From Candidatus Zymogenus saltonus (GTDB lineage Bacteria; Desulfobacterota; Zymogenia; Zymogenales; Zymogenaceae): a stretch of DNA of 60,479 nt. Where the stretch lies: assembly GCA_016929395.1 (NCBI GenBank), contig JAFGIX010000001.1:1-60479 (forward strand), read 5' to 3'. The notes under the pieces were generated by a model. The model ran no database searches and had not been told where the DNA came from. It was given only the letters and a program-made list of their open reading frames with translations. The position numbers and the translations under genes were made by a program. Shown here one piece after another: positions 1 through 60,479 of the stretch (position 1 is its first letter; each line of letters starts with the position of its first letter).

Positions 1-450
1 ACTCTGACAGAGCTTTACAACCCGAAGGCCTTCTTCACTCACGCGGCGTTGCTGCGTCAGGGTTCCCCCCATTGCGCAAGATTCCTCACTGCTGCCTCCC
101 GTAGGAGTCTGGACCGTGTTCCAGTTCCAGTGTGACTGGCCATCCTCTCAGACCAGCTAACCATCGTAGCTTTGGTGAGCCGTTACCTCACCAACTGGCT
201 AATGGTCCGCGGGCCCATCTCCCAGTGGTAGCCGAAGCCACCTTTGACTACAAAATAATAAACAATGTAGTGTTATGCGGTATTAGCACACCTTTCGGTA
301 TGTTATCCCCCTCTGGAAGGTAGGTTACCCACGTGTTACTCACCCGTGCGCCACTTTACTCACCCACCGAAGCGAGCTTTCTCGTACGACTTGCATGTGT
401 TAAGCACGCCGCCAGCGTTCGTCCTGAGCCAGGATCAAACTCTCCAATTA
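1..450 (-). rRNA. rrs: 16S ribosomal RNA, 5' ~450 nt (partial, cut by window edge)
   Basis: Read on the minus strand, the segment near 422-443 matches the universal 27F region at the 5' end of bacterial 16S rRNA, and 91-110 matches the conserved ~338-357 region. The gene starts near 450 and runs off the left edge, so only about the first 30% is present. This is a typical break point for a short-read assembly, because rRNA operons are repeated. Two consensus promoters lie upstream at 706-734 and 895-923. The 5' end is approximate to a few bases. Confidence 0.97.
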
Positions 451-705
451 AATTTGTATCAAGGAGACCGCCGCCGATCGATATTAATCGATAACCGGCG
501 CCCCCCCGATAATTTCAGAACTATCGGCAATGTTTTCAAGATAAACTTGAAGACAGAGCCGGGGCGTTTGCCGGAAAATATTTATTTTCCGGACTTAATG
601 AGACCCGTTTAAAACGAGTATTTCTCAATACTCCACAAGTTCCATTCCCACCGTTCAGTTCTCAAAGACCCAAAAGGGGGCCACATCAGGCCCACAAAGT
701 CACAT

Positions 706-734
706 ATTATATTAGTGCTGATATGTCTTGTCAA
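706..734 (-). promoter_or_regulatory. 16S rRNA promoter, proximal
   Basis: On the minus strand the -35 is TTGACA (729-734) and the -10 is TATAAT (706-711), with a 17-nt spacer: a perfect sigma-70 consensus. Transcription should start near 699, about 250 nt upstream of the 16S 5' end. Confidence 0.85.
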
Positions 735-894
735 GAAAAAAATCGGGAAAATCTTACTTACCCCAAAAAAAATCGCTCTCCCCTTCCCCTCCCCAAAGAA
801 TTGTCCCTCCCACCCCGCCGTTTCCTTCAACCCATCTGCTTTCCCCAGCCTCCCCCGTCCCGTAATGATGGCCAACTCTTCAGGTGCATTTTTA

Positions 895-923
895 ATTCTA
901 TTATATAAAGGATATGTTGTCAA
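895..923 (-). promoter_or_regulatory. 16S rRNA promoter, distal
   Basis: On the minus strand the -35 is TTGACA (918-923), the spacer is 17 nt and the -10 is TAGAAT (895-900). Together with the proximal promoter this gives the tandem arrangement common for rRNA operons. Confidence 0.7.
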
Positions 924-976
924 GAAAAAGATAAAAAAAATTTAAATTATTTTCTTTAATTCTTTTCACGTTAATC

Positions 977-1005
977 TTGACTTATTGGAGAAGATAACGT
1001 AAAAT
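977..1005 (+). promoter_or_regulatory. promoter of the TPR gene, possibly leaderless
   Basis: The -35 is TTGACT (977-982) and the -10 is TAAAAT (1000-1005), 17 nt apart. The predicted start (~1012) falls only about 4 nt before the ATG at 1016, and no ribosome binding site precedes that ATG. Confidence 0.65.
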
Positions 1006-1015
1006 TTCCAACATT

Positions 1016-1861
1016 ATGAAAAAACTAACCTTAAAAAGAAAAACCAATGTCGCGACCGCCGTCTTTGTTGCGGTCGTTATCCTGTTTACTTTTGCCGCAA
1101 ATGCGATGGCAGAGGAAAACGCCCTGACGTTCCTGGAAAGGGGGGCAAACCTCATAGGCCAGGGGAAATACTCGGAGGCGATAGACGTACTAACCCAGGC
1201 GCTGAAGGAGGACTTCCCGGAGGGGCAGCGGCTCGAAAGCAACTACGCCGTAATCTACGCCAACAGGGGCGACGCCTACTTTAAGCTGGGATTAACCGAT
1301 AAGGCCCTGGATGATTACAACAGCGCCCTGGAGCTCGACAACACATTCCCTGAGGTCCTCTTGAACAGGGGAGTCATCAAGAAGAAGCTGGGGGATTACG
1401 AGGGGGCCCTGATCGATTACACCAAGGCGATCGATTCAAAGTCGATGTTTCCCGCGGCGCATTTTAATAAGGGGGAGCTCCTGATAGAGATGGGAAGGAA
1501 CGAGGAGGCTTTGGAGCAATTGTCAAAATATATCCTCCTCGTTGCGGACAATCCGCATGTCTACAATCTGAGGGGGGAGCTCTACCTGAAGGAGAAGAAA
1601 TACAATCTCGCCCTGGGAGATTTCAACAGCGCTCTTTACATAGACGGGAAAAACGCAGAAGCCCTTATGAATATCGGAAAAGTCTATATCGAGACGAAGG
1701 ACTACACCGGCGCCGAGCTGGAGCTCAACAAGGCCATCGCCATAAATCCCGACTTGGGGGAGGCCTATATGTTGAGGTCGAAGGCGAGGGAAGGGCTGGG
1801 GAACAAGGCCGGGGCCGAGGCGGACCGCAAGAAAGCTAAGTCGCTCAATCCTAACCTGTAG
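1016..1861 (+). CDS. periplasmic tetratricopeptide-repeat protein
   Basis: 281 residues. A Sec signal peptide is clear: a basic N-terminus (KKLTLKRK), a hydrophobic stretch and an AMA/EE cleavage site near residue 32. This fixes the start at 1016. The rest is consecutive TPR units from about residue 35, with the usual G-A-Y-A spacing (for example NRGDAYFKLG and NRGVIKKKLG). TPR arrays are protein-interaction scaffolds; the partner cannot be read from the sequence. The gene stands alone between its own promoter and a terminator at 1975-1999. Related TPR proteins serve in envelope assembly or secretion, but nothing here decides between these roles. Confidence 0.88.
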   Translation: MKKLTLKRKTNVATAVFVAVVILFTFAANAMAEENALTFLERGANLIGQGKYSEAIDVLTQALKEDFPEGQRLESNYAVIYANRGDAYFKLGLTDKALDDYNSALELDNTFPEVLLNRGVIKKKLGDYEGALIDYTKAIDSKSMFPAAHFNKGELLIEMGRNEEALEQLSKYILLVADNPHVYNLRGELYLKEKKYNLALGDFNSALYIDGKNAEALMNIGKVYIETKDYTGAELELNKAIAINPDLGEAYMLRSKAREGLGNKAGAEADRKKAKSLNPNL

Positions 1862-1974
1862 TCGGCTTCTCCGGTCAGGGGGTTCGCTGTATGGGATTCG
1901 ATGAGGTGGACGGTTGGCAGGGGCAGGGGGGGCAAGAGGGAAAACAGCGGTTTTTTTTCAAAATGACCATAGCG

Positions 1975-1999
1975 GCTCCCTTATTTTAAGGGAGCTTTT
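1975..1999 (+). terminator. rho-independent terminator of the TPR gene
   Basis: An 8-bp stem (GCTCCCTT/AAGGGAGC, 1975-1982 with 1988-1995) and a 5-nt loop, followed by TTTT. Confidence 0.75.
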
Positions 2000-2064
2000 C
2001 AATGGAGGGGGCGGGAGCTTTTAACGGCCCCGGAAACGAGCCGCAGGGTTTGTCGCTTTGCTTG

Positions 2065-2094
2065 AAAAAAAAGGGGCGGTACAAAGACGCCCCC
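2065..2094 (-). terminator. rho-independent terminator of the outer-membrane barrel gene
   Basis: On the minus strand a GGGGCG/CGCCCC stem is followed by eight T residues, immediately downstream of the stop codon of the barrel gene. Confidence 0.8.
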
Positions 2095-2117
2095 ATGTGA
2101 TCTCATTTTATCTTCAG

Positions 2118-3902
2118 CTAAAATTCAAACCTGATCCTGAGTGACCCGCCGTAGTTCCACCCCCTGCTGTTGTAGCCACGCGCGGAGTCGCCGTCGTAGG
2201 AGTAGGGGAACCCGCTTCCGCCGAAGTCCGAGCCACCCGTGCTGTAGCCCTTGAGGTTATAGTTCAGCGAACTCAAGGGCATGGTGACCATCCCTCCAAA
2301 CACCAGGGACAACCTGCTCATGGGTGTTATTGTCATCGATGTTGCAAGTGTAAGATCCTGATATGAATCCGTGTCGCTCACCCTTACATATGTGATGGTG
2401 CTCGGATCGCCGCTGATATAGGGGGAGTGGTTTGCCTCGTAGAGACTCATCTCTCCCCAACCGAGGTCATACCTGATGCTTAAATCCGCTGTCAACTCGG
2501 GCGTGAATTCTTTTCCGACGCCGAATGTCAGCGACATTATGTCCATTTCTTCCTCCATGCGCCTGGTGAAGGAATTAAAGCCCGAGCCCATTGCAAGGCC
2601 GTCATCCACGACATTCTCATGATAGTACGCCGAATAAAGGTTGTAATGGGTGTAAAGGGCGTTTCCCCGCAAGTCAAAGCCATCGAGGCTCAGCTTCACC
2701 CCCGCCCCGGATTCTATCTCCCATTGTCTCTGTTTTCCCTGATATTCCACAGTTCCATCGCCGTAGAAGATCTCGGGATAGTTGAACGGCGCAAAATAAC
2801 CTACGCCCATTCCATCTATTTTCCACTCAATATCCCTTTGGAAGTAATCGGCGACGGCGAGGATCGAGACGATATCGTTGATTTTGTATTCCGGCTTTAA
2901 GTTGGCGGATATCTCGTAGCCCTTGATTCGTCCGGAATTCAGGTTTTCTTCATAGGTATTGGAGGGGAAATTGCCAGGCGCCACGTTTGACCAGTGGTCT
3001 GCAAAGAGGGAGGCCTTTTTTTCAACCCTGCCTGTATAGATGTTCCCCGTCACGGATGAATTGAGTATCAGAAAATCGGTCGGATATACAGACACGCCGA
3101 GGGTCGGGGCGAATAGGTGATATTTGAAGGTCATCTCCCTGTCCGTTGAGACATTTTCCGGGAACTCGCCGCCCGGTCCGGTGGCCACTCCGTATCCGGT
3201 CGCATCATTAACGGATTTCTCTAACGTGTAGGCGTATTTAAAACCGGCCCCCAGAGATAAGTAGTCGGTTAAATCCACGTTGTAAAGGAGGGATATCCCG
3301 TATGTGTTGGAATCCGCCTTGCTCCTGAAGGAGGACTCGACATCGCCGCTGAAGGTTGCGGGATAGCTCCACTCGTACTTAAACGAGCCGTCCCCTTTAA
3401 GGAGGTTATTTTTGTAGCTGAAGATGGCCCCAAGATTCGAGATGTCGTTCAGCTTCACCAAAAATCCAACGTCAGTGCCGATGGCGTTGGAGACGTAGGC
3501 CTCGTCGAACGCGCCCCTTATATCCCCCTGGGTCGCATTTAACATGATTTCGTTGTAGATGTCGGTGGAGACCCTTGTCAAACCCCCGAGGTAGTAGATA
3601 TCGTAGTAGAATTCGTATTCAGACTTGGGTTCGAGAAGGGCGGGGTTAATTTGAAAATCACTGTTCCAGATTGACGCGTTCAGCTTCAGCAAGAGCTTCG
3701 GAGTCGTGTTTATTTTTGGATCCTCCAGTATCTCCTTCTTGAAGCACTCGTTGTAATTTTTTACGGCGCTGTCCGAGGTTGCCGTGGGGGGAGCCTCCCC
3801 TCCCGTTTCGAGGCTTTTGTTCTCCCACTTTATGGCGTACGAAGAAACCGCCAGTGCGAGAGACAGGGTAAGGGAAATGGATAAAACAATCAGCTTCCTC
3901 AT
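2118..3902 (-). CDS. outer-membrane beta-barrel protein, unknown substrate
   Basis: 594 residues with a Sec signal peptide (residues 1-23, ending SSYA). The body alternates polar and aromatic residues in amphipathic strands with many glycine turns. It ends in RIRFEF, a C-terminal Phe beta-signal recognised by the BAM complex. It is long enough for a 14- to 18-strand barrel. Periodic phrases such as LSLGAGFKYAYTL recall FadL/OmpP1-type transporters, but I see no diagnostic FadL motif, so a FadL-like role (uptake of hydrophobic substrates) is only a suggestion. The RBS GAGGGAG precedes the ATG. A candidate minus-strand promoter (TTGACA near 4175, TATAAA about 15 nt on) would give a ~230-nt leader. 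Confidence 0.8.
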   Translation of the reverse strand: MRKLIVLSISLTLSLALAVSSYAIKWENKSLETGGEAPPTATSDSAVKNYNECFKKEILEDPKINTTPKLLLKLNASIWNSDFQINPALLEPKSEYEFYYDIYYLGGLTRVSTDIYNEIMLNATQGDIRGAFDEAYVSNAIGTDVGFLVKLNDISNLGAIFSYKNNLLKGDGSFKYEWSYPATFSGDVESSFRSKADSNTYGISLLYNVDLTDYLSLGAGFKYAYTLEKSVNDATGYGVATGPGGEFPENVSTDREMTFKYHLFAPTLGVSVYPTDFLILNSSVTGNIYTGRVEKKASLFADHWSNVAPGNFPSNTYEENLNSGRIKGYEISANLKPEYKINDIVSILAVADYFQRDIEWKIDGMGVGYFAPFNYPEIFYGDGTVEYQGKQRQWEIESGAGVKLSLDGFDLRGNALYTHYNLYSAYYHENVVDDGLAMGSGFNSFTRRMEEEMDIMSLTFGVGKEFTPELTADLSIRYDLGWGEMSLYEANHSPYISGDPSTITYVRVSDTDSYQDLTLATSMTITPMSRLSLVFGGMVTMPLSSLNYNLKGYSTGGSDFGGSGFPYSYDGDSARGYNSRGWNYGGSLRIRFEF

Positions 3903-4366
3903 TTTATATCTCCCTCTAAAAAACTTATAGATAGGTTAAAATTTTTCCCCTTGGGCGATTTTGAAAATAAAAATCCATTGAGACAAGGAACTCCCTTCCG
4001 AACGGGACAAGAATCACCCAAAGCTCCCCTTTTGAGAAAATCGGTCCGAAAGCTCCGTGTGTCAAATTTCCCCTGGGGAGGCGCTTCGTGAAGTCAGCTA
4101 AAATTCAATAAAGTATTGCGATGAAAAATAAAATTCAAAACAGTGTTATTAATTTATACTATTTTGATAAACATGTCAAGAAAAAATATATAAAATATAC
4201 ATCATAAGACTAAAATTATATATATTTTATGCAATATTTTAAAAATTATCCAAAAAAAGCAGATTTCAGACAAAAAAAACCCTTCCATAAAAAGAAGGGG
4301 GTTTGTCAATGGTCTGAGGACGCTTAAAGCGTCCCAGAACCGTTTATTTATATTTGCTTGTCTCTT
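3903..4366. other. AT-rich intergenic region
   Basis: No coding region is visible. The stretch holds the upstream region of the barrel gene (a weak minus-strand promoter around 4150-4180) and the terminators of the next gene. It is much more AT-rich than its neighbours, especially 4100-4260. Confidence 0.6.
4272..4334 (-). terminator. terminator of the double-hotdog gene
   Basis: Two hairpins lie downstream of the stop at 4367 on the minus strand. One is GGACGC/GCGTCC (4318-4334). The other is a CCCTTC/GAAGGG stem (4280-4299) followed on the minus strand by a run of eight T residues (4272-4279). The second has the form of a true intrinsic terminator. Confidence 0.75.
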
Positions 4367-5362
4367 TTAAGAATCGGCCATCTCGAAGGCCCTTGTTCTA
4401 TATTCTTCCGGGATCAGGTGTATGTGCATCTGGTCGGTCAGGGCGGGAAGGCCGAACCACTGGCCGGAGGTGGTGAGAACCGTCTCGAAGGCGCCGTTTT
4501 CATCAACGGCCGCGGCGCCGCCGGTGGCCCAGAAGAGGAGCCTCTTCGATATATCCCCCTTCATCCTGCTCCCTCTTCCGAAGAAAACGATCTTCTCTCC
4601 GAGCCTTATTTCCCTGTAGAAATTATAGCTGAGTCTCACCGACACCCCGCCGTTCTTCGCTATGAAAAATCCCCCCCAGCCGGTCGTCTCGTCCCCCAGG
4701 GCCAATGGCGCGATGAGGTGAACGAATTCGCCCCTCCTGAAGCGGAAGAACGTCTCACCGTCCCCTCCCTCGAATCCGACGAGGGAGACGACCGTCTTTC
4801 CGTCGCTGTCTTCAGGGTCGTCGAAGAGGTGAAACTTCCTCTTGAGGCCCGGCTCCTTCCTCTCCGCGCCGCAGACGAAGCAGTCGGTGTAGTAGGGGAG
4901 GGGAATCAGGCGCCCGTCGAGCTTCGAGAAGTTCGAGGGCAGGTACGCCTCGAAGGCCTCCCTCTCTTTCGCGTCTTCCGTCGAGAAGGAGATGTCGCCG
5001 GAGATGTAGGGGAGATTGACGCCCTCCTTTCTGATTACGCCTGTGGCGCCCCCGTCTTTTCTTTCTGCGGTTACGGTTACCTCGTCCCCAAGCGCGACGG
5101 CGGTCCCCCCCATTCTGAAGTCGGCTCTCAAAGGGAAGATAGATTTTGGATCATCGGGGTAGTCGGGAAGACCCGATGCCAGCTCCATGATGGCGCCCAT
5201 CCCGAATCCCCCGTGGGGCAACCCCACCCACCCCTCGGTCCGCTTGTCCATCTTGATTTTTGCCGTGAGCGGACCATCCGTATTTTTTTCGTACCCTCGA
5301 AGGATGAAGCCGTCCTTCCCGCAGCCGATGCATTCCCTGTGATCGTCGATAATATATTCCAT
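4367..5362 (-). CDS. double-hotdog thioesterase-like protein with two CxxC motifs
   Basis: 331 residues that read as two tandem hotdog-like halves. The first half has CIGC at 11-14 and a LPHGGFGMGAIMEL helix near residues 48-61. The second begins with TDCFVCG at 160-165, followed by GLKRKF. The pattern C-x-x-C-G...GL...F is seen in PaaI-like acyl-CoA thioesterases, where one such motif usually precedes each hotdog domain. Duplication of the hotdog is a known way of building an asymmetric active site. The pathway is unknown; the many acyl-CoA genes elsewhere in the window fit a CoA-thioester role. RBS AAAGGA precedes the ATG, and the gene has its own terminator. Confidence 0.6.
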   Translation of the reverse strand: MEYIIDDHRECIGCGKDGFILRGYEKNTDGPLTAKIKMDKRTEGWVGLPHGGFGMGAIMELASGLPDYPDDPKSIFPLRADFRMGGTAVALGDEVTVTAERKDGGATGVIRKEGVNLPYISGDISFSTEDAKEREAFEAYLPSNFSKLDGRLIPLPYYTDCFVCGAERKEPGLKRKFHLFDDPEDSDGKTVVSLVGFEGGDGETFFRFRRGEFVHLIAPLALGDETTGWGGFFIAKNGGVSVRLSYNFYREIRLGEKIVFFGRGSRMKGDISKRLLFWATGGAAAVDENGAFETVLTTSGQWFGLPALTDQMHIHLIPEEYRTRAFEMADS

Positions 5363-5475
5363 GATAATCCTTTAGGATTCAGGTTTGGATGTCAACTCCG
5401 TTCCGCCCTCATACCGACCGATTATAGCACAAGTTGAGAGTTTTTGGACATCATAATATCTAATCGGCATGAAAA

Positions 5476-5510
5476 AGGGGGGCTCTCCCACCCCCCTTTT
5501 TTGAGTTACA
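5476..5510 (-). terminator. bidirectional hairpin terminator downstream of the M28 peptidase
   Basis: A G6/C6 stem is flanked by A and T runs, so it can work in both directions. It lies 15 nt past the peptidase stop. Confidence 0.7.
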
Positions 5511-5524
5511 ATGAATTCACAGGC

Positions 5525-6709
5525 TTACTTGGTGCTGCAGCTCTCGATATATTTTTCGAGGGTCGCTATCATAAGCTTAAGGTTTTCGTAGTTCACCCTC
5601 TCGAGGTTATCGGTGGTGGCGTGAAATCCGCCCATACCCATTCCCGGAAGCCCCGAGTTACCCACGGTGATGAATGGGATCCCGACCACGGCGAAGCGGT
5701 GAGAGTCGTCGGTGATGTAGCCCTCTCCCGCCAACTCCATCGGCTTTCCGGATATCTCCTCACAGGCCACATTCAGGCGGTCTATAAGCTCTTTATCCGG
5801 GTCGTAGAACTTCAGGAAGACCCCGACCTTCTTCCAGTAGACCATGTTGCCATTTTGGGCCACAAGCTCCAGGTTGACGAGGGTCGTGGGGATCTCCGGC
5901 TCCGCCTTCTTACCCCACCTCTCCTTGACGTAGAAGTTTGCTCCCTGGAGGGTCGTCTCCTCCCCGGACGTCAGGATGATCGTGACGTTGGAGTCGCCTA
6001 TGTCCACCTTGCCGTCTTTAATATCCTTGGCAACGGCGAGGAGCGTCACCACGGATGTCCCGTTGTCCACGGCGCCCAGGCTGTCGCGCTCCTTCGGCAG
6101 AAAAACGAATCCACCGAAGCCCAAGAATATGAGTCCCCAGTAGACAACGAGGATACCCGCAACTGTAAGGTTTATCGCCGTTACGAGCTTGTTCTTCAAT
6201 GCGTCGAATTTCTTCACGAAGAAAAGCCAGATAGAAAGAAGGACGCCCAGGGCGAAGGCGTGGGGTATCCACCTGTAGATCTTGGCCCTCTGGATGTGAT
6301 CCCAGAAGTCGGTCTTGGAGTCGTAGTGGGCCATGAAGATCAGCTCCCTTACGGCGTTCGGGGCCTGGAAGCTCACAATGATGTTCTCGCCTGTCTTTTT
6401 TATAAGGCCGCTCACGATCGGCATGAACATCTCGAACTCAAGAAAGAGGAGCGGGAAGATGATGATCGATACGATCAAGGCAAAAAGGGGTTTTTTCTTT
6501 AGCACCAGTATGAAGAGGATGACCGCCAGTATCAATAGCGTCAACCCTATCAGAAACTGCATGTAGGGTCTCAGGGCGAACTCCTGCACGATGAACGGAA
6601 CGTCCCAAGATGTGAGTAGTCCCTTGATGTAGGCGGCCGTCTTTTCGAGGGACTCCCTGTGGGCCGGCCTCGGCACGGCAATATTCGTCAGAATTTCCTG
6701 TAGGTCCAT
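5525..6709 (-). CDS. membrane-embedded M28-family metallopeptidase
   Basis: 394 residues. The di-zinc ligands of M28 aminopeptidases can be followed in order: AHYDS (H128, with D130), GAVDNG (D215), SGEE (E250/E251), NLE (E281) and GGFHATTDN (H363). Two membrane helices lie near residues 50-70 and 75-98. Further hydrophobic helices near 148-165 and 180-204 sit between the first His and the bridging Asp, where soluble M28 enzymes have only a short loop. It therefore appears to be a membrane-anchored exopeptidase whose catalytic domain carries a membrane insertion. The substrate is unknown. RBS GGAG precedes the ATG. Confidence 0.82.
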   Translation of the reverse strand: MDLQEILTNIAVPRPAHRESLEKTAAYIKGLLTSWDVPFIVQEFALRPYMQFLIGLTLLILAVILFILVLKKKPLFALIVSIIIFPLLFLEFEMFMPIVSGLIKKTGENIIVSFQAPNAVRELIFMAHYDSKTDFWDHIQRAKIYRWIPHAFALGVLLSIWLFFVKKFDALKNKLVTAINLTVAGILVVYWGLIFLGFGGFVFLPKERDSLGAVDNGTSVVTLLAVAKDIKDGKVDIGDSNVTIILTSGEETTLQGANFYVKERWGKKAEPEIPTTLVNLELVAQNGNMVYWKKVGVFLKFYDPDKELIDRLNVACEEISGKPMELAGEGYITDDSHRFAVVGIPFITVGNSGLPGMGMGGFHATTDNLERVNYENLKLMIATLEKYIESCSTK

Positions 6710-6849
6710 GATTTACTCCAAAAAAAATAGTCTTTGGCCCTGGATTATAACACAAAGCGCCAAAAAGTCTAATTGTTTTTGGCCGGGAACAACCCCCTGT
6801 ATCGGAAGAGATCCTGCGGCTTTCAATCATACATTAAAATCTCAATATC

Positions 6850-7230
6850 TCAATATCTCAGGTGTATCTTCGACATGGGGATTCCGCCCCTCCCGGCCCA
6901 GTCTTTCCTGTCGCTCTCGATGACGTTAAAGATTATATCCTTGTTATCGACGCCGGTGTGTCTCTCGACCACCTCGTTCAGCTTCCTGAAGAGCGTCTCC
7001 TTCGTCTCGTCCGTGCGTCCGGAGAACATCAGAAGCTCGACAAAGACGAAATCTACGCTTCGGCTCTCGTGGACGGACCGCTTTTCCCTCGGCGTCGTGT
7101 AGACGGCGACGTGGCCGTGGGTCGGGTCAATCTTGAGGGTTTCCACCATAACCTCCCTGACCTCGTGGGCGAAAAGGGGTGAAACCTTTTCGGCAATTTC
7201 ATCCGACAGGTGTATCTTGAAAAAGGGCAT
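6850..7230 (-). CDS. tautomerase-superfamily protein (4-oxalocrotonate tautomerase-like)
   Basis: 126 residues if started at the ATG at 7228-7230. That start is preferred because it is preceded by AGGAGGT with a 4-nt spacer and gives Met-Pro-Phe-Phe, exposing the catalytic Pro1 typical of the superfamily after Met removal. An upstream in-frame ATG at 7246 lacks these features. The length is double that of a single 4-OT subunit (~62 residues), suggesting two fused beta-alpha-beta units. Substrate unknown. The family catalyses keto-enol tautomerisation or related dehalogenations. Confidence 0.75.
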   Translation of the reverse strand: MPFFKIHLSDEIAEKVSPLFAHEVREVMVETLKIDPTHGHVAVYTTPREKRSVHESRSVDFVFVELLMFSGRTDETKETLFRKLNEVVERHTGVDNKDIIFNVIESDRKDWAGRGGIPMSKIHLRY

Positions 7231-7295
7231 GATTACCTCCTCGATCATAATAGGTTACTCAATGGATTAGACAATGGAAAAGAGAAAAAATTTCC

Positions 7296-7324
7296 TTGAC
7301 AAAACAGAAAAATATAAGTATAAA
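7296..7324 (+). promoter_or_regulatory. promoter of the selenium operon
   Basis: The -35 is TTGACA (7296-7301), the spacer 17 nt and the -10 TATAAA (7319-7324). The predicted start is near 7331. Confidence 0.7.
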
Positions 7325-7470
7325 AATACCATAATTCAAAGCATCTTCCTCATGGGGTCGCTGGCTGGATGGTTAAGTAGGATGTATCGAGAGGGAATAC
7401 GCGATAACGAGGAAGAGAGAGAAGAGATGAGATGATACGAAAGATCAACACAACCATTTTCCTTTTGATA

Positions 7471-7590
7471 TGAGGCCGTTGTTCGGGGCCCGGGCGGTCC
7501 CGAAGCACGTTAAAGCCAGCCTCACCCTTCCCGCCGTAGCCGGAGGTCTCCCTCGGCACGCCCGGAGGGGCGAACGCTTGAGGGAGACAC
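7471..7590 (+). ncRNA. candidate structured leader RNA (riboswitch-like) of the selenium operon
   Basis: Two paired domains can be drawn. Domain 1 has an outer stem TGAGGC/GCCTCA (7471-7476 with 7519-7524) enclosing TTCGGG/CCCGAA (7481-7486 with 7498-7503). Domain 2 has a perfect 9-bp stem GTCTCCCTC/GAGGGAGAC (7546-7554 with 7580-7588) enclosing CGCCC/GGGCG (7559-7563 with 7568-7572) and an asymmetric internal loop. A third stem ATCGCCG/CGGCGAT (7632-7638 with 7659-7665) follows. I compared it by memory with cobalamin, SAM, molybdenum cofactor, guanidine, c-di-GMP and fluoride riboswitches and found no match. The function is inferred only from its position. Confidence 0.45.
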
Positions 7591-7842
7591 CTTGGCAAAA
7601 TTTCGCTTAAAGAGAAGAAAGCCTCCGAGAGATCGCCGTTCGATGCTATCGATTACATCGGCGATTTCAACGGCGATTCCATTGGATTTCACCGTCCCGT
7701 TTTCACGCCGGATACCGTATCCGTGCAAGCTGTTCCGCCCTTTATATTCCACCTGTTTTAAGCCGCACACCCTTACAGCCCAGTGTATATACATATCGGG
7801 AATCAATAGAATTATAGGTTCAACTATCAAAGGAGATTTGTA

Positions 7843-8946
7843 ATGACAAAGGTCAAGAGTTTTTTTGCGAGCAGATGTGGCATCATTACGGTCGGCGGCC
7901 TCATAGGGATCATCGCCGCTTCGCTCCAGAAGTTCGGCAACCCCGGAAACATGGGGATATGCATGGCCTGTTTCGAGCGGGACATCATGGGCGCTTTGGG
8001 CCTTCACAGGGCCGCGGTCGTCCAGTACCTGCGCCCAGAGATACCTGCGTTTGTCTTCGGGTCCCTCATCGCCGCGCTTATGTTCAAGGAGTTCAAGTAT
8101 CGGTCGGGGTCGTCGCCGGTGACCAGGTTCTTCCTCGGCATGACGGCAATGATGGGTGCCCTGGTGTTTCTCGGCTGTCCGTGGCGGGCGCTCCTTCGAC
8201 TCTCAGGGGGCGACTGGAACGCGATTACCGGCATAATAGGCCTTATCGTCGGGATTACCGTAGGCGTCCTCTTTCTCAAGAAGGGCTTTACCCTGGGGCG
8301 GGCCTACCGGGGAGACACTAAGTTCGCCTGGATATTCCCCTTTATCATGGCAGTCCTCCTTGCCCTTGCGATAATTTACCCCAACTACGGCGAGGGGGCG
8401 GCCCTCTTCAGGAGCGCGAGCGGTCCCGGATCGATGGGGGCGCCGCTGGCAATATCGATAGGGGCCGGGCTGATCGTCGGCTTCTTGGCCCAGAGGACGA
8501 GATTCTGCACCATGGGGGCTATCAGGGACGTGATCCTGATGAGGGACTTCCACCTCCTGAGCGGTGTGGTAGCCCTTGTCGTGACCGCGGTCGTGATGAA
8601 CCTGATCTACGGTCAGTTCCACCCCGGTTTCACGCTGGGCGTCGACGAGGCGGGGGCGGTGATCAATCAGCCGGCGGCGCACACGAACCAGCTCCTCAAC
8701 TTCGGCGGCATGGTATTGGCGGGGATGTCGTTTGCCCTGGCCGGGGGGTGTCCTGGGCGCCAGATATTCCTGTCGGGCGAGGGTGACGCCGACGCAGCAA
8801 TCTTTGTCATAGGAATGATGGTGGGGGCAGGTGTTGCCCACAACTTCATGATGGTGGCGACCCAGACAAACGCCCCCTGGATTGTGGGGATAGGCATCGT
8901 CGCCGTCTTAATCATAGGCTTTCTATCTATAGAGAGGGAAAAATAA
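7843..8946 (+). CDS. yedE: YedE/YeeE-family transporter, probable selenium-compound importer
   Basis: 367 residues with about nine or ten hydrophobic helices. YeeE/YedE (Sulf_transp) signatures are present: GICMAC (C40, C43), FLGCPWR (C112), RTRFCTMGA (C222) and AGGCPGRQ (C303). In characterised YeeE proteins, conserved cysteines pass the sulfur compound through the membrane. In genomes with selD, the YedE branch sits with yedF, a class-V aminotransferase, DUF3343 and selD, exactly as here, and is thought to move a selenium compound inward. That specificity rests on context and has not been tested here. It is the first gene of the operon; its stop directly abuts the next ATG. Confidence 0.88.
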   Translation: MTKVKSFFASRCGIITVGGLIGIIAASLQKFGNPGNMGICMACFERDIMGALGLHRAAVVQYLRPEIPAFVFGSLIAALMFKEFKYRSGSSPVTRFFLGMTAMMGALVFLGCPWRALLRLSGGDWNAITGIIGLIVGITVGVLFLKKGFTLGRAYRGDTKFAWIFPFIMAVLLALAIIYPNYGEGAALFRSASGPGSMGAPLAISIGAGLIVGFLAQRTRFCTMGAIRDVILMRDFHLLSGVVALVVTAVVMNLIYGQFHPGFTLGVDEAGAVINQPAAHTNQLLNFGGMVLAGMSFALAGGCPGRQIFLSGEGDADAAIFVIGMMVGAGVAHNFMMVATQTNAPWIVGIGIVAVLIIGFLSIEREK

Positions 8947-9171
8947 ATGGCTGATAAAAAGGAGAAGACAATAGACGCCCGGGGACTCTCCTGTCCCCAG
9001 CCTGTCATAATGACGAGAAACGCCATAAAGGGGATGGAAGGCGGAAATGTAAAGGTCCTCGTAGACACGATGACCCAGGTTTACAACGTGTCCCGGTCGG
9101 CGGAAAAGCTTGGATGGGGGGCCGAGTACAGTGAGGCGGAAGGGGAGTTTCAGATATCTCTGAAGAAGTAG
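8947..9171 (+). CDS. TusA/SirA-like sulfur (selenium) carrier, YedF N-terminal type
   Basis: 74 residues. The family signature is at residues 10-19, DARGLSCPQP, with the carrier cysteine at C16 in the CPxP motif. TusA proteins carry persulfide or selenopersulfide. In many selenium clusters the equivalent protein (YedF) has this domain plus a DsrE-like C-terminal domain; here only the TusA half is present and ends at a clear TAG. The ATG follows the transporter stop without a gap, so the two are translationally coupled. Confidence 0.9.
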   Translation: MADKKEKTIDARGLSCPQPVIMTRNAIKGMEGGNVKVLVDTMTQVYNVSRSAEKLGWGAEYSEAEGEFQISLKK

Positions 9172-9339
9172 TTGACAAAGTCTACCGTCTCACAGATACT
9201 TGAAATTGGAATGCGCTGAATGGGGGAGCGGGGGGGGTGTCCCGTTTTCTAATCGGGCGCCCCGACATTATGCTATTTAAGGTCATTGACCATATCGCAA
9301 ATTGCATAATGAAACCGTGGGCACAGGATCTTAAGGTTT

Positions 9340-10500
9340 GTGGAAATGATATATCTCGACAATGCCGCGACATCGTGGCCGAAGCCGAAGTCCGTCGTCG
9401 ATGCGGTGTCCGATTTCATGAAAAACGTAGGAGCGAATCCGGGCAGAAGCGGGCACAGGCTCTCGATGGAGGCCGAGAGGATACGCCTCGAAACGAGGGA
9501 GCTGATTGCAAAGCTCTTCGGGGGGAGCGATCCCTTCAGGGTGATATTCACGCTAAACGTCACCGAGGCCATCAACTTGGTTATCGGGGGGCTGGTGTCG
9601 AAGGGGGGCAGGGTGGTGACCACGTCGATGGAGCACAACGCCGTCATGCGCCCCCTGAGGCACCTGGAGAAAACGGTCGGAATCGAGATCGCCCTGGTTC
9701 CCGTGAGAGTGGACGGAACCATCGATATCGAGGCGATGGAAGAGGCCCTCGGGGGCGGGGCGGACCTGGCGGTGGTCAACCACGCCTCGAACGTCTCAGG
9801 GACCATCGTGAATATCGCCGAGGTGGGGAGGCTGACCCGAAAACAGGGCGTTCCTTTACTTGTGGACGCGGCGCAGTCGGCGGGATCACTGCCGATAGAT
9901 ATTAAGGAGGATATGGTGGATATACTGGCCTTTACGGGGCACAAGGGGCTTCTGGGGCCGACCGGAACGGGGGGGGTTGTCTTCGGCGACGACTTCGACT
10001 GCGAAAGGCTCCCCCCGGCTGTCTTCGGCGGCACCGGCAGCAGGTCGGAGATGGAATATCAGCCCGATTTTCTCCCCGACAAGTACGAGAGCGGGACGGC
10101 GAACGTCGCCGGGATAGCGGGGCTGTGCGAGGGGGTCAGGTGGATTCTAGACAGGGGGGTGGACGAGATTCGCGCCCATGAGGTGAAGATCACAGGCAGG
10201 ATGATCGAGGGTCTCTCCAAGATCGACAGCGTCAAGGTGATAGGCACCGGGAACGCAGAACTTCAAACGGCCACCGTCTCGTTCGTCGTCGACGGGATAG
10301 ACGTCTCCGAGGTTGCGGCGAGCCTCTGCGACGACTACGACGTCATGTGCAGGGTGGGGCTCCACTGCGCCCCCAGGGCGCACATGACCCTGGGGACGTT
10401 CCCGGAAGGCACGGTTCGCTTCGGGATGGGGCCGTTTACGACGATCGAGGACGTCGACAGTGCGTTGAGGGCCGTGGGGGCGGTGGTGGACGGGAAGTAG
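9340..10500 (+). CDS. class-V PLP aminotransferase, cysteine desulfurase/selenocysteine lyase-like
   Basis: 386 residues. The N-terminus YLDNAATSWPKP is that of the cysteine desulfurase family. The PLP lysine lies in FTGHKG (K202) and the mobile catalytic cysteine in GLHCAPRAH (C343). The enzyme should take sulfur or selenium from cysteine or selenocysteine and hand it to a carrier; here the TusA-like protein and DUF3343 are obvious partners. This subtype is typical of selenium operons, whereas IscS would sit with iscU. The start is GTG at 9340 or ATG at 9346, both reasonable after TTAAGG. A 168-nt gap separates it from the preceding gene. Confidence 0.88.
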   Translation: MEMIYLDNAATSWPKPKSVVDAVSDFMKNVGANPGRSGHRLSMEAERIRLETRELIAKLFGGSDPFRVIFTLNVTEAINLVIGGLVSKGGRVVTTSMEHNAVMRPLRHLEKTVGIEIALVPVRVDGTIDIEAMEEALGGGADLAVVNHASNVSGTIVNIAEVGRLTRKQGVPLLVDAAQSAGSLPIDIKEDMVDILAFTGHKGLLGPTGTGGVVFGDDFDCERLPPAVFGGTGSRSEMEYQPDFLPDKYESGTANVAGIAGLCEGVRWILDRGVDEIRAHEVKITGRMIEGLSKIDSVKVIGTGNAELQTATVSFVVDGIDVSEVAASLCDDYDVMCRVGLHCAPRAHMTLGTFPEGTVRFGMGPFTTIEDVDSALRAVGAVVDGK

Positions 10501-10620
10501 ACAATATTGGACAAAGAACGGTTCGTCCGCTTTTCGCTCGTATTATGTGAGGGGGTAAGAAGATTTGTATTTCATGCTTTTTAAGTTTGGCCTGGACCGA
10601 TAAATGGGGATAGATAGACT

Positions 10621-10839
10621 ATGGAATACGCCGTGGTATTGATGGACAGCACGAGCTACGCCATAAAGGGGGAGAGGGTCTTGAAGGATGCTGGGATACC
10701 GGCGAAGCTTATCCCCGTTCCCCGCCACCTGAGCAGCGACTGCGGCGTTACGGTGAGAATACCGGTAGATGATATGGAGCGGTCCGAGGGCATTCTGAAG
10801 GATAGGAGCGTGCCATTTAACGAGATAGTAAGGATATAA
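10621..10839 (+). CDS. DUF3343 protein, putative Se/S carrier
   Basis: 72 residues. A single cysteine at C41 in the SSDCGV motif is the conserved residue of DUF3343 (the putative Se/S carrier-like family). The small fold and its place between the PLP enzyme and selD suggest it passes selenium from the desulfurase/lyase toward selenophosphate synthesis. The family role is deduced from genome context, not from biochemistry known to me. Only 19 nt separate it from the selD start. Confidence 0.85.
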   Translation: MEYAVVLMDSTSYAIKGERVLKDAGIPAKLIPVPRHLSSDCGVTVRIPVDDMERSEGILKDRSVPFNEIVRI

Positions 10840-10858
10840 TTTCCGAAGCGAGGAGGAG

Positions 10859-11902
10859 ATGGAAGAGCTAAAACTGACCAGCATGGTCAAGGCCGCGGGG
10901 TGAGCCGCTAAGACGGCGCCCGACGCCCTGGCGCAGGTCATGCGCCGCTTAAAAGACTATTTCCCGAGGGATAGTTTTCCCAACCTGATGGTGGGTCTGG
11001 ACGATTGGGACGATGCGGCGGTCTACAAGATCAACGACGAGACCGCCATCATCCTGACGCTGGACTTCTTTACACCCATCGTGGACGACCCCTTCGACTT
11101 CGGCGCCATTGCGGCCGCCAACGCCCTCTCGGATATTTATGCGATGGGGGCCGACCTTGTTTTGGCCCTCAACATCTGCGGCTTCCCGGATGACCTGCCA
11201 AAGGAGATAGTCGGAAAGATACTGGAGGGAGGGGCCGACAAGGTCAGGGAGGCGGGGGGAGTCCTGGCGGGGGGCCACACCATAGACGACAGGGAGCCGA
11301 AGTACGGCCTTGTGGCGATGGGAACGGCCCACCCGGAGCGGGTCCTCACGAACAAGGGCGCCCTTCCCGGAGACGCTCTCGTCCTCACGAAGCCTCTGGG
11401 AGTGGGGATCGTGACCACCGTCCTGAAGGCCGGTGAGGCGGATAAGGGGGACGTGGAGGGCGCCACGATCTGGATGAAGAAGCTCAACAAGGCCGCCGCA
11501 GGAATAATAAGGGATGTGGGGGCCGACGCCTTGACCGATATCACAGGGTTTGCCCTCTCCGGCCACTCTTTGGAGATGGCAAAAAGCAGCGGGGTAAGGC
11601 TGGACTTCGTTGTCGAAAGCCTGCCGTTTGTGTCGGGGGCAAAGAGATACGCAGATATGTGGCTCTTCCCGGGGGGAACCTGCAACAACGAGAGGTCGTT
11701 CAAGGAGAGCGTCCGGTTCGATGAGGCGATCCCGGAGGAGATGAGACAGCTCCTCTTTACCCCGGAGACATCCGGGGGGCTTCTGGCGGCGGTAAAGCCG
11801 GAAAACCTCGACGCACTGAAATCAAGGTTTGAAGAGGCCGGGGAAGATCTCTGGGTAGTGGGGGAGGTTTCCGAGGGGGAGGGGATAAGATACACGCCGT
11901 AG
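10859..11902 (+). CDS. selD: selenide, water dikinase SelD, selenocysteine-containing (in-frame UGA)
   Basis: 347 residues when translation starts at ATG 10859 (RBS GAGGAG just upstream) and the TGA at 10901-10903 is read as selenocysteine. The N-terminus then contains AAGUAAK, the SelD active-site motif, with U15 and K18 equivalent to the E. coli Cys17/Lys20 pair. Beginning at ATG 10940 would lose the catalytic site. A hairpin at 10930-10946 (GGCGCA-GGTCA-TGCGCC) closely resembles the apical SECIS hairpin of E. coli fdhF, with the loop 32 nt after the UGA. The body shows ATP-binding features such as DFFTPIVDDP and LAGGHTIDD. SelD makes selenophosphate from selenide and ATP. A bidirectional terminator follows at 11986-12017. 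Confidence 0.95.
10930..10946 (+). promoter_or_regulatory. bacterial SECIS apical hairpin in selD
   Basis: A perfect 6-bp stem GGCGCA/TGCGCC with the loop GGTCA. SelB-binding SECIS loops usually carry GGU, and the 32-nt distance from the UGA lies within the known bacterial range (about 16-37 nt). Confidence 0.8.
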
Positions 11903-11985
11903 GTTAGATCAAGGGGAAAACCGCGTCAAAGGGTGCGGGGAAGAGGGGTGAGGGTTTTGGGGGAGCAAAAAACTAAGACATGTAT

Positions 11986-12017
11986 AAAAAATCCCCGGTC
12001 ACGGCCGGGGATTTTTT
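11986..12017 (+). terminator. bidirectional terminator between selD and the beta-propeller gene
   Basis: The stem CCCCGG/CCGGGG is flanked by an A run on the left and a T run on the right, so it can end both converging transcripts. Confidence 0.8.
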
Positions 12018-12111
12018 GATTTGATTTTCAATTTTAAAGGGGGGCGTTCAGGCCCACAATCTTGGGGTTCGGTCTTGTCGTGGCCTTCAGTTTTGACAAG
12101 GAGTTTTCTCC

Positions 12112-13227
12112 TTATCTCAGGGCGTGGAGGAACCCGGAATCGTCGCCGAAGTAGACCGTCTTGTCCTGGACCATGGGCGATGAGCGGATAGGCTTTTCCA
12201 CCCTGTACTGCCATCTCATTCCCCCGTTGTCTACCCTCAGGGCGTAGAGCCTGCCGTCGTCACCGCCGAAGTACACGGCGCCGGCGCAGACGGCGGGAGA
12301 TGTCGCGATCTTGTCCTCGGTGAAATATTGCCACCTGGGCATCCCCGTCCTTGCGTCAAGGGCGTAGAAGCGGCCGTCGTCGCTCCCGAAGAAGACCGTA
12401 TTCCCCGACACGGCCGGGGAGGACTTCACGTCGTCCTCGGTCTTGAAGCGCCATATCAGCTGGCCCATGTTGGTCTCCACGGCGTAGAGGTGGTCGTCGT
12501 CGCTCCCGAAATAGACGACGCCGCTTGACACTGCGGGGGAGGACTCGATGTTTCCCTCCGCCTTGAAGCCCCACATCATCGCCCCGGTCCACTTGTCGAG
12601 CCTGTAGAGCGTGCCGCTGTCGCACCCAAAAAATATTGCGCTCCCGACTACTGAGGGTGAGGATTTGATATTATCCTCGGCCTTGAAGCTCCATCTCAGG
12701 ACGCCTGTCTGGGAGTCGACCGCGTAGAGGAGACCGTCGTCGCTCCCGAAGTAGACGACTCCCTCGGACACTACGGGCGACGACCTGATCTTTCCCTCCG
12801 TCTTGAACGTCCATCTCACGACCCCCGTTTTTTTGTCGATGGCGTAGAGCCTCTCGTCGTCGCTGCCGAAGTAGACGATATTTCCCGCAACCGCCGGGGA
12901 GCTTGAAATTTCGTCCTCGGCGGTAAACCTCCACTTCAGAAATCCGGACCTTGCATCCACAGCGTAGAGGTTCTTGTCGCTGCTGCCGAAATATACTATC
13001 CCTTTTGATACCGTCGGGGTCGAGCGGACGGCGTCTTCCGCCCTGAAGCTCCACTTGATCTGACTTAATGAGTAGACAGCCTTCGTGTGAAAGACGCCGG
13101 TCCTGTCGGGGCGGTTTCTGAACATCGTGTATGTGGAGTTGATCTTCTCGGCCCCGGAGAAGAGGAGGGCCCAGGCCGTGCCAAGGGCGGCCAGGACTAA
13201 AACGGCCTTGAAATATCTTCTTAACAT
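12112..13227 (-). CDS. PQQ-like beta-propeller repeat protein
   Basis: 371 residues. A hydrophobic N-terminal segment (residues 6-24) serves as signal or anchor. About eight repeats of ~40 residues follow, each with a core like SSPAVSGNTVFFGSDDGRFY and ALDARTG...RW. These are PQQ/WD-like blades that close into an eight-bladed propeller. Related proteins include BamB and uncharacterised surface propellers; there is no dehydrogenase active site here, so PQQ chemistry is not implied. Repeats share strong nucleotide similarity with neighbouring repeats, a sign of recent repeat expansion. RBS GAGGA precedes the ATG. Confidence 0.85.
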   Translation of the reverse strand: MLRRYFKAVLVLAALGTAWALLFSGAEKINSTYTMFRNRPDRTGVFHTKAVYSLSQIKWSFRAEDAVRSTPTVSKGIVYFGSSDKNLYAVDARSGFLKWRFTAEDEISSSPAVAGNIVYFGSDDERLYAIDKKTGVVRWTFKTEGKIRSSPVVSEGVVYFGSDDGLLYAVDSQTGVLRWSFKAEDNIKSSPSVVGSAIFFGCDSGTLYRLDKWTGAMMWGFKAEGNIESSPAVSSGVVYFGSDDDHLYAVETNMGQLIWRFKTEDDVKSSPAVSGNTVFFGSDDGRFYALDARTGMPRWQYFTEDKIATSPAVCAGAVYFGGDDGRLYALRVDNGGMRWQYRVEKPIRSSPMVQDKTVYFGDDSGFLHALR

Positions 13228-13523
13228 CTTTTCCTCGTCGATATTGTATTTCTAAAGGACAAATATACTTGTTTGAGAGGAGGATGTCAATACGTTTGGT
13301 TTTTTGAGATTGGTGTAAAAACCTTAATCCAAATAGAAATGAATACAGCTCGTTCTATAAACTTATATTTTTACAGATTCTTTTTATTTTTTAATAAAAG
13401 AGAGGATGTGATTTTTATGCCACCATAATTGAATTAGTTTAAAACTATAGAAGCAAAATGGATGCTCATGAATATTCGTTCATGTGGCGTAAGTTATTAA
13501 TTTTTTTTAAGGAGTATACTAAA
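13228..13523. other. AT-rich region upstream of the hairpin array
   Basis: Strongly AT-rich, unlike flanking genes. It contains one inverted repeat CATGAA/TTCATG (13467-13484) and no clear coding region or strong promoter; a weak TATAGA -10 lies near 13446. Confidence 0.5.
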
Positions 13524-13679
13524 ATGACTAAAAAAGTTATTACAAAACTCTGGGGTGTTAACCCGGTTCCGGTTTTAACAGCCCCATCAATGGATGAGAC
13601 CTCAACTTGGGGTTCATTTACAACAACCGGTATCAATTCGGTTGTTGTAACTTTTCTTTGGTTTTCAAAGGAAAGTTAA
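13524..13679 (+). CDS. possible 51-residue micro-protein overlapping stem-loops
   Basis: The ATG at 13524 follows TAAGGAG at a good distance. The peptide starts MTKKVITKLWGVNPVPVL and ends FLWFSKES. It has no cysteine, signal peptide or clear membrane helix, and I recognise no family. Three strong stem-loops (13552-13585, 13618-13650, 13649-13677) lie inside the reading frame and a perfect palindrome follows. The RNA structure may therefore be the conserved feature and the frame incidental. A small expressed peptide, a regulatory leader or a non-coding RNA are all possible. Confidence 0.35.
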   Translation: MTKKVITKLWGVNPVPVLTAPSMDETSTWGSFTTTGINSVVVTFLWFSKES

Positions 13680-13716
13680 TGTCTTTGTGAACGGAGGGGT
13701 ATACCCCTCCGTTCAC
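13552..13716 (+). ncRNA. array of four consecutive strong stem-loops
   Basis: Four hairpins lie end to end. SL1: GGGGTGTTAA pairs with TTAACA-G-CCCC (13552-13561 with 13575-13585, one bulged G). SL2: a perfect 12-bp stem, TTACAACAACCG with its complement (13618-13629 with 13639-13650). SL3: a 12-bp stem with one G-U pair (13649-13660 with 13666-13677). SL4: a perfect 30-nt palindrome (13687-13716). SL2 and SL3 share two bases and so may be alternatives or stacked. SL4 may act as a terminator, though it has only a short T run after it. Confidence 0.5.
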
Positions 13717-13818
13717 TTTGAATCCATTGTACGTTTTTCTTGAATTTCATATTAAAGAAACTGATACACGACTTCATGGAGTTCGAGGGGCGGAAAGTAG
13801 TTATATGGAAGGGTGCTA

Positions 13819-13856
13819 TAAAAAAAGGGGGACAATCGCTGCCCCCCTTTTTTGGG
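13819..13856 (-). terminator. bidirectional terminator downstream of the thiolase
   Basis: A G5/C5 stem with a 10-nt loop, flanked by A6-7 and T6, lies about 70 nt past the thiolase stop. Confidence 0.75.
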
Positions 13857-13928
13857 TTAACTTTTTGGGATTGATACTTTTAAGTCAATCCCTTGTCGTC
13901 TTAGAAGTCTATCTTGTCAATACGACCC

Positions 13929-15131
13929 TTACTTACCGATTATGGCTACGGAGCAGACGCTCATTGCCGGGAATCCGCCGAGGTTGTGGGTAAGGCCCAG
14001 CTTCGGGTCTTTGATCTGGCGGTCGCCCGCCCTGCCGTTGAGCTGGTTGTACATCTCGTAGAGCATTCTCAAGCCGGATGCGCCGATCGGGTGCCCGAAG
14101 CACTTGAGGCCGCCGTCCGGCTGGCACGGGATCTTCCCGTCGAGGTTGTAGAATCCGTCGTTGATGTCGTCGATAGCCTTGCCTCTGGGGGATATCTGGA
14201 GATCCTCGTACGTGGCGAGCTCGGTGATGGAGAAGCAGTCGTGGACCTCCATCATGCTTATCTCGTCCCTCGGGGTTTTGACTCCCGCCTCTGCGTAGGC
14301 CTTGGCGGCGGCGCGGGTGGTCGTCTCCACGTGGGCGCCGTCCCAGTTGTCATACCACATCTCCTCGCCCGACGTAATGGCGATCTGCAGGGCCTTTACG
14401 AGGGTCGGATCCTCGTTCGGCTTGATCTTCTTTGCGATCTCGGGCGTGGTGACGATGGCGCAGGCCGCCCCGTCCGACACGCCGCAGCAGTCGAAGAGTC
14501 CCAGGGGCCATGCTATGATCGGCGCCGATAAAATCTGGTCGACGGTTACCTCTTTTCTGAGGTGAGCCTTCGGATTTTTCGCCCCGTTTGCGTGGCTCTT
14601 TGCCGAGATCTTGGCGAGCGCCGTCTTGAGGTCTTCGGGGGATACGTTGTATTTTGCGCAGTAGCCGGTGGCCATCAGCGCAAAGGAGCCCGGCGCCGTG
14701 GCGTTGGGCATGATCAGCCTGTTGAATGTCCCCATGGCGGTACCGAAGTCGGGAAGACCTCCGTAGCCTGTGTCCTTGAGTTTTTCGGCTCCCATGGCCA
14801 GGGCGATGTCCGCCGCCCCCGAGGCCACGGCGTATACCGCTCCCCTGAAAGACTCGGTTCCGCTGGCGCAGAAGTTCTCCACGCGTGTGGCCCCAATATA
14901 GGGGAGCTTTAAGGTCATGGGAAGGGAGATGGCGCTCTTCCCCACGTTGACCTCATCGAAGCATGAGCCGAACCATGAGGCGTCGATATCCTTTTTCTCG
15001 ATCTTGGCGTCCTCCATACACTCTGTATAGGCCTCCACCATTAGGTCTTCGGCCTGTACATCCCAGCGTTCCCCGAACCTTGTGCAGCCCATCCCGAGGA
15101 TGGCTACTTTATCCTTTATTCCGCTTGCCAT
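13929..15131 (-). CDS. SCP2-type thiolase-family protein (acetyl-CoA acetyltransferase-like)
   Basis: 400 residues. Thiolase landmarks are the acyl-accepting cysteine in ENFCASGTE (C88), HDCFS (H297, C299) and GHPIGASG (H347). This is the SCP2/SCPx lineage rather than FadA. Members either cleave 3-ketoacyl-CoA or act as aldolases on steroid side chains (Ltp2), and commonly bind a DUF35 zinc-ribbon/OB partner. The next gene upstream, an HMGCS-like protein with a DUF35 tail, is a natural partner: it lies 30 nt away on the same strand. RBS GGAGG. Confidence 0.88.
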   Translation of the reverse strand: MASGIKDKVAILGMGCTRFGERWDVQAEDLMVEAYTECMEDAKIEKKDIDASWFGSCFDEVNVGKSAISLPMTLKLPYIGATRVENFCASGTESFRGAVYAVASGAADIALAMGAEKLKDTGYGGLPDFGTAMGTFNRLIMPNATAPGSFALMATGYCAKYNVSPEDLKTALAKISAKSHANGAKNPKAHLRKEVTVDQILSAPIIAWPLGLFDCCGVSDGAACAIVTTPEIAKKIKPNEDPTLVKALQIAITSGEEMWYDNWDGAHVETTTRAAAKAYAEAGVKTPRDEISMMEVHDCFSITELATYEDLQISPRGKAIDDINDGFYNLDGKIPCQPDGGLKCFGHPIGASGLRMLYEMYNQLNGRAGDRQIKDPKLGLTHNLGGFPAMSVCSVAIIGK

Positions 15132-15161
15132 TTTATCTTTCCTCCATCCTTACTTTATTTT

Positions 15162-16622
15162 TTAATTTTCGGTTACCGGTACAGCCTTCCAGAAGTAGCC
15201 GTGTATTCCCCTCTTGTCGTCGTAATATTTTCTCCTGAAGGACAACTTTACCTTTTGGCCGACCTTGACGTCTTCGAGCTTGCAGTCGGTGAAGTCGGTC
15301 CAGAGCCTGCCTCCGCCCTTGAACCTGACGATGCCGTAGATTTGAGGCGGATCGAACGAGAAGGAGAGCATATCGCCGGTGTATGAAAAGATCGTCCCCT
15401 CCTTGTCGGAGAAGCGGTAATCTTCCATCTGGTCGATCGAGCCGCAATCCGGATTTACGCAGATCCTCTGGGGTGGAAACTGGGGAGTGTCGCAGTCTTT
15501 GCACTTCGTTCCAACGAGCCCCATGACGGCCCTTCTGTTTCTCCACAGCGTGCTGAATGCGGTGAAGGCCTGATCCTCGCCGCGGATTCCCAGCTCCATC
15601 GGGATCAGCTTCCTGAATACGGCGTACTTCTCGTACGGGGCGAGGTCCGCCCTGTTGGCGAGACAATTCTTGATTCCTTTGATTCCCTTGAGCTTCTTGA
15701 TGTTGTCGGTCACCTCGAAGAGGAGGGCGTCCGACCCGCTCCCGAAGCTCGCCATGATGATCTTGTCTCCGGGCTTGGCGTCGGCAAGGGCGCTTGCCAT
15801 CATCACAAGGGGATGCGCCGCTCCGGTGTCTCCCGTCTCGGCGTGCATGTTGCCGTGGATTGCCTCCGGCTTGATGCCCAGTTTCGTGCCGAGCTTGGCG
15901 TGGTCGCGTCCAAAGTAGCACGGGTAGACCACCTTTGCAATGTCTTCCGCCTTTACCTTGGTCTTTTCAAGAAGTCCCTTGAGCGCCTCTGGGATTATCT
16001 TGGAGTAGCCCATATCCCTGATCCAGCGCTCTTCCCAGGTGCGGTCAAATGGGGCGTCGTCCGACCTGAAGTGATCCACAAAGTCGTAAGAGACCGAGTA
16101 AGATCCCTTAAACTCAGCGATTACGTCTTTGTTCCCCATAACGAGACAAGCCGCACCGTCTCCGTAGAACTGCTCGACCATGCTTCCCATCCTTCCCATG
16201 CGGTGGTCGGATGCAAGGACCATGATATTTTCTGCCTCTCCGGCCTTAACGGCGTCAAGCGCCGCTAACGATGCCGTAGTTCCAGATTTTACCGCCTCGG
16301 CGAAATCCGCAAATCTTATGTTGTCTCTAAGATCCATAGCCGATGCCGCTATTCCGGCGCAGGAGCGCTCCTTGTACGGCAGCGTTGTGGACGCCATGTA
16401 GACTCCGTCGATCTTTTCCCTCGCAATACCGTTCAGGGCGTCCAGGCCCGCCGCCACGGCCATAGTGATGCTGTCCTCATCGTAGTTGGCCACGGACTTT
16501 TCCCCCTGAGCAACGGCAATGGTCACGGGATTAAACCACCCCATCGCACCGAAAACGGTGCCGCGGTTTAACCTGTACCTCGGAATGTAGCCTCCGTATG
16601 AAGTTATTCCAACCATGTTCAT
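15162..16622 (-). CDS. HMG-CoA-synthase-like protein fused to a DUF35 zinc-ribbon/OB domain, catalytic Cys absent
   Basis: 486 residues. Residues 1-350 follow the HMG-CoA synthase/ketoacyl-synthase III pattern (ITSYGGYIPRYRL, YGDGAACLVMG, GNMHAETGDTGAAHPL). Residues ~355-486 are a DUF35 domain with the zinc ribbon CxxC...C-x4-C (C374, C377, C388, C393). Where HMGCS has its acyl-cysteine (ACxxGT context), this protein has FAEAVKSGTT, that is V111. It therefore probably does not perform the normal condensation. In archaea HMGCS, thiolase and DUF35 form a channelling complex; here two of these are fused and sit beside a thiolase. It may be a scaffold or have a changed chemistry. RBS AAGGAG precedes the ATG. 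Confidence 0.8.
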   Translation of the reverse strand: MNMVGITSYGGYIPRYRLNRGTVFGAMGWFNPVTIAVAQGEKSVANYDEDSITMAVAAGLDALNGIAREKIDGVYMASTTLPYKERSCAGIAASAMDLRDNIRFADFAEAVKSGTTASLAALDAVKAGEAENIMVLASDHRMGRMGSMVEQFYGDGAACLVMGNKDVIAEFKGSYSVSYDFVDHFRSDDAPFDRTWEERWIRDMGYSKIIPEALKGLLEKTKVKAEDIAKVVYPCYFGRDHAKLGTKLGIKPEAIHGNMHAETGDTGAAHPLVMMASALADAKPGDKIIMASFGSGSDALLFEVTDNIKKLKGIKGIKNCLANRADLAPYEKYAVFRKLIPMELGIRGEDQAFTAFSTLWRNRRAVMGLVGTKCKDCDTPQFPPQRICVNPDCGSIDQMEDYRFSDKEGTIFSYTGDMLSFSFDPPQIYGIVRFKGGGRLWTDFTDCKLEDVKVGQKVKLSFRRKYYDDKRGIHGYFWKAVPVTEN

Positions 16623-16769
16623 CTTCTCCTTTTAATGAATTTCAACATCCTGCCATTGATTGCATTTCTTAAAAATAGCGGAAACAATACCTGTTTCTGT
16701 CTAACCTTGAATCGCTATAATTCACAAATTTATTGATGTCGATAAGAAAACTGAATATTCTTCGGAAGT

Positions 16770-16798
16770 ATTTAAGTATAAGTCGAGCGTTTTGTCAA
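16770..16798 (-). promoter_or_regulatory. promoter candidate of the HMGCS-like/thiolase operon
   Basis: On the minus strand the -35 is TTGACA (16793-16798), the spacer 17 nt and the -10 a weak TTAAAT (16770-16775). It is divergent from the TetR promoter 40 nt away. Confidence 0.45.
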
Positions 16799-16839
16799 GC
16801 ATTTTCGTAAAAATGATTTTATTTAATGATATTTATCAC

Positions 16840-16868
16840 TTGACAAAAAGAAATCATAAAAATATAAT
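16840..16868 (+). promoter_or_regulatory. promoter of the TetR regulator and hydratase genes
   Basis: TTGACA (16840-16845), a 17-nt spacer and TATAAT (16863-16868): a perfect consensus. It lies back to back with the thiolase-operon promoter, so one operator could control both directions. Confidence 0.8.
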
Positions 16869-16918
16869 TGAGCAGCACTCAAATGATGTGAAACAAGGCC
16901 CTCTATTTGGATTTGTAA

Positions 16919-17635
16919 ATGCCTGAAAAGACAAAGAAAATGAATGATGTTCAGAAAGACCTGAAAAGCATCGCCAGGGGTCTCAAGAACAACAAAGAGG
17001 GGGGAGACAAAAAGGAGAGAATACTTGCCGCGGCGGAGATGATCTTTGCCGAAAAGGGATACTTCGAGACCACCATATCCGAAATAGCCAAAGAGGCCGG
17101 CGTTGCCGAGGGCACGATATACGAGTACTTCGAGAATAAGAAAGACCTCCTTTTCGCGGTTCCAGAGCAGAACACGATGGAATACGCCGACTTCGTTCTA
17201 AATCACCTTCAGGGGATAAAGGGGGCCACAAACAAGCTAAGAAAGATAATCTGGTGTCAGCTCCACTACTTCAGGACCCACAAGAACTACACCAAGATAG
17301 TGACCCTCGAGATAAGGAGGGGGCCCGACTATTTCAAGAGCAAGGCCTACGAAAACCTGAAGCTCTATTCAGACCTGATACTCTCCATCGTTCGGGAGGG
17401 GATCAGAGACGGGGAGATCGCCCCAGACGTAAGTCCGCACATCACCAGAGACATGATATTGGGGACAATCGAGCATATATCAATCCCTTGGATTGTCTTC
17501 GGGCGAGAGATTCCCATAGAAGACCTCGTGGAGGATATCTGCAGGATTATATTCTCCGGTCTCTTCATAAAAGAGAAGACCTTCAAGGTAAACATGAACG
17601 GGATAATGACCGGTTTTGACGATGTTCAGAGTTAG
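16919..17635 (+). CDS. TetR-family transcriptional regulator
   Basis: 238 residues. After a charged N-terminal tail of ~30 residues comes a TetR helix-turn-helix: RILAAAEMIFAEKGYFETT, then IAKEAGVAEGTIYEYFENKK (residues 38-80). The C-terminal ligand domain is unassigned. It is transcribed divergently from the thiolase/HMGCS operon and lies just upstream of the hydratase genes, the usual arrangement for a regulator of an acyl-CoA degradation set whose effector is an acyl-CoA. No clear RBS precedes the ATG; the start could be a few codons downstream. Confidence 0.88.
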   Translation: MPEKTKKMNDVQKDLKSIARGLKNNKEGGDKKERILAAAEMIFAEKGYFETTISEIAKEAGVAEGTIYEYFENKKDLLFAVPEQNTMEYADFVLNHLQGIKGATNKLRKIIWCQLHYFRTHKNYTKIVTLEIRRGPDYFKSKAYENLKLYSDLILSIVREGIRDGEIAPDVSPHITRDMILGTIEHISIPWIVFGREIPIEDLVEDICRIIFSGLFIKEKTFKVNMNGIMTGFDDVQS

Positions 17636-17684
17636 AATGTGGATAATGTAGCTCACTCTATATTTCTTATCATAGGAGGCTTTT

Positions 17685-18158
17685 ATGGCAGACAAATCAA
17701 AAGTGGGAATGGAGTTTCCCGAATTCACATTCGAGGTGGAAAAGGGAAAGATCGCCGAGTTCGCCATGGCGATATCGCAGAAAGAAGGCAAGGACCAGGT
17801 GGATCAGGTCTACGCGGATAAAGATGCCGCAAAAAAGGAGGGTTACAACGACATTATAGCACCACCCACCTTTCAAACCTGCTTTGTCCTTTGGGCCGGA
17901 GGCGGACTTATGCCGATGATAACGGCATTGGGGATTAATCTCGGAAGATTGCTTCACGGCGAAGAGGAATACGAGTATTTTAACCCGATTCACCCTGGGG
18001 ATGTGATTTCATGCAAGTCCAAGGTAACGGACATGTATGAAAAGGAGAAGAAAAACAAGCCCGGAAAGTTTATGGAGTTCACCGTGCTCGAGACAGAGAT
18101 GAAAAACCAGAAGGGTGAACTTGTTATCAAGGGCCGTTCAACTCTGGTAGAGAGGTAG
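17685..18158 (+). CDS. MaoC-like dehydratase N-terminal (FAS1_DH) domain protein
   Basis: 157 residues forming one hotdog fold of the MaoC_dehydrat_N type (residues ~10-150; APPTFQTCF near 60-70). It lacks the D-x-x-x-x-H catalytic pair of the partner encoded next. Such single-hotdog halves pair with a catalytic MaoC protein to form (R)-specific enoyl-CoA hydratases with room for bulky acyl chains, as in ChsH1-ChsH2. RBS AGGAGG. Ten bp separate it from the next gene. Confidence 0.85.
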   Translation: MADKSKVGMEFPEFTFEVEKGKIAEFAMAISQKEGKDQVDQVYADKDAAKKEGYNDIIAPPTFQTCFVLWAGGGLMPMITALGINLGRLLHGEEEYEYFNPIHPGDVISCKSKVTDMYEKEKKNKPGKFMEFTVLETEMKNQKGELVIKGRSTLVER

Positions 18159-18167
18159 GAGGAAAAA

Positions 18168-18629
18168 ATGGCAAAAGAAATTTTTTATGATGACGTAAAC
18201 GTAGGGGACGAGATGCCTTCTTTTACCTCGGGCCCCTTGACCAGAACGCACTTTGTTCGCTATGCCGGCGCCTCGGGAGACTTTAATCCCCTCCATCACG
18301 ATGAGACATTCGTGAAGCTGTTCGGGATGCCGACGGTTATCTCCCACGGGATGCTCATCATGGGAATCACCGGACAGGCGATAACGAACTGGATTCCTCA
18401 GAAGTATCTGAAAACCTTCAAGGTCAGGTTCGCAGGGATGACGTTTCCCGCCGACATAAATGACATGGAAAACACCACCGCCAGATCGACCGTCACCGTA
18501 ACGGGAAAGGTCATCAACAAGGCGGAGGAGGGCGGCAAAAAGGTCATCGAGTGCGAGATCCAGACGGCGGACGCGACCGGCGAGGTGAAGATCACCGGGA
18601 CCTTTAAGGCCGCACTGCCCAGCAAGTAA
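18168..18629 (+). CDS. MaoC-like (R)-specific enoyl-CoA hydratase subunit
   Basis: 153 residues. The hydratase-2 motif YAGASGDFNPLHHDE (near residues 30-45) has the catalytic Asp and His, followed by ISHGMLIMG. It should hydrate trans-2-enoyl-CoA to (3R)-hydroxyacyl-CoA, probably as a heterodimer with the preceding half. The downstream dehydrogenase is of the type that oxidises (3R) products. RBS GGAGG. Confidence 0.9.
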   Translation: MAKEIFYDDVNVGDEMPSFTSGPLTRTHFVRYAGASGDFNPLHHDETFVKLFGMPTVISHGMLIMGITGQAITNWIPQKYLKTFKVRFAGMTFPADINDMENTTARSTVTVTGKVINKAEEGGKKVIECEIQTADATGEVKITGTFKAALPSK

Positions 18630-19298
18630 AGGAAAAGCCGGGGGGGTCGGCCGGGGGGAATGGGGGATTGACCGATCTTACCGATCTAATGTCTCTAATG
18701 TAGAGACAAGGTTTCAATTGACCGGCGGGGACGGGGACAAACAGGTAAATCCGTCAGGCATAAATTGGGGAGTCGGGAGGATCGGCAGCGAATCCGTTTT
18801 TTTGGGGGGGTGGAAGGATATGGGGGAGACGTAGGGGGGGTAGGGAGTTTAAAGTGACGTAGGAGGACGTGGGGGGGAGTGGGAAATTGGAGTAGGCAAT
18901 CACAATAGATGGCCGGTCCCCGATGGGTGGATGCTTGCTTTTAGATTGTTTGCTTGCTTTCCGAACGTTTGATATTGACTGGATCCACGTAATATTATAT
19001 TCTCTGCTCAGACAATTTTCATCGTCCAAGCGGGACTTGGCTGAAGCGGAGAGATCAGACGGAGGGCAGGGTTGGGTGGCAGATGAAAATATTCGACCTT
19101 TGACGAACAAGGGGGAAAGAGGGGTATTGAAGAGGGGGAAAGGGAGGCCGGGATTGATTCCAGGTCAATATTCTGTTGTGGTTGGAGTTCGGGACAGACG
19201 GGAACTGTAATGGAAAGATTTTTTAAAGTCTAAGTAGTAAATCGATTTAATGAGAGTCTGAGAAGTAAAAATATAAAAACTCATTTCAGGAGAAGAAA
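18630..19298. other. intergenic, no gene recognised; one short hairpin
   Basis: 669 bp with long purine/G tracts (18640-18900). The only notable structure is GTCTCTA/TAGAGAC (18691-18707) with a 3-nt loop. No frame here has a ribosome binding site or a protein-like composition. Confidence 0.55.
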
Positions 19299-20210
19299 AT
19301 GGCAGACATCAAATTCGATGGAAGAGTGGCAATCGTAACGGGTGCCGGCGCAGGCCTGGGAAAGACCTACGCCCTGGAGCTGGCCAAGAGGGGATGTAAG
19401 GTGGTGGTAAATGACCTCGGCGGCGCCAGGGACGGCACCGGCGGGGGCAAGTCCGCCGCGGACGCCGTGGTAGACGAGATCAAGGCCGCTGGCGGAGAGG
19501 CCGCCCCCAACTACGATAGTGTCGCCACGATAGAGGGCGGCAAGAACATCGTCAAGACCGCAGTGGACAACTTCGGAAAGGTCGATATCGTAATCAACAA
19601 CGCCGGTATTCTGAGAGACAAGAGCTTTCTGAAGATGGAAGAGGATATGTGGGACATCATTATGGCGGTACATTTGAGGGGCGCATACTGCGTAACGCAG
19701 CCCGCATACGCCATCATGAGGGAGAACAATTACGGCCGTGTCGTCTTCACGACATCCGGCGCAGGCCTTTACGGCAACTTCGGTCAGTCCAACTATTCCG
19801 CGGCGAAGATGGGTCTTCTGGGACTTATGAATACCCTCAAGCTCGAAGGGGCCAAGTACAACGTACTGGTCAATACAATAGCCCCGGTGGCGGCGTCAAG
19901 GCTTACTGAAGATGTTATGCCTCCGGAGTTCTTCGAGAAATTGAGGCCGGAGTTCATCACGCCTCTGGTCGTCTATCTCTCATCCGAGGATAACAAGGAT
20001 TCCGGTTATGTCTTCAACGCCGGTATGGGCTGGTACAGCAGGACGGCCGTAATGATCGGCGAGGGAACCATCATCGGAGACGGGAAGAGAGATATAAAGG
20101 CAGAGGAGATAAAGGACAACTGGAAAAAGATCACCGATATGTCCAAGATCAAGGAGGCGACCAGCGTTCAGGATACCTTTGCGTACATGATGCCCGTTCT
20201 TACCAAGTAG
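19299..20210 (+). CDS. SDR-family (3R)-hydroxyacyl-CoA dehydrogenase, HSD17B4/MFE-2-like
   Basis: 303 residues. Rossmann motif TGAGAGLGKTYA (residues 15-26), VNDLGG, NNAG and the catalytic YSAAK near residue 165. The N-terminal IVTGAGAGLGKTYALELAKRG and the NDLGGARDGTG segment are typical of the dehydrogenase part of peroxisomal multifunctional enzyme type 2. The expected reaction is NAD-dependent oxidation of (3R)-hydroxyacyl-CoA, taking the product of the MaoC hydratase. Single-domain form; the hydratase is a separate gene here. RBS AGGAG. A terminator hairpin follows at 20234-20258. Confidence 0.9.
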   Translation: MADIKFDGRVAIVTGAGAGLGKTYALELAKRGCKVVVNDLGGARDGTGGGKSAADAVVDEIKAAGGEAAPNYDSVATIEGGKNIVKTAVDNFGKVDIVINNAGILRDKSFLKMEEDMWDIIMAVHLRGAYCVTQPAYAIMRENNYGRVVFTTSGAGLYGNFGQSNYSAAKMGLLGLMNTLKLEGAKYNVLVNTIAPVAASRLTEDVMPPEFFEKLRPEFITPLVVYLSSEDNKDSGYVFNAGMGWYSRTAVMIGEGTIIGDGKRDIKAEEIKDNWKKITDMSKIKEATSVQDTFAYMMPVLTK

Positions 20211-20233
20211 AGACGATTTGTCTTTTTGTCTAA

Positions 20234-20258
20234 GGGGCGGAGGATTATCCTTCGCCCC
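20234..20258 (+). terminator. hairpin terminator after the SDR gene
   Basis: GGGGCG-rich stem with CGCCCC, followed after a few bases by TTTTT. Confidence 0.6.
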
Positions 20259-20283
20259 AGGACTTTTTATGTAATTTGACGCT

Positions 20284-20952
20284 ATGCTGATTGGAATAAT
20301 ATCCGACGTTCATGGTAACGAAGTTGCGCTTAAGGCCGCCCTTGATGAGATGCCCGAGACGGATCTGATCCTCCTTGCCGGGGATATAGCCGGAAGGGCG
20401 GTCGAGCTGAAAAAGATCTTTGATATAATCGACGAAAACAAGGTGGTCTATATCAAGGGGAATCACGAGGATATGGCGGTCCTTTATTTCAATAACTTCG
20501 GAAAGGACGAGGTAACAAGGAGGCTTGTCGAGAGGATCAACGATACCCCTTGTTCCATGGAGCTTAGCATCGACGGGAAAAAGATATTCATGGCGCACGG
20601 AAGCCCGTGGAATACGAAGAGCGAATATATTTACCCCGAATATCACGACTTCAAGGCCTTTGAGACCCTCGGATATAAATACATCATCCTGGGCCACACC
20701 CACGTCCCGATGGTTGTAAAGAGCGGGGACGTCACCATAATCAATCCGGGGTCGGTGGGAGAGCCCCAGGCTCACGATCCGAGGCCGAGCTTCGCACTCC
20801 TCGACACGGAGGCGGAGAGAGCCGAGATACGCTACGTAAAAAACTATTTGGAGGAGAAGAAGCTCAGGTTTATCACCCCCTTCCGCTGGAAGAGCTACGA
20901 TGTCAGGCTTTTTACAAAGGCCGGGGGGAATAAGGTGGTGGAAACAAGTTAA
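20284..20952 (+). CDS. YfcE/MJ0936-family metallophosphoesterase
   Basis: 222 residues. All five metallophosphoesterase motifs are visible: DVHGN (residues 8-12), AGDIAG, GNHED, HGSPW and GHTHVP. The small size and the GSVGEP(Q) ending motif (NPGSVGEPQ) are typical of the YfcE/MJ0936 phosphodiesterases. The natural substrate is unknown. It has no obvious operon partner; the RBS is weak. Confidence 0.88.
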   Translation: MLIGIISDVHGNEVALKAALDEMPETDLILLAGDIAGRAVELKKIFDIIDENKVVYIKGNHEDMAVLYFNNFGKDEVTRRLVERINDTPCSMELSIDGKKIFMAHGSPWNTKSEYIYPEYHDFKAFETLGYKYIILGHTHVPMVVKSGDVTIINPGSVGEPQAHDPRPSFALLDTEAERAEIRYVKNYLEEKKLRFITPFRWKSYDVRLFTKAGGNKVVETS

Positions 20953-21232
20953 AGGCACCCGGTCAAGGTTTTTTAAAAGTGGGGCGGTCGGTTATTTGGG
21001 GCGGCCGGTTATTGATGGTTACAGGATGGGGTTGATTGTAAAATTTTTTCGTCATAATAAAGTCATTAATATTTTGGTATACATAAAAGAGGAATTGGAT
21101 GCGGGTCTTGAGCTAAAACAGGATGGGGAATCTGCATGTTATTTGATTTTTATCTTACGACCCGATTTAGCGACTGATACTGTATGTAAATTTATGTGGA
21201 ATCCACATGTTCTGTAACTTAGGAGGTAAGAA

Positions 21233-22384
21233 ATGTCACTGTTGGAAAAGATTTACACTGAAGAGCACCGAATATTCAGGGATGCGTTGGCCAAGTATTT
21301 CGCCGACAACGTAACTCCCTACGCAGATGAGTGGGAGGAGAAGGGGATCGTCCCTAAACAGGCCTGGAAGGATTTCGGGGCGCAGGGTTTTCTCTGCTCA
21401 TGGCTTCCGGAGGAATATGGAGGTTCCGGCGTCGGCTTTGAATACTCGATTATCACCTTAGAAGAGATTGCCAAGACAAAACAGTCAGGCTTTGCCATCG
21501 GCCTTCACAGCGATGTGGTCGTTCCATATATTTATACTTACGGAAACGAAGAGCAGAAGAAGAAGTGGCTCCCCGGCTGCGCCAGCGGTGATATAATCAC
21601 AGCCGTGGCCATGACCGAGCCTAACACCGGCTCCGACCTTGCCGCGATAAAGTCCACGGCCGTAAAGAAGGACGGCGGGTATCTCATAAACGGTCAGAAG
21701 ACCTTCATCTCAAACGGCATAAACTGCGATCTCTGCATCGTCGCCGCGAAGACCGACCCGAAGGCGGATCCGCCGTACGCAGGCATAAGCCTTATTGTGG
21801 TGGAAGACGGCACCCCCGGCTTCAACAAGGGACAGAAATTCGACAAGATCGGCATGAAGAGCCAGGACACCGCCGAGATGTTCTTCGAGGACTGCTTTGT
21901 GCCTGCGGAAAACCTTCTGGGCGAGGAGGGGGCGGGATTCAGGTATTTGATGGAGAAGCTCCAGCAGGAAAGACTCTTTGCGTCGTGGGGCTCCCAAGTG
22001 CTTGCGGAAGAAGCCATGAGGGTTACTCTCGAATACTGCAGGAGCCGTGAGGCCTTCGGGAGGCCCATCTCCCGCTTCCAGCACAACTCCTTCAAGCTCG
22101 CCGAGATGGCTACGGATATAGAGCTGGGAAGGACGTTCCTCGAAAAGCTGACGATGGATCACATGGAGGGCAAGGACGTTGTCAAGCAGGTCTCTATGGC
22201 CAAATACTGGGTCTGCGAGATGGCGAACCGCATTGTCCAGAATGGCGTACAGCTCCACGGCGGATACGGCTATATGGAGGAGTATCTGATCGCCCGCCTC
22301 TTTCGGGACGTCAGGGTGCATACCATCTACGCCGGCACGACCGAGATCATGAAGCTGATAATTTCGAGGCTGATGGGCCTTTAG
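21233..22384 (+). CDS. acyl-CoA dehydrogenase, LCAD/IVD type
   Basis: 383 residues, full-length. FAD and substrate signatures: AMTEPNTGSD (near 125-134), NGQKTFISNG, QLHGGYGYMEEY (near 340). At the position of the SCAD/MCAD catalytic Glu (YEGT) it reads IYAGTTEI, so the base is expected in helix G (LAEEAMRVTLEY), as in long-chain and isovaleryl-CoA dehydrogenases. That choice suits branched or long substrates, in keeping with the (R)-hydratase/SDR genes upstream. RBS AGGAGG. Strong terminator at 22455-22485. Confidence 0.92.
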   Translation: MSLLEKIYTEEHRIFRDALAKYFADNVTPYADEWEEKGIVPKQAWKDFGAQGFLCSWLPEEYGGSGVGFEYSIITLEEIAKTKQSGFAIGLHSDVVVPYIYTYGNEEQKKKWLPGCASGDIITAVAMTEPNTGSDLAAIKSTAVKKDGGYLINGQKTFISNGINCDLCIVAAKTDPKADPPYAGISLIVVEDGTPGFNKGQKFDKIGMKSQDTAEMFFEDCFVPAENLLGEEGAGFRYLMEKLQQERLFASWGSQVLAEEAMRVTLEYCRSREAFGRPISRFQHNSFKLAEMATDIELGRTFLEKLTMDHMEGKDVVKQVSMAKYWVCEMANRIVQNGVQLHGGYGYMEEYLIARLFRDVRVHTIYAGTTEIMKLIISRLMGL

Positions 22385-22454
22385 GTATATCCTTGAGGTC
22401 GGTTTAAAGATTTAGTCGATAACTTAAACGGCGATAAAAAATATAAAACTGGAC

Positions 22455-22485
22455 AAGCCCCCTCTTATCTGATGAGAGGGGGCTT
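22455..22485 (+). terminator. rho-independent terminator of the acyl-CoA dehydrogenase
   Basis: A perfect 11-bp stem AAGCCCCCTCT/AGAGGGGGCTT with a 9-nt loop, then GTTTGTG. Confidence 0.8.
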
Positions 22486-22602
22486 GTTTGTGTTAAGGGC
22501 AAGAGCCCCCTTTTTTTCTAAAGCTTTCCTATTAAAAAATCCTTGAATATCCATGGAGAATAGTTACAATAGTAACAGTCATATTTATAAAGAGTCTTCA
22601 GG

Positions 22603-23472
22603 ATGGATAAAAATTTAGTCGATGATAACAGCCCTTGGTCTCCAGGAAGAAGGTGGCGGATTGCGGCGGTTTGTTTCCTTTTGTTTGCCCTTTCCGGTAT
22701 ATCCTTTGCCGCGGAGGACAAAGGCCGGGGTCCTGTCGTCGTCTACGGGGACAGCCGGTACGGCCACGCTGTCCACGAGAGGATCGTGGATGCGTTCATG
22801 ACGCTTGAACCCGCCGCGGTCTTCAACACCGGGGACCTCGTTACGATATCGTCGAACGTCTCGCAGTGGAACAGGTACAACGAGATCGTATCGAGGATAA
22901 GGGCGGAGTCGGCCTTCTACCCTGTCAGGGGAAACCACGACGGGAGCCCTAAGACCTTCCTTACAAACGCAGGCGTTCCGGGAGACCTTTCGTGGTACTC
23001 GGTCGATAGAAACGGGATTCACTTCATAGTCCTCGACAGCGGAAGCGATATCGGCCCCGGCTCCGCGCAGTACCTGTGGTTCATGTCGGACCTCGAAAAC
23101 CTCCCGGATGGGACGAAGTTCATCGTGCCGATCTTTCACCACCCGATCTTCGCGAGCGAGGCGGGGGGACACACCGCCGACGAAAAGGGGTGGGGGGAGA
23201 TTCTCCTTCCCATCTTCGGGGAGCACGGTGTGAGGCTTGTCTTCGCGGGCCACGTCCACGCTTACGAGAGGCTGAGATACAACGACATCCATTTCGTGAC
23301 GACCGGGGGAGGCGGCGCCCCCCTGTACGCGCGAAAGAAGGCGAGCGACTACAGCGAGCTCTATGTCAGAAAGCACCACTTCTGCACGGTTACGGCATCG
23401 GGCAATATCCTTGAGGTAAACGTGTTCGATATCGATCTCCTCCCCATAGATTCTTTCGATATCCAATACTGA
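22603..23472 (+). CDS. exported calcineurin-like metallophosphoesterase
   Basis: 289 residues. A signal peptide occupies residues ~16-36 (RIAAVCFLLFALSGISFA). Metal ligand motifs follow: YGDSRYG, NTGDL, RGNHDG, FHHPIF, GHVHAYER. The GHVHAYER motif is typical of purple-acid-phosphatase-like members. It is likely a periplasmic phosphomonoesterase or phosphodiesterase of unknown substrate. The start is weakly supported; an ATG with a poor RBS. Confidence 0.85.
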   Translation: MDKNLVDDNSPWSPGRRWRIAAVCFLLFALSGISFAAEDKGRGPVVVYGDSRYGHAVHERIVDAFMTLEPAAVFNTGDLVTISSNVSQWNRYNEIVSRIRAESAFYPVRGNHDGSPKTFLTNAGVPGDLSWYSVDRNGIHFIVLDSGSDIGPGSAQYLWFMSDLENLPDGTKFIVPIFHHPIFASEAGGHTADEKGWGEILLPIFGEHGVRLVFAGHVHAYERLRYNDIHFVTTGGGGAPLYARKKASDYSELYVRKHHFCTVTASGNILEVNVFDIDLLPIDSFDIQY

Positions 23473-23638
23473 TCCGATCAAGAATCAAATCTTTTCTCAA
23501 ATAGGCTATCGATCGAAACAGGCGTGGACGGGAAGCCCTGAGGCGGTCGTCCGTCTCCCCTCCTCGTCCGTCAAGACCTCCAACCTCAACAGCTCATCTT
23601 AAAGGCCGAATAAAATTTTTAAAAAATACAGAAATGTC

Positions 23639-23666
23639 TTGACAACAATAGGGGCCAGATTATAAT
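23639..23666 (+). promoter_or_regulatory. promoter of the protoglobin gene
   Basis: TTGACA (23639-23644), 16-nt spacer, TATAAT (23661-23666). Confidence 0.75.
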
Positions 23667-23720
23667 AGTAAGAGTAATTAATATTAAATAGAAGCTTTTC
23701 CAATCTATGAAAGGGATACT

Positions 23721-24284
23721 ATGAAGGAACAAGTATTGAAGGACTTGATCAGGCTGACCGGATATTCCGAAGCGGACAGGGAGACTCTGAGGGAGTTTTC
23801 CGAAAAGACCGCCCCGTGGGCGGATGAATTCGTTAAATCTTTTTACGATACCCTCTTCGGTTACGATCGGACGGCGAAGATATTCGGGGAGGGGGAGAGG
23901 CAGGAGAGGGAGAAGACCCTGAAGGGATGGCTCACCTCCGCCTTCAAGGGGGACATCACCGACGATTTCCTCAAAAACCTCTGGGTTGTGGGCCTCCTCC
24001 ACATAAAGAGGGGGGTGCCGAACTCGTTTATGCTGGGAATTATGAGCCTTGTCGAGCAGCTTTTTTTAAAGAAGTGCATCGAGACGTTCGAGAAAGAGGA
24101 GGCGACGAGGATATACGGGGCGTTCAAGAGGCTCATGGACGTGGTCTCCGGCGTCATCGCGGAGAGCTACTATTTCAGCTACGTGGACGCCCTCTACAGC
24201 ATCGGCGGGATAAAGAGGGAGGTCGTAAACAGGATGATCTCCCTCGAGATCGACAAGATGATAAAGGCCGAGCGGGAGGGATAG
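23721..24284 (+). CDS. stand-alone protoglobin (globin-sensor-type haem protein)
   Basis: 187 residues, all-helical. The proximal histidine region LLHIKRGVPNSFMLG (H94) and the N-terminal WADEFVKSFYDTLF (near 33-46) are those of protoglobin/globin-coupled sensor domains. No methyl-accepting, GGDEF or kinase output domain follows, so it is a single-domain form that binds O2, NO or CO, either for detoxification or as a sensor with a separate partner. It has its own promoter. Its terminator (24389-24418) overlaps the 3' end of the convergent HIT gene. Confidence 0.82.
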   Translation: MKEQVLKDLIRLTGYSEADRETLREFSEKTAPWADEFVKSFYDTLFGYDRTAKIFGEGERQEREKTLKGWLTSAFKGDITDDFLKNLWVVGLLHIKRGVPNSFMLGIMSLVEQLFLKKCIETFEKEEATRIYGAFKRLMDVVSGVIAESYYFSYVDALYSIGGIKREVVNRMISLEIDKMIKAEREG

Positions 24285-24388
24285 GGAGGGACAATTTTTG
24301 TTTCGATCTCACGGCCGCCAGTTTTGCCTTAAAGAGGCAATCCAGCAGCCTCTGTCTTAAATTTTTAACGGGGCGAAAATAAGTATGA

Positions 24389-24418
24389 GGCTTTACCCCT
24401 TCGGGTAGAGCCTTTTTT
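24389..24418 (+). terminator. terminator of the protoglobin gene overlapping the HIT coding end
   Basis: AGGCTTTACCC pairs with GGGTAGAGCCT around a CTTC loop, followed by six T. The T run lies inside the last codons of the opposing HIT gene. Confidence 0.75.
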
Positions 24419-24782
24419 CCGGGATCACGCCCCTGACGCCCCCCCACGGGTCGTATACGTCCCCTTTGTATCTCGGGATCAGGTGGACGTGGAGGTGGTC
24501 GATGGTCTGGCCGGAGGCTCGGCCTATGTTTACCCCGATGTTGTACCCGTCAGGCCTGTGCTCTCTGTCGAGCATCTCCTTGAGCGCAAGGATCGCGTTG
24601 TCGATGGCCCTGCGCTCCTCCTTGGACGCCTCAAACCAGTTTGCCACGTGCCTCTTGGTTACAATCAGTGTGTGTCCCGGCGCCACCGGGTACTTGTCCA
24701 GGCAGGCAAAGATCAACTCTTCTCTCAATATCTTTTTATCTTCCGGCATCTCGCAGAAGACGCACCCCTTTACGCTTGTCAT
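24393..24782 (-). CDS. HIT-family nucleotide hydrolase/transferase
   Basis: 129 residues if started at ATG 24780-24782, giving MTSVKGCVFCEMPED. The C-x-x-C zinc pair and the histidine triad HLHVHLIPRY (near 102-111) are diagnostic. HIT proteins act on nucleoside monophosphate linkages such as ADP-ribosyl or diadenosine compounds. The frame is open well upstream, but the conserved N-terminus fixes the start. The stop overlaps the protoglobin terminator. Confidence 0.9.
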   Translation of the reverse strand: MTSVKGCVFCEMPEDKKILREELIFACLDKYPVAPGHTLIVTKRHVANWFEASKEERRAIDNAILALKEMLDREHRPDGYNIGVNIGRASGQTIDHLHVHLIPRYKGDVYDPWGGVRGVIPEKRLYPKG

Positions 24783-24826
24783 TTTACCTTCTGAATGAAG
24801 TTGAAAAGGCCGTTTACCCTTCGCCG

Positions 24827-25243
24827 TCAGTCGCCTATGATTTTCACGAGGGCGCGCTTTCTCCTCCTGCCGTCGAACTCCCCGTAGAAGATCGACTCCC
24901 AGGGGCCGAAGTCGAGCCTGCTGTCGGTTATGGCGACCACCACCTCCCTTCCCATGATCGTCCGCTTCAGGTGGGCGTCGGCGTTGTCCTCGCCCACGTT
25001 GTGCCTGTACTGACTTACCGGCTCGTGTGGCGCCAGCCCTTCCAGCCACTTGTCGAAATCGCTGTGGAGCCCGGACTCGTTGTCGTTTATGAAGACGGAC
25101 GCCGTGATGTGCATTGCGTTGACGAGACAGAGCCCGTCCTTCACACCGCTCTCCATGACGCACTTCGTAACGTCCGGGGTGATGTTCACGAACCCCCTCC
25201 TGGCGGGGACTTCGAACCAGAGCTCTTTTCGGTAGCTTTTCAT
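24827..25243 (-). CDS. YjbQ/UPF0047-family protein
   Basis: 138 residues from ATG 25241-25243, which follows GGAGGGAAGG; an upstream ATG at 25286 lacks this site and would start in the repeat tract. Family features include [15 protein letters not shown] and [15 protein letters not shown]-like ([17 protein letters not shown]), ending with [11 protein letters not shown]. YjbQ proteins form a trimer with a metal-like His site and have been reported to have thiamine-phosphate synthase activity; the physiological role is uncertain. It lies 44 nt upstream of the HIT gene on the same strand. Confidence 0.9.
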
Positions 25244-25263
25244 CCTTCCCTCCGCTATAATAT

Positions 25264-25316
25264 TAATCGCAAACGTAATCGCAATCACAATCGTAATCGC
25301 AATCGAGATCGTAATA
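25264..25316. repeat. degenerate hexanucleotide tandem repeat
   Basis: About nine copies of a hexamer close to AATCGC/AATCGT/AATCAC (purine-rich, drifting) stand just upstream of the YjbQ gene. This is the kind of short repeat produced by slippage. Confidence 0.7.
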
Positions 25317-25451
25317 GTTCACTTTGTTTTGCCCCGATTTTCACCCGATTTTCAATATTGCAATATCGTCAATATCGGGCGGTGCGGAAGTCAAAACAGG
25401 GCGATTGAGCCCCCAGCTTCCTCTTAAAGGCTTTAAATCAGGAATAGAGAG

Positions 25452-25910
25452 ATGAAGACGTCGTTTGAAAGGATATTCGGGTATCTCCTCCTTATAAAAG
25501 CCGTCTTTCTCGCCTTGATGATCATCTCAGTATCGGCGCTTTCGATCCTCTATCTTGTCAGCTACGAACTCACCATCGGCTGGTGGATATTGGCCCCCCT
25601 TCTTCTCCCAGGCCTCGTCCTCACTCTGGCCTTCAGATCCAGGATAGACGCGGGTAAAATCGAAACGTGGACACCTCCCATATTCTACCTCGAATCCGTC
25701 TACACCATCGTAATCTCGATTATGTTCTTCGCAGGACCCATGCACGACATCGCCCTTGTCTTCGGGAGCCACGGGAGGTTTCCGGCCCTGGGACTTGACG
25801 GCACCATGCCTATAATCAACCACATCACGGTTCCCCTGACGCTCTTCCTCCCGCCACTTATCTACGGCCTCTATTTCTTTGTTTACACAAGAAAGAGGGG
25901 AGGAAGCTGA
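25452..25910 (+). CDS. small four-helix membrane protein, unknown function
   Basis: 152 residues with hydrophobic segments near 10-35, 42-60, 78-102 and 118-142. No family recognised. Charged tail YTRKRGGS. The ATG follows AGAGAG, a weak ribosome site. Converges with the DUF819 gene. Confidence 0.6.
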   Translation: MKTSFERIFGYLLLIKAVFLALMIISVSALSILYLVSYELTIGWWILAPLLLPGLVLTLAFRSRIDAGKIETWTPPIFYLESVYTIVISIMFFAGPMHDIALVFGSHGRFPALGLDGTMPIINHITVPLTLFLPPLIYGLYFFVYTRKRGGS

Positions 25911-25999
25911 AATCTTCAAGCAGCGCCCCTCCCCGTATTAAAAAATCAGTTTTGCAGGCCATCCGGCAATCCGAGATCACGGTTACGGATCGCCGCCCG

Positions 26000-27202
26000 T
26001 TAAGGTATCTTCAGCAACAGGGGCGAAAGAAGGATCCCCAGGTAGTTTCCGATGGCGTAGCCTATGATGCCGGTAGTGAGGCCGGAGATGATCACCTCCT
26101 TGTTCTTGAGGGCGCTGGCGACGACCGGCACGAACGGCGGCGAAAAGAGCGCCGACGTTGCTGTTATAATGGTGGTGTCGGTGTCTATCCTGAATATCGC
26201 CGAAAGCAGCATGTGCATAATCCACGAGCCGTAGACGGCAAGACAGGTGTACAGGACAATATCCATCGCCGCCGTAAATAGCTTGTTGATGTCCGCCATC
26301 GAGCCGACGACGAGGCAGAATATTAGTATAAAGTATTGCCCCATTTGAAAGGTCATCTTGGTGTCCCTTACCCGCTTTAAGAAGGAAGCCGCGATACCGA
26401 GGGTCGTGATTGTAAGCATCAACACCGCCATGTTATACTCCTTGGGCAGGATGCTGTAAAGCACACCCCCCACCGCAAAGATGCCGACCGAAAGGAGGAG
26501 CATAAGGGACAGGGGACGAACGATCTTATTGGTAAATATCCCCCTGTAGTCGCTGAAGTCGCTGGACTCTGGGATGTCTTCCGCCTTCATGTCTCCCCCT
26601 GACGCATCCATCTTTGCGCCCGATTTCTCGAACTTCGGGAGAAAGAGGTTCATAAACCTCTGGCCGAAGAGGAGGATAAAGAAGAACCAGGGCGTGCACG
26701 CCAGCATGTCGGCGGTGCTTGTCAGGACGATCACCTCCTCCGAAGCCTTGAGACCCAGCCCGATGGCGCTGAGATTTGGGGTTCCTCCGGTGTATACCCC
26801 GACGAGCATTCCGGCCACCTTCCACGCCTCGCCGCCCTGTATGGAGTCCCTGAAGATCATGAATCCTATGGTGGTCACCGCAAGGACCGAGAAGACCATC
26901 AGGATTAGGGATATAAGGGTTCTCGGCGCAAGCCTGAGCCACTTTCTTATGTCCATGCTGAAGAGCATCAGGGGGATGGCCAAAGGCACCGTAATCGTCA
27001 TGAATATCTCCTGAACGCCCCCCGCGTTCTCAGGAACCGCCCATATCAGGCTCATTGCCATCCCCATGCCGTAGCAGATTATGGCCGTGCCGATCTTATC
27101 GATTATCGGGTATCTCTGGGCGAAGTAGATGAGAAAGGCCGGAAAGAAGATGTAGAATAGCGAGAGGAGAATAAGGTGAGTTAGATGTAAGGGATTTTCC
27201 AT
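26000..27202 (-). CDS. DUF819-family membrane transporter-like protein
   Basis: 400 residues with about ten to twelve membrane helices. DUF819 (YjcL-like) features include VGVYTGGTPNLSAIG (near 144-158) and the second-half ATSALFSPPFVPVVA. DUF819 proteins look like two inverted halves of an antiporter-like fold. A substrate is not established. A cytoplasmic loop of ~40 polar residues lies at 205-235. Weak RBS. Confidence 0.85.
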   Translation of the reverse strand: MENPLHLTHLILLSLFYIFFPAFLIYFAQRYPIIDKIGTAIICYGMGMAMSLIWAVPENAGGVQEIFMTITVPLAIPLMLFSMDIRKWLRLAPRTLISLILMVFSVLAVTTIGFMIFRDSIQGGEAWKVAGMLVGVYTGGTPNLSAIGLGLKASEEVIVLTSTADMLACTPWFFFILLFGQRFMNLFLPKFEKSGAKMDASGGDMKAEDIPESSDFSDYRGIFTNKIVRPLSLMLLLSVGIFAVGGVLYSILPKEYNMAVLMLTITTLGIAASFLKRVRDTKMTFQMGQYFILIFCLVVGSMADINKLFTAAMDIVLYTCLAVYGSWIMHMLLSAIFRIDTDTTIITATSALFSPPFVPVVASALKNKEVIISGLTTGIIGYAIGNYLGILLSPLLLKIP

Positions 27203-27303
27203 AGGTTCAATTTCCTTTACAGTTTTATTGGAATATTAGCTGTAACACTACCATTATTATTCATTATGTCAAGCCTAAAGTTGACGGCAATTGCCGCCAT
27301 CCC

Positions 27304-27357
27304 TTGATTAATGGGGGGAAAGGGATTATATTATAGTAAAGATTACTAACTTAGTAA
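27304..27357 (+). promoter_or_regulatory. promoter and candidate metal-responsive operator of copZ-copA
   Basis: TTGATT (27304-27309), 17-nt spacer, TATATT (27327-27332). It is followed at once by three alternating half-sites: TAGTAA-AGA-TTACTA (27334-27348), then TTAGTAA (27351-27357), so that the middle half-site pairs with either neighbour. A repressor bound here would cover the start of transcription. Confidence 0.55.
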
Positions 27358-27415
27358 AGAATATCGTACCAAAAAAGTATGGTTTTTCCAAATACACAAT
27401 GATGGAGGACTAGCC

Positions 27416-27613
27416 ATGAGGACAATAAAGATAAAAGGGATGTCGTGCGGGCACTGCGTGAAGGCGGTGACCGAGGCCTTGGAGGGTGTTGACGGGGTCG
27501 AGAACGTATCGGTGAGCCTCGAGATGGGAGAGGCGACGTTTGACGAATACGGCACTGTGGATATGGACGTGGTTCGGGAGGTTGTGGAGGATGCGGGATA
27601 TGAAGTCGGATAG
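27416..27613 (+). CDS. copZ: heavy-metal-associated (CopZ-like) copper chaperone
   Basis: 65 residues, one HMA domain: the metal site is GMSCGHC (C10, C13). It should carry Cu(I) to the ATPase encoded next. Its last 14 bp overlap the start of that gene, so the two are coupled. RBS GGAGG. Confidence 0.9.
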
Positions 27614-30098
27614 GGTGGCGTTCAAGGTCTCGGGGATGGAGTGCGCAAGCTGTGTCGTCCGTCTCGAAAAGGGGCTTAAGGAGCTTGACGGGGTCGAGAG
27701 CGCCGAGATAAACCTCGCCTCGGACAAGGCCACCGTATCCTATGACCCGGACAGGGTAACCACACGGGAGATGGAAAAGAGGGTCTCCGACCTCGGCTAT
27801 AAGGTCGTCGATACGATCGAGCTGGGCGGATCGGAGGAAAAATCGATCATCTTCTCCGTGGGCGGCATGACCTGCGCCGCCTGCGTGATGAGGGTAGAAA
27901 GGGCTGTGTCGAAGGTCGAGGGCGTATCGGGGGCTTCGGTCAACCTCGCGACGAACAGGGCATCCGTGACCTACGATCCTAAAAAAACCGGCTTGAGGGA
28001 GCTTAAGGAGGCGGTATCCAAGGCCGGGTACGAGTTCCTCGGGGTCGCGGTGGAGATGGCGGAGGACCCCCTCGAGGCGGAAAAGAAGAGGGAGATACGC
28101 CGGCTGACCGTTAAATTCGTCGTCGGCGCAGCCCTCTCCGCGGTCATCTTCGTCGGCTCGATGCCGGGACTCTTTCCCTTTGTGGCAAATATCGACAAGG
28201 GAATTCTGATGCTTTCCCTCCTTCTGCTCACGACACCCGTCCTCTTCTGGGTGGGGAGCCGATTTTTCACTGGCGCCGTCAAGGCCCTCCTGAAGGGGAC
28301 CTCAGACATGAACACGCTCGTGGCTATAGGCTCTCTCTCCGCGTATCTCTATTCCGCGGCGGTGATTTTCTTCCCCGGATTCTTTGCGAGGGCGGACGCC
28401 GCCCATCACGTCTATTTCGACGGCGCGGCGATGATCGTGACACTGATCCTTCTGGGTAGGCTCTTGGAGGCGAAGGCGAAGGGGAAGGCGAGCTCCGCCA
28501 TAAGGAGGCTCTTTGACCTTCGAGCAAAGACCGCAAGAGTGATAAGAGACGGCGTCGATGAAGATGTCCTGGTGGAGGAGCTCCTTCCGGGAGATACTAT
28601 TCTCGTCAGGCCCGGGGAGAAGATCCCCACCGACGGGGTCGTAGTCTCCGGGTCGTCCTACGTGGACGAGTCAATGCTCACGGGCGAGAGCCTTCCGGTC
28701 GAGAAGATCGAGGGAAGCGAGGTCTTCGGCGCCACGCTCAACAGTTCAGGGAGCATCAAGTTCAGGGCGACGAGGGTTGGGGTGGATACCGCATTATCCC
28801 AGATAATCAGGCTCGTGGAGGAGGCGCAGGGGTCGAAGGCGCCCATCCAGCGGCTGGCCGACAGGGTGGCTTCGATCTTCGTCCCGGCGGTGATTACGAT
28901 CGCCACAGCAACCTTCTTGATATGGTTTTTCTTCGTCCCGGGGCACGATCTCTCCAGGGCGCTTCTGAACTTCGTCTCCGTCCTGATAATCTCGTGCCCG
29001 TGCGCCATGGGGCTTGCCACACCCACGGCGATCATGGTGGGCACCGGCCTTGGGGCAGAGAGCGGGATACTAATAAAGGGGGGGGAGAGCCTCGAAAAGA
29101 TATACAGGCTTAACACCGTTGTCTTCGACAAGACCGGAACGCTGACCAAGGGGGAGCCCGTGGTTACCGATGTGGTGGCCAACGAGGGCGTGGACGAAAA
29201 GAGGCTTATTGCCGCCGCTGTGTCGGTAGAGGCGCTCTCCGAGCACCCCCTCGCCGGGGCGATAGTGAAGAGGGGCAAGGACGAGAAGATCAATCCTCTT
29301 CCCGCCTACGGTTTCGAGGCGTTGACGGGACTCGGGGCTGTGGCCACCGTAAACATCAATGGGGGAAAGAGGGTTACGGTGGGGAGCCTGAATCTCGTGT
29401 CGGAGGGCGACAAGGTTCCCGATCGACTCTTTCAAAGATCGAAGGAGATTCTTAGGGAGGGGAAGACGGTCGTCTTCGTCTCGGAAGAGGGCGAAGTCCT
29501 CGGATTCCTGGCGATCCGCGACGAGCCTAAGGCGAGCGCGAAGGGAGCGGTCGCGGCCCTCAAGGATATGGGGCTTGACGTCGGGATGATCACGGGGGAC
29601 AACGAGGCCACCGCAAGGGCTATCGGGAAAGAGGTGGGGATCGAGAGGGTCTTCTCCGGTGTCCTCCCCGCCGACAAGGCGAGGGAGATCGAGAGGCTTA
29701 AAGGGGACAACGGCGGCGGGAGATTCGTGGCGATGGTGGGCGACGGCATAAACGACGCCCCGGCACTGGCTCAGGCGGACACCGGCATCGCCATAGGCGC
29801 CGGAACGGACGTCGCCATAGAGGCCTCCGACATCACCCTCATAAAAGAAGATCTAATGAACGTGCCGAACTCAATAATCTTGTCGAAGCTCACCATGAGG
29901 GCGATCAAGCAGAACCTCTTCTGGGCATTCTTCTACAACAGTCTCGGCATCCCCGTGGCGGCGGGAGTTCTCTACCCGATCTTCGGGATATTTTTGAGTC
30001 CCGTCTTTGCGGCGGCGGCTATGGCGTTCAGCTCCGTCTCGGTGGTGGGTAACTCCTTGAGGCTGAGGGGCGTGTGGAGGCGGAACAGGATTTCTTGA
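27600..30098 (+). CDS. copA: copper-translocating P1B-type ATPase
   Basis: 832 residues from the ATG at 27600, which overlaps the end of the chaperone gene; reading further upstream would only give an unrelated frame of that gene. Two N-terminal HMA domains have GMECASC (C15, C18) and GMTCAAC (C92, C95). The transport site is the [11 protein letters not shown] helix (CPC, Cu(I) type). Also visible are TGESLPVEK, the phosphorylation site DKTGTLTKG, the SEHPLA motif and [10 protein letters not shown]. It exports Cu(I) from the cytoplasm at the cost of ATP. The chaperone and operator support copper control. Confidence 0.95.
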
Positions 30099-30156
30099 TT
30101 GTGATCCACGCTGTATTATTGATAAAATGTTATATCTTACAAGCCGGATTGTAATT

Positions 30157-30355
30157 CGTCATTTCCTTAAGAATCGGGAATAAAGAAGAACTATTATATT
30201 GTCATTCCCTTGGAAAGCGGGAATCCATAATAATATCAATCCCTGCATACGCAGGGACAGGCTGGATTCCCAGTCGAGCTGGGAATGACAGAATAAATTC
30301 CCAGTCAAGTTGGGAATGACTGAATATTGGATTCCCAATAATCTTGGGAATGACA
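30157..30355. repeat. cluster of five REP-like GGGAATGAC palindromic units
   Basis: Imperfect palindromes of ~25 nt built on GTCATTCCC...GGGAATCC or its reverse: 30157-30181, 30201-30226, 30264-30289, 30297-30320 and 30329-30354, with an extra hairpin CCCTGCATACGCAGGG at 30241-30256. Related sequences are common as dispersed repeats in many bacterial genomes. The rest of the 30099-30504 gap holds no gene. Confidence 0.8.
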
Positions 30356-30504
30356 GAATAGTTCCCACCAGTTGTTAAAAATAACCGAATATAAGAGATT
30401 CCTTTATCCGGTTTTGAATGGTAGAATAGATTTGGAATTGGGAAATGCCGGCCATTCCTAAAAAATCGGTTTTGACTCTTTAAATTCACACAAATGGAGA
30501 TATT

Positions 30505-31467
30505 ATGCTCGTTATTGGATTTCAGGGAAGCCCCAGGAGCGGCGGGAACACCGACCGCCTCCTCTCGGCCTTTCTTGACGAGGCGGAAAAACTCGGCGCC
30601 GAAACGATTAAAATAGATGTTGGGAAGATGAATATCTCCCACTGCATCGAGTGCCGCAAATGCGAGGAGGAGGGCTACTGCGTCATAGACGACGACATGC
30701 AGAAGATATACCCCCTCCTTCGGAGGGCTGACCTCGTCGTCCTGGCGAGCCCGGTCTTCTTCTACGGCCTAACCGGGATGGTAAAGGCGGTCGTGGATCG
30801 CGCCCAGGCGCTCTGGGCGAGGCGCTACGTGCTCAAGCTCGACGACCCGGGCGTAAACGTCAGAAAGGGCCTCCTTTTGGCGCTGGGGGCCACGAAGGGG
30901 GAGAACCTTTTTGCCGGGGTGTCTCTCGAGGCAAAGTACTTCTTCGACGCCGTGGGCGCCTTATATAGCAATCAAGACAGGCTGACCTACAGAAAAATAG
31001 AAAATTCGGGAGACATCGAGAAACACCCCACGGCGATTAAGGACGTAAGGGAAAAGGCGCGAGAGATGGTTACCCCCCTTGTAAAAAGGAGGAGGGTGCT
31101 CTACGTCTGCACGGAAAACGCCTACAGGAGCCAGATGGCCTGGGCGTTCACGAGGCATAAATACGGCGATCGGATCGAGGCAATGAGCGCCGGCAGCAGC
31201 CCCGCCGAAAGGATCAACGAGGTAATGGCGGAGGCGATGGCGGAGGTGGGGATAGACATGGCGTATATCACCCCAAGGTCCTTGAACGACGCCCTCAAGA
31301 CCTTTACCCCCGATCTGGTCGTGACAATGGGTTGCGTTAATGCGTGCCCGATAATCCCCAATGCTGAGATCGTGGACTGGGACCTCCCCGATCCGGCGGG
31401 AACGCCTCTGTCCTTTATGAGGGAGGTGAGAGACGAGATAGAGAGAAGGGTAAACGAGATCGTCTGA
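30505..31467 (+). CDS. iron-sulfur flavoprotein fused to low-molecular-weight phosphatase/arsenate-reductase-like domain
   Basis: 320 residues. Residues 1-~185 are an NADPH-dependent FMN reductase/iron-sulfur flavoprotein: FQGSPRSGGNT (FMN loop), the cluster motif C47-x2-C50-x2-C53-x5-C59, and ASPVFFYGLTG. Residues ~195-320 are an LMW-PTP/ArsC fold: VLYVCTENAYRSQMA (C202, arginine P-loop), MGCVNACP (C277, C281) and DWDLPDP. Fusion suggests electrons from flavin or cluster drive reduction at the ArsC thiol relay, with arsenate a candidate substrate. The P-loop reads CTENAYRS in place of the usual CTGNSCRS. RBS TGGAG. Confidence 0.82.
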   Translation: MLVIGFQGSPRSGGNTDRLLSAFLDEAEKLGAETIKIDVGKMNISHCIECRKCEEEGYCVIDDDMQKIYPLLRRADLVVLASPVFFYGLTGMVKAVVDRAQALWARRYVLKLDDPGVNVRKGLLLALGATKGENLFAGVSLEAKYFFDAVGALYSNQDRLTYRKIENSGDIEKHPTAIKDVREKAREMVTPLVKRRRVLYVCTENAYRSQMAWAFTRHKYGDRIEAMSAGSSPAERINEVMAEAMAEVGIDMAYITPRSLNDALKTFTPDLVVTMGCVNACPIIPNAEIVDWDLPDPAGTPLSFMREVRDEIERRVNEIV

Positions 31468-31689
31468 GCCGATCGGTTGGAGCGGACCATCCGGTTTAAG
31501 GTTTATTCTTTAGATATTGACTAAAAATTTTCTATAATCAATATTTACATGCTCCCCCGATAATGGTAGAATGTATGGAGAAGGTGTTAAATCAATCCGA
31601 TATTTGCGCTGCATGTTAAAGCGGTTTTCGAGAGGGCCGGAAGATATTCTCAGTGGACGAGGGGGACACTTATAATACGGGGGTCAAAG

Positions 31690-31947
31690 ATGGGGAAATC
31701 CAAGGTGGTTATCTATACCACGCCGACCTGTCCCTATTGCAATAGGGTAAGGGAGTTCTTCAAGGATTCCGGGATTGATTTTACAGATTACGACGTGACG
31801 AAGGAGGAGCGCGCCCTCGCCGAAATGAGGAAGTTGACCGAAAACGGTGAGAGGGTTCCCGTGATTAACATCGGCGGCGAGATTATAATAGGATTTGATG
31901 AATCTCGAATCGAAGGGGCGCTGAAAAAGTATGGGGAAGAAGGCTGA
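31690..31947 (+). CDS. glutaredoxin
   Basis: 85 residues. The redox motif CPYC (C14, C17) is followed by the glutathione-site TVP-like segment RVPVINIGG. It is a monothiol/dithiol disulfide reductase or a UXX-star-like glutaredoxin; the nearby flavoprotein-ArsC fusion could be a client but shares no transcript. Weak RBS. Confidence 0.88.
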   Translation: MGKSKVVIYTTPTCPYCNRVREFFKDSGIDFTDYDVTKEERALAEMRKLTENGERVPVINIGGEIIIGFDESRIEGALKKYGEEG

Positions 31948-32184
31948 CTTACAGCAAATGTAAAGCGTATAGGGGAGCGCTATGCTGAGGCTAATCCGAC
32001 CGGCCCTGTTTCTATAGATAAAGCAATAAAATTGTCGTTTTAGGCAGAGTGATTTCTTGGGGGCGCCGAAGGGTGAAAACAGATTCACTCACGGTCGGCC
32101 CTCTCTCTTTTTGACGCAAGTAATACCGATGGTGTAATCGTATCCAAACCGTCATATAGATATTGGGGGTATTAGGTACCGTTT

Positions 32185-32943
32185 ATGACAAATAAGCTGA
32201 AAAGGGGGGACTACCGCGCCCTCGAGGATCTGCTCAGGGAGATGCTGGGGCTTAATGAGTCTCCCGTCGGCTTTCAGTACACCGACCTGGAGCCGAAGGG
32301 GGCAAGAACCGCCATAAAGAAGAGCCGGGTCTGCATATATCCCTTCCTTAACATGGCGAGAAAGGGAGAAACAGTCTATTTTTCGAGGGAGTGGAAGGCG
32401 TGCCGCGGGGGGGCGTTTTACCTCGGATTCAAGAAGAGCCTAATGAAGGGGATCGGGCACTTCCTGTCCCACGGGATTCCGGGGAGGATCGAGGGGGAGC
32501 GGTTCAAGAAGACCCCGGAGCTGGGGGAGGCCCTCTCGGACGAGATCGAGTTTGTGCCCGCAACGGGCCAATATATCGTCTTTAGGCCCCTCAAAGATTT
32601 CACGGAGGAGGAGCCGCCCGAGGCGGTCACCATCTACGGAAACGGCGACGTTATGGGCGCGATGATAGTGATGGCGAACTACGCCCGCGAGGGAAACGAC
32701 GAGGTGATAACCCAGTTCAGCTCCGGCTGCTACAGCATGGTGACGGAGCCGAGGATCCAGTCGAGAAACAAGAGCCCAAAGGCGGTGCTGGGGAGCTTCG
32801 ACATAGCCTGCCGGCCCTTTATCGACCCCTCAATTATGACCTTCTCGATGACCGCAGACCACCTCTGGGAGATGGCGCTTGATATGGGCGAGAGCTTCCT
32901 GACCATAAATCCCTGGCTCAAGATCAAAGGGCGGGGTAAGTAA
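32185..32943 (+). CDS. DUF169-domain protein
   Basis: 252 residues. DUF169 features: LGLNESPVGFQY near 23-34, a C-terminal-facing cysteine in the CRGGAFYLG segment (residues 73-81) and SSGCYS near 176. The family is common in anaerobes and of unknown function. Sits 25 nt upstream of the broken sfsA, possibly in one transcript. Confidence 0.8.
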   Translation: MTNKLKRGDYRALEDLLREMLGLNESPVGFQYTDLEPKGARTAIKKSRVCIYPFLNMARKGETVYFSREWKACRGGAFYLGFKKSLMKGIGHFLSHGIPGRIEGERFKKTPELGEALSDEIEFVPATGQYIVFRPLKDFTEEEPPEAVTIYGNGDVMGAMIVMANYAREGNDEVITQFSSGCYSMVTEPRIQSRNKSPKAVLGSFDIACRPFIDPSIMTFSMTADHLWEMALDMGESFLTINPWLKIKGRGK

Positions 32944-32967
32944 GATATGACGCGGCTGAGCGGGTAG

Positions 32968-33690
32968 ATGGTTTGGTACGGAGGCGGGCTGATTCCGGCG
33001 CGGTTTGTTGCACGGGAAAACCGCTTCATGGCAAAGGTGGAGATCGGAAGAGAGGTAGCTCTCGCCCACATACAGAACACCGGGAGGCTAAAGGAGATAC
33101 TGACAGTGGGGAGGAGGGTCTATCTTATCCGCGCGGACAATCCAAACCGCAAGACGAGATACACCGTGATCCTCGCCGATATAGAGGGGACATTGGTATC
33201 AGTAGACTCCGGCGTGGTCAACCGGATGCTCCACGAATACCTCGCCGATAAAAAGTTTCCGCCCTTCTCAAGCTAAAACGAGATAAAGAGGGAGTGGAGG
33301 CACGGAGACAGCAGGTTCGACCTCCTCCTCTCCAGAAGCGGGTCGGCCGATATATTTGACTTGGAGGACATCCCTGACCTCGCCGTCGAGGTGAAGGGGG
33401 TAACACTGGTCAAGGATTCGATAGCCCTCTTCCCGGACGCCGAGACGATCAGGGGGAGAAAACACCTTAGGGAGCTTCTCATGCTGAAGGAAAAGGGCTG
33501 CCGCGCGGCGGTCTTCTTCGTGGCCCAGAGGGGGGACGCGACCTCTTTTTCCCCGAACAGTGCAAATGATCCCCGCTTCTCCGTGGCGCTTTCCGAGGCG
33601 AAAGAGGGCGGCGTCGAAATATACGCCTTTTCCTCGAACGTTACGCTTACGGAGATATGGATATTGAGAGAGATTCCAGTAAACCTCTGA
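32968..33690 (+). pseudogene. sfsA: sfsA interrupted by an in-frame TAA
   Basis: The first 102 codons (32968-33273) read as the N-terminal half of SfsA (sugar fermentation stimulation protein: ARFVAREN, HIQNTGRLKEIL, a DSGVVNRMLHEYL segment). The same frame continues after TAA (33274-33276) with NEIKREWRHGDSRFDLLL, VEVKGVTLV, FPDAETIRGRKHL, VFFVAQRGDA. Nothing else is damaged and the frame is not shifted, so one nonsense mutation (or an assembly or sequencing error, or readthrough) separates the halves. SfsA is a DNA-binding/nuclease-like protein of uncertain role. Confidence 0.85.
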
Positions 33691-33735
33691 TATATTGTAA
33701 AAATTCCACGCCCGTAAATTTACAAATTTATCCTC

Positions 33736-33764
33736 TTGACATATGCGTAATCAGTGGTTAAAAT
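33736..33764 (+). promoter_or_regulatory. promoter of the Rieske gene
   Basis: TTGACA (33736-33741), 17-nt spacer, TAAAAT (33759-33764). Confidence 0.7.
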
Positions 33765-33870
33765 AGAAAAAGATGGTAGTGATTATTTTTAGCGATTACA
33801 GCAGGTATAATTGCTGCCGAAGGTAGAACTAAAGGGTGTTTTTATTCAAAATACTTTTAGGAGTGAAGTA

Positions 33871-34299
33871 ATGAGCTGTAAAGATAGAAACTGTGGTGGA
33901 AATGTCAACAGAAGGGGATTTATCGGCTTCATAGTATCGGTCATCGCATCGATCTCGGCTCTCACGCCGCTTGCGGCCTTCTCGAAGGAGAAGTGGGTGT
34001 CGGTGGGCAAAAGGGACGATTTCACGGACGGGGGGTTCAATGTGATCGAGGGGGAGAAGATCTTCGTATTTCGGAAGGGGGATAGCTTCAGCGCCATGTC
34101 CGGGAAGTGCACCCATTTCGGGTGTCTCGTGGAGAGGCAGGCGGACGGCTCCTTCCTCTGCCCGTGTCACGCCTCGGTGTTCGACGGCAAGGGCGGCGTA
34201 AAGAAGGGCCCGGCGAAGAAGGACCTCGTGTGGCACAACGTTAAGGTTATGCCGACAGGCGAGGTCATGGTCGACGTAAAGAGCGAGGTTGCGCCTTAG
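33871..34299 (+). CDS. Rieske [2Fe-2S] protein
   Basis: 142 residues from the ATG 33871, which follows TAGGAG. An N-terminal anchor or Tat-like segment (NRRGFIGFIVSVIASIS, residues 13-29) leads to a Rieske domain with CTHFGC (C80, H82, C85) and CPCH (C97, C99, H100); the extra Cys pair marks the bc1/b6f type with a stabilising disulfide. It would sit on the periplasmic face. No cytochrome b gene is nearby, so its electron partner is unknown. Terminator at 34346-34372. Confidence 0.9.
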   Translation: MSCKDRNCGGNVNRRGFIGFIVSVIASISALTPLAAFSKEKWVSVGKRDDFTDGGFNVIEGEKIFVFRKGDSFSAMSGKCTHFGCLVERQADGSFLCPCHASVFDGKGGVKKGPAKKDLVWHNVKVMPTGEVMVDVKSEVAP

Positions 34300-34345
34300 G
34301 CGGGGTGGACTGATAGATATATACTTTTTCGTTTATAAAAAAACA

Positions 34346-34372
34346 GGGGCGGTTTTAGGCCGCCCCTTTTTT
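34346..34372 (+). terminator. rho-independent terminator of the Rieske gene
   Basis: Perfect 7-bp stem GGGGCGG/CCGCCCC, 7-nt loop, six T. Confidence 0.85.
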
Positions 34373-34527
34373 ATGGTCGAATACACCTTTCTCACTTTTC
34401 GATTTGTCAATCATGTCTAGTCAGCACAAGGTATTAACAGAATTCCGCATTGAAAACCCCGTTGACATGAACCATGTTGTCGGATAAAATCCTCTACATA
34501 AGATTAATAGTCTTTTAGAGGAAAAAA

Positions 34528-36093
34528 TTGGAACTCGCCATCGAAAGGGAGATAATAGCGCTCCTGATCGTCGTAACGTCGGTCGCCATGATTGTAAGGA
34601 GAATAAAGCTCCCCTACACAGTGGCGCTCGTCATCGTGGGGCTCGCCCTCGGCTTTTTCCACGCCCTTCCCGATCTCCACCTCACCCCGGAGATACTCTT
34701 CTTCGTGCTTTTGCCGTCGCTCTTGTTCGAGGCGGCGTTTCATCTCGACATTAGAGACTTTCTAAGAAACGCCTGGACGATCGTGATCCTTGCAGTCCCG
34801 GGCGTCCTATTTACGATGGCCGTCGTTGCGGGGATCGTCTTTCTGGGGCTAGGGTGGAGCCAGCCGGCCGTCGCCGTGAGCACGGGGGCCGTGCTGCTGT
34901 TCGGCGCGCTCATCTCCGCGACCGACCCGATAAGCGTGCTCGCTATTTTCAAGAAGCTCGGTATATCGAGGAAATTGACCGTGGTGATCGAGGGGGAGAG
35001 CCTCTTTAACGACGGCACCGCGGTCGTGATCTTCACCATAGTCCTGGCTGCCATAAACGGCGGCGGGATCGGGATAGGCGCCGGCCTCCAGAAATTCGTA
35101 ATCGTCGTCGCCGGCGGGATAGCCGTGGGGGCGTGCCTTGGGCTTTTCATGAGCATACTGACCGCCCAGGTGGACGACCACCTGATCGAGATCACTCTGA
35201 CCTCGATCTTAGCCTACGGCTCGTATCTCGTGGCGGAGGAGCTTCACGTCTCGGGAGTCATCGCTGTTGTCGTCGCCGGAATGATGAGCGGGAACTTCGG
35301 CACGAAGTACGGGATGTCCCCGACGACGAAGCTCGCGGTCGAGTCGTTCTGGGAGTACGTGGTCTTTGTGGTCAACTCCATCGTCTTCATATTGATCGGG
35401 ATCGAGCTTACCTTTGCAAACCTCCTCGACAACATCGTCCCGATCCTCATCGCCTGGGGGGCGGTGCTGGTATCCCGGCTCATGGTGATATATCTCACGA
35501 GGCCCATCGTCAACCGCCTCGGAAACGACGTCTCCTTAAGGTGGGCGATGGTCCTCGTCTGGGGGGGAATAAGGGGCTCCATCTCGATGGTGCTGATTCT
35601 CTCCCTGCCGAAGGACTTCCCCTACAGGGAGCTGATCCTCTCGATGACGTTCGGGGTCGTTTTCCTGACGCTGATAGGGCAGGGGATGACGATGAGGCCG
35701 CTCTTGAGGCGCCTCGGTCTCGTAACCGGCCCCACCAAGGAACGGGAGACGTACGAGAAATACAGGGGGGGGCTTTCCGCCGTGGGCCGGGTCATGGAGG
35801 AGATCGAGACGATGGCGAAGAGGAAGGAGATATCGCCGAGCGTCTACAAGAGGCTGAGGGAGCAGTACAGGAAAAGGTCGAAGACGCTGGAGAAGGGGCT
35901 TTCCGAACTCCATCTCGAAAAGGATTTTTTGAAGGAGGAGGAGCTGATATCGGTCAGGAGGCACCTCCTGATGGTGGAGAAGGACGCGGTGAAGGACGCC
36001 TACGGCCAGGGGCTGATCTCCGACGAGGCGATGAGGGAGCTGACCAAGGAGGTGGACGCGAAGCTTACGATGATGGAGGGGGAGAAGGAGTAG
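34528..36093 (+). CDS. CPA1-family Na+/H+ (cation/proton) antiporter
   Basis: 521 residues. About twelve membrane helices in residues 5-395. The CPA1 signature GESLFNDGTAVVIF (near 152-165) carries the transport Asp, and ATDPISVLAIF (near 130-140) the helix before it. A charged, helical cytoplasmic tail occupies residues ~400-521 and may sense pH or ions. The start is TTG at 34528 after AGAGG. It would swap Na+ or K+ for H+ across the inner membrane. Monocistronic. Confidence 0.92.
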   Translation: MELAIEREIIALLIVVTSVAMIVRRIKLPYTVALVIVGLALGFFHALPDLHLTPEILFFVLLPSLLFEAAFHLDIRDFLRNAWTIVILAVPGVLFTMAVVAGIVFLGLGWSQPAVAVSTGAVLLFGALISATDPISVLAIFKKLGISRKLTVVIEGESLFNDGTAVVIFTIVLAAINGGGIGIGAGLQKFVIVVAGGIAVGACLGLFMSILTAQVDDHLIEITLTSILAYGSYLVAEELHVSGVIAVVVAGMMSGNFGTKYGMSPTTKLAVESFWEYVVFVVNSIVFILIGIELTFANLLDNIVPILIAWGAVLVSRLMVIYLTRPIVNRLGNDVSLRWAMVLVWGGIRGSISMVLILSLPKDFPYRELILSMTFGVVFLTLIGQGMTMRPLLRRLGLVTGPTKERETYEKYRGGLSAVGRVMEEIETMAKRKEISPSVYKRLREQYRKRSKTLEKGLSELHLEKDFLKEEELISVRRHLLMVEKDAVKDAYGQGLISDEAMRELTKEVDAKLTMMEGEKE

Positions 36094-36362
36094 ATTTGAG
36101 GGGGTGAGGAGAACCGGATATCCGTTTGTTTTCAGTAAAATCTATGATATGTAAACAGTGAATTCAACGTGAGTTTGAGAAAGCAAATATTTGCTTCAAC
36201 ATGATTTGTAAATTCTCCCCCATGTAACACCCGCGTCAGTTTCCGAAACCCGAGGGCGTAGGTATTTCGGGAAAATCCTACCGATAGTAGAGCGAAGACT
36301 ATTTTAAATGCCGTATGCGAGCATGCCATGGCAGGTGAGTAGTGATTGTCTAAACAGAAAAA

Positions 36363-36419
36363 GGAGGGGATTCCCCCTCCCAGACCGCTGATAAAGTCCT
36401 CGTTTTTAGCGAGGACTTT
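36363..36419 (-). terminator. two consecutive hairpin terminators
   Basis: GGAGGGG/CCCCTCC (36363-36369 with 36374-36380), followed on the minus strand by TTTTT, and AAAGTCCTCG/CGAGGACTTT (36393-36402 with 36410-36419). They can end the ligase transcript on the minus strand; the second also fits the antiporter on the plus strand. Confidence 0.7.
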
Positions 36420-36451
36420 GTTATTATAGTGCCATGTTAAAGAAAGAGAAG

Positions 36452-36530
36452 ACAAGGGGCTTAAGCCCCTTGTCCACAAGCCCGAAGGGGATTAACCCCC
36501 TTATCCACAAGCCCGGAGAGGTCTCCCCTC
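36452..36530. repeat. tandem repeat with a 31-bp unit containing a hairpin
   Basis: Unit 1 (36454-36484) and unit 2 (36485-36515) agree at 28 of 31 positions; a third, half-length unit follows (36516-36530) and ends in eight T. Each unit begins with an AAGGGG/CCCCTT stem-loop, and full units end with TCCACAAGCCCG. The first hairpin with its flank is a perfect 22-nt palindrome (36452-36473). Confidence 0.8.
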
Positions 36531-36612
36531 TTTTTTTTGTCGTTAAAATCTGAGGCCCAAGCCACACTTCAGCCACCCTATTTCAGCTGAAGCTCAAAAA
36601 CCTCCTGCCACC

Positions 36613-38136
36613 TTACTCCTTGTACTCATCCTTCATCTTGTACTTCATGACCTTCCCGCTCGGGTTCCTCGGCAGGGCATCGAGGAAGTAGACCACCTTC
36701 GGCCTCTTGTAGCCGGGGAGCTTCTCCTTTCCGTAGGCCATCATATCCTCCTCGGTTGCCTCCTCGCCCGGCTTCAGGACAACGGCGGCGTGGATCTTCT
36801 CCCCCCACTTCTCGTCCGGCAGGCCGAAGACAGCGATCTCCTGAATCTTCGGGTGGGTGAGAAATGCGTCCTCCACCTCTTTGGCGAAGACGTTTTCGCC
36901 CCCCGTCTTTATCATGTCCTTCCTCCTGTCGACGAAGTAGAGAAAGCCGTCCTTGTCGCGGCTGACGATGTCTCCCGTGTGGAGCCAGCCGTCAACGAAG
37001 GTGACCTTCGTCTCGTCGTCCCGCTTGTAGTAGCCGGAGATTACCGACGGCCCTTTGAGAAGCAGCTCGCCGGGGTCACCGATCTTGACCTCCTTTCCGG
37101 TGTCGTCCACGATCCTGTAGTTTAGAATCGGGTTTATCACGCCGATGGAGCCCGCCTTCTCGAAGATCATGTTCGGCGTCAGGACCGTGGCGTTTCCGCC
37201 GCTCGACTCGGTGAGGCCGTAGGTGTAGTACATCTGTGCGTTCGGCATGTACTTCTTGACGTCCTTTTTGAGGTCGTCCGGGAAGGTGGCGGCGGCGGTC
37301 GCAAAGGCCCTGACGTGGGTGATGTCGTAGGCTATCGCCTCCGGGACCGCCATGATCCAGTTGAAGAGAAACGGCGGGACGACCATGGCGATGGTGACCT
37401 TCTCCTCGGATACGTTTCTCATGTACTGGACCGGGTCGAAGCGGTGTTGGAGGACGACCTTTGCGCCCGCGGCCATGAGCGAATTCAGGCAGTTGTCTAT
37501 GATGACGTGAAAGAGGGGAAGAACCTGGATCCCGGCATCCTCCTCGGTTATGTTCATTACGTTTATCGTAGTGTAGACCGCCCACAGGGCGTTTGCGTGG
37601 GTCAGCATGGCCAGCTTGCTTACGCCGGTGGTTCCGCCGGTGCAGAGGAAAATATAGAGGTCGTCCGGCAGTACCTCCACGTCCGGTTCGACCTTTTTGC
37701 CTTTTTTCAAGAAAGATTCGTAGTCCTGTGCGAATTTCGCTTTTTTACCTCCCACCTGGAGATAGGTCTTCACCTTGGGGAGCTCTCCCTTCATGTTCGC
37801 CACCATTTCGGCGAACTCCTCGTGGTAGATCAAGACCTTGGCGTCAGACAGGTCGATCAGGTATCTGATGTCCGGCGGGAGGAGCCTCGTCTTGACCGGG
37901 AAGTAGACGACGCCGATCTTCGCCAGGGCGTAGTTAGCCTCCACCATTGCCGGGATGTTCTCCGACATCATCGCGACCTTGTCCCCCTTCTTAAGACCCA
38001 GGGAGAGGAGGGAGTTCGCAAGGCCGTTGACGCGGTCGTTAAGCTCCCTCCATGTGTAGCGCAGGTCCTCGAAGACGAGGGCCTCTCTGTCGGGAAACTG
38101 TATGGCGTTTCTCGCCACGATATTTCCGATAGTCAT
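36613..38136 (-). CDS. AMP-forming acyl-CoA synthetase/ligase
   Basis: 507 residues from ATG 38134-38136 (GGAGG 4-9 nt upstream); the frame extends 24 codons further but the longer N-terminus is unlike the family. ANL signatures: P-loop LCTGGTTGVSKLA (near 155), YYTYGLTESSG (near 300), GWLHTGD, VDRRKDMIKTGGENV and the C-terminal lysine in NPSGKVMK. It makes acyl-CoA from a carboxylate, CoA and ATP via an acyl-adenylate. Substrate not predictable. It starts 56 bp downstream of the overlapping membrane methyltransferase's stop region on the same strand. Confidence 0.92.
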   Translation of the reverse strand: MTIGNIVARNAIQFPDREALVFEDLRYTWRELNDRVNGLANSLLSLGLKKGDKVAMMSENIPAMVEANYALAKIGVVYFPVKTRLLPPDIRYLIDLSDAKVLIYHEEFAEMVANMKGELPKVKTYLQVGGKKAKFAQDYESFLKKGKKVEPDVEVLPDDLYIFLCTGGTTGVSKLAMLTHANALWAVYTTINVMNITEEDAGIQVLPLFHVIIDNCLNSLMAAGAKVVLQHRFDPVQYMRNVSEEKVTIAMVVPPFLFNWIMAVPEAIAYDITHVRAFATAAATFPDDLKKDVKKYMPNAQMYYTYGLTESSGGNATVLTPNMIFEKAGSIGVINPILNYRIVDDTGKEVKIGDPGELLLKGPSVISGYYKRDDETKVTFVDGWLHTGDIVSRDKDGFLYFVDRRKDMIKTGGENVFAKEVEDAFLTHPKIQEIAVFGLPDEKWGEKIHAAVVLKPGEEATEEDMMAYGKEKLPGYKRPKVVYFLDALPRNPSGKVMKYKMKDEYKE

Positions 38137-38191
38137 AATGCCTCCATAGTTAAAAAAAAAGATTATAAATATTCCACCGGAGTTTTCATTT

Positions 38192-38908
38192 CTACCATAT
38201 TCCGGCAAAAACCTTATATCTTACTTTTTTAGCATACTCGGCATAACCTGACAATTCTTTTTTTAGGGTTCTGTCCTCAAGTACCGTTCGCGCGATGATG
38301 AGAATCACGACCGCCCCGGCGGGAATCAGTCCCCAGAGGGAGCCGAGGATAAGGGGGGTGGTGACCGCCATCAATATCCCGCCGGTGTAGCCGGGGTGTC
38401 TGACGTAGCGGTATGGGCCGTCCGTTACCACGAAATGCCCCCGGTCGCTCTGTATCCTGACCATGCTGGAGAAGAACTTGTTCGTCTTCATCGCCCAGAT
38501 CAGCATGAAGATCGAGAGGAGAAAGAGGGGGTAGCTTATTGTATAGACTATCAGGGGGAGCCTTGGCGACCAGACGTAGCGCCCGGCGTCGAGGCACGCA
38601 AGGATTATAACGGCGAGAAAGGCGGGCTTAAAGAGGGCATAAAATATCTTGTCCCACCACTTCACTCCCGGCCCGGGCTTGAGCCTCTCTTTTGCCAGAT
38701 CGATTTCGTCGGAAAAGAGGGCGATCTGAAAAACGGTGATCAGAAGGATAATGCCGCAGAAGGCCCACCCCTGCCAGTAGGTTATTCTCCCGGCGGAGAG
38801 GAAGACGAGGCAGAAGGTCAGGAGAATGGCGAAGATGGTGAGCAGCGCGATCTTAAAATAACCAATCTCGCCATAATTGCCATGATTGATATTTCGGTTT
38901 TTCGGCAT
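38192..38908 (-). CDS. ICMT-like membrane methyltransferase
   Basis: 238 residues with five or so membrane helices (near 18-40, 46-64, 88-106, 115-140, 178-200). The C-terminal isoprenylcysteine carboxylmethyltransferase signature is clear: GPYRYVRHPGYTGGI (near 163-177) and EDRTLKKELSGYAEY (near 208-222). Bacterial members methylate unknown lipids or small molecules with SAM; no prenyl protein substrate is implied. Weak RBS. Confidence 0.85.
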   Translation of the reverse strand: MPKNRNINHGNYGEIGYFKIALLTIFAILLTFCLVFLSAGRITYWQGWAFCGIILLITVFQIALFSDEIDLAKERLKPGPGVKWWDKIFYALFKPAFLAVIILACLDAGRYVWSPRLPLIVYTISYPLFLLSIFMLIWAMKTNKFFSSMVRIQSDRGHFVVTDGPYRYVRHPGYTGGILMAVTTPLILGSLWGLIPAGAVVILIIARTVLEDRTLKKELSGYAEYAKKVRYKVFAGIW

Positions 38909-38981
38909 TTCAACGCAACTGGAATGCTATACACAACAGATATCATAGAATAGAATACCAGTTGGAAATAGTCAAGAACAT

Positions 38982-39383
38982 TTAGACATTTTTACCGTCA
39001 AGCCAATCCTCGGCCTCTTTGGGATCGTTAAACTGCCTTGACTTTTCTTCAATGCCGCCTTCTCTTAATGCCCTTCCGCCCGCAAATTTGACAATCATCT
39101 GATTAACGATTAAGGCGGTTTCGCCTATTCCCGCTTTATTGCACATTTCCACAGCCTTTACATGAAGATCCATGCACTCCTGTGCGGGCGGCTTAACGTC
39201 TATGTTGTCGACCAGCAATGTGAAACCGGGAGAAAGCCGGTCCAGCGCCTTCTTGTTGTCATCAATATAATTTGGAACTTCCGAGGCCTTTTGCCAGAAG
39301 CCTTTTAGCTTTGAGTAATAACGATTTTTGTTTTCGTCAACGTACATTTCATAGTAATCGTTCTTTGCAATCTCCTCTTTCAT
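38982..39383 (-). CDS. small hypothetical protein, STAS-like pattern
   Basis: 133 residues, no membrane segment. The layout (short strands, amphipathic helices, and the final DPKEAEDWLDG) recalls SpoIIAA/STAS-like lipid-or-anti-sigma domains, but I cannot confirm the family. RBS GGAGG and a good promoter 80 nt upstream with an inverted repeat at its start point show it is a regulated gene. Confidence 0.65.
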   Translation of the reverse strand: MKEEIAKNDYYEMYVDENKNRYYSKLKGFWQKASEVPNYIDDNKKALDRLSPGFTLLVDNIDVKPPAQECMDLHVKAVEMCNKAGIGETALIVNQMIVKFAGGRALREGGIEEKSRQFNDPKEAEDWLDGKNV

Positions 39384-39419
39384 TTTTTCCTCCCTGCAAA
39401 TAATCGATACAATGTTACA

Positions 39420-39471
39420 AACACTAACAATAGTGTTACCGACATTATAAAGTATTCGGATATAATGTCAA
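39420..39471 (-). promoter_or_regulatory. promoter with inverted repeat at the transcription start
   Basis: On the minus strand TTGACA (39466-39471), 16-nt spacer and TATAAT (39444-39449). The inverted repeat AACACTA/TAGTGTT (39420-39426 with 39431-39437) begins at the predicted start of transcription, a place for an operator or a 5' hairpin. Confidence 0.65.
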
Positions 39472-39652
39472 GATATATTTTAGCCATTAATTAATAGGCT
39501 ATATATTAAATGTTGATTTTGGATAATGTTTTGATGTTTTTGTTCAATGCTTTGCTAAGATTATAAAAAAATCTCCTTGTGTATGAGACGACGTTATAAT
39601 ATAATTCCCGAAATTTGGTTGGTGTAATTGTACAGGATTATGGTCATCGACG

Positions 39653-40354
39653 ATGGGAGCCTTTAACAGAAAGAATTTTTTCAGGGGCATCGTAGATTCC
39701 CTCCCGATAGTCATATCGATATTTCCCTTCGGCATTGTCTTCGGCGTTTTGGCGATAAAGTCGGGATTCACGATATACGAGGCGTGCTTTTCCAGCGTTG
39801 TGGTCTTTGCCGGGGCCGCCCAGTTCTGCTCCCTTCCCCTGTTTGCGGCGGGGGTTAGCCCCTGGGCGATCATCGGGACCACGTTCATCATCAACCTCAG
39901 GCATCTCATCATGAGCGCCTCCATCTCCAGAAGGATAAAGGAGGAGGAGCTGCTCCCCAGGGCGGCGGCTTCGTACTTACTGATCGACGAGTCTTTCGCC
40001 GTGACCTCGGCTTGGTGGGACTCCGGCAAGAGGGAGTCCGCCCGGGACTTCCTTATCGGGTCGGGGCTTGCCGCCTGGACGTCCTGGAACATCGCGACGA
40101 TCCTGGGGGCGTTATTCGGGAACGTCCTGGGCGATCCGAAGAGACTGGGACTCGATTTCGCCATTGTCGCGGGATTTATCGGGCTTCTGGTGCCGCTGGT
40201 GAAGGGGAGGGTAGAGGTTCTGGTCCTTCTCTACGCGATAATCGTTTCGGTACTGTCATATATTTTCATCCCGGGTAACTGGTACATTCTGGTCGCCACC
40301 GTCCTTGGGAGCCTTGTCGGGGCCGTTTTCTCGCGGGACGAGGATGTCGACTGA
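39653..40354 (+). CDS. azlC: AzlC-family permease subunit, copy 1
   Basis: 233 residues. AzlC features: DSLPIVISIFPFGIVFG (near 15-31), GAAQFCSLPLF, TTFIINLRHLIMSAS and the LGDPKRLGLDFA segment. With AzlD it forms an exporter of branched-chain or related amino acids. It is followed directly by a second, very similar azlC and an azlD. A possible upstream promoter has TTGTGT and TATAAT 17 nt apart near 39580. The RBS is weak. Confidence 0.9.
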   Translation: MGAFNRKNFFRGIVDSLPIVISIFPFGIVFGVLAIKSGFTIYEACFSSVVVFAGAAQFCSLPLFAAGVSPWAIIGTTFIINLRHLIMSASISRRIKEEELLPRAAASYLLIDESFAVTSAWWDSGKRESARDFLIGSGLAAWTSWNIATILGALFGNVLGDPKRLGLDFAIVAGFIGLLVPLVKGRVEVLVLLYAIIVSVLSYIFIPGNWYILVATVLGSLVGAVFSRDEDVD

Positions 40355-40370
40355 AAAAGGTGGTTTAAGG

Positions 40371-41072
40371 ATGGGAGCCTTCAACAAAAAGAAGATGGTC
40401 AAGGGCGCCGTGGATTCGCTCCCGATAGTTATTTCGGTATTGCCCTTCGGGATTATCTACGGCGTTCTGGCGATAAAGTCGGGGCTGACGATATTCGAGG
40501 CGTCCTTTTCGAGCCTGGTCGTCTCCGCCGGGGCGGCCCAGTTCTGCTCCCTCCCTTTATTTGCGACGGGGGCTAGTCCCTGGGCGATCATCGGGACGAC
40601 CTTCATAATCAACCTCAGGCACCTCATATTGGGCGCCTCCATGTCACGAAAGATAAAGGAGGAGGAGATGCTCCCCAGGGCCTTGGCGGCGTACTGCCTC
40701 TTTGACGAGTCGTTCGCCGTGACCTCGGCCTGGTACGACTCCGGAAACAGGGAGTCCGTCCGGGATTACCTTATCGGGTCGGGGCTGGCGGGATGGGCGT
40801 CCTGGAATGTTTCAACGGTTATGGGGGCCGTATTCGGAAACATCCTCGGCGACCCGAAGAGACTGGGGCTAGACTTCGCCATCGTTGCGGGCTTTGTCGG
40901 GCTCCTTGTGCCGATGGTGAAGGGGAGGGTGGAGCTTCTCGTGCTACTTTTTGCGGCAGTAGCATCGGTCCTGTCATATCTCTTCATTCCGGGGAGCTGG
41001 TACATCCTGATCGCGGCCCTCACTGCGAGCGGGGTCGGCGCCGTCTTTTCGCGGGACGGGGATGGGGAGTAA
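40371..41072 (+). CDS. azlC: AzlC-family permease subunit, copy 2
   Basis: 233 residues from ATG 40371, the same length and start (MGAF) as copy 1. The frame is open upstream to 40305 but that part overlaps copy 1 and has no RBS, while AAGG-type bases precede 40371. Most residues match copy 1, including AGAAQFCSLPLF, SPWAIIGTTFIINLRHL and the LGDPKRLGLDFAIVAGF stretch. The copies differ mainly in membrane-helix residues, so the two may differ in substrate or act as a heteromer. Confidence 0.9.
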   Translation: MGAFNKKKMVKGAVDSLPIVISVLPFGIIYGVLAIKSGLTIFEASFSSLVVSAGAAQFCSLPLFATGASPWAIIGTTFIINLRHLILGASMSRKIKEEEMLPRALAAYCLFDESFAVTSAWYDSGNRESVRDYLIGSGLAGWASWNVSTVMGAVFGNILGDPKRLGLDFAIVAGFVGLLVPMVKGRVELLVLLFAAVASVLSYLFIPGSWYILIAALTASGVGAVFSRDGDGE

Positions 41073-41141
41073 AGAGCAATGTCTGACAAAATGGATTGTA
41101 AAACGAAGTTGTAGATTGGCATAAGGTAGTTGGAGGAAAGC

Positions 41142-41468
41142 TTGAGCCACGTATCAAACCTGCTTACAATGGTCGGAATGGGGATAGTCACCTATCTCAC
41201 CAGGGCGTTCTTCCTCGTCGGGAAAAAAGACGAGGGGATGCCGAAGTTCGTCGTCAGGGCGCTGAAGTTTGTGCCGGTGGCCGTACTTAGCGCAATCGTC
41301 GCCCCGATGGTGGTCGCCCCGGAGGGAAGGCTCGCCCTGACCTACGACAGCCCCTACCTCATTGCGGGCATCTTGACATTTCTTGTGGCTTACATCTCGA
41401 AAAACCTTATAATCACCGTCTTCAGCGGCATAGCGTTGATCCTGATCGTTAAGTTCATCATAGGATGA
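41142..41468 (+). CDS. azlD: AzlD-family transporter small subunit
   Basis: 108 residues from the TTG at 41142, chosen because GGAGG lies 5 nt upstream; an earlier TTG at 41130 would include that site in the coding region. Features: TYLTRAFFLV, FVVRALKFVPVAVLSAIVAP and three or four membrane helices. It pairs with AzlC. Only one AzlD serves the two AzlC copies. Confidence 0.88.
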   Translation: MSHVSNLLTMVGMGIVTYLTRAFFLVGKKDEGMPKFVVRALKFVPVAVLSAIVAPMVVAPEGRLALTYDSPYLIAGILTFLVAYISKNLIITVFSGIALILIVKFIIG

Positions 41469-41768
41469 GAGCAAGAGGGGAATATCTATCCGTCCGTCTC
41501 GCCATCTCGCCATCGCGACATTTCTCGATAAATTTTCGTCTCGGTGATTCAAGGATACGGCACCAACTGGGGAATTCGGCATAACTTAAAAACATCCGTC
41601 ATTGCGGGCGAACGAAGAAGTCGCGGCAGTATCCTATTAAAGGCGCGTGATAAAGGTGCGTGATAAAAGAGGCTTTAGGCTTCAAGCAAAACGAAAATTC
41701 CGCGTCATTTAAACGGACACGATTTGTCCCCGTTTATTTCAAACACGGAAAGGCGTCGGGGTCCGCTC
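41469..41768. other. intergenic with one REP-like sequence
   Basis: 300 bp. A dispersed-repeat-like segment beginning CGTCATTGCGGGCGAACG lies at 41597-41628, and GCGTGATAAA is repeated twice (41645-41654, 41658-41667). No gene. Confidence 0.55.
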
Positions 41769-42560
41769 CTAAATCCTGCCGACGATGTTGAGGAGGATCA
41801 GAAAGATCGTCATGTCGGCGAAGGTGTGGACGAGTATCGGCATCAAGAGACCACCGGCGCGGTTTCGTATGATGCCCATAAAGAGGCCGTAGACGGTCGC
41901 CATGACGGCGCCCAAAATCCCGTTGGGTATACCCCAGTAGTGGATGACGCCGAAGATAACCGCCTGGACCGCGATCACCGCATGGACGCTCCCGAAAATT
42001 TCCTCAAGGCCATTCCACAGTATCCCCCGGTAGACGACCTCCTCCACTATGGAGTTCACGAAGGCAAAGACGACCCCCCCGACGAGGAGCTTCAATAATT
42101 CCACGTCCGGAAAATATTGCGTGAAGACCTCGATGTCGGGATCGAAAAGCCAATACCAGAGGATCAGGGCGGATGAGCTGACCGCGATAACGACAAGTCC
42201 ATAAACAATCGAGGTCTTGTTTATCTCACCGACCTCCCCAAAAGAGGGGGGCGATTCATCTCTCCAGAGAGATTTAAAAAACCGAATCGTGATCAGGTAG
42301 AGGGCTATGGGAAATGCGAACATCAATCCCAGCGTGTAAAAGGGGAGGGTTCTCGTGATGTAGGCCACGAGGAAGAAAAGGGTGGGACCGAAGAGGGATA
42401 TGTGTCTTCTGTAAAAAAAGAGCGTTATAAGGGCGAGGAAAACGGCCGGGATTGAAAGAAAAATCCATCCCTCGACCATGTGTGTGGGGAAGAGGAGGCC
42501 GACGACCGCCGCCGTCAAATACAGAGCGGCCGGGACAAATTTCTTTTCCGATTTTTCCAT
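41769..42560 (-). CDS. CPBP-family intramembrane glutamic endopeptidase
   Basis: 263 residues with about eight membrane helices. The abortive-infection/CAAX-protease signature is EEVVYRG (E173, E174, R178), followed by VIFGVIHYW (His) and LVHTFADM (His). These proteases cut within the membrane; in bacteria they process peptides, matured bacteriocins or other unknown targets. Stands next to, but is not obviously linked with, the GNAT gene 13 nt away on the same strand. Confidence 0.9.
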   Translation of the reverse strand: MEKSEKKFVPAALYLTAAVVGLLFPTHMVEGWIFLSIPAVFLALITLFFYRRHISLFGPTLFFLVAYITRTLPFYTLGLMFAFPIALYLITIRFFKSLWRDESPPSFGEVGEINKTSIVYGLVVIAVSSSALILWYWLFDPDIEVFTQYFPDVELLKLLVGGVVFAFVNSIVEEVVYRGILWNGLEEIFGSVHAVIAVQAVIFGVIHYWGIPNGILGAVMATVYGLFMGIIRNRAGGLLMPILVHTFADMTIFLILLNIVGRI

Positions 42561-42572
42561 CGCCTTATTCCC

Positions 42573-43583
42573 TTAATCCGGACGAAAGAAATCAAATATC
42601 ATCTGCATATATATCACGCCATGGTAGCTCCCGAACTTGTGCCCCACCTCCCTCAACGTGCCGACCTCCTCAAAGCCGAGGGATTTGAAGAGGCCTATGC
42701 TTCGGTCGTTTCCGGTGGCGATCCTCGCTATCAGGGTGTGGAGGCCAGCTTTCTTTCCCTCCTCGACGACCGCCGTGACGAGCCTCCTTCCTACGCCTTT
42801 TCCCCTGTGCCGACCTTCGACGTAGACGGAGAGTTCCGCCGTTCCCGCGTACGCGCCCCTGTCGGACCATTTTGATAGGGAGGCCCAGCCGACGACTCTC
42901 TCCCCTACCTCCGATACGAGGACGGGGTGCTTAGGGCCGTGCCCCAGAAACCACTCCTCCTGGTCTTTTAGAGACCTGGGCTCCGTGTCGAACGTGGCGG
43001 TGGTCGTGCAAACCGCCTCGTTGTAGATCCAGGTTACGGCACCGAGGTCGGCCATTGTCATTCTCCTTATCACGGTTTCCGTCAACGTTTGCTCAACCTC
43101 CAGCTCCTTTTCCATTACGAGACACGCAATGCTTACCTCTTCGTTTAGCGGGGTCACGTCCTCCCTGACAACGCGAAATCCGTGTCCCTCGTAGAACTGG
43201 CGGGCGTTCAAGGAGACGTTGAGCGTTAGAGAGCCTACCCCCGAAGAGACCGCCTCCCCTTCGAGTACGGCAAGGAGGCCCGACCCGACTCCCTTCCCCT
43301 GAAAGCGGGGGTGGACGTAGATCGCGTTGACCAGCCCCTTCTGCAAGAGAGCAAAGCCGATGACCGCGCCCCCTTCACCCCCTTCCTTCGCAACGAACGC
43401 GAGCATGTCCGGCTTCTCCACAGCCTCCGCGGCCTTCTCGACCGTCATCGCGTCGTGCCAGGCGTTAAGGGTATCCTTGTCGTAAGGCCCGCCGGAGAGC
43501 GCCCTTACGGCGCTGTGGTGGACGTTGCAGATTCCCTTTGCATCCTCTTTCGATGCGGGCCGGATGATAAAGCTCGGTTCCAA
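42573..43583 (-). CDS. tandem GNAT acetyltransferase (N-terminal GNAT plus phosphinothricin-acetyltransferase-like half)
   Basis: About 336 residues. Domain 1 has the acetyl-CoA loop IYVHPRFQGKGVGSGLL; domain 2 has VYVEGRHRGKGVGRRLV and resembles Pat/YncA phosphinothricin N-acetyltransferases (WIYNEAV, GWASLSKW, GSYHGVIYMQ). Start: TTG at 43583. The reading frame continues upstream to 43685, but that part contains the terminator of the acyl-CoA dehydrogenase, so it is not translated as part of this gene. Each half could modify a different small molecule. Confidence 0.75.
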   Translation of the reverse strand: MEPSFIIRPASKEDAKGICNVHHSAVRALSGGPYDKDTLNAWHDAMTVEKAAEAVEKPDMLAFVAKEGGEGGAVIGFALLQKGLVNAIYVHPRFQGKGVGSGLLAVLEGEAVSSGVGSLTLNVSLNARQFYEGHGFRVVREDVTPLNEEVSIACLVMEKELEVEQTLTETVIRRMTMADLGAVTWIYNEAVCTTTATFDTEPRSLKDQEEWFLGHGPKHPVLVSEVGERVVGWASLSKWSDRGAYAGTAELSVYVEGRHRGKGVGRRLVTAVVEEGKKAGLHTLIARIATGNDRSIGLFKSLGFEEVGTLREVGHKFGSYHGVIYMQMIFDFFRPD

Positions 43584-43600
43584 CTTATCTTTATCCTTAC

Positions 43601-43628
43601 ATAAAAAGGCGGGATTGCCCCGCCTTTT
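43601..43628 (-). terminator. terminator of the two-acyl-CoA-dehydrogenase operon
   Basis: On the minus strand GGCGGG pairs with CCCGCC around a short loop, followed by TTTTT; also symmetric on the plus strand. Confidence 0.75.
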
Positions 43629-43671
43629 TGAGCCATTTGAAAACTTATTCCGGGTTCCCTCACGGGTTCCC

Positions 43672-44838
43672 TTAATACTTCGCAAGGACGTCCCTGGAGA
43701 TCAATACCCTTTGGATCTCGGAGGTCCCCTCGCCGATCTCACCCAGCTTTGCGTCCCTGTAAAGCCTCTCCACAAGATACTCCTTGGTGTAGCCATAGCC
43801 GCCGTGGATCTGAACCGCCCAGCTGGATATGTTGGTGGAGGCCTCTGATGCCACAAGCTTTGCGATGGAGGCCATGGTTGCGGCGGATGGGTTCTTGTTG
43901 TCCTTCAGCCACGCGGCCTTGTAGATGAGGAGGCGCGAGACGTCTATCAGCGTCTTCATGTCCGCGAGCTTGAATCCGACCATCTGGAACTTGCCGATCG
44001 GCTTTCCGAACTGCTGACGCTCCTTGGAGTATTTTATCGACTCCTCCATGCAGGCCACGGCGATTCCCAGCGCCACCATCGCCATCCCGACCCGGCCGTA
44101 CTCGAGGGTCTGCATCGCCTGTATGAAGCCCTCGTTCTCAACCCCGAGGAGGTTCTCGGCCGGGATCTCGCAGTCCTCGAAGATCAGCTCGGAGGTCGGG
44201 GAGCCGCGGTAGCCCATCTTGTCCAGGGGCTTTCCGGCGGAAAACCCCTTTGTCCCCTTCTCCACTATGAAGGAGCTCACGTCTCTCCCCTTGTGGCCGT
44301 CCTTGTCGGTCTTGGCCATGACGACGGCGATGTCCGCAATGGGGCCGTTGGTGATGAACATCTTCGTCCCGTTTAAGACCCACTTATCCCCCTTCTTGAC
44401 GGCGGTCGTCTTGACGCTGATGGCGTCCGATCCCGCGTCCGGCTCGGTGAGCCCGAAACACCCTATCATCTCGGTGGAGATGAGCTTCGGGAGGTACTTT
44501 TCCTTCTGCTTGTCGGTGCCGAAAAGGGCGATTGGGATGCCGCAGAGTCCAACGCTCCCGCCGATTGAAAGGTAGGTGGAGGCGCACACCCTTGCGAGCT
44601 CCTCCTGGGCTATCGACTGGGTGAGGAGGTTCCTCGCCGTGCCGCCGTACTTCTCTTCGTGAAAGAGGCCGGTGTATCCGAACTGGGCGAGCTTCTTGAA
44701 ATTTCCCTTGAGTATCTCCACGCCCTTGTCGTGGTCGGCCTTGTCCAATAAATCCGCATTGGGCCTTATTTCTTTTTCACAGAACTTCCTGAAAGATTCC
44801 TGAAGCGCCAATTGTTCCTTTGAAAGTGAGTAGTCCAT
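43672..44838 (-). CDS. acyl-CoA dehydrogenase, SCAD/butyryl type
   Basis: 388 residues. FGLTEPDAGSD (near 130), NGTKMFITNG and IHGGYGYTKEY are present. The catalytic Glu is in the usual place, IGEGTSEIQ (near 370), as in SCAD/MCAD-type enzymes. It forms an operon with the acyl-CoA dehydrogenase upstream (10-nt gap). RBS GGGAGG. Electrons would pass to an ETF, whose genes are not in the window. Confidence 0.92.
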   Translation of the reverse strand: MDYSLSKEQLALQESFRKFCEKEIRPNADLLDKADHDKGVEILKGNFKKLAQFGYTGLFHEEKYGGTARNLLTQSIAQEELARVCASTYLSIGGSVGLCGIPIALFGTDKQKEKYLPKLISTEMIGCFGLTEPDAGSDAISVKTTAVKKGDKWVLNGTKMFITNGPIADIAVVMAKTDKDGHKGRDVSSFIVEKGTKGFSAGKPLDKMGYRGSPTSELIFEDCEIPAENLLGVENEGFIQAMQTLEYGRVGMAMVALGIAVACMEESIKYSKERQQFGKPIGKFQMVGFKLADMKTLIDVSRLLIYKAAWLKDNKNPSAATMASIAKLVASEASTNISSWAVQIHGGYGYTKEYLVERLYRDAKLGEIGEGTSEIQRVLISRDVLAKY

Positions 44839-44848
44839 TTTTCCCTCC

Positions 44849-45997
44849 CTATGACATGAGGAGTCTTGAGATGATCATCTTCTGAATCTCCGATGTGCCG
44901 CCGCCGATCTGGGCGAGCTTGGTGTCCCTGAAGGCGCGCTCCACCGGGTATTCGTGCATGTAGCCGTAACCGCCGTGGATCTGGACGGCGTCCGACATCG
45001 CCGCCATTCCGTAGTCGCCGATGTAGAGTTTGGCCACCGCCGCCTCCATGTGGTTCAGGGCCATTCCCTGGTCCTTGTTCCACGCCACCTTGTAGACGAG
45101 GAGCCTTGCCGCCTCGACAAAACACTTTATGTCGGCGAGCTTCTTCTGGATAGCCTGGAACTTGGCGATGGGGCGGCCGAACTGCACCCTCTCCTTTGCG
45201 TAGCGGGCGCTCTCCTTCAGGATATACTCCATTCCGCCGACGAAGGGGGCCAGAAGCGCGGATCTGTCCCACTCGAGGGTTTGGAGGGCCATAGGAAAGC
45301 CGTTGTTTAAGGTCCCCAGGAGGTTTTCCTCCGGTATCTCGCAGTCGTCAAAAAATAGCTCGGCCGTGGTGGACGTCTTGACCCCCATCTTCTTCAACGT
45401 CTTGCTTACGCCGAATCCCTTTGTCCCTTTCTCCACGATAAAGCCGGACATCCCCATGTGTCTCTTTTCCTTGTCGGTGGAGGCATAGACCACGCAGACG
45501 TCCGCAATGGGGCCGTTTGTGATGAACATCTTTGTCCCGTTCAAGACCCAGCGGTCGCCCTTCTTGACCGCGGTGGTCGCTATCGATGCGGCGTCAGACC
45601 CAGCGTTCGGCTCGGTGAGCCCCATGCAGCCGACCCACTCGCCGGTCACCATCTTCGGGAGATACCTGTCCTTCTGCTCCTTGGTTCCGTGCTGGAGAAT
45701 AGTATCGGCGGAAAGGTACGTATGGGCGCCCCAGGAGAGGGTAAGGCCGCCGTCCGCGCCCCCCTCCGCCATCGCCTCCGAGGCGAGGCACGCAGTCACT
45801 ACGTCCGATCCCGCGCCGCCGTACTCCTCCGGGAAGTGGAGCCCCAGCAGCCCGAACTCCCCCATCTTCTTCCACGCCTCCCAGCAGAACTCGCCCTTCT
45901 CGTCGTACTCCTCCGCATACGGGGCGATCTCGTTCTGGGAAAACTTAAGCACCTGATCTCTGAAAGCAAGCTGTTCATCCGTAAAGGTGAAATCCAT
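44849..45997 (-). CDS. acyl-CoA dehydrogenase, base in helix G (LCAD/IVD-like)
   Basis: 382 residues. MGLTEPNAGSD, NGTKMFITNG, HGGYGYMHEYP. Here the usual Glu position reads IGGGTSEIQ, so the general base is likely the Glu in GGMEYILKESARY, as in long-chain or isovaleryl-CoA dehydrogenases. First gene of the pair. A minus-strand promoter candidate (TTGAAA 46063-46068, TATATA 46041-46046) lies upstream. RBS GGAGG. Confidence 0.92.
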   Translation of the reverse strand: MDFTFTDEQLAFRDQVLKFSQNEIAPYAEEYDEKGEFCWEAWKKMGEFGLLGLHFPEEYGGAGSDVVTACLASEAMAEGGADGGLTLSWGAHTYLSADTILQHGTKEQKDRYLPKMVTGEWVGCMGLTEPNAGSDAASIATTAVKKGDRWVLNGTKMFITNGPIADVCVVYASTDKEKRHMGMSGFIVEKGTKGFGVSKTLKKMGVKTSTTAELFFDDCEIPEENLLGTLNNGFPMALQTLEWDRSALLAPFVGGMEYILKESARYAKERVQFGRPIAKFQAIQKKLADIKCFVEAARLLVYKVAWNKDQGMALNHMEAAVAKLYIGDYGMAAMSDAVQIHGGYGYMHEYPVERAFRDTKLAQIGGGTSEIQKMIISRLLMS

Positions 45998-46196
45998 GAA
46001 ACCCTCCTTTTTAGCTGTTCCTTATAAATCAATAACAGTCTATATATAGATTACGGGGCGATTTTCAAAACAGACTTTTTTAAAAAACCATCGAATTATC
46101 GATATTAAGTCTCACCCAATCCATGAAAATACCTCCCTCCTCTAAAGCCCCGCTTCCCCTGGAATTTGAATCTCCGGCTCTTGAAGCAGGCCCCGA

Positions 46197-46838
46197 TCAT
46201 TTCTCGGCGGGGCAGACCGAGAGCCCGTTAAGGAGCGTGGCGGTCAGCATGTCGGTCGCCCTCTTCGCATCTTCGGCCGTAATCGACCTCACGCCGTCCA
46301 CGATCCACTTCAGCATTATCCTCTCAACCGATCCATATATGGCGTAGGCGGCCAGCGTCGGGTCGATGTCGGCGTTGAACTTGCCCCGGCTCTGGCCTAT
46401 CTCCACTATCTTCGTGATGAGATCGAAGGCGTCCTTGAAGTGGCGGACGTTCTCCCCGCTGAAGAACCGGGAGGCCTTGACGACGTCTATGATCATGACC
46501 TCGATCATCCTCGGATTGTTTTTATACGAATGAAACAAAAACGAGATAAGCCCCCTGACCATCTCCCTCGGGTCGTCTTCGGTCTCGATCACCCTCTTTA
46601 TGGCGGACAGGAAGTTCTCCCAGCGGGTCTCGAAGATCGATAACAGCAGGTCTTCCTTGCTGTCGAAGTAGTGGTAGACGAGACCGTAGGCGATGCCCGC
46701 CTCGTTGGCGATATCGGAGACCCGGGCGCCGAAGTACCCCTTGTCCGCGAAGACCTTTATGGCGGCATCCAGGATGACCGTCGTCTTGTCCGTCGAGTCC
46801 TCGTTGTTGTTGTTTGCTTTTACGGTTTTTTTAGGCAA
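46197..46838 (-). CDS. TetR-family transcriptional regulator
   Basis: 213 residues. Helix-turn-helix: ILDAAIKVFADKGYFGARV and IANEAGIAYGLVYHYFDSKE (residues 23-65). It starts at TTG 46836-46838 (AAGGA upstream), reads on the same strand as the acyl-CoA dehydrogenases immediately downstream and is probably their regulator. A palindrome in its own leader (46913-46928) suggests autoregulation. Confidence 0.88.
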   Translation of the reverse strand: MPKKTVKANNNNEDSTDKTTVILDAAIKVFADKGYFGARVSDIANEAGIAYGLVYHYFDSKEDLLLSIFETRWENFLSAIKRVIETEDDPREMVRGLISFLFHSYKNNPRMIEVMIIDVVKASRFFSGENVRHFKDAFDLITKIVEIGQSRGKFNADIDPTLAAYAIYGSVERIMLKWIVDGVRSITAEDAKRATDMLTATLLNGLSVCPAEK

Positions 46839-47337
46839 TCTGTATTCCTTAAATATCTATCTTTTCTCACCGGGCTTCCGCTCCATTGAAATTCATGGGG
46901 CAACCCCGTAGATTGACTTGTCAGTCAAAAAGTTTATAGTTTCGATAATCCTTTGTCAAGGTAAAATGTGGCCTTTCTCTGACAAAATATTTGATTTTTT
47001 GGATTTGGTTCGTTCCGAGATTTGAATTTGATATTAGTTCGAAGGACTTAATGCGAAGGATGCAGGGCAAAGGACGGCGGATCGAATAGCGGACGATAGG
47101 GATAGACGGGGGATATAAATTTGGAGAACAGCACTGTTTCGAGCCGATACGTACCGCAAAAATCCAATTCCGCAACAATCCCGGATTGCGCCTTTGGATT
47201 GTCGTGTACGGTGCGGAAATAGGGTGGAAGAAGTTGAGCCGTTAAGGAGTGAGGGGTGAAAGCATCTCCCCCCCCCCCCGCACACATCCCTATCCAACAA
47301 ACTATATCTCAAATAATAGGTCACCGAGGCCGATCGA
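46839..47337. other. TetR gene upstream region; otherwise no gene
   Basis: Holds the operator and promoter listed at 46913-46959 and a run of twelve C (47268-47279). No coding frame between 46970 and 47337 is convincing. Confidence 0.6.
46913..46959 (-). promoter_or_regulatory. promoter and palindromic operator of the TetR gene
   Basis: -35 TTGACA (46954-46959), 17-nt spacer, -10 TAAACT (46931-46936), both on the minus strand. The palindrome TTGACT-TGTC-AGTCAA (46913-46928) covers the predicted start of transcription, as expected for self-repression by a TetR dimer. Confidence 0.6.
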
Positions 47338-49749
47338 CTAATGGAGGCTCAGGCGGGTCCTCGCGATGATCTCGTCTTTGACGATGTTGGGGAGATCGTC
47401 GAAGTAGGCGCAGTAACCGGCGACGCGGACGACCAGGCCCGGATATTTCCCCGGGTTTTTACGGGCGTCCAAGAGCGTATCGGCGTCGAGGACGTTGATC
47501 TGCAGCTCCATCCCGCCGGACTCGAAGAAGCCCCTTGTGAGCGCCCCCAGGATCTCGACTCCCCTCTCCCCGGAAAGAGTTCCGGGATCGAACTTGAGGT
47601 TTGTGGCGTAGCCGTTGGCGGCGAGCTTCGCGTCCACCCTGGAAACGGAGTTCAAAAGCGCCGTTGGGCCGCATTTGTCCATCCCGTTCGCGGGGGAAAG
47701 GCTCGCACCGAAGGGCATCCCCTTGAGCCTCCCGCTGGGGAGGGCGGGGGTCTTCTCGCCGAAGGAGGCATGGGTCGTGGAGGAGTAGAAGCCGGGGACA
47801 TATTGTCCCCCCCTGACGTTCTTGTATCGGGATACCACATCGTGGTAGATATTGGCAACGAGATCGGCGTATTCGTCCGGGAGCTTTTGGTCGTTTCCGT
47901 ATTTAGGCGTCTTGAGAAGCTCGACCCTCAGCTTCGGGTTCGACCTGAAGTCGTCCCTCATCGCCGTAACTAACTCCGGAAGTCTGCATATCTTCCTGTC
48001 GAAGACGGCATCCTTTATGGCGGCAAGCGAATCCGCCACGTCGGCCACGCCCACGCCCTGGACTCCGCTCCCGTTGTAGATGGCGCCGCCCGCGGTTATG
48101 TCCAGTCCCGACTCGATGCAGCCGTCCACCAACATCGACGAGAAGGGGGTGGGGTGAAAGTCCCGGTTTCCGCCGTCGATAACCTCGAGGTCCTTGACCA
48201 TCCTCAAGACCATGTGCTCCACCTGCTCCCGGAAGGCGCCAATGACATCTTCTATCGTGGTAAAGGTCTCCGGGGGCGGGGTGTCGGCGCCGACCTTCTT
48301 TCCCCGCCGTTTCAGCGTCCTGCCCCTGTTCAGCGCAAAGATGAGGCACATGGGGAGGTTGAAGAGGGCTGTGTCCGTGGAGAGAAAGCTCTTTCCCGGA
48401 ATTGACGGCTCCACGCACCCCACGATCCCGTAGTCCCTTGCGTCCTCGAGGAGGTAGCCGTGATGGAGAAGGGACGATATGACCGCCTCGTCGCTGAAGA
48501 TGCCCGGGACGCCGTTTCCCTTTCTCGCAACTTCCACCGCCCGCCTGACGTATTCTTTGGGGGAGCCTTTGTGGGTGCGGGCGTGGTAGTTCGGGTCGCG
48601 AAGTCCCGATCGCTCCATCACGTCGAGGAAGACATAGGTGAGTTCGTTGACTGCGTCATTGCCGTTTCTGTCCATTCCCCCGACGACGGCCGCCTGGGCT
48701 ACGAGGTAGCCGCCGTGACACTTGCTGATCGTCTCCGAGAGGTGGAAGACGTGCTCGGTGGCCTTTGCCGAGAAGCAGAGGAGGAATTCCACGGCTTTTT
48801 CTCTGGTAATCCTCCCCTCCGCCATGTCGCGCCTGTAATAGGGGTAGAGGTACTGGTCGACTCTGCTCAGGGAGACGGCGGAGTTTATCCCCTCGAGGCA
48901 GACGGTAAGATGTGACAGCCACAACGACTGCACCGCCTCATGGAACGTCTCGGCCCCCTCCCTGGGCACCTTTCTCAATATTCGGGCGATCTCGTGAAGC
49001 TCGAAAATCCTTGTCTCGTCCATCTCTTCGGCGGCTTGTCTCTCCGCCTCTATGGCGAGGTTTTCCGCAAAATCGACAAGCCCCTCGGAGACTATCCGGC
49101 ACGCCCTGTGGAGGTCGCCGTCCATCCCCTCCATCTCCTTGAGGTAGCCTTCTATGCCGATCTTGACCATCTTCTCGTAGTTGGGGAGGAAGTGGCCTAT
49201 CCCGCCGGCGACGTTTATCAGGTAGAAGGTGGGGGAGAGCTGATCCACCACATAGCGCAAAAAGTGGCCGATCCTTCCCGGGAAAAACGACCTGATTATC
49301 ATGTTTCGGGTAAGCCAGTAGGGAATTATCCGGAAGATGAACTTGAGCCTCTCCGACCACGGTATTTGAAAGGGGGTCGTCTCTCTCTTGTCTATCCAGA
49401 GCAGCTCCTGGTTTACGAAGACCCCCGAGAGCTCCGGCTGGATTATGGCGGACTTCCTGTGGCTGCCCACGTTTCCGACTATCAATTCGTCGTCGAATAT
49501 CTTGGCCGACTTGTTGCGAAGGAGGTGTCTTATAGCCTTCGCCTTCCTTATTATCATCGGCTCCTTCGGATCGTCGTATTTTTTGAAATATTCAGTGATG
49601 AGCCAGGCGCGCTCGGTGCAGAGATGCATTTTACTTGACAGGATATTTTCCTTTATGCGGGCAAAGCGATCCGATCTTTTCTCGCTTTTGTATTGTTCAA
49701 TTCCTACGGGTTCAATCTGTGCGCCCGCGGTAATAGCGTGTCTGGCCAT
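47338..49749 (-). CDS. glycyl radical enzyme of the dehydratase/lyase branch, unknown substrate
   Basis: 803 residues. The active-site thiyl cysteine and general-base Glu are in GCVEP (C445, E447); the glycyl radical loop is RVAGYCAYF (G778) near the C-terminus. The length and GCVEP motif place it with the glycerol/propanediol dehydratase, choline-lyase and decarboxylase group rather than pyruvate formate-lyase. After GCVEP it has SIPGKSFLSTDTALFN instead of the WHDAAFFN pattern of CutC and the diol dehydratases. A hydrophobic segment near 134-190 (IIPYWLTRN, IRSFFPGRIGHF) seems unusual. No radical-SAM activase is encoded nearby. RBS AAGGAG. Confidence 0.88.
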   Translation of the reverse strand: MARHAITAGAQIEPVGIEQYKSEKRSDRFARIKENILSSKMHLCTERAWLITEYFKKYDDPKEPMIIRKAKAIRHLLRNKSAKIFDDELIVGNVGSHRKSAIIQPELSGVFVNQELLWIDKRETTPFQIPWSERLKFIFRIIPYWLTRNMIIRSFFPGRIGHFLRYVVDQLSPTFYLINVAGGIGHFLPNYEKMVKIGIEGYLKEMEGMDGDLHRACRIVSEGLVDFAENLAIEAERQAAEEMDETRIFELHEIARILRKVPREGAETFHEAVQSLWLSHLTVCLEGINSAVSLSRVDQYLYPYYRRDMAEGRITREKAVEFLLCFSAKATEHVFHLSETISKCHGGYLVAQAAVVGGMDRNGNDAVNELTYVFLDVMERSGLRDPNYHARTHKGSPKEYVRRAVEVARKGNGVPGIFSDEAVISSLLHHGYLLEDARDYGIVGCVEPSIPGKSFLSTDTALFNLPMCLIFALNRGRTLKRRGKKVGADTPPPETFTTIEDVIGAFREQVEHMVLRMVKDLEVIDGGNRDFHPTPFSSMLVDGCIESGLDITAGGAIYNGSGVQGVGVADVADSLAAIKDAVFDRKICRLPELVTAMRDDFRSNPKLRVELLKTPKYGNDQKLPDEYADLVANIYHDVVSRYKNVRGGQYVPGFYSSTTHASFGEKTPALPSGRLKGMPFGASLSPANGMDKCGPTALLNSVSRVDAKLAANGYATNLKFDPGTLSGERGVEILGALTRGFFESGGMELQINVLDADTLLDARKNPGKYPGLVVRVAGYCAYFDDLPNIVKDEIIARTRLSLH

Positions 49750-49797
49750 AAGTCCGTTCTCCTTAATAAAAAATTTTCAATAATAATGCGCTCGGTA

Positions 49798-49826
49798 ATT
49801 GTACAATATTATGAGTAATTTTGCAA
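49798..49826 (-). promoter_or_regulatory. promoter of the glycyl radical enzyme gene
   Basis: On the minus strand TTGCAA (49821-49826), 17-nt spacer, TACAAT (49798-49803). The enzyme is thus likely transcribed alone. Confidence 0.6.
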
Positions 49827-49965
49827 CGAAATTGCCGTCGAGGTTGAAAAGTCTGTAAATAATCTGAAGCTGATTACTTGAGATTCCACATTAAAAAACT
49901 TCCCCGCCGAGAGTCCATTCAAGCGTCTTCAAGAGGGCTCGGAAGAACGGGCTGCGAGCGGCCTC

Positions 49966-50649
49966 TCAAAAGGTGTAATCGGGATCTAATATAGCGCCCC
50001 TCTCCCGGGGGCTCGTGACTATCCGGTTGAAGAGATCGGCGTTGAGATAGGCGGGGGTGTACTTGACCCCGGCCCGCTCGACCTGCCTGTTAAACGACCT
50101 CAGGTGGTTTCTTGAGCCCTTCATCAGGTTCTGGTAGAGGATCCTTACGTCGTCGTTGTCGGTCGCCTCGATCCACTTTTTGAGGTCGGCGATGTCCAGC
50201 TCCTCGATCTGCGCCCCGACGATAAGGGCGTCGTTTAGAGATTTTCCGGCCTTGTCGATAAGCTCCGTGTAGAGATCTGCAAGCATATCGTTTTTGAAAA
50301 CGCCCGGGACGTCATCGGAGACCGGATCTTTAAGACCGTAGCGTTTGATTATCTTTTCCAGTGCGTCCATGTGGGTCTGCTCGCTTGCCGTGATACTGCT
50401 GAATATCCTTATTCCCCATTTGTCGTATATCGCCCGGTAGACGTCCCTCGCCAGCTTCTCCTCCTCGCGCATGAAGAGGATTCCTTTTGCCTCTTCGGCG
50501 GTCAGCTCGGTGATCTCGATGGTGGCGATCTTTGCGTCGACTACGGTGGTGACATTGTCCTGGGCCTTTAATGAGGGGGCGAAAAAAACCACGCAGGAGA
50601 TCCCCGCGATGACGGCAGCTATCAGGGCCGGCTTGGTAAATCCTTTCAT
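49966..50649 (-). CDS. DUF2202 ferritin-like protein, exported
   Basis: 227 residues. Signal peptide of ~30 residues (ALIAAVIAGISCVVFFAPSLKA). The DUF2202 four-helix fold then follows with repeating E and E-x-x-H ligands: MREEEKLARDVY, ASEQTHMDAL, GAQIEELDI and GSRNHLRSF, which would form a dinuclear metal site as in ferritin/rubrerythrin-like proteins. Periplasmic, possibly metal storage or peroxide related. RBS AAAGGAG. Confidence 0.87.
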   Translation of the reverse strand: MKGFTKPALIAAVIAGISCVVFFAPSLKAQDNVTTVVDAKIATIEITELTAEEAKGILFMREEEKLARDVYRAIYDKWGIRIFSSITASEQTHMDALEKIIKRYGLKDPVSDDVPGVFKNDMLADLYTELIDKAGKSLNDALIVGAQIEELDIADLKKWIEATDNDDVRILYQNLMKGSRNHLRSFNRQVERAGVKYTPAYLNADLFNRIVTSPRERGAILDPDYTF

Positions 50650-50911
50650 TGTTATACTCCTTTGCCTTTAAAAATGTTCAAACACTTTAAGCACACAATG
50701 CGGTCGGGTATGTGTCGATTTGAATTTGATTTGGGCAGGTTTGGAAGTCTGTCTCACCGCGCTTTAGAGAGTAGCCTGAAGATCGACACACTTTTATAAG
50801 TATAACATATTTTCCGATCCCGCGCAATCGGGCGGTGTCGCCGCGGTTTAAGGCCGTCGTTCAAGGCAATGGTGTCTCATCGATAAGGTTATGTCGGCCG
50901 CGGGTGAAGAA

Positions 50912-51478
50912 TCACATGAGGACCGGCTTTTCCCCTGCGTACTTTTCGATCAAGGTCCCGATGTACTCGATAAGACCCACCACCGCCTCCCTCTCCCTGG
51001 CATCATTGATCAAGACCTCCCTTATGTGGGTTCCCACGTTGTCGTCCACCCTGAAGGTCAGGATGACCTCGTCGGGGGAAGCGTCCCGGTGGGGGAACTT
51101 TAGGTTGACCACATCGACCGCGTCGATCATCCCCCACAGCCTGACCTTCTCGTCCTCCGTCAATTTCACACTGCCCCGGTCGGTCTCTTTCTCCCCGATC
51201 TTCTTTGTCATTGAGAACTTGTCCGGGGCCTTTAATGTCACGATCCACTCGCCGTGCCCGGAGGGATCGTGTCCAGATAGATAATTTGCTCCGCCGCTCT
51301 TGAACTCGAAGAGGACAACCCCGAGCCTTGAGATGGGTTCCTCTGTGCCCCCGGAGGTGGAGCCGCATCCGACGGCGTAAATACTTAAAAGTGTAAAAAC
51401 AATGAGGAGGGCGAAAGGCCTGACAAAAGAGAAGTGGGGCAGGGCCGAGGCCGCTGTCATTGCTGTCTTCATATTCAT
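50912..51478 (-). CDS. hypothetical lipoprotein
   Basis: 188 residues. The signal ends in a lipobox SIYAVGC (Cys38), so it should be a membrane-anchored lipoprotein. The mature part has a strand-rich fold with DEVILTFRVDDNVGTHIREV near 138-157. No family recognised. A C-terminal part of a related gene recurs as a relic at 53360-53440 upstream of the sulfatase. Confidence 0.65.
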   Translation of the reverse strand: MNMKTAMTAASALPHFSFVRPFALLIVFTLLSIYAVGCGSTSGGTEEPISRLGVVLFEFKSGGANYLSGHDPSGHGEWIVTLKAPDKFSMTKKIGEKETDRGSVKLTEDEKVRLWGMIDAVDVVNLKFPHRDASPDEVILTFRVDDNVGTHIREVLINDAREREAVVGLIEYIGTLIEKYAGEKPVLM

Positions 51479-51728
51479 ACCGCCTTTGGTATTAGGTTAT
51501 TATTCTAATCCCGTAAACATTCGGGCAAACGGATTGCGATCATCCTCATGTGTCTTACGAAAAAAATCTGATCAACATATCCCTCGATTTGTTTCCCCCT
51601 CTTTTTTACATATCATATCCATATCATCGAGAACATGCTGGACTCATTCAACGTGACCGTCCGCTCTACGTAAACCGAAACTAACCCCACCCCTCTTGAA
51701 TCAAAGAGAATAATCCCCCATTTATCAA

Positions 51729-53234
51729 TTACTGCCTCCCGCGCTTTTTCGGCATCCGGGCGTTGATGTCCACTCGCCATACGTTTAGCATCGCAAGGAG
51801 CCTTTGCGCCTCCTCGGGATGCGTATCGGAGAGGTCGTTATGCTCGCCGATGTCGTTGGCGAGGTCGTAGAGCCGAGTCCGGCCGTTCTCGTAAAACTGT
51901 ATCAGCTTCAAGTCCTTATGTCGGATCGCCCCGGAGGGACGGTGGCCGTCGCTGTGATAGTGGGGAAAATGCCAGAAGAGGGTCTCCCGCTTAAGGATGC
52001 CGGTGCCGGCAACAAGGGGCATCAACCCCTCCCCGTCGATGTGCAGGTCGGGCCTTAAAGGGAGCCCCGCCGCCTGGAGGATCGTGGGGAAGAGGTCGCA
52101 GGAGTGGGCCATATCATTGACAACGCTCCCGGGGTGTTTAACCCCCGGTCCCCGGATGATCAGCGGCACCCGGATGCCCCCCTCGAAGAGCCAACCCTTG
52201 CCGTAGCGGAGCGGCTCGTTCGATGTTACGGTGGTTTTAGTGGAGAGTCCACCGTTATCGGAGGTGAAGATCACCCAGGTGTTTTCGGAAAGCCCAAGCT
52301 CTTCTAACTTTTCGGTGATCATTCCCACGCCCCGATCAACGCTCTCTAACATCGCGGCGTAGACCGGGTCGCTCTGGACGATGCGGGTCGTGACGCCGTC
52401 TATTTCCTTTATCCGGTCTTTATCTGCCAGCGCTGCAGACTTCTCCTCGTATTTTTTCACAATCTCTTCCGTTCCCATCAGCGGCGTGTGCACCGCGTAG
52501 TGGGAGAACATCAGGAAGAATGGGGCATCCTTGTGCGTCTCTATGAAATCGACGGCCTCCCGGTTCAGGCGGTCCGTCAGGTACTCCCCCTTTGGGCCGT
52601 CCGGGAGGGTCTCGATCTTGTAGGAAGAGAAATATCCTGACGGCGGCTGGCCCCACTTGAGCCCTCCGAGGTTTACGTCGAATCCCTGCCTGTCCGGGTA
52701 GTAATCTTCGTCGCCCAGGCGCCATTTCCCGGTAAAAAAGGTGGCGTAGCCAGCGTCCCGCATAAGCTCGGCTATGGTGGTCTCCTCCAATGGCAGGTAT
52801 TCCTCGTTTATGGGCTGTTTGAGGTGTGCGGGCTTTTTGCCGCCGATGTCGTCCGGGTGGCCCGTCCTCAAGGAGGGAACGAAGTGCTGGAAGAGATGCT
52901 GCGGGAAGTTGGCGGCTATCCAGTTGTCGATCCCGAGGCGCGCCGGATTTTTGCCGGTCATGATAGCCGCCCTGGTGGGGGAGCAGACGGGGCTGGCGCT
53001 GTATGCGTCGGTGAAGCGGACGCCCTCCGCCGCCAGTCGGTCTATGTTCGGCGTCTCGTGAAAGGGGCTGCAGTAACATGCCGGATCGGCCCATCCCAGG
53101 TCGTCCACGAGGATCAGGACGATATTGGGTCTGCGGGGGACGGAAAATCCCCTGGCCAAGCCGGGGATCGCAAGGGCCGTGGAGGCGGTTCCGGCCGCGG
53201 TCAGGAATGCCCTGCGGGATATTCTGCTGCGCAT
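51729..53234 (-). CDS. Tat-exported sulfatase (arylsulfatase family)
   Basis: 501 residues. Tat signal SRRAFLTAAG (residues 6-15) then RPNIVLILVDDLGWADP, the metal-binding N-terminus. The formylglycine site is C84 in CSPTR (the C-x-P-x-R motif), which anaerobes modify by the radical-SAM enzyme anSME; such a gene is not in this window. The substrate sulfate ester is unknown. RBS GGAGG. Confidence 0.93.
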   Translation of the reverse strand: MRSRISRRAFLTAAGTASTALAIPGLARGFSVPRRPNIVLILVDDLGWADPACYCSPFHETPNIDRLAAEGVRFTDAYSASPVCSPTRAAIMTGKNPARLGIDNWIAANFPQHLFQHFVPSLRTGHPDDIGGKKPAHLKQPINEEYLPLEETTIAELMRDAGYATFFTGKWRLGDEDYYPDRQGFDVNLGGLKWGQPPSGYFSSYKIETLPDGPKGEYLTDRLNREAVDFIETHKDAPFFLMFSHYAVHTPLMGTEEIVKKYEEKSAALADKDRIKEIDGVTTRIVQSDPVYAAMLESVDRGVGMITEKLEELGLSENTWVIFTSDNGGLSTKTTVTSNEPLRYGKGWLFEGGIRVPLIIRGPGVKHPGSVVNDMAHSCDLFPTILQAAGLPLRPDLHIDGEGLMPLVAGTGILKRETLFWHFPHYHSDGHRPSGAIRHKDLKLIQFYENGRTRLYDLANDIGEHNDLSDTHPEEAQRLLAMLNVWRVDINARMPKKRGRQ

Positions 53235-53359
53235 GGCGTGCCTCCATTTATGGCTGACCAGAAGAGAGCGGTTCGTAAGCGGAATCGTTGTTAAGGAAAT
53301 TTACATATACGTAGCATACGAGTGTCTTGTTGTCAAGGTGATATGGGACGGTGTTTCCC

Positions 53360-53440
53360 GGCGTCGTCGAACAATACCTCTCTTATGCGGGTGCCCACAT
53401 TGTCATCGACCCTGAAGGCGAGGATCGCCTCGTCGGGGAA
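53360..53440 (-). pseudogene. relic of the lipoprotein gene (C-terminal fragment)
   Basis: On the minus strand the segment encodes FPDEAILAFRVDDNVG followed by TRIREVLFDDA. This matches the lipoprotein segment at about 51000-51080; over some 66 bp five in six bases agree. Only this fragment remains and its frame carries no start of its own. It suggests that a second copy of the lipoprotein once stood here and decayed. Confidence 0.7.
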
Positions 53441-53533
53441 TACGCAGCGGCGGGTCTTTGACAGGAATTTGAAAAACAAATTTTTTCCCACTTTAAATAA
53501 AACGTTTTGCAGCCACAAAAACGTTTTATACTC

Positions 53534-53562
53534 TTGACAATAAGCCATGCTCCAATTATAGT
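53534..53562 (+). promoter_or_regulatory. promoter of the acyl-CoA ligase
   Basis: TTGACA (53534-53539), 17-nt spacer, TATAGT (53557-53562), about 25 nt before the RBS and start. Confidence 0.75.
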
Positions 53563-53586
53563 GAAAAAAAATTATAGGAGTAGGTC

Positions 53587-55164
53587 ATGGCAAAATACAT
53601 GGGAGACGAGGTAAACGCCCTCAATTCGCTTCCTCTCTGTTACTCTTTGAGAATACTGGCAATGAGCCGAAAGGATCATGTTGCGATAGTAGATGGGACA
53701 AGCGGAGAATCGTGTACATACAGCGAGTTGTACGACAGGGTCTCCAGCATGGTATGGTGGCTTGGTCAAAAAGGCATTAACGCCGGCGACCGGGTGGCAT
53801 GTCTTTCGGAGAACAGTAAGCTCTATTTTGAGCTCTTCTATGCCCTGGCCTGGATAGGCGCCGTTATCGTTCCCCTGAATATGCGGCTCACTCCGAGCGA
53901 GCTGAATTTTATTATCGATAATGCAGGGGCAAAGGCCATGTACACCAGCGACTCTTATATCGATAATGCAAACGAGGCCATCAAGGGATTATCTTCGATA
54001 AAGCTGAAGTTCAAATCGGGCAAGGCGGCCGACGGCTGGGTCTCCTTTGATGAATTTGTAGAAACGAAAAAGGAAGATGTTACCTTATCCGATGACATAA
54101 TCGGCGAGAATCTCTTCATGCTTCTCTACACCAGCGGTACTACCGGAAAGCCCAAGGGGTGCATGATACCCCAGCGGACGTGGAATGGTTATGCGATAAA
54201 TATGGCTTCTTGTTTCGGGATGGGGCAAAATGATGTGTATCTGGCATTTCTCCCCCTCTTCCATGTCGCGGGATTCGGCACAGCCGTATCCCAGATCCAA
54301 CTGGGAGGCACCGTCGTTGTTACGTCGGACTTTGACCCGGAAAAGCTCTATGAACTAATAGGAAAGTATAAAGTGACCGTCATGTTTCTTGTGCCTGGGA
54401 TTTCCACCTATTTCCTCTACCACGAGGCCAGAAAAAAAACCGATGTCTCATCTCTCAAGGTTTTCATCGGCGGCGCAGGCGGGGAAAAGTTAGAGATGGT
54501 AAATGACGTAGAGGAGCTTTTAGGGGCCAGATACTTCGGGATCTACGGCCAGACCGAGTCGGGAGGCAAGGTCACCTGGGTTGATTCCGATATGATTAGA
54601 GAAGACCCGTCGATCTACGGTTATGTAATGCCCTTCTTTAATTTCATGATCGCCGACAATGATGACAATCACGTATCTCCCGGTGAGGTCGGAGAGCTGT
54701 GTTTGAGAGGGACGCCCATCATGCAGGGATACTGGAATCTTCCGGAAGAAAGCGAGGAGACACTGAGAAACGGATGGCATCATACCGGAGACCTCTTTGT
54801 TATGGAAGAGAGCGGACTCGTCAAGATGGTTGACCGGAAGAAATACCTGATAAAGACGGGTGGGGAGAACGTCTATCCCCAGGAGGTGGAGATCGTTCTT
54901 CTCAGCCATGATGCCGTGGCCGATGCGGCGGTTATCGGAATCCTTGATGAACAATGGGGCGAGGCGGTAAAGGCATTCGTGATAAAAAAGCCCGGTATGG
55001 AGGTGACGGGAAAGGGGCTGTCTGACTGGGTCAAGAAACATATCGCCGGTTATAAGGCGCCCCGTTATGTAGAATTCGTGGATGCAATACCCAGGAACGC
55101 CTCCGGTAAAATACTTAAGGGGATATTGAGGGAGGGTAAGACAACTACAGACCAGAAGGTATAA
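53587..55164 (+). CDS. AMP-forming acyl-CoA synthetase/ligase
   Basis: 525 residues. ANL motifs: LLYTSGTTGKPKG (near 178-190), YFGIYGQTES (near 320), GWHHTGD, VDRKKYLIKTGGENVYPQE and the catalytic C-terminal lysine in NASGKILK. It belongs to the class-I adenylate-forming family and shares about the same substrate ambiguity as the ligase at 36613-38136. RBS TAGGAG. Own promoter. Confidence 0.92.
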   Translation: MAKYMGDEVNALNSLPLCYSLRILAMSRKDHVAIVDGTSGESCTYSELYDRVSSMVWWLGQKGINAGDRVACLSENSKLYFELFYALAWIGAVIVPLNMRLTPSELNFIIDNAGAKAMYTSDSYIDNANEAIKGLSSIKLKFKSGKAADGWVSFDEFVETKKEDVTLSDDIIGENLFMLLYTSGTTGKPKGCMIPQRTWNGYAINMASCFGMGQNDVYLAFLPLFHVAGFGTAVSQIQLGGTVVVTSDFDPEKLYELIGKYKVTVMFLVPGISTYFLYHEARKKTDVSSLKVFIGGAGGEKLEMVNDVEELLGARYFGIYGQTESGGKVTWVDSDMIREDPSIYGYVMPFFNFMIADNDDNHVSPGEVGELCLRGTPIMQGYWNLPEESEETLRNGWHHTGDLFVMEESGLVKMVDRKKYLIKTGGENVYPQEVEIVLLSHDAVADAAVIGILDEQWGEAVKAFVIKKPGMEVTGKGLSDWVKKHIAGYKAPRYVEFVDAIPRNASGKILKGILREGKTTTDQKV

Positions 55165-55532
55165 CGGATGAAATAGCTTTAGGGATAGGGAAACAGTAAA
55201 AAGAAGAGACTTGTCATCGAAACCCTTCTCTAAATCCGCTCAAGGATTAACCGATTATTCTGTTTTCGAGACTGACGTCTCTCCCTACAGATCGGGCACG
55301 CAATAACCGGATATTCCTCTTCTTTTTCTATTTGACTCCCCAAAAAATATGGGCTGTGAATGGGTCAATTGCGGGGCGATTTGGAGGCGATTGAGGGGAG
55401 AAAAAAGGAGGACACAAAGCGCGCCTCCGTTAAATCGTCATATCTTTCTTTAGGTTACTTTCTTAGTTTTCCCTCAAAGATTGACGTTTTATCCGTTTTT
55501 TAATTCAATCACCATGATAATTGCTCCAAGAA
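55165..55532. other. intergenic, nothing recognised
   Basis: No gene, repeat or clear terminator was seen in this 368-bp gap. Confidence 0.5.
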
Positions 55533-56069
55533 TCATAGGAAGAAATCCAGCTTGACCCCCTTGAACATGATGTGGGCGGCGTAACCCGCCAGGGGCGGAA
55601 GGAAGAAGGAGCTGGCTATGTGTATAAGCGTGAACTTCCAGCCGAGAATCCCCGCCTCGAAGGGCATCCGGGTGATGTTCATTATCGACCATGCGGTGAG
55701 AAACGAGACCATCGTCCCGATGCCTGCGCCTGCCCCAAGAAATCCCGCCGCCAACGGAAGCGTTACCGAGGGACCGCCGGGCGTCAGGGCGCCCAGAAGA
55801 GACCCCATCATTATCCCCTTGAATCCGGACTGGTTGCCCAGCCAGTCGGCTATAAATTGCTTTGGAACAATGACCTGAATCATCCCCGCCAGAAGGAGCG
55901 CAAAAAAGATCAGGGGAATCACCATTATTGTCAGGTTCATGGAGCGTCTCAATCCCTCGACAAGTCTGCCTTCCCCCTGATAGTAGGCGACTGCAAGGGC
56001 GACAACGGCGAAGGCCGCCAAGATCAAGGTGGGGATAAGTAGTTTCATCTTGATTTTCCTTTTACTCAT
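55533..56069 (-). CDS. YraQ-like/DUF318 putative permease
   Basis: 178 residues from ATG 56067-56069 (MSKRKIKMKLL, a basic N-terminus before the first helix); a second in-frame ATG at 56048 has a better-spaced AAGGA and would give 171. Four or five hydrophobic segments; the GALTPGGPSVTLPLAAGFLG motif (near 115-134) is that of DUF318/YraQ permeases. The protein is about half the length of the complete family, so it may be the half-size form. Substrate unknown. Confidence 0.75.
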   Translation of the reverse strand: MSKRKIKMKLLIPTLILAAFAVVALAVAYYQGEGRLVEGLRRSMNLTIMVIPLIFFALLLAGMIQVIVPKQFIADWLGNQSGFKGIMMGSLLGALTPGGPSVTLPLAAGFLGAGAGIGTMVSFLTAWSIMNITRMPFEAGILGWKFTLIHIASSFFLPPLAGYAAHIMFKGVKLDFFL

Positions 56070-56597
56070 ATTTTTTTCTCGTTTTTTCAACGCGATAATT
56101 TTTTCAGGCCGCTGTTTAAAGAATGATGGGATATTTGGATAAATACTTCTATATGATAACATGGGCCGGGATAATTGGGAAGGAGATTATGGCCATAACG
56201 GCAGACCGATAAACTATCGCTTTTGTTAAAGACCGTGAAGGATGACGGAGGTTTGTCTACTATGTCAGACGTAACGGCGGCACAAAATATTGCCGGCGAA
56301 TCGCTTTTATTTAAGGGATTTTTTAAGCCCAGGGGGAGTTCAACTCCTTAATTAAGAAGGGAAAAGACGGATGGTAAATATTTTCTTGTCAGACACGGGG
56401 AGGCGTAGGATCGGGGATCGGTTCATCGTAGCCAAGCTCGACGACACCTCCCCGACGAAACCATACTCGGACATTGTCGATGCGGATTTCTGAGGACAAT
56501 CCACCCCCGTTTCTCAGGTTTGCAATGGGATCGATACAAAGACTTCGGACTTTATAAATGAAAGCGTTTTTTACCGGTTGAAGCCGGTGTTGATTCG
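56070..56597. other. intergenic with one long-range inverted repeat
   Basis: 528 bp. CGGGGAGG (56396-56403) is complementary to CCTCCCCG (56447-56454) and could form a hairpin with a 43-nt loop. A minus-strand open frame crosses it but shares no recognised features. Confidence 0.45.
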
Positions 56598-57509
56598 CTA
56601 CTTCTTCCCCTCCCGCTCGAAGCCCGCCTTGAGGAGCTTTTTGAAGCCGCCGGTGAAGTAGTTTTCGGGTATATCCTTTTTGATCACCTTGTCCTGTGGT
56701 ATCTCCGGCATCGTAAAATTTAATACGATCCACATGAAAGAGAGGATGATGTAGAATGTGGCCCCCCAGAGTATCTCCCGCCCCACCGAGTCTTCGATAA
56801 TGAGGGCGGGGAACTTCCACTCCTCCCTGTTGCTCGCCTTTTTCAAGTCCTCCGGAACGTCGAAGTCTATCCAGAAGTAGTTTTTTGGGTTGAGCATCTC
56901 CTCAATATTGAAGGAGACGATCCTTTCGACCTCCCAGTTGAGCCTCTCCTTCAATTCCCCCGTAATCGCGCCGACGGAGGGGAAGATCACCCTCCTGAAC
57001 GACATCATGCCGTAGGGAGGGAGGGAGCCCAAATAATCGATCTTCCTCATGGGAAATCCGGTCTCCTCGGCGGTCTCCCTAAGTGCGCAGGCGAGGTAGT
57101 TCGCCGCAATCCTTTTTTCCCCCCTGCCGCGCCCCCTTTTGCGCCCCATTTTTTTAGATCTCCACCCGGCATCAAACCCCCTTCCCCTTGCCAGGGGCGA
57201 GATCCCCTTGGCTATGAAAAAGCCGTGCAGCCTGTCGATCATCGATATGTGGCCGCCGGGAAAGCTGAGGTCACCGGGCTGGACGACCCGCTTTGACCGC
57301 TTGGTCAGGATGAATCTGGGTGCTTCCTCGTTGTTTGAAAAGTGTATCGGAAGAATAACGCCGGAGGTGAAATGGCGCACCCCCTTCTTCTCTTCCTCCA
57401 TAATCTCTTCGTGGCGCCCAAGGAAGTTCGGCTGAAAATCGCCGAGCCTCTTGACCACCAGCTCCTTGAAGCCCTCCAGGTCGTTTATCTTGGATTTAAT
57501 CTTTTCCAT
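56598..57509 (-). CDS. Nudix-like hydrolase with a long insertion in the Nudix box and a C-terminal membrane segment
   Basis: 303 residues. The Nudix elements FPGGHISMIDR (83-93) and ACALRETAEETG (140-151) are recognisable, as in CoA-pyrophosphatase-type enzymes, but they are separated by about 45 residues that are rich in Gly, Arg and Lys (RKRGRGRGEKR near 123-133). A hydrophobic stretch near 247-266 suggests a membrane anchor. The usual spacing between the GG and RE parts is about 15. It could hydrolyse a nucleoside diphosphate linkage, yet the altered box makes activity uncertain. Confidence 0.7.
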   Translation of the reverse strand: MEKIKSKINDLEGFKELVVKRLGDFQPNFLGRHEEIMEEEKKGVRHFTSGVILPIHFSNNEEAPRFILTKRSKRVVQPGDLSFPGGHISMIDRLHGFFIAKGISPLARGRGFDAGWRSKKMGRKRGRGRGEKRIAANYLACALRETAEETGFPMRKIDYLGSLPPYGMMSFRRVIFPSVGAITGELKERLNWEVERIVSFNIEEMLNPKNYFWIDFDVPEDLKKASNREEWKFPALIIEDSVGREILWGATFYIILSFMWIVLNFTMPEIPQDKVIKKDIPENYFTGGFKKLLKAGFEREGKK

Positions 57510-57557
57510 ATTCCTGTTTCTGGGTCATTGAGATGTCGAAGATAGTCCACCGCCATA

Positions 57558-57974
57558 TCATGGAAATGTAAGCTCCATGAGGAACCGATCCCCGGGCGAC
57601 AGCCGAAGGGCGGTGAGCCCCTGTGTATCCATCATTACGGTTCCGGAGGCCACCCCGACGCCGTACTCGAGTGTAAGCGTGACGCAGTCTTTCGCTCCGC
57701 TTTCCTCCTTGTTGCACACCCTTACCGTCTCGCCACCCTTGAGTCCGCATCTCTCCATATCCCCCGGGTTCATGAGGAGGACGTTTCTCAGCCCGTAGCC
57801 TTGCGGAATCTCTTCTGCCTTAACCGTCATCTCGAAGGGGGGAGCCGCATTCGTCTGGGCCTTCAATGCTGGCGACAGGGCGGGGGCGATGACCGAGACG
57901 ACAACGAGATAAAAAATCGCCCCTTTGATACCCCTTGCGTTCCCAGTGCCGTTTCTAATCGGACGCACTCCCAT
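57558..57974 (-). CDS. small secreted protein with double-psi-barrel-like pattern
   Basis: 138 residues. Signal peptide near 18-39 (IFYLVVVSVIAPALSPALKA). The mature part reads MNPGDMERCGLKGGETV and VMMDTQGLTALRLSPGD, similar in rhythm to the double-psi beta-barrels of formate dehydrogenase C-terminal and Cdc48 N-terminal domains. The family cannot be named. The RBS is weakly formed. Two cysteines near C77 and C87-95 might bond. Confidence 0.6.
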   Translation of the reverse strand: MGVRPIRNGTGNARGIKGAIFYLVVVSVIAPALSPALKAQTNAAPPFEMTVKAEEIPQGYGLRNVLLMNPGDMERCGLKGGETVRVCNKEESGAKDCVTLTLEYGVGVASGTVMMDTQGLTALRLSPGDRFLMELTFP

Positions 57975-58016
57975 TTCTCAGCCCCCCTTTTTCAAGAAGC
58001 ATGAATCCCGACGGAA

Positions 58017-59099
58017 TCAGTCCCTATTGTATATCTCTTCGACGAGCCTGTGGGCCGAGACGGCGGCGTCAAAGCCCGGCTGGTACTTCCCCCCCTCTGC
58101 GACCGCCTTTATGAAGAAGTAGTCCTCGAGGGTGTAGGCGCCGAAGGTCTTGTAGTCGAGGCCCTTGAAGAAGGCCTCCGCCTTCGGGTCTTCAATGCCG
58201 AGCCTTTTTAGGGCAATCGACAGAACCTCGTCTGCGTTGACGCACAGCGTCTCGCCGTCCCCCTCGGTCAGTTCCACCGGCCCCAGAAAGTCGTGATCGG
58301 TTCCGATAAAAAGCCTCTCGAAGATCAACTCGATGCGGCGGTTCGAGGCCCTTCCCACCATGTCGTGCCAGACGGAGGTCAATATCCCCTCGGTCTTGCC
58401 GTTGCCGCCGCCCCCAAGGCCCATCACTATCCTGACGTAGTTGTCGATCCCCTTGTACTTCGGGTGGTATTTTATCTCGACGTCCTTGACAACAATATCT
58501 CCGAAAAACCAACCGAAGAGGTCTATGTCGTGGATGCTGTGCTCGATTAAGGTCCCCCCGCCCGACAACTCCTTGTTGGAACGCCAAGACGTATGGTGAA
58601 GCCCCCTTATCGGCAGACACTGGTCGTCCCTTATCGAAAAGAGTATCGGCCTGCCGGCGTCAAAGTTTTCCATTTTGTCCAGTATGTAGTTCAGGGTGGG
58701 GGAGTACCTCATCACCAGCCCCACCCCCCCGGCCACTCCCGCCCTCTCGACCTCGGCGGCCATCTCTTTGGCGCCTTTATAGTTTATATACAGCGGCTTT
58801 TCGCAGAAGACGTTTTTCCCCCTCTCCGCGGCCCTGACGACGTAATCCTTATGATAGATGGTGGGCGTGGCGATGTAGATAGTGTCTATCCTGTCGTCGC
58901 CGAATATCTCCTCGGCGGAGTCCGCCCTCTTTTTTACCCCCATGTTCTCGACGAGGGAGTCGGCCGCCGAGTGGTTGGGGTCGTAGACCTTCGTCACTTC
59001 AACGTCAAAAAGGCCTGCATCGCCGATCGCCTTGAGGCAAAAGGCGTGCGTCAGACCCAATAGCCCGGCCCCGATAAGCCCTGCGTTAACATCGCTCAT
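58017..59099 (-). CDS. Gfo/Idh/MocA-family oxidoreductase
   Basis: 360 residues. Rossmann N-terminus GLIGAGLLGLTHA (8-20), VYDPN and the family motif CEKPLYIN (near 94-101). The second half has the (alpha/beta) substrate domain with GGGTLIEHSIHDIDL. Typical substrates are sugars, inositols and amino-sugar nucleotides, with NAD(P). Nothing nearby points to one. Start ATG 59097-59099. Confidence 0.92.
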   Translation of the reverse strand: MSDVNAGLIGAGLLGLTHAFCLKAIGDAGLFDVEVTKVYDPNHSAADSLVENMGVKKRADSAEEIFGDDRIDTIYIATPTIYHKDYVVRAAERGKNVFCEKPLYINYKGAKEMAAEVERAGVAGGVGLVMRYSPTLNYILDKMENFDAGRPILFSIRDDQCLPIRGLHHTSWRSNKELSGGGTLIEHSIHDIDLFGWFFGDIVVKDVEIKYHPKYKGIDNYVRIVMGLGGGGNGKTEGILTSVWHDMVGRASNRRIELIFERLFIGTDHDFLGPVELTEGDGETLCVNADEVLSIALKRLGIEDPKAEAFFKGLDYKTFGAYTLEDYFFIKAVAEGGKYQPGFDAAVSAHRLVEEIYNRD

Positions 59100-59215
59100 A
59101 TCTTTCTATCCTTATGCTGATACTGATTACCATCCCCTTGTCTTTATTTATGAAAAACCTTTTTTTTAAAACTTGTTTATTGCCGCAGGTCGCTTGTCCG
59201 CTTGGCTACTTTATG

Positions 59216-59243
59216 AATTTACCACAAAAAGGAGGCTTGTCAA
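59216..59243 (-). promoter_or_regulatory. promoter of the Gfo/Idh/MocA gene
   Basis: On the minus strand TTGACA (59238-59243), 16-nt spacer, TAAATT (59216-59221). It lies back to back with the plus-strand promoter at 59263-59291. Confidence 0.6.
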
Positions 59244-59262
59244 TAAAAAGCCTATAAATTTC

Positions 59263-59291
59263 TTGACTACGCGGGAGCAGATTGGTATATT
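59263..59291 (+). promoter_or_regulatory. promoter of the nucleotidyltransferase gene
   Basis: TTGACT (59263-59268), 17-nt spacer, TATATT (59286-59291). Confidence 0.6.
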
Positions 59292-59321
59292 TCAAAAAAG
59301 CTATGGATAGTACGGTTAAAA

Positions 59322-60323
59322 ATGAACAGTGGTTCCAGTAAGTTATACGATGCTTTAATTTTGGCGGGAGATAGAAGGGCGAGTCGAAACATCAAGGGGG
59401 GAAACAAGACCCTCCTTACCATAAATGAGAGGCCGGTTCTCAGTTATGTCCTTTCCGCCCTTTTGGATTCAAAATACGTTCGCAACATATTGATCGTCGG
59501 CCCGAAAAAACGGATAGAAAAAGCGCTGAAATCCGATTTAGCCAGAATCAAGGACCGAAAGATAACCGTCCTGGAACAGTGGGATAATCTCATCGAGAAC
59601 GTGTGGCACGGTTTTCTCCATACAATCGAAGGATATAAAGAGGGGGTGGATCCCGACACCTACCTCAATACACCCGAAGAGGAAAAAGCGGTTCTCGCCC
59701 TTTCGGGCGACATACCCCTTTTGACATCGTATGAGATAGACGAGTTCTTTGAAAACGCCGAGATCGACAGGTTCGATTACATCGCCGGGATAACGCCGGA
59801 TCATTTTCTTATGCCTTACTACCCTAAAAAGAACAAACCGGGGATCAGGCACTCGTATTTTCACGCCAGAGAGATTAAGTGGCGTCACAACAACCTGCAT
59901 CTCGGAAGGCTGTTCAAGGTAAGGAACAAGATATATATTCAGAAGATGTACGAGTACCGTCACCAGAGGGAGTGGAAAGATATTATCAAGCTTATCTTTA
60001 CCATCCTCAGGACGGAAAAGGGGACATATAAGGCGTTTTACCAGTTTGCCGTCCTCCAGGCCTGTATGTTCCTGACAAACAGGAGATTCGGATGGTTGTC
60101 TGATTTTATCAGGAAGTTCGTAACCCTTTCCAGTATTGAGAATACGGTGGGACTCCTTTTGGGCGTCAGCGCAAAAACGTCAATAACCTACTACGGGGGA
60201 GCGGCTCTGGATATAGACAGCGACGAGGAGCTGGAGACGATAAAGACGAACTTAGATGAATGGATGGCCTACCAGAAAGAGCTGTTCAATTCAAAAAAGG
60301 GAGAATCCAAAAAGGGGAAATAG
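59322..60323 (+). CDS. MobA-like nucleotidyltransferase-family protein
   Basis: 333 residues. The N-terminus ALILAGDRRASRNIKGGNK is a variant of the LAGGxGTR...K nucleotide-binding loop of NTP transferases. LALSGDIPLLT (near 126-136) holds the Asp that binds metal and nucleotide. The C-terminal ~150 residues are mostly helical. It may activate a sugar or alditol phosphate or be a glycosyl-linked partner of the neighbouring Gfo/Idh gene; the substrate is not given by the sequence. Weak RBS. Confidence 0.75.
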   Translation: MNSGSSKLYDALILAGDRRASRNIKGGNKTLLTINERPVLSYVLSALLDSKYVRNILIVGPKKRIEKALKSDLARIKDRKITVLEQWDNLIENVWHGFLHTIEGYKEGVDPDTYLNTPEEEKAVLALSGDIPLLTSYEIDEFFENAEIDRFDYIAGITPDHFLMPYYPKKNKPGIRHSYFHAREIKWRHNNLHLGRLFKVRNKIYIQKMYEYRHQREWKDIIKLIFTILRTEKGTYKAFYQFAVLQACMFLTNRRFGWLSDFIRKFVTLSSIENTVGLLLGVSAKTSITYYGGAALDIDSDEELETIKTNLDEWMAYQKELFNSKKGESKKGK

Positions 60324-60479
60324 GCGATACCGGCCTTTATCGGATGGGCGGAAACCGGGGGGTGAGGGATGAGGAGTGAGGGGGAGGGGGGAGGGGGGGA
60401 GACCGTTTTGGTAGGGCCGGCCGATGGCAGTCTGGAATCCGAAAAGGTCGTGTTGAGATTGCCTGATTATCTGATTGAC

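Follow-up and report, generated by a model that had tools for sequence, protein, structure and literature searches.

An AfPFL2-lineage glycyl radical enzyme in Candidatus Zymogenus saltonus, its likely activase on another contig and a linked two-enzyme set in relatives

The window analyzed in this study, 60,479 nucleotides of Candidatus Zymogenus saltonus DNA, makes up all of contig C1; the genome comprises 92 contigs and 3.76 Mb and is 99.6% complete. The window encodes a glycyl radical enzyme (GRE), designated GRE-1. Our analysis favors, at a probability of about 0.6, the reading that GRE-1 is an active eliminase-class enzyme of the lineage of Archaeoglobus fulgidus PFL2 (AfPFL2), activated in trans by an activase encoded on contig C34, and an optional companion of a gene set consisting of a second GRE (GRE-2), this activase and a PNPOx-like gene. 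GRE-1 itself belongs to a known enzyme kind; of greater interest is the linked set of two GREs. For many GRE clades no reaction has been assigned, and a solitary GRE is difficult to test for want of a known activase. The linkage described here names an activase (that of C34) and a partner set, which opens radical installation and the screening of substrates to direct tests for a clade of uncultured anaerobes in at least three phyla.

The GRE-1 gene lies at 47338-49749 on the minus strand and is an intact open reading frame of 803 amino acids with an ATG start. The protein matches the PFL-like (E=4.6e-173) and Gly_radical (E=9.3e-28) domains over its full length, and its designation as an eliminase-type GRE draws on these domains, the PDB match, an AlphaFold model and dN/dS. 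A Shine-Dalgarno-like AAGGAGA (49758-49764, minus strand) stands ahead of the ATG. The first-pass annotation gave the gene its own promoter; a promoter-like TTGCAA-17-TACAAT is indeed present upstream (49798-49826, minus strand; found by consensus scan only), but since the scan of this region returned 5 sites vs 2.2 expected, such a promoter is plausible rather than established. No RNA elements were found near the gene. A TetR-family regulator downstream (46197-46838, minus strand) is syntenic in the same genus and is given as context only. Two acyl-CoA dehydrogenase (ACAD) genes adjoin GRE-1; they were rejected as a pathway clue, being conserved only within the genus.

Among solved structures the best match of GRE-1 is AfPFL2 (2f3o), at approximately 36% identity, followed by glycerol dehydratase (GDH). 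The AlphaFold model (pLDDT 87, pTM 0.89) gave the same order of matches, with a TM of 0.91 to AfPFL2 and to GDH. The GRE barrel fold with the catalytic cysteine in the central loop (C445, invariant) is present, and the C-terminal R-V-x-G-[YFW] signature of the superfamily occurs as RVAGY, with glycine at 778. In a tree of 89 GREs, GRE-1 falls inside a 33-row clade (SH-aLRT 100) nested in a 52-row clade with AfPFL2 (SH-aLRT 100). The tree, a quick search that contains long branches and uses reference sequences taken from PDB alignments, some lacking part of the N-terminus, separates GRE-1 from GDH, propanediol dehydratase (PDD), 9rco, HypD, CutC and HpsG, and places GDH, PDD and 9rco together. 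By monophyly GRE-1 is thus a member of an AfPFL2-like clade; the clade is uncharacterised and membership names no function. Its members, of about 55-79% identity, come from Desulfobacterota (Desulfobacterota-type MAGs), Chloroflexota/Dehalococcoidia and Actinomycetota, and the nearest named relative is Candidatus Zymogenus (78% identity). None of the NCBIfam GRE equivalogs came near its cut-off for GRE-1, the best being HypD with 498 bits vs 1100. GRE-1 is not close to any characterised GRE, and the first-pass description of its substrate as unassigned holds on all three counts, that is, equivalog scores, identity to the best solved relative and a separate branch. A literature search on the clade, on AfPFL2 function and on a shared activase found nothing direct among the papers covered. 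To our knowledge, the substrate of AfPFL2 itself is not established.

In most loci of the clade GRE-1 stands alone, which counts against the favored reading. In seven relatives it is physically linked to the GRE-2/activase/PNPOx-like set (L010, L011, L028, L134, L136, L142 and L122). The activase, the PNPOx-like gene and GRE-1 follow in a row in L010, L011 and L028, with GRE-2 upstream of the row in L011 and L028 and with the 5' end cut in L010. The order of L011 and L028 (GRE-2/activase/PNPOx-like/GRE-1) recurs in L134, L136 and L142. In these three loci and in L028, a regulator of FadR type stands ahead of GRE-2. The set of L122, from the same family as the window, is linked in a different order. 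In G002, of the window's family, the order is GRE-1, GRE-2, activase, PNPOx-like. The G002 genes match those on C34 of the window's genome at 74% (GRE-2), 72% (activase) and 71% (PNPOx-like), and the flanks of the G002 locus are syntenic with those of C34; hence in the window's genus the set stays on C34 and GRE-1 lies elsewhere. The linked copies represent two separate GRE-1 lineages, each with its own gene arrangement and subtype of GRE-2, which makes two origins of the linkage, or a rearrangement, probable. The PNPOx-like label is weak, as Pfam PNPOx_N scored just below its cut-off, and searches of the PDB with this protein gave nothing significant. In L142 (4182-6517, minus strand) GRE-1 is frameshifted near codon 543 in an otherwise complete set, through sequencing error or recent loss. 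A carboxymuconolactone-decarboxylase (CMD)-family gene directly downstream of GRE-1 in L024, L026, L029, L030, L036 and L055 was rejected as a functional clue, being synteny of one Dehalococcoidia lineage.

Analysis of the whole genome revealed six GREs, the other five being 28-36% identical to GRE-1, and two GRE activases above the family cut-off, on C34 and C43. The C34 activase adjoins GRE-2 and the PNPOx-like gene; the C43 activase is clustered with two related GREs. None of the 40 radical-SAM matches of the genome falls on C1, in agreement with the earlier reading that the window holds no activating radical-SAM gene. The orphan status assigned on that basis is correct locally, but not for the genome with its two activases, where the linkage in seven relatives points to that of C34. 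As the window takes in the whole contig, it has no flanking sequence in which an activase could be looked for. Activation in trans has precedent, as PflA of Escherichia coli acts on more than one GRE. Because of the linkage in relatives, the C34 activase is preferred as the trans-activator of GRE-1 and is likely to serve in this role.

That GRE-1 is activated by the C43 enzyme, or by any activase that happens to be expressed, and is not specially tied to GRE-2, is the strongest competing explanation, though still an unlikely one. The genome offers two activases only, and no radical-SAM gene occurs on contigs C1, C27 and C64, which hold three of the six GREs, so that a promiscuous activase is possible. 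The control on co-occurrence also fits it. Among 395 genomes of the phylum GRE-1 was found in 9 and GRE-2 in 39, with both in all nine GRE-1 genomes (hypergeometric 3.6e-10), but the C27-type GRE used as a control co-occurs with GRE-2 in 11 of its 13 genomes. Co-occurrence was therefore rejected as a specific tie; it reflects GRE-rich genomes, and physical linkage alone was counted as evidence. The correlation of GRE-1 and GRE-2 distances (Mantel r 0.50, p 6e-4, n=14) was likewise set aside, since shared species history can produce it. Against this explanation stand the direct linkage of GRE-1 to a set of the C34 type in seven relatives, a linkage that seems to have had two origins or to have been rearranged, and the two GREs that the C43 activase has in its own cluster. 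Across 37 GRE-1-bearing records, an activase was present in 35 and GRE-2 at ≥45% identity in 29, several of these as contig-end pieces.

Two further GREs of the genome were also seen without a neighboring activase. The C27 locus (L099, 4003-12463, minus strand) contains a GRE with two CoA-transferase subunits, MmgE/PrpD and an acyl-CoA dehydrogenase, and relatives of this GRE with 65-72% identity occur in other genomes of the phylum. The GRE of C64 (L100, 7630-10035, plus strand) is solitary and on a long branch; its best NCBIfam scores are PFL2-3 and the sulfopropanediol dehydratase HpsG, below both cut-offs.

At the active site, the residues named in the first-pass annotation, C445 and E447 in GCVEP and G778 in RVAGY, were found in place and are invariant in the clade. 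In the alignment, on the minus strand throughout, the catalytic Cys445 (codon 48415-48417) corresponds to GDH Cys433, Glu447 (48409-48411) to GDH Glu435 and HypD Glu436, His186 (49192-49194) to GDH His164 and HypD His160, and Asp459 (48373-48375) to GDH Asp447; the radical Gly778 is encoded at 47416-47418. Asp459 is invariant in the clade and His186 in the clade as well as in the AfPFL2 and GRE-2 groups. The residues after GCVEP read SIPGKSFLSTDTALFN, as quoted earlier; the neighborhood called non-canonical is not unique to GRE-1 but is the AfPFL2-lineage form common to the whole clade, and AfPFL2 and GRE-1 share the motif F-x-S-[ST]-D-[AT]-A-L after the catalytic cysteine. The hydrophobic insertion once placed near residues 134-190 does not exist as such: the stretch can be aligned over its whole length, folds into ordinary helices in the model and is equally hydrophobic in AfPFL2, its length being 55-57 amino acids in the clade vs 52-53 in AfPFL2 and GDH.

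The C-x-E motif together with a polar residue on beta-1, which marks the eliminase class, is present in GRE-1 as C445-x-E447 and the invariant H186. The trans-4-hydroxy-L-proline dehydratase HypD (6vxc) cannot dehydrate without Glu436 and His160, which correspond to E447 and H186 (PMC7077986); CutC and IslA likewise make use of the beta-1 position held by H186 (PMC8473560). Because the cysteine, glutamic acid, histidine and aspartic acid are kept and the HypD equivalents are essential, GRE-1 is most likely an eliminase and probably, within that class, a dehydratase. Its pocket differs from that of the glycerol and propanediol enzymes; we infer dehydration from the conservation of four residues between proteins that are about 36% identical.

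It is improbable that GRE-1 is just another dehydratase of glycerol or 1,2-propanediol. GDH and PDD are among its nearest solved structures (TM 0.90-0.91, 33-36% identity), and these enzymes (1r9d, 5i2g, 9rco) share with GRE-1 the fold and the equivalents of Cys, Glu, His164 and Asp447. However, the diol-binding pair His281-Ser282, kept in GDH, PDD and 9rco, is lost: Asn289-Ser290-Ala291 (codons 48877-48885, minus strand) replace GDH Gly280-His281-Ser282, with N-S-A in 32 of 32 clade members. At the position of GDH Tyr339, where PDD and 9rco have Phe, the clade has valine, alanine or threonine, W445-H446 are replaced by S-T, and GDH, PDD and 9rco sit together elsewhere in the tree. The microcompartment genes for which a search had been proposed are likewise missing from the genome, where no PF00936 shell match was obtained while positive controls were detected; no microcompartment or downstream pathway gene pointed to the substrate. 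Loss of the His/Ser pair and of Tyr339 suggests a substrate larger or less polar than glycerol or propanediol.

The other characterised relatives also differ from GRE-1. HypD resembles it in the Cys, Glu and beta-1 His positions (PMC7077986) but has Asp278 where GRE-1 has Ser290, lies on a separate branch and, as given above, scores far below its cut-off. The choline TMA-lyase CutC shares the GCVEP motif and the fold, whereas its Asp216 position is His186 in GRE-1, its Tyr208 is Val180 and its equivalog score is 482 bits vs 1050. Even AfPFL2, the best sequence and structural match and of the same superclade, has E-Q-A in place of N-S-A at 289-291, and glutamic acid at the Val180 site. This site (codon 49210-49212, minus strand, by alignment; HypD Phe152) holds glutamic acid in 31 of the 32 members of the clade and in each of 16 further AfPFL2-superclade sequences used for comparison; valine is confined to the window's family, where GRE-1 of the window, L013 and the G002 copy have it.

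A decaying or non-catalytic relic, left since GRE-1 departed from the operon in the window's genus, is very improbable. Separation from the activase and the unusual E180V at a substrate-contact site would fit it, but the reading frame is intact with all catalytic residues, and E180V also occurs in G002, where linkage is kept. Comparison with the same-genus orthologue gave dN 0.13 vs dS 1.98, a dN/dS of about 0.07 that is rough as dS is near saturation, and this indicates that the gene is under purifying selection. A GRE of the hydrocarbon-activating (X-succinate synthase) or arylacetate decarboxylase type, which the adjoining ACAD genes and the syntrophs and sulfate reducers among the relatives might suggest, is hardly credible given the distance of TutD and MasD (186 and 210 bits vs 496 for AfPFL2), decarboxylase equivalog scores of 278-343 bits vs cut-offs of 1100-1150, and ACAD neighbors confined to the genus.

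For the favored reading, a trans-activated eliminase of the AfPFL2 lineage, the following course can be proposed. The C34 activase would install the radical on Gly778, from which it would move to Cys445. Cys445 would then abstract hydrogen from a substrate whose neighboring carbon bears a hydroxyl or comparable leaving group; departure of this group would be assisted, as in diol dehydratases, by Glu447, His186 and Asp459, and the product would be an aldehyde or ketone. GRE-1 would act here as an optional companion to the GRE-2 set.

A more far-reaching version, which we regard as doubtful, is that GRE-1 and GRE-2 are the two halves of a dedicated system: a FadR-regulated set of two GREs from different lineages with a shared activase and a PNPOx-like, putatively flavin-binding partner, the GREs acting sequentially or as a heterodimer. 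Such a system would handle an unassigned metabolite in anoxic sediments and would extend over Desulfobacterota, Chloroflexota and Actinomycetota. If true, a two-GRE set as working unit would be an unusual organisation for the GRE class. The nearest parallel is found in threonyl radical enzyme (TRE) pairs, in which two TREs lie beside one activating enzyme, an arrangement that their authors call atypical (PMC11528403). Both systems encode two radical enzymes with one activase; unlike the TRE pairs, GRE-1 and GRE-2 both have glycine as the radical residue, are about 35% identical and belong to different lineages.

Two further observations concern the rest of the window. The selD gene (10859-11902, plus strand) has an in-frame TGA at 10901-10903 (MEELKLTSMVKAAGUAAK) and apparently encodes a selenocysteine-containing SelD; it adjoins genes named from sequence as YedE-like, TusA-like and cysteine-desulfurase-like. 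Two AzlC-family genes stand in tandem (39653-40354 and 40305-41072, plus strand), and both match one single gene of the same-genus genome at 74%, which suggests a lineage-specific duplication.
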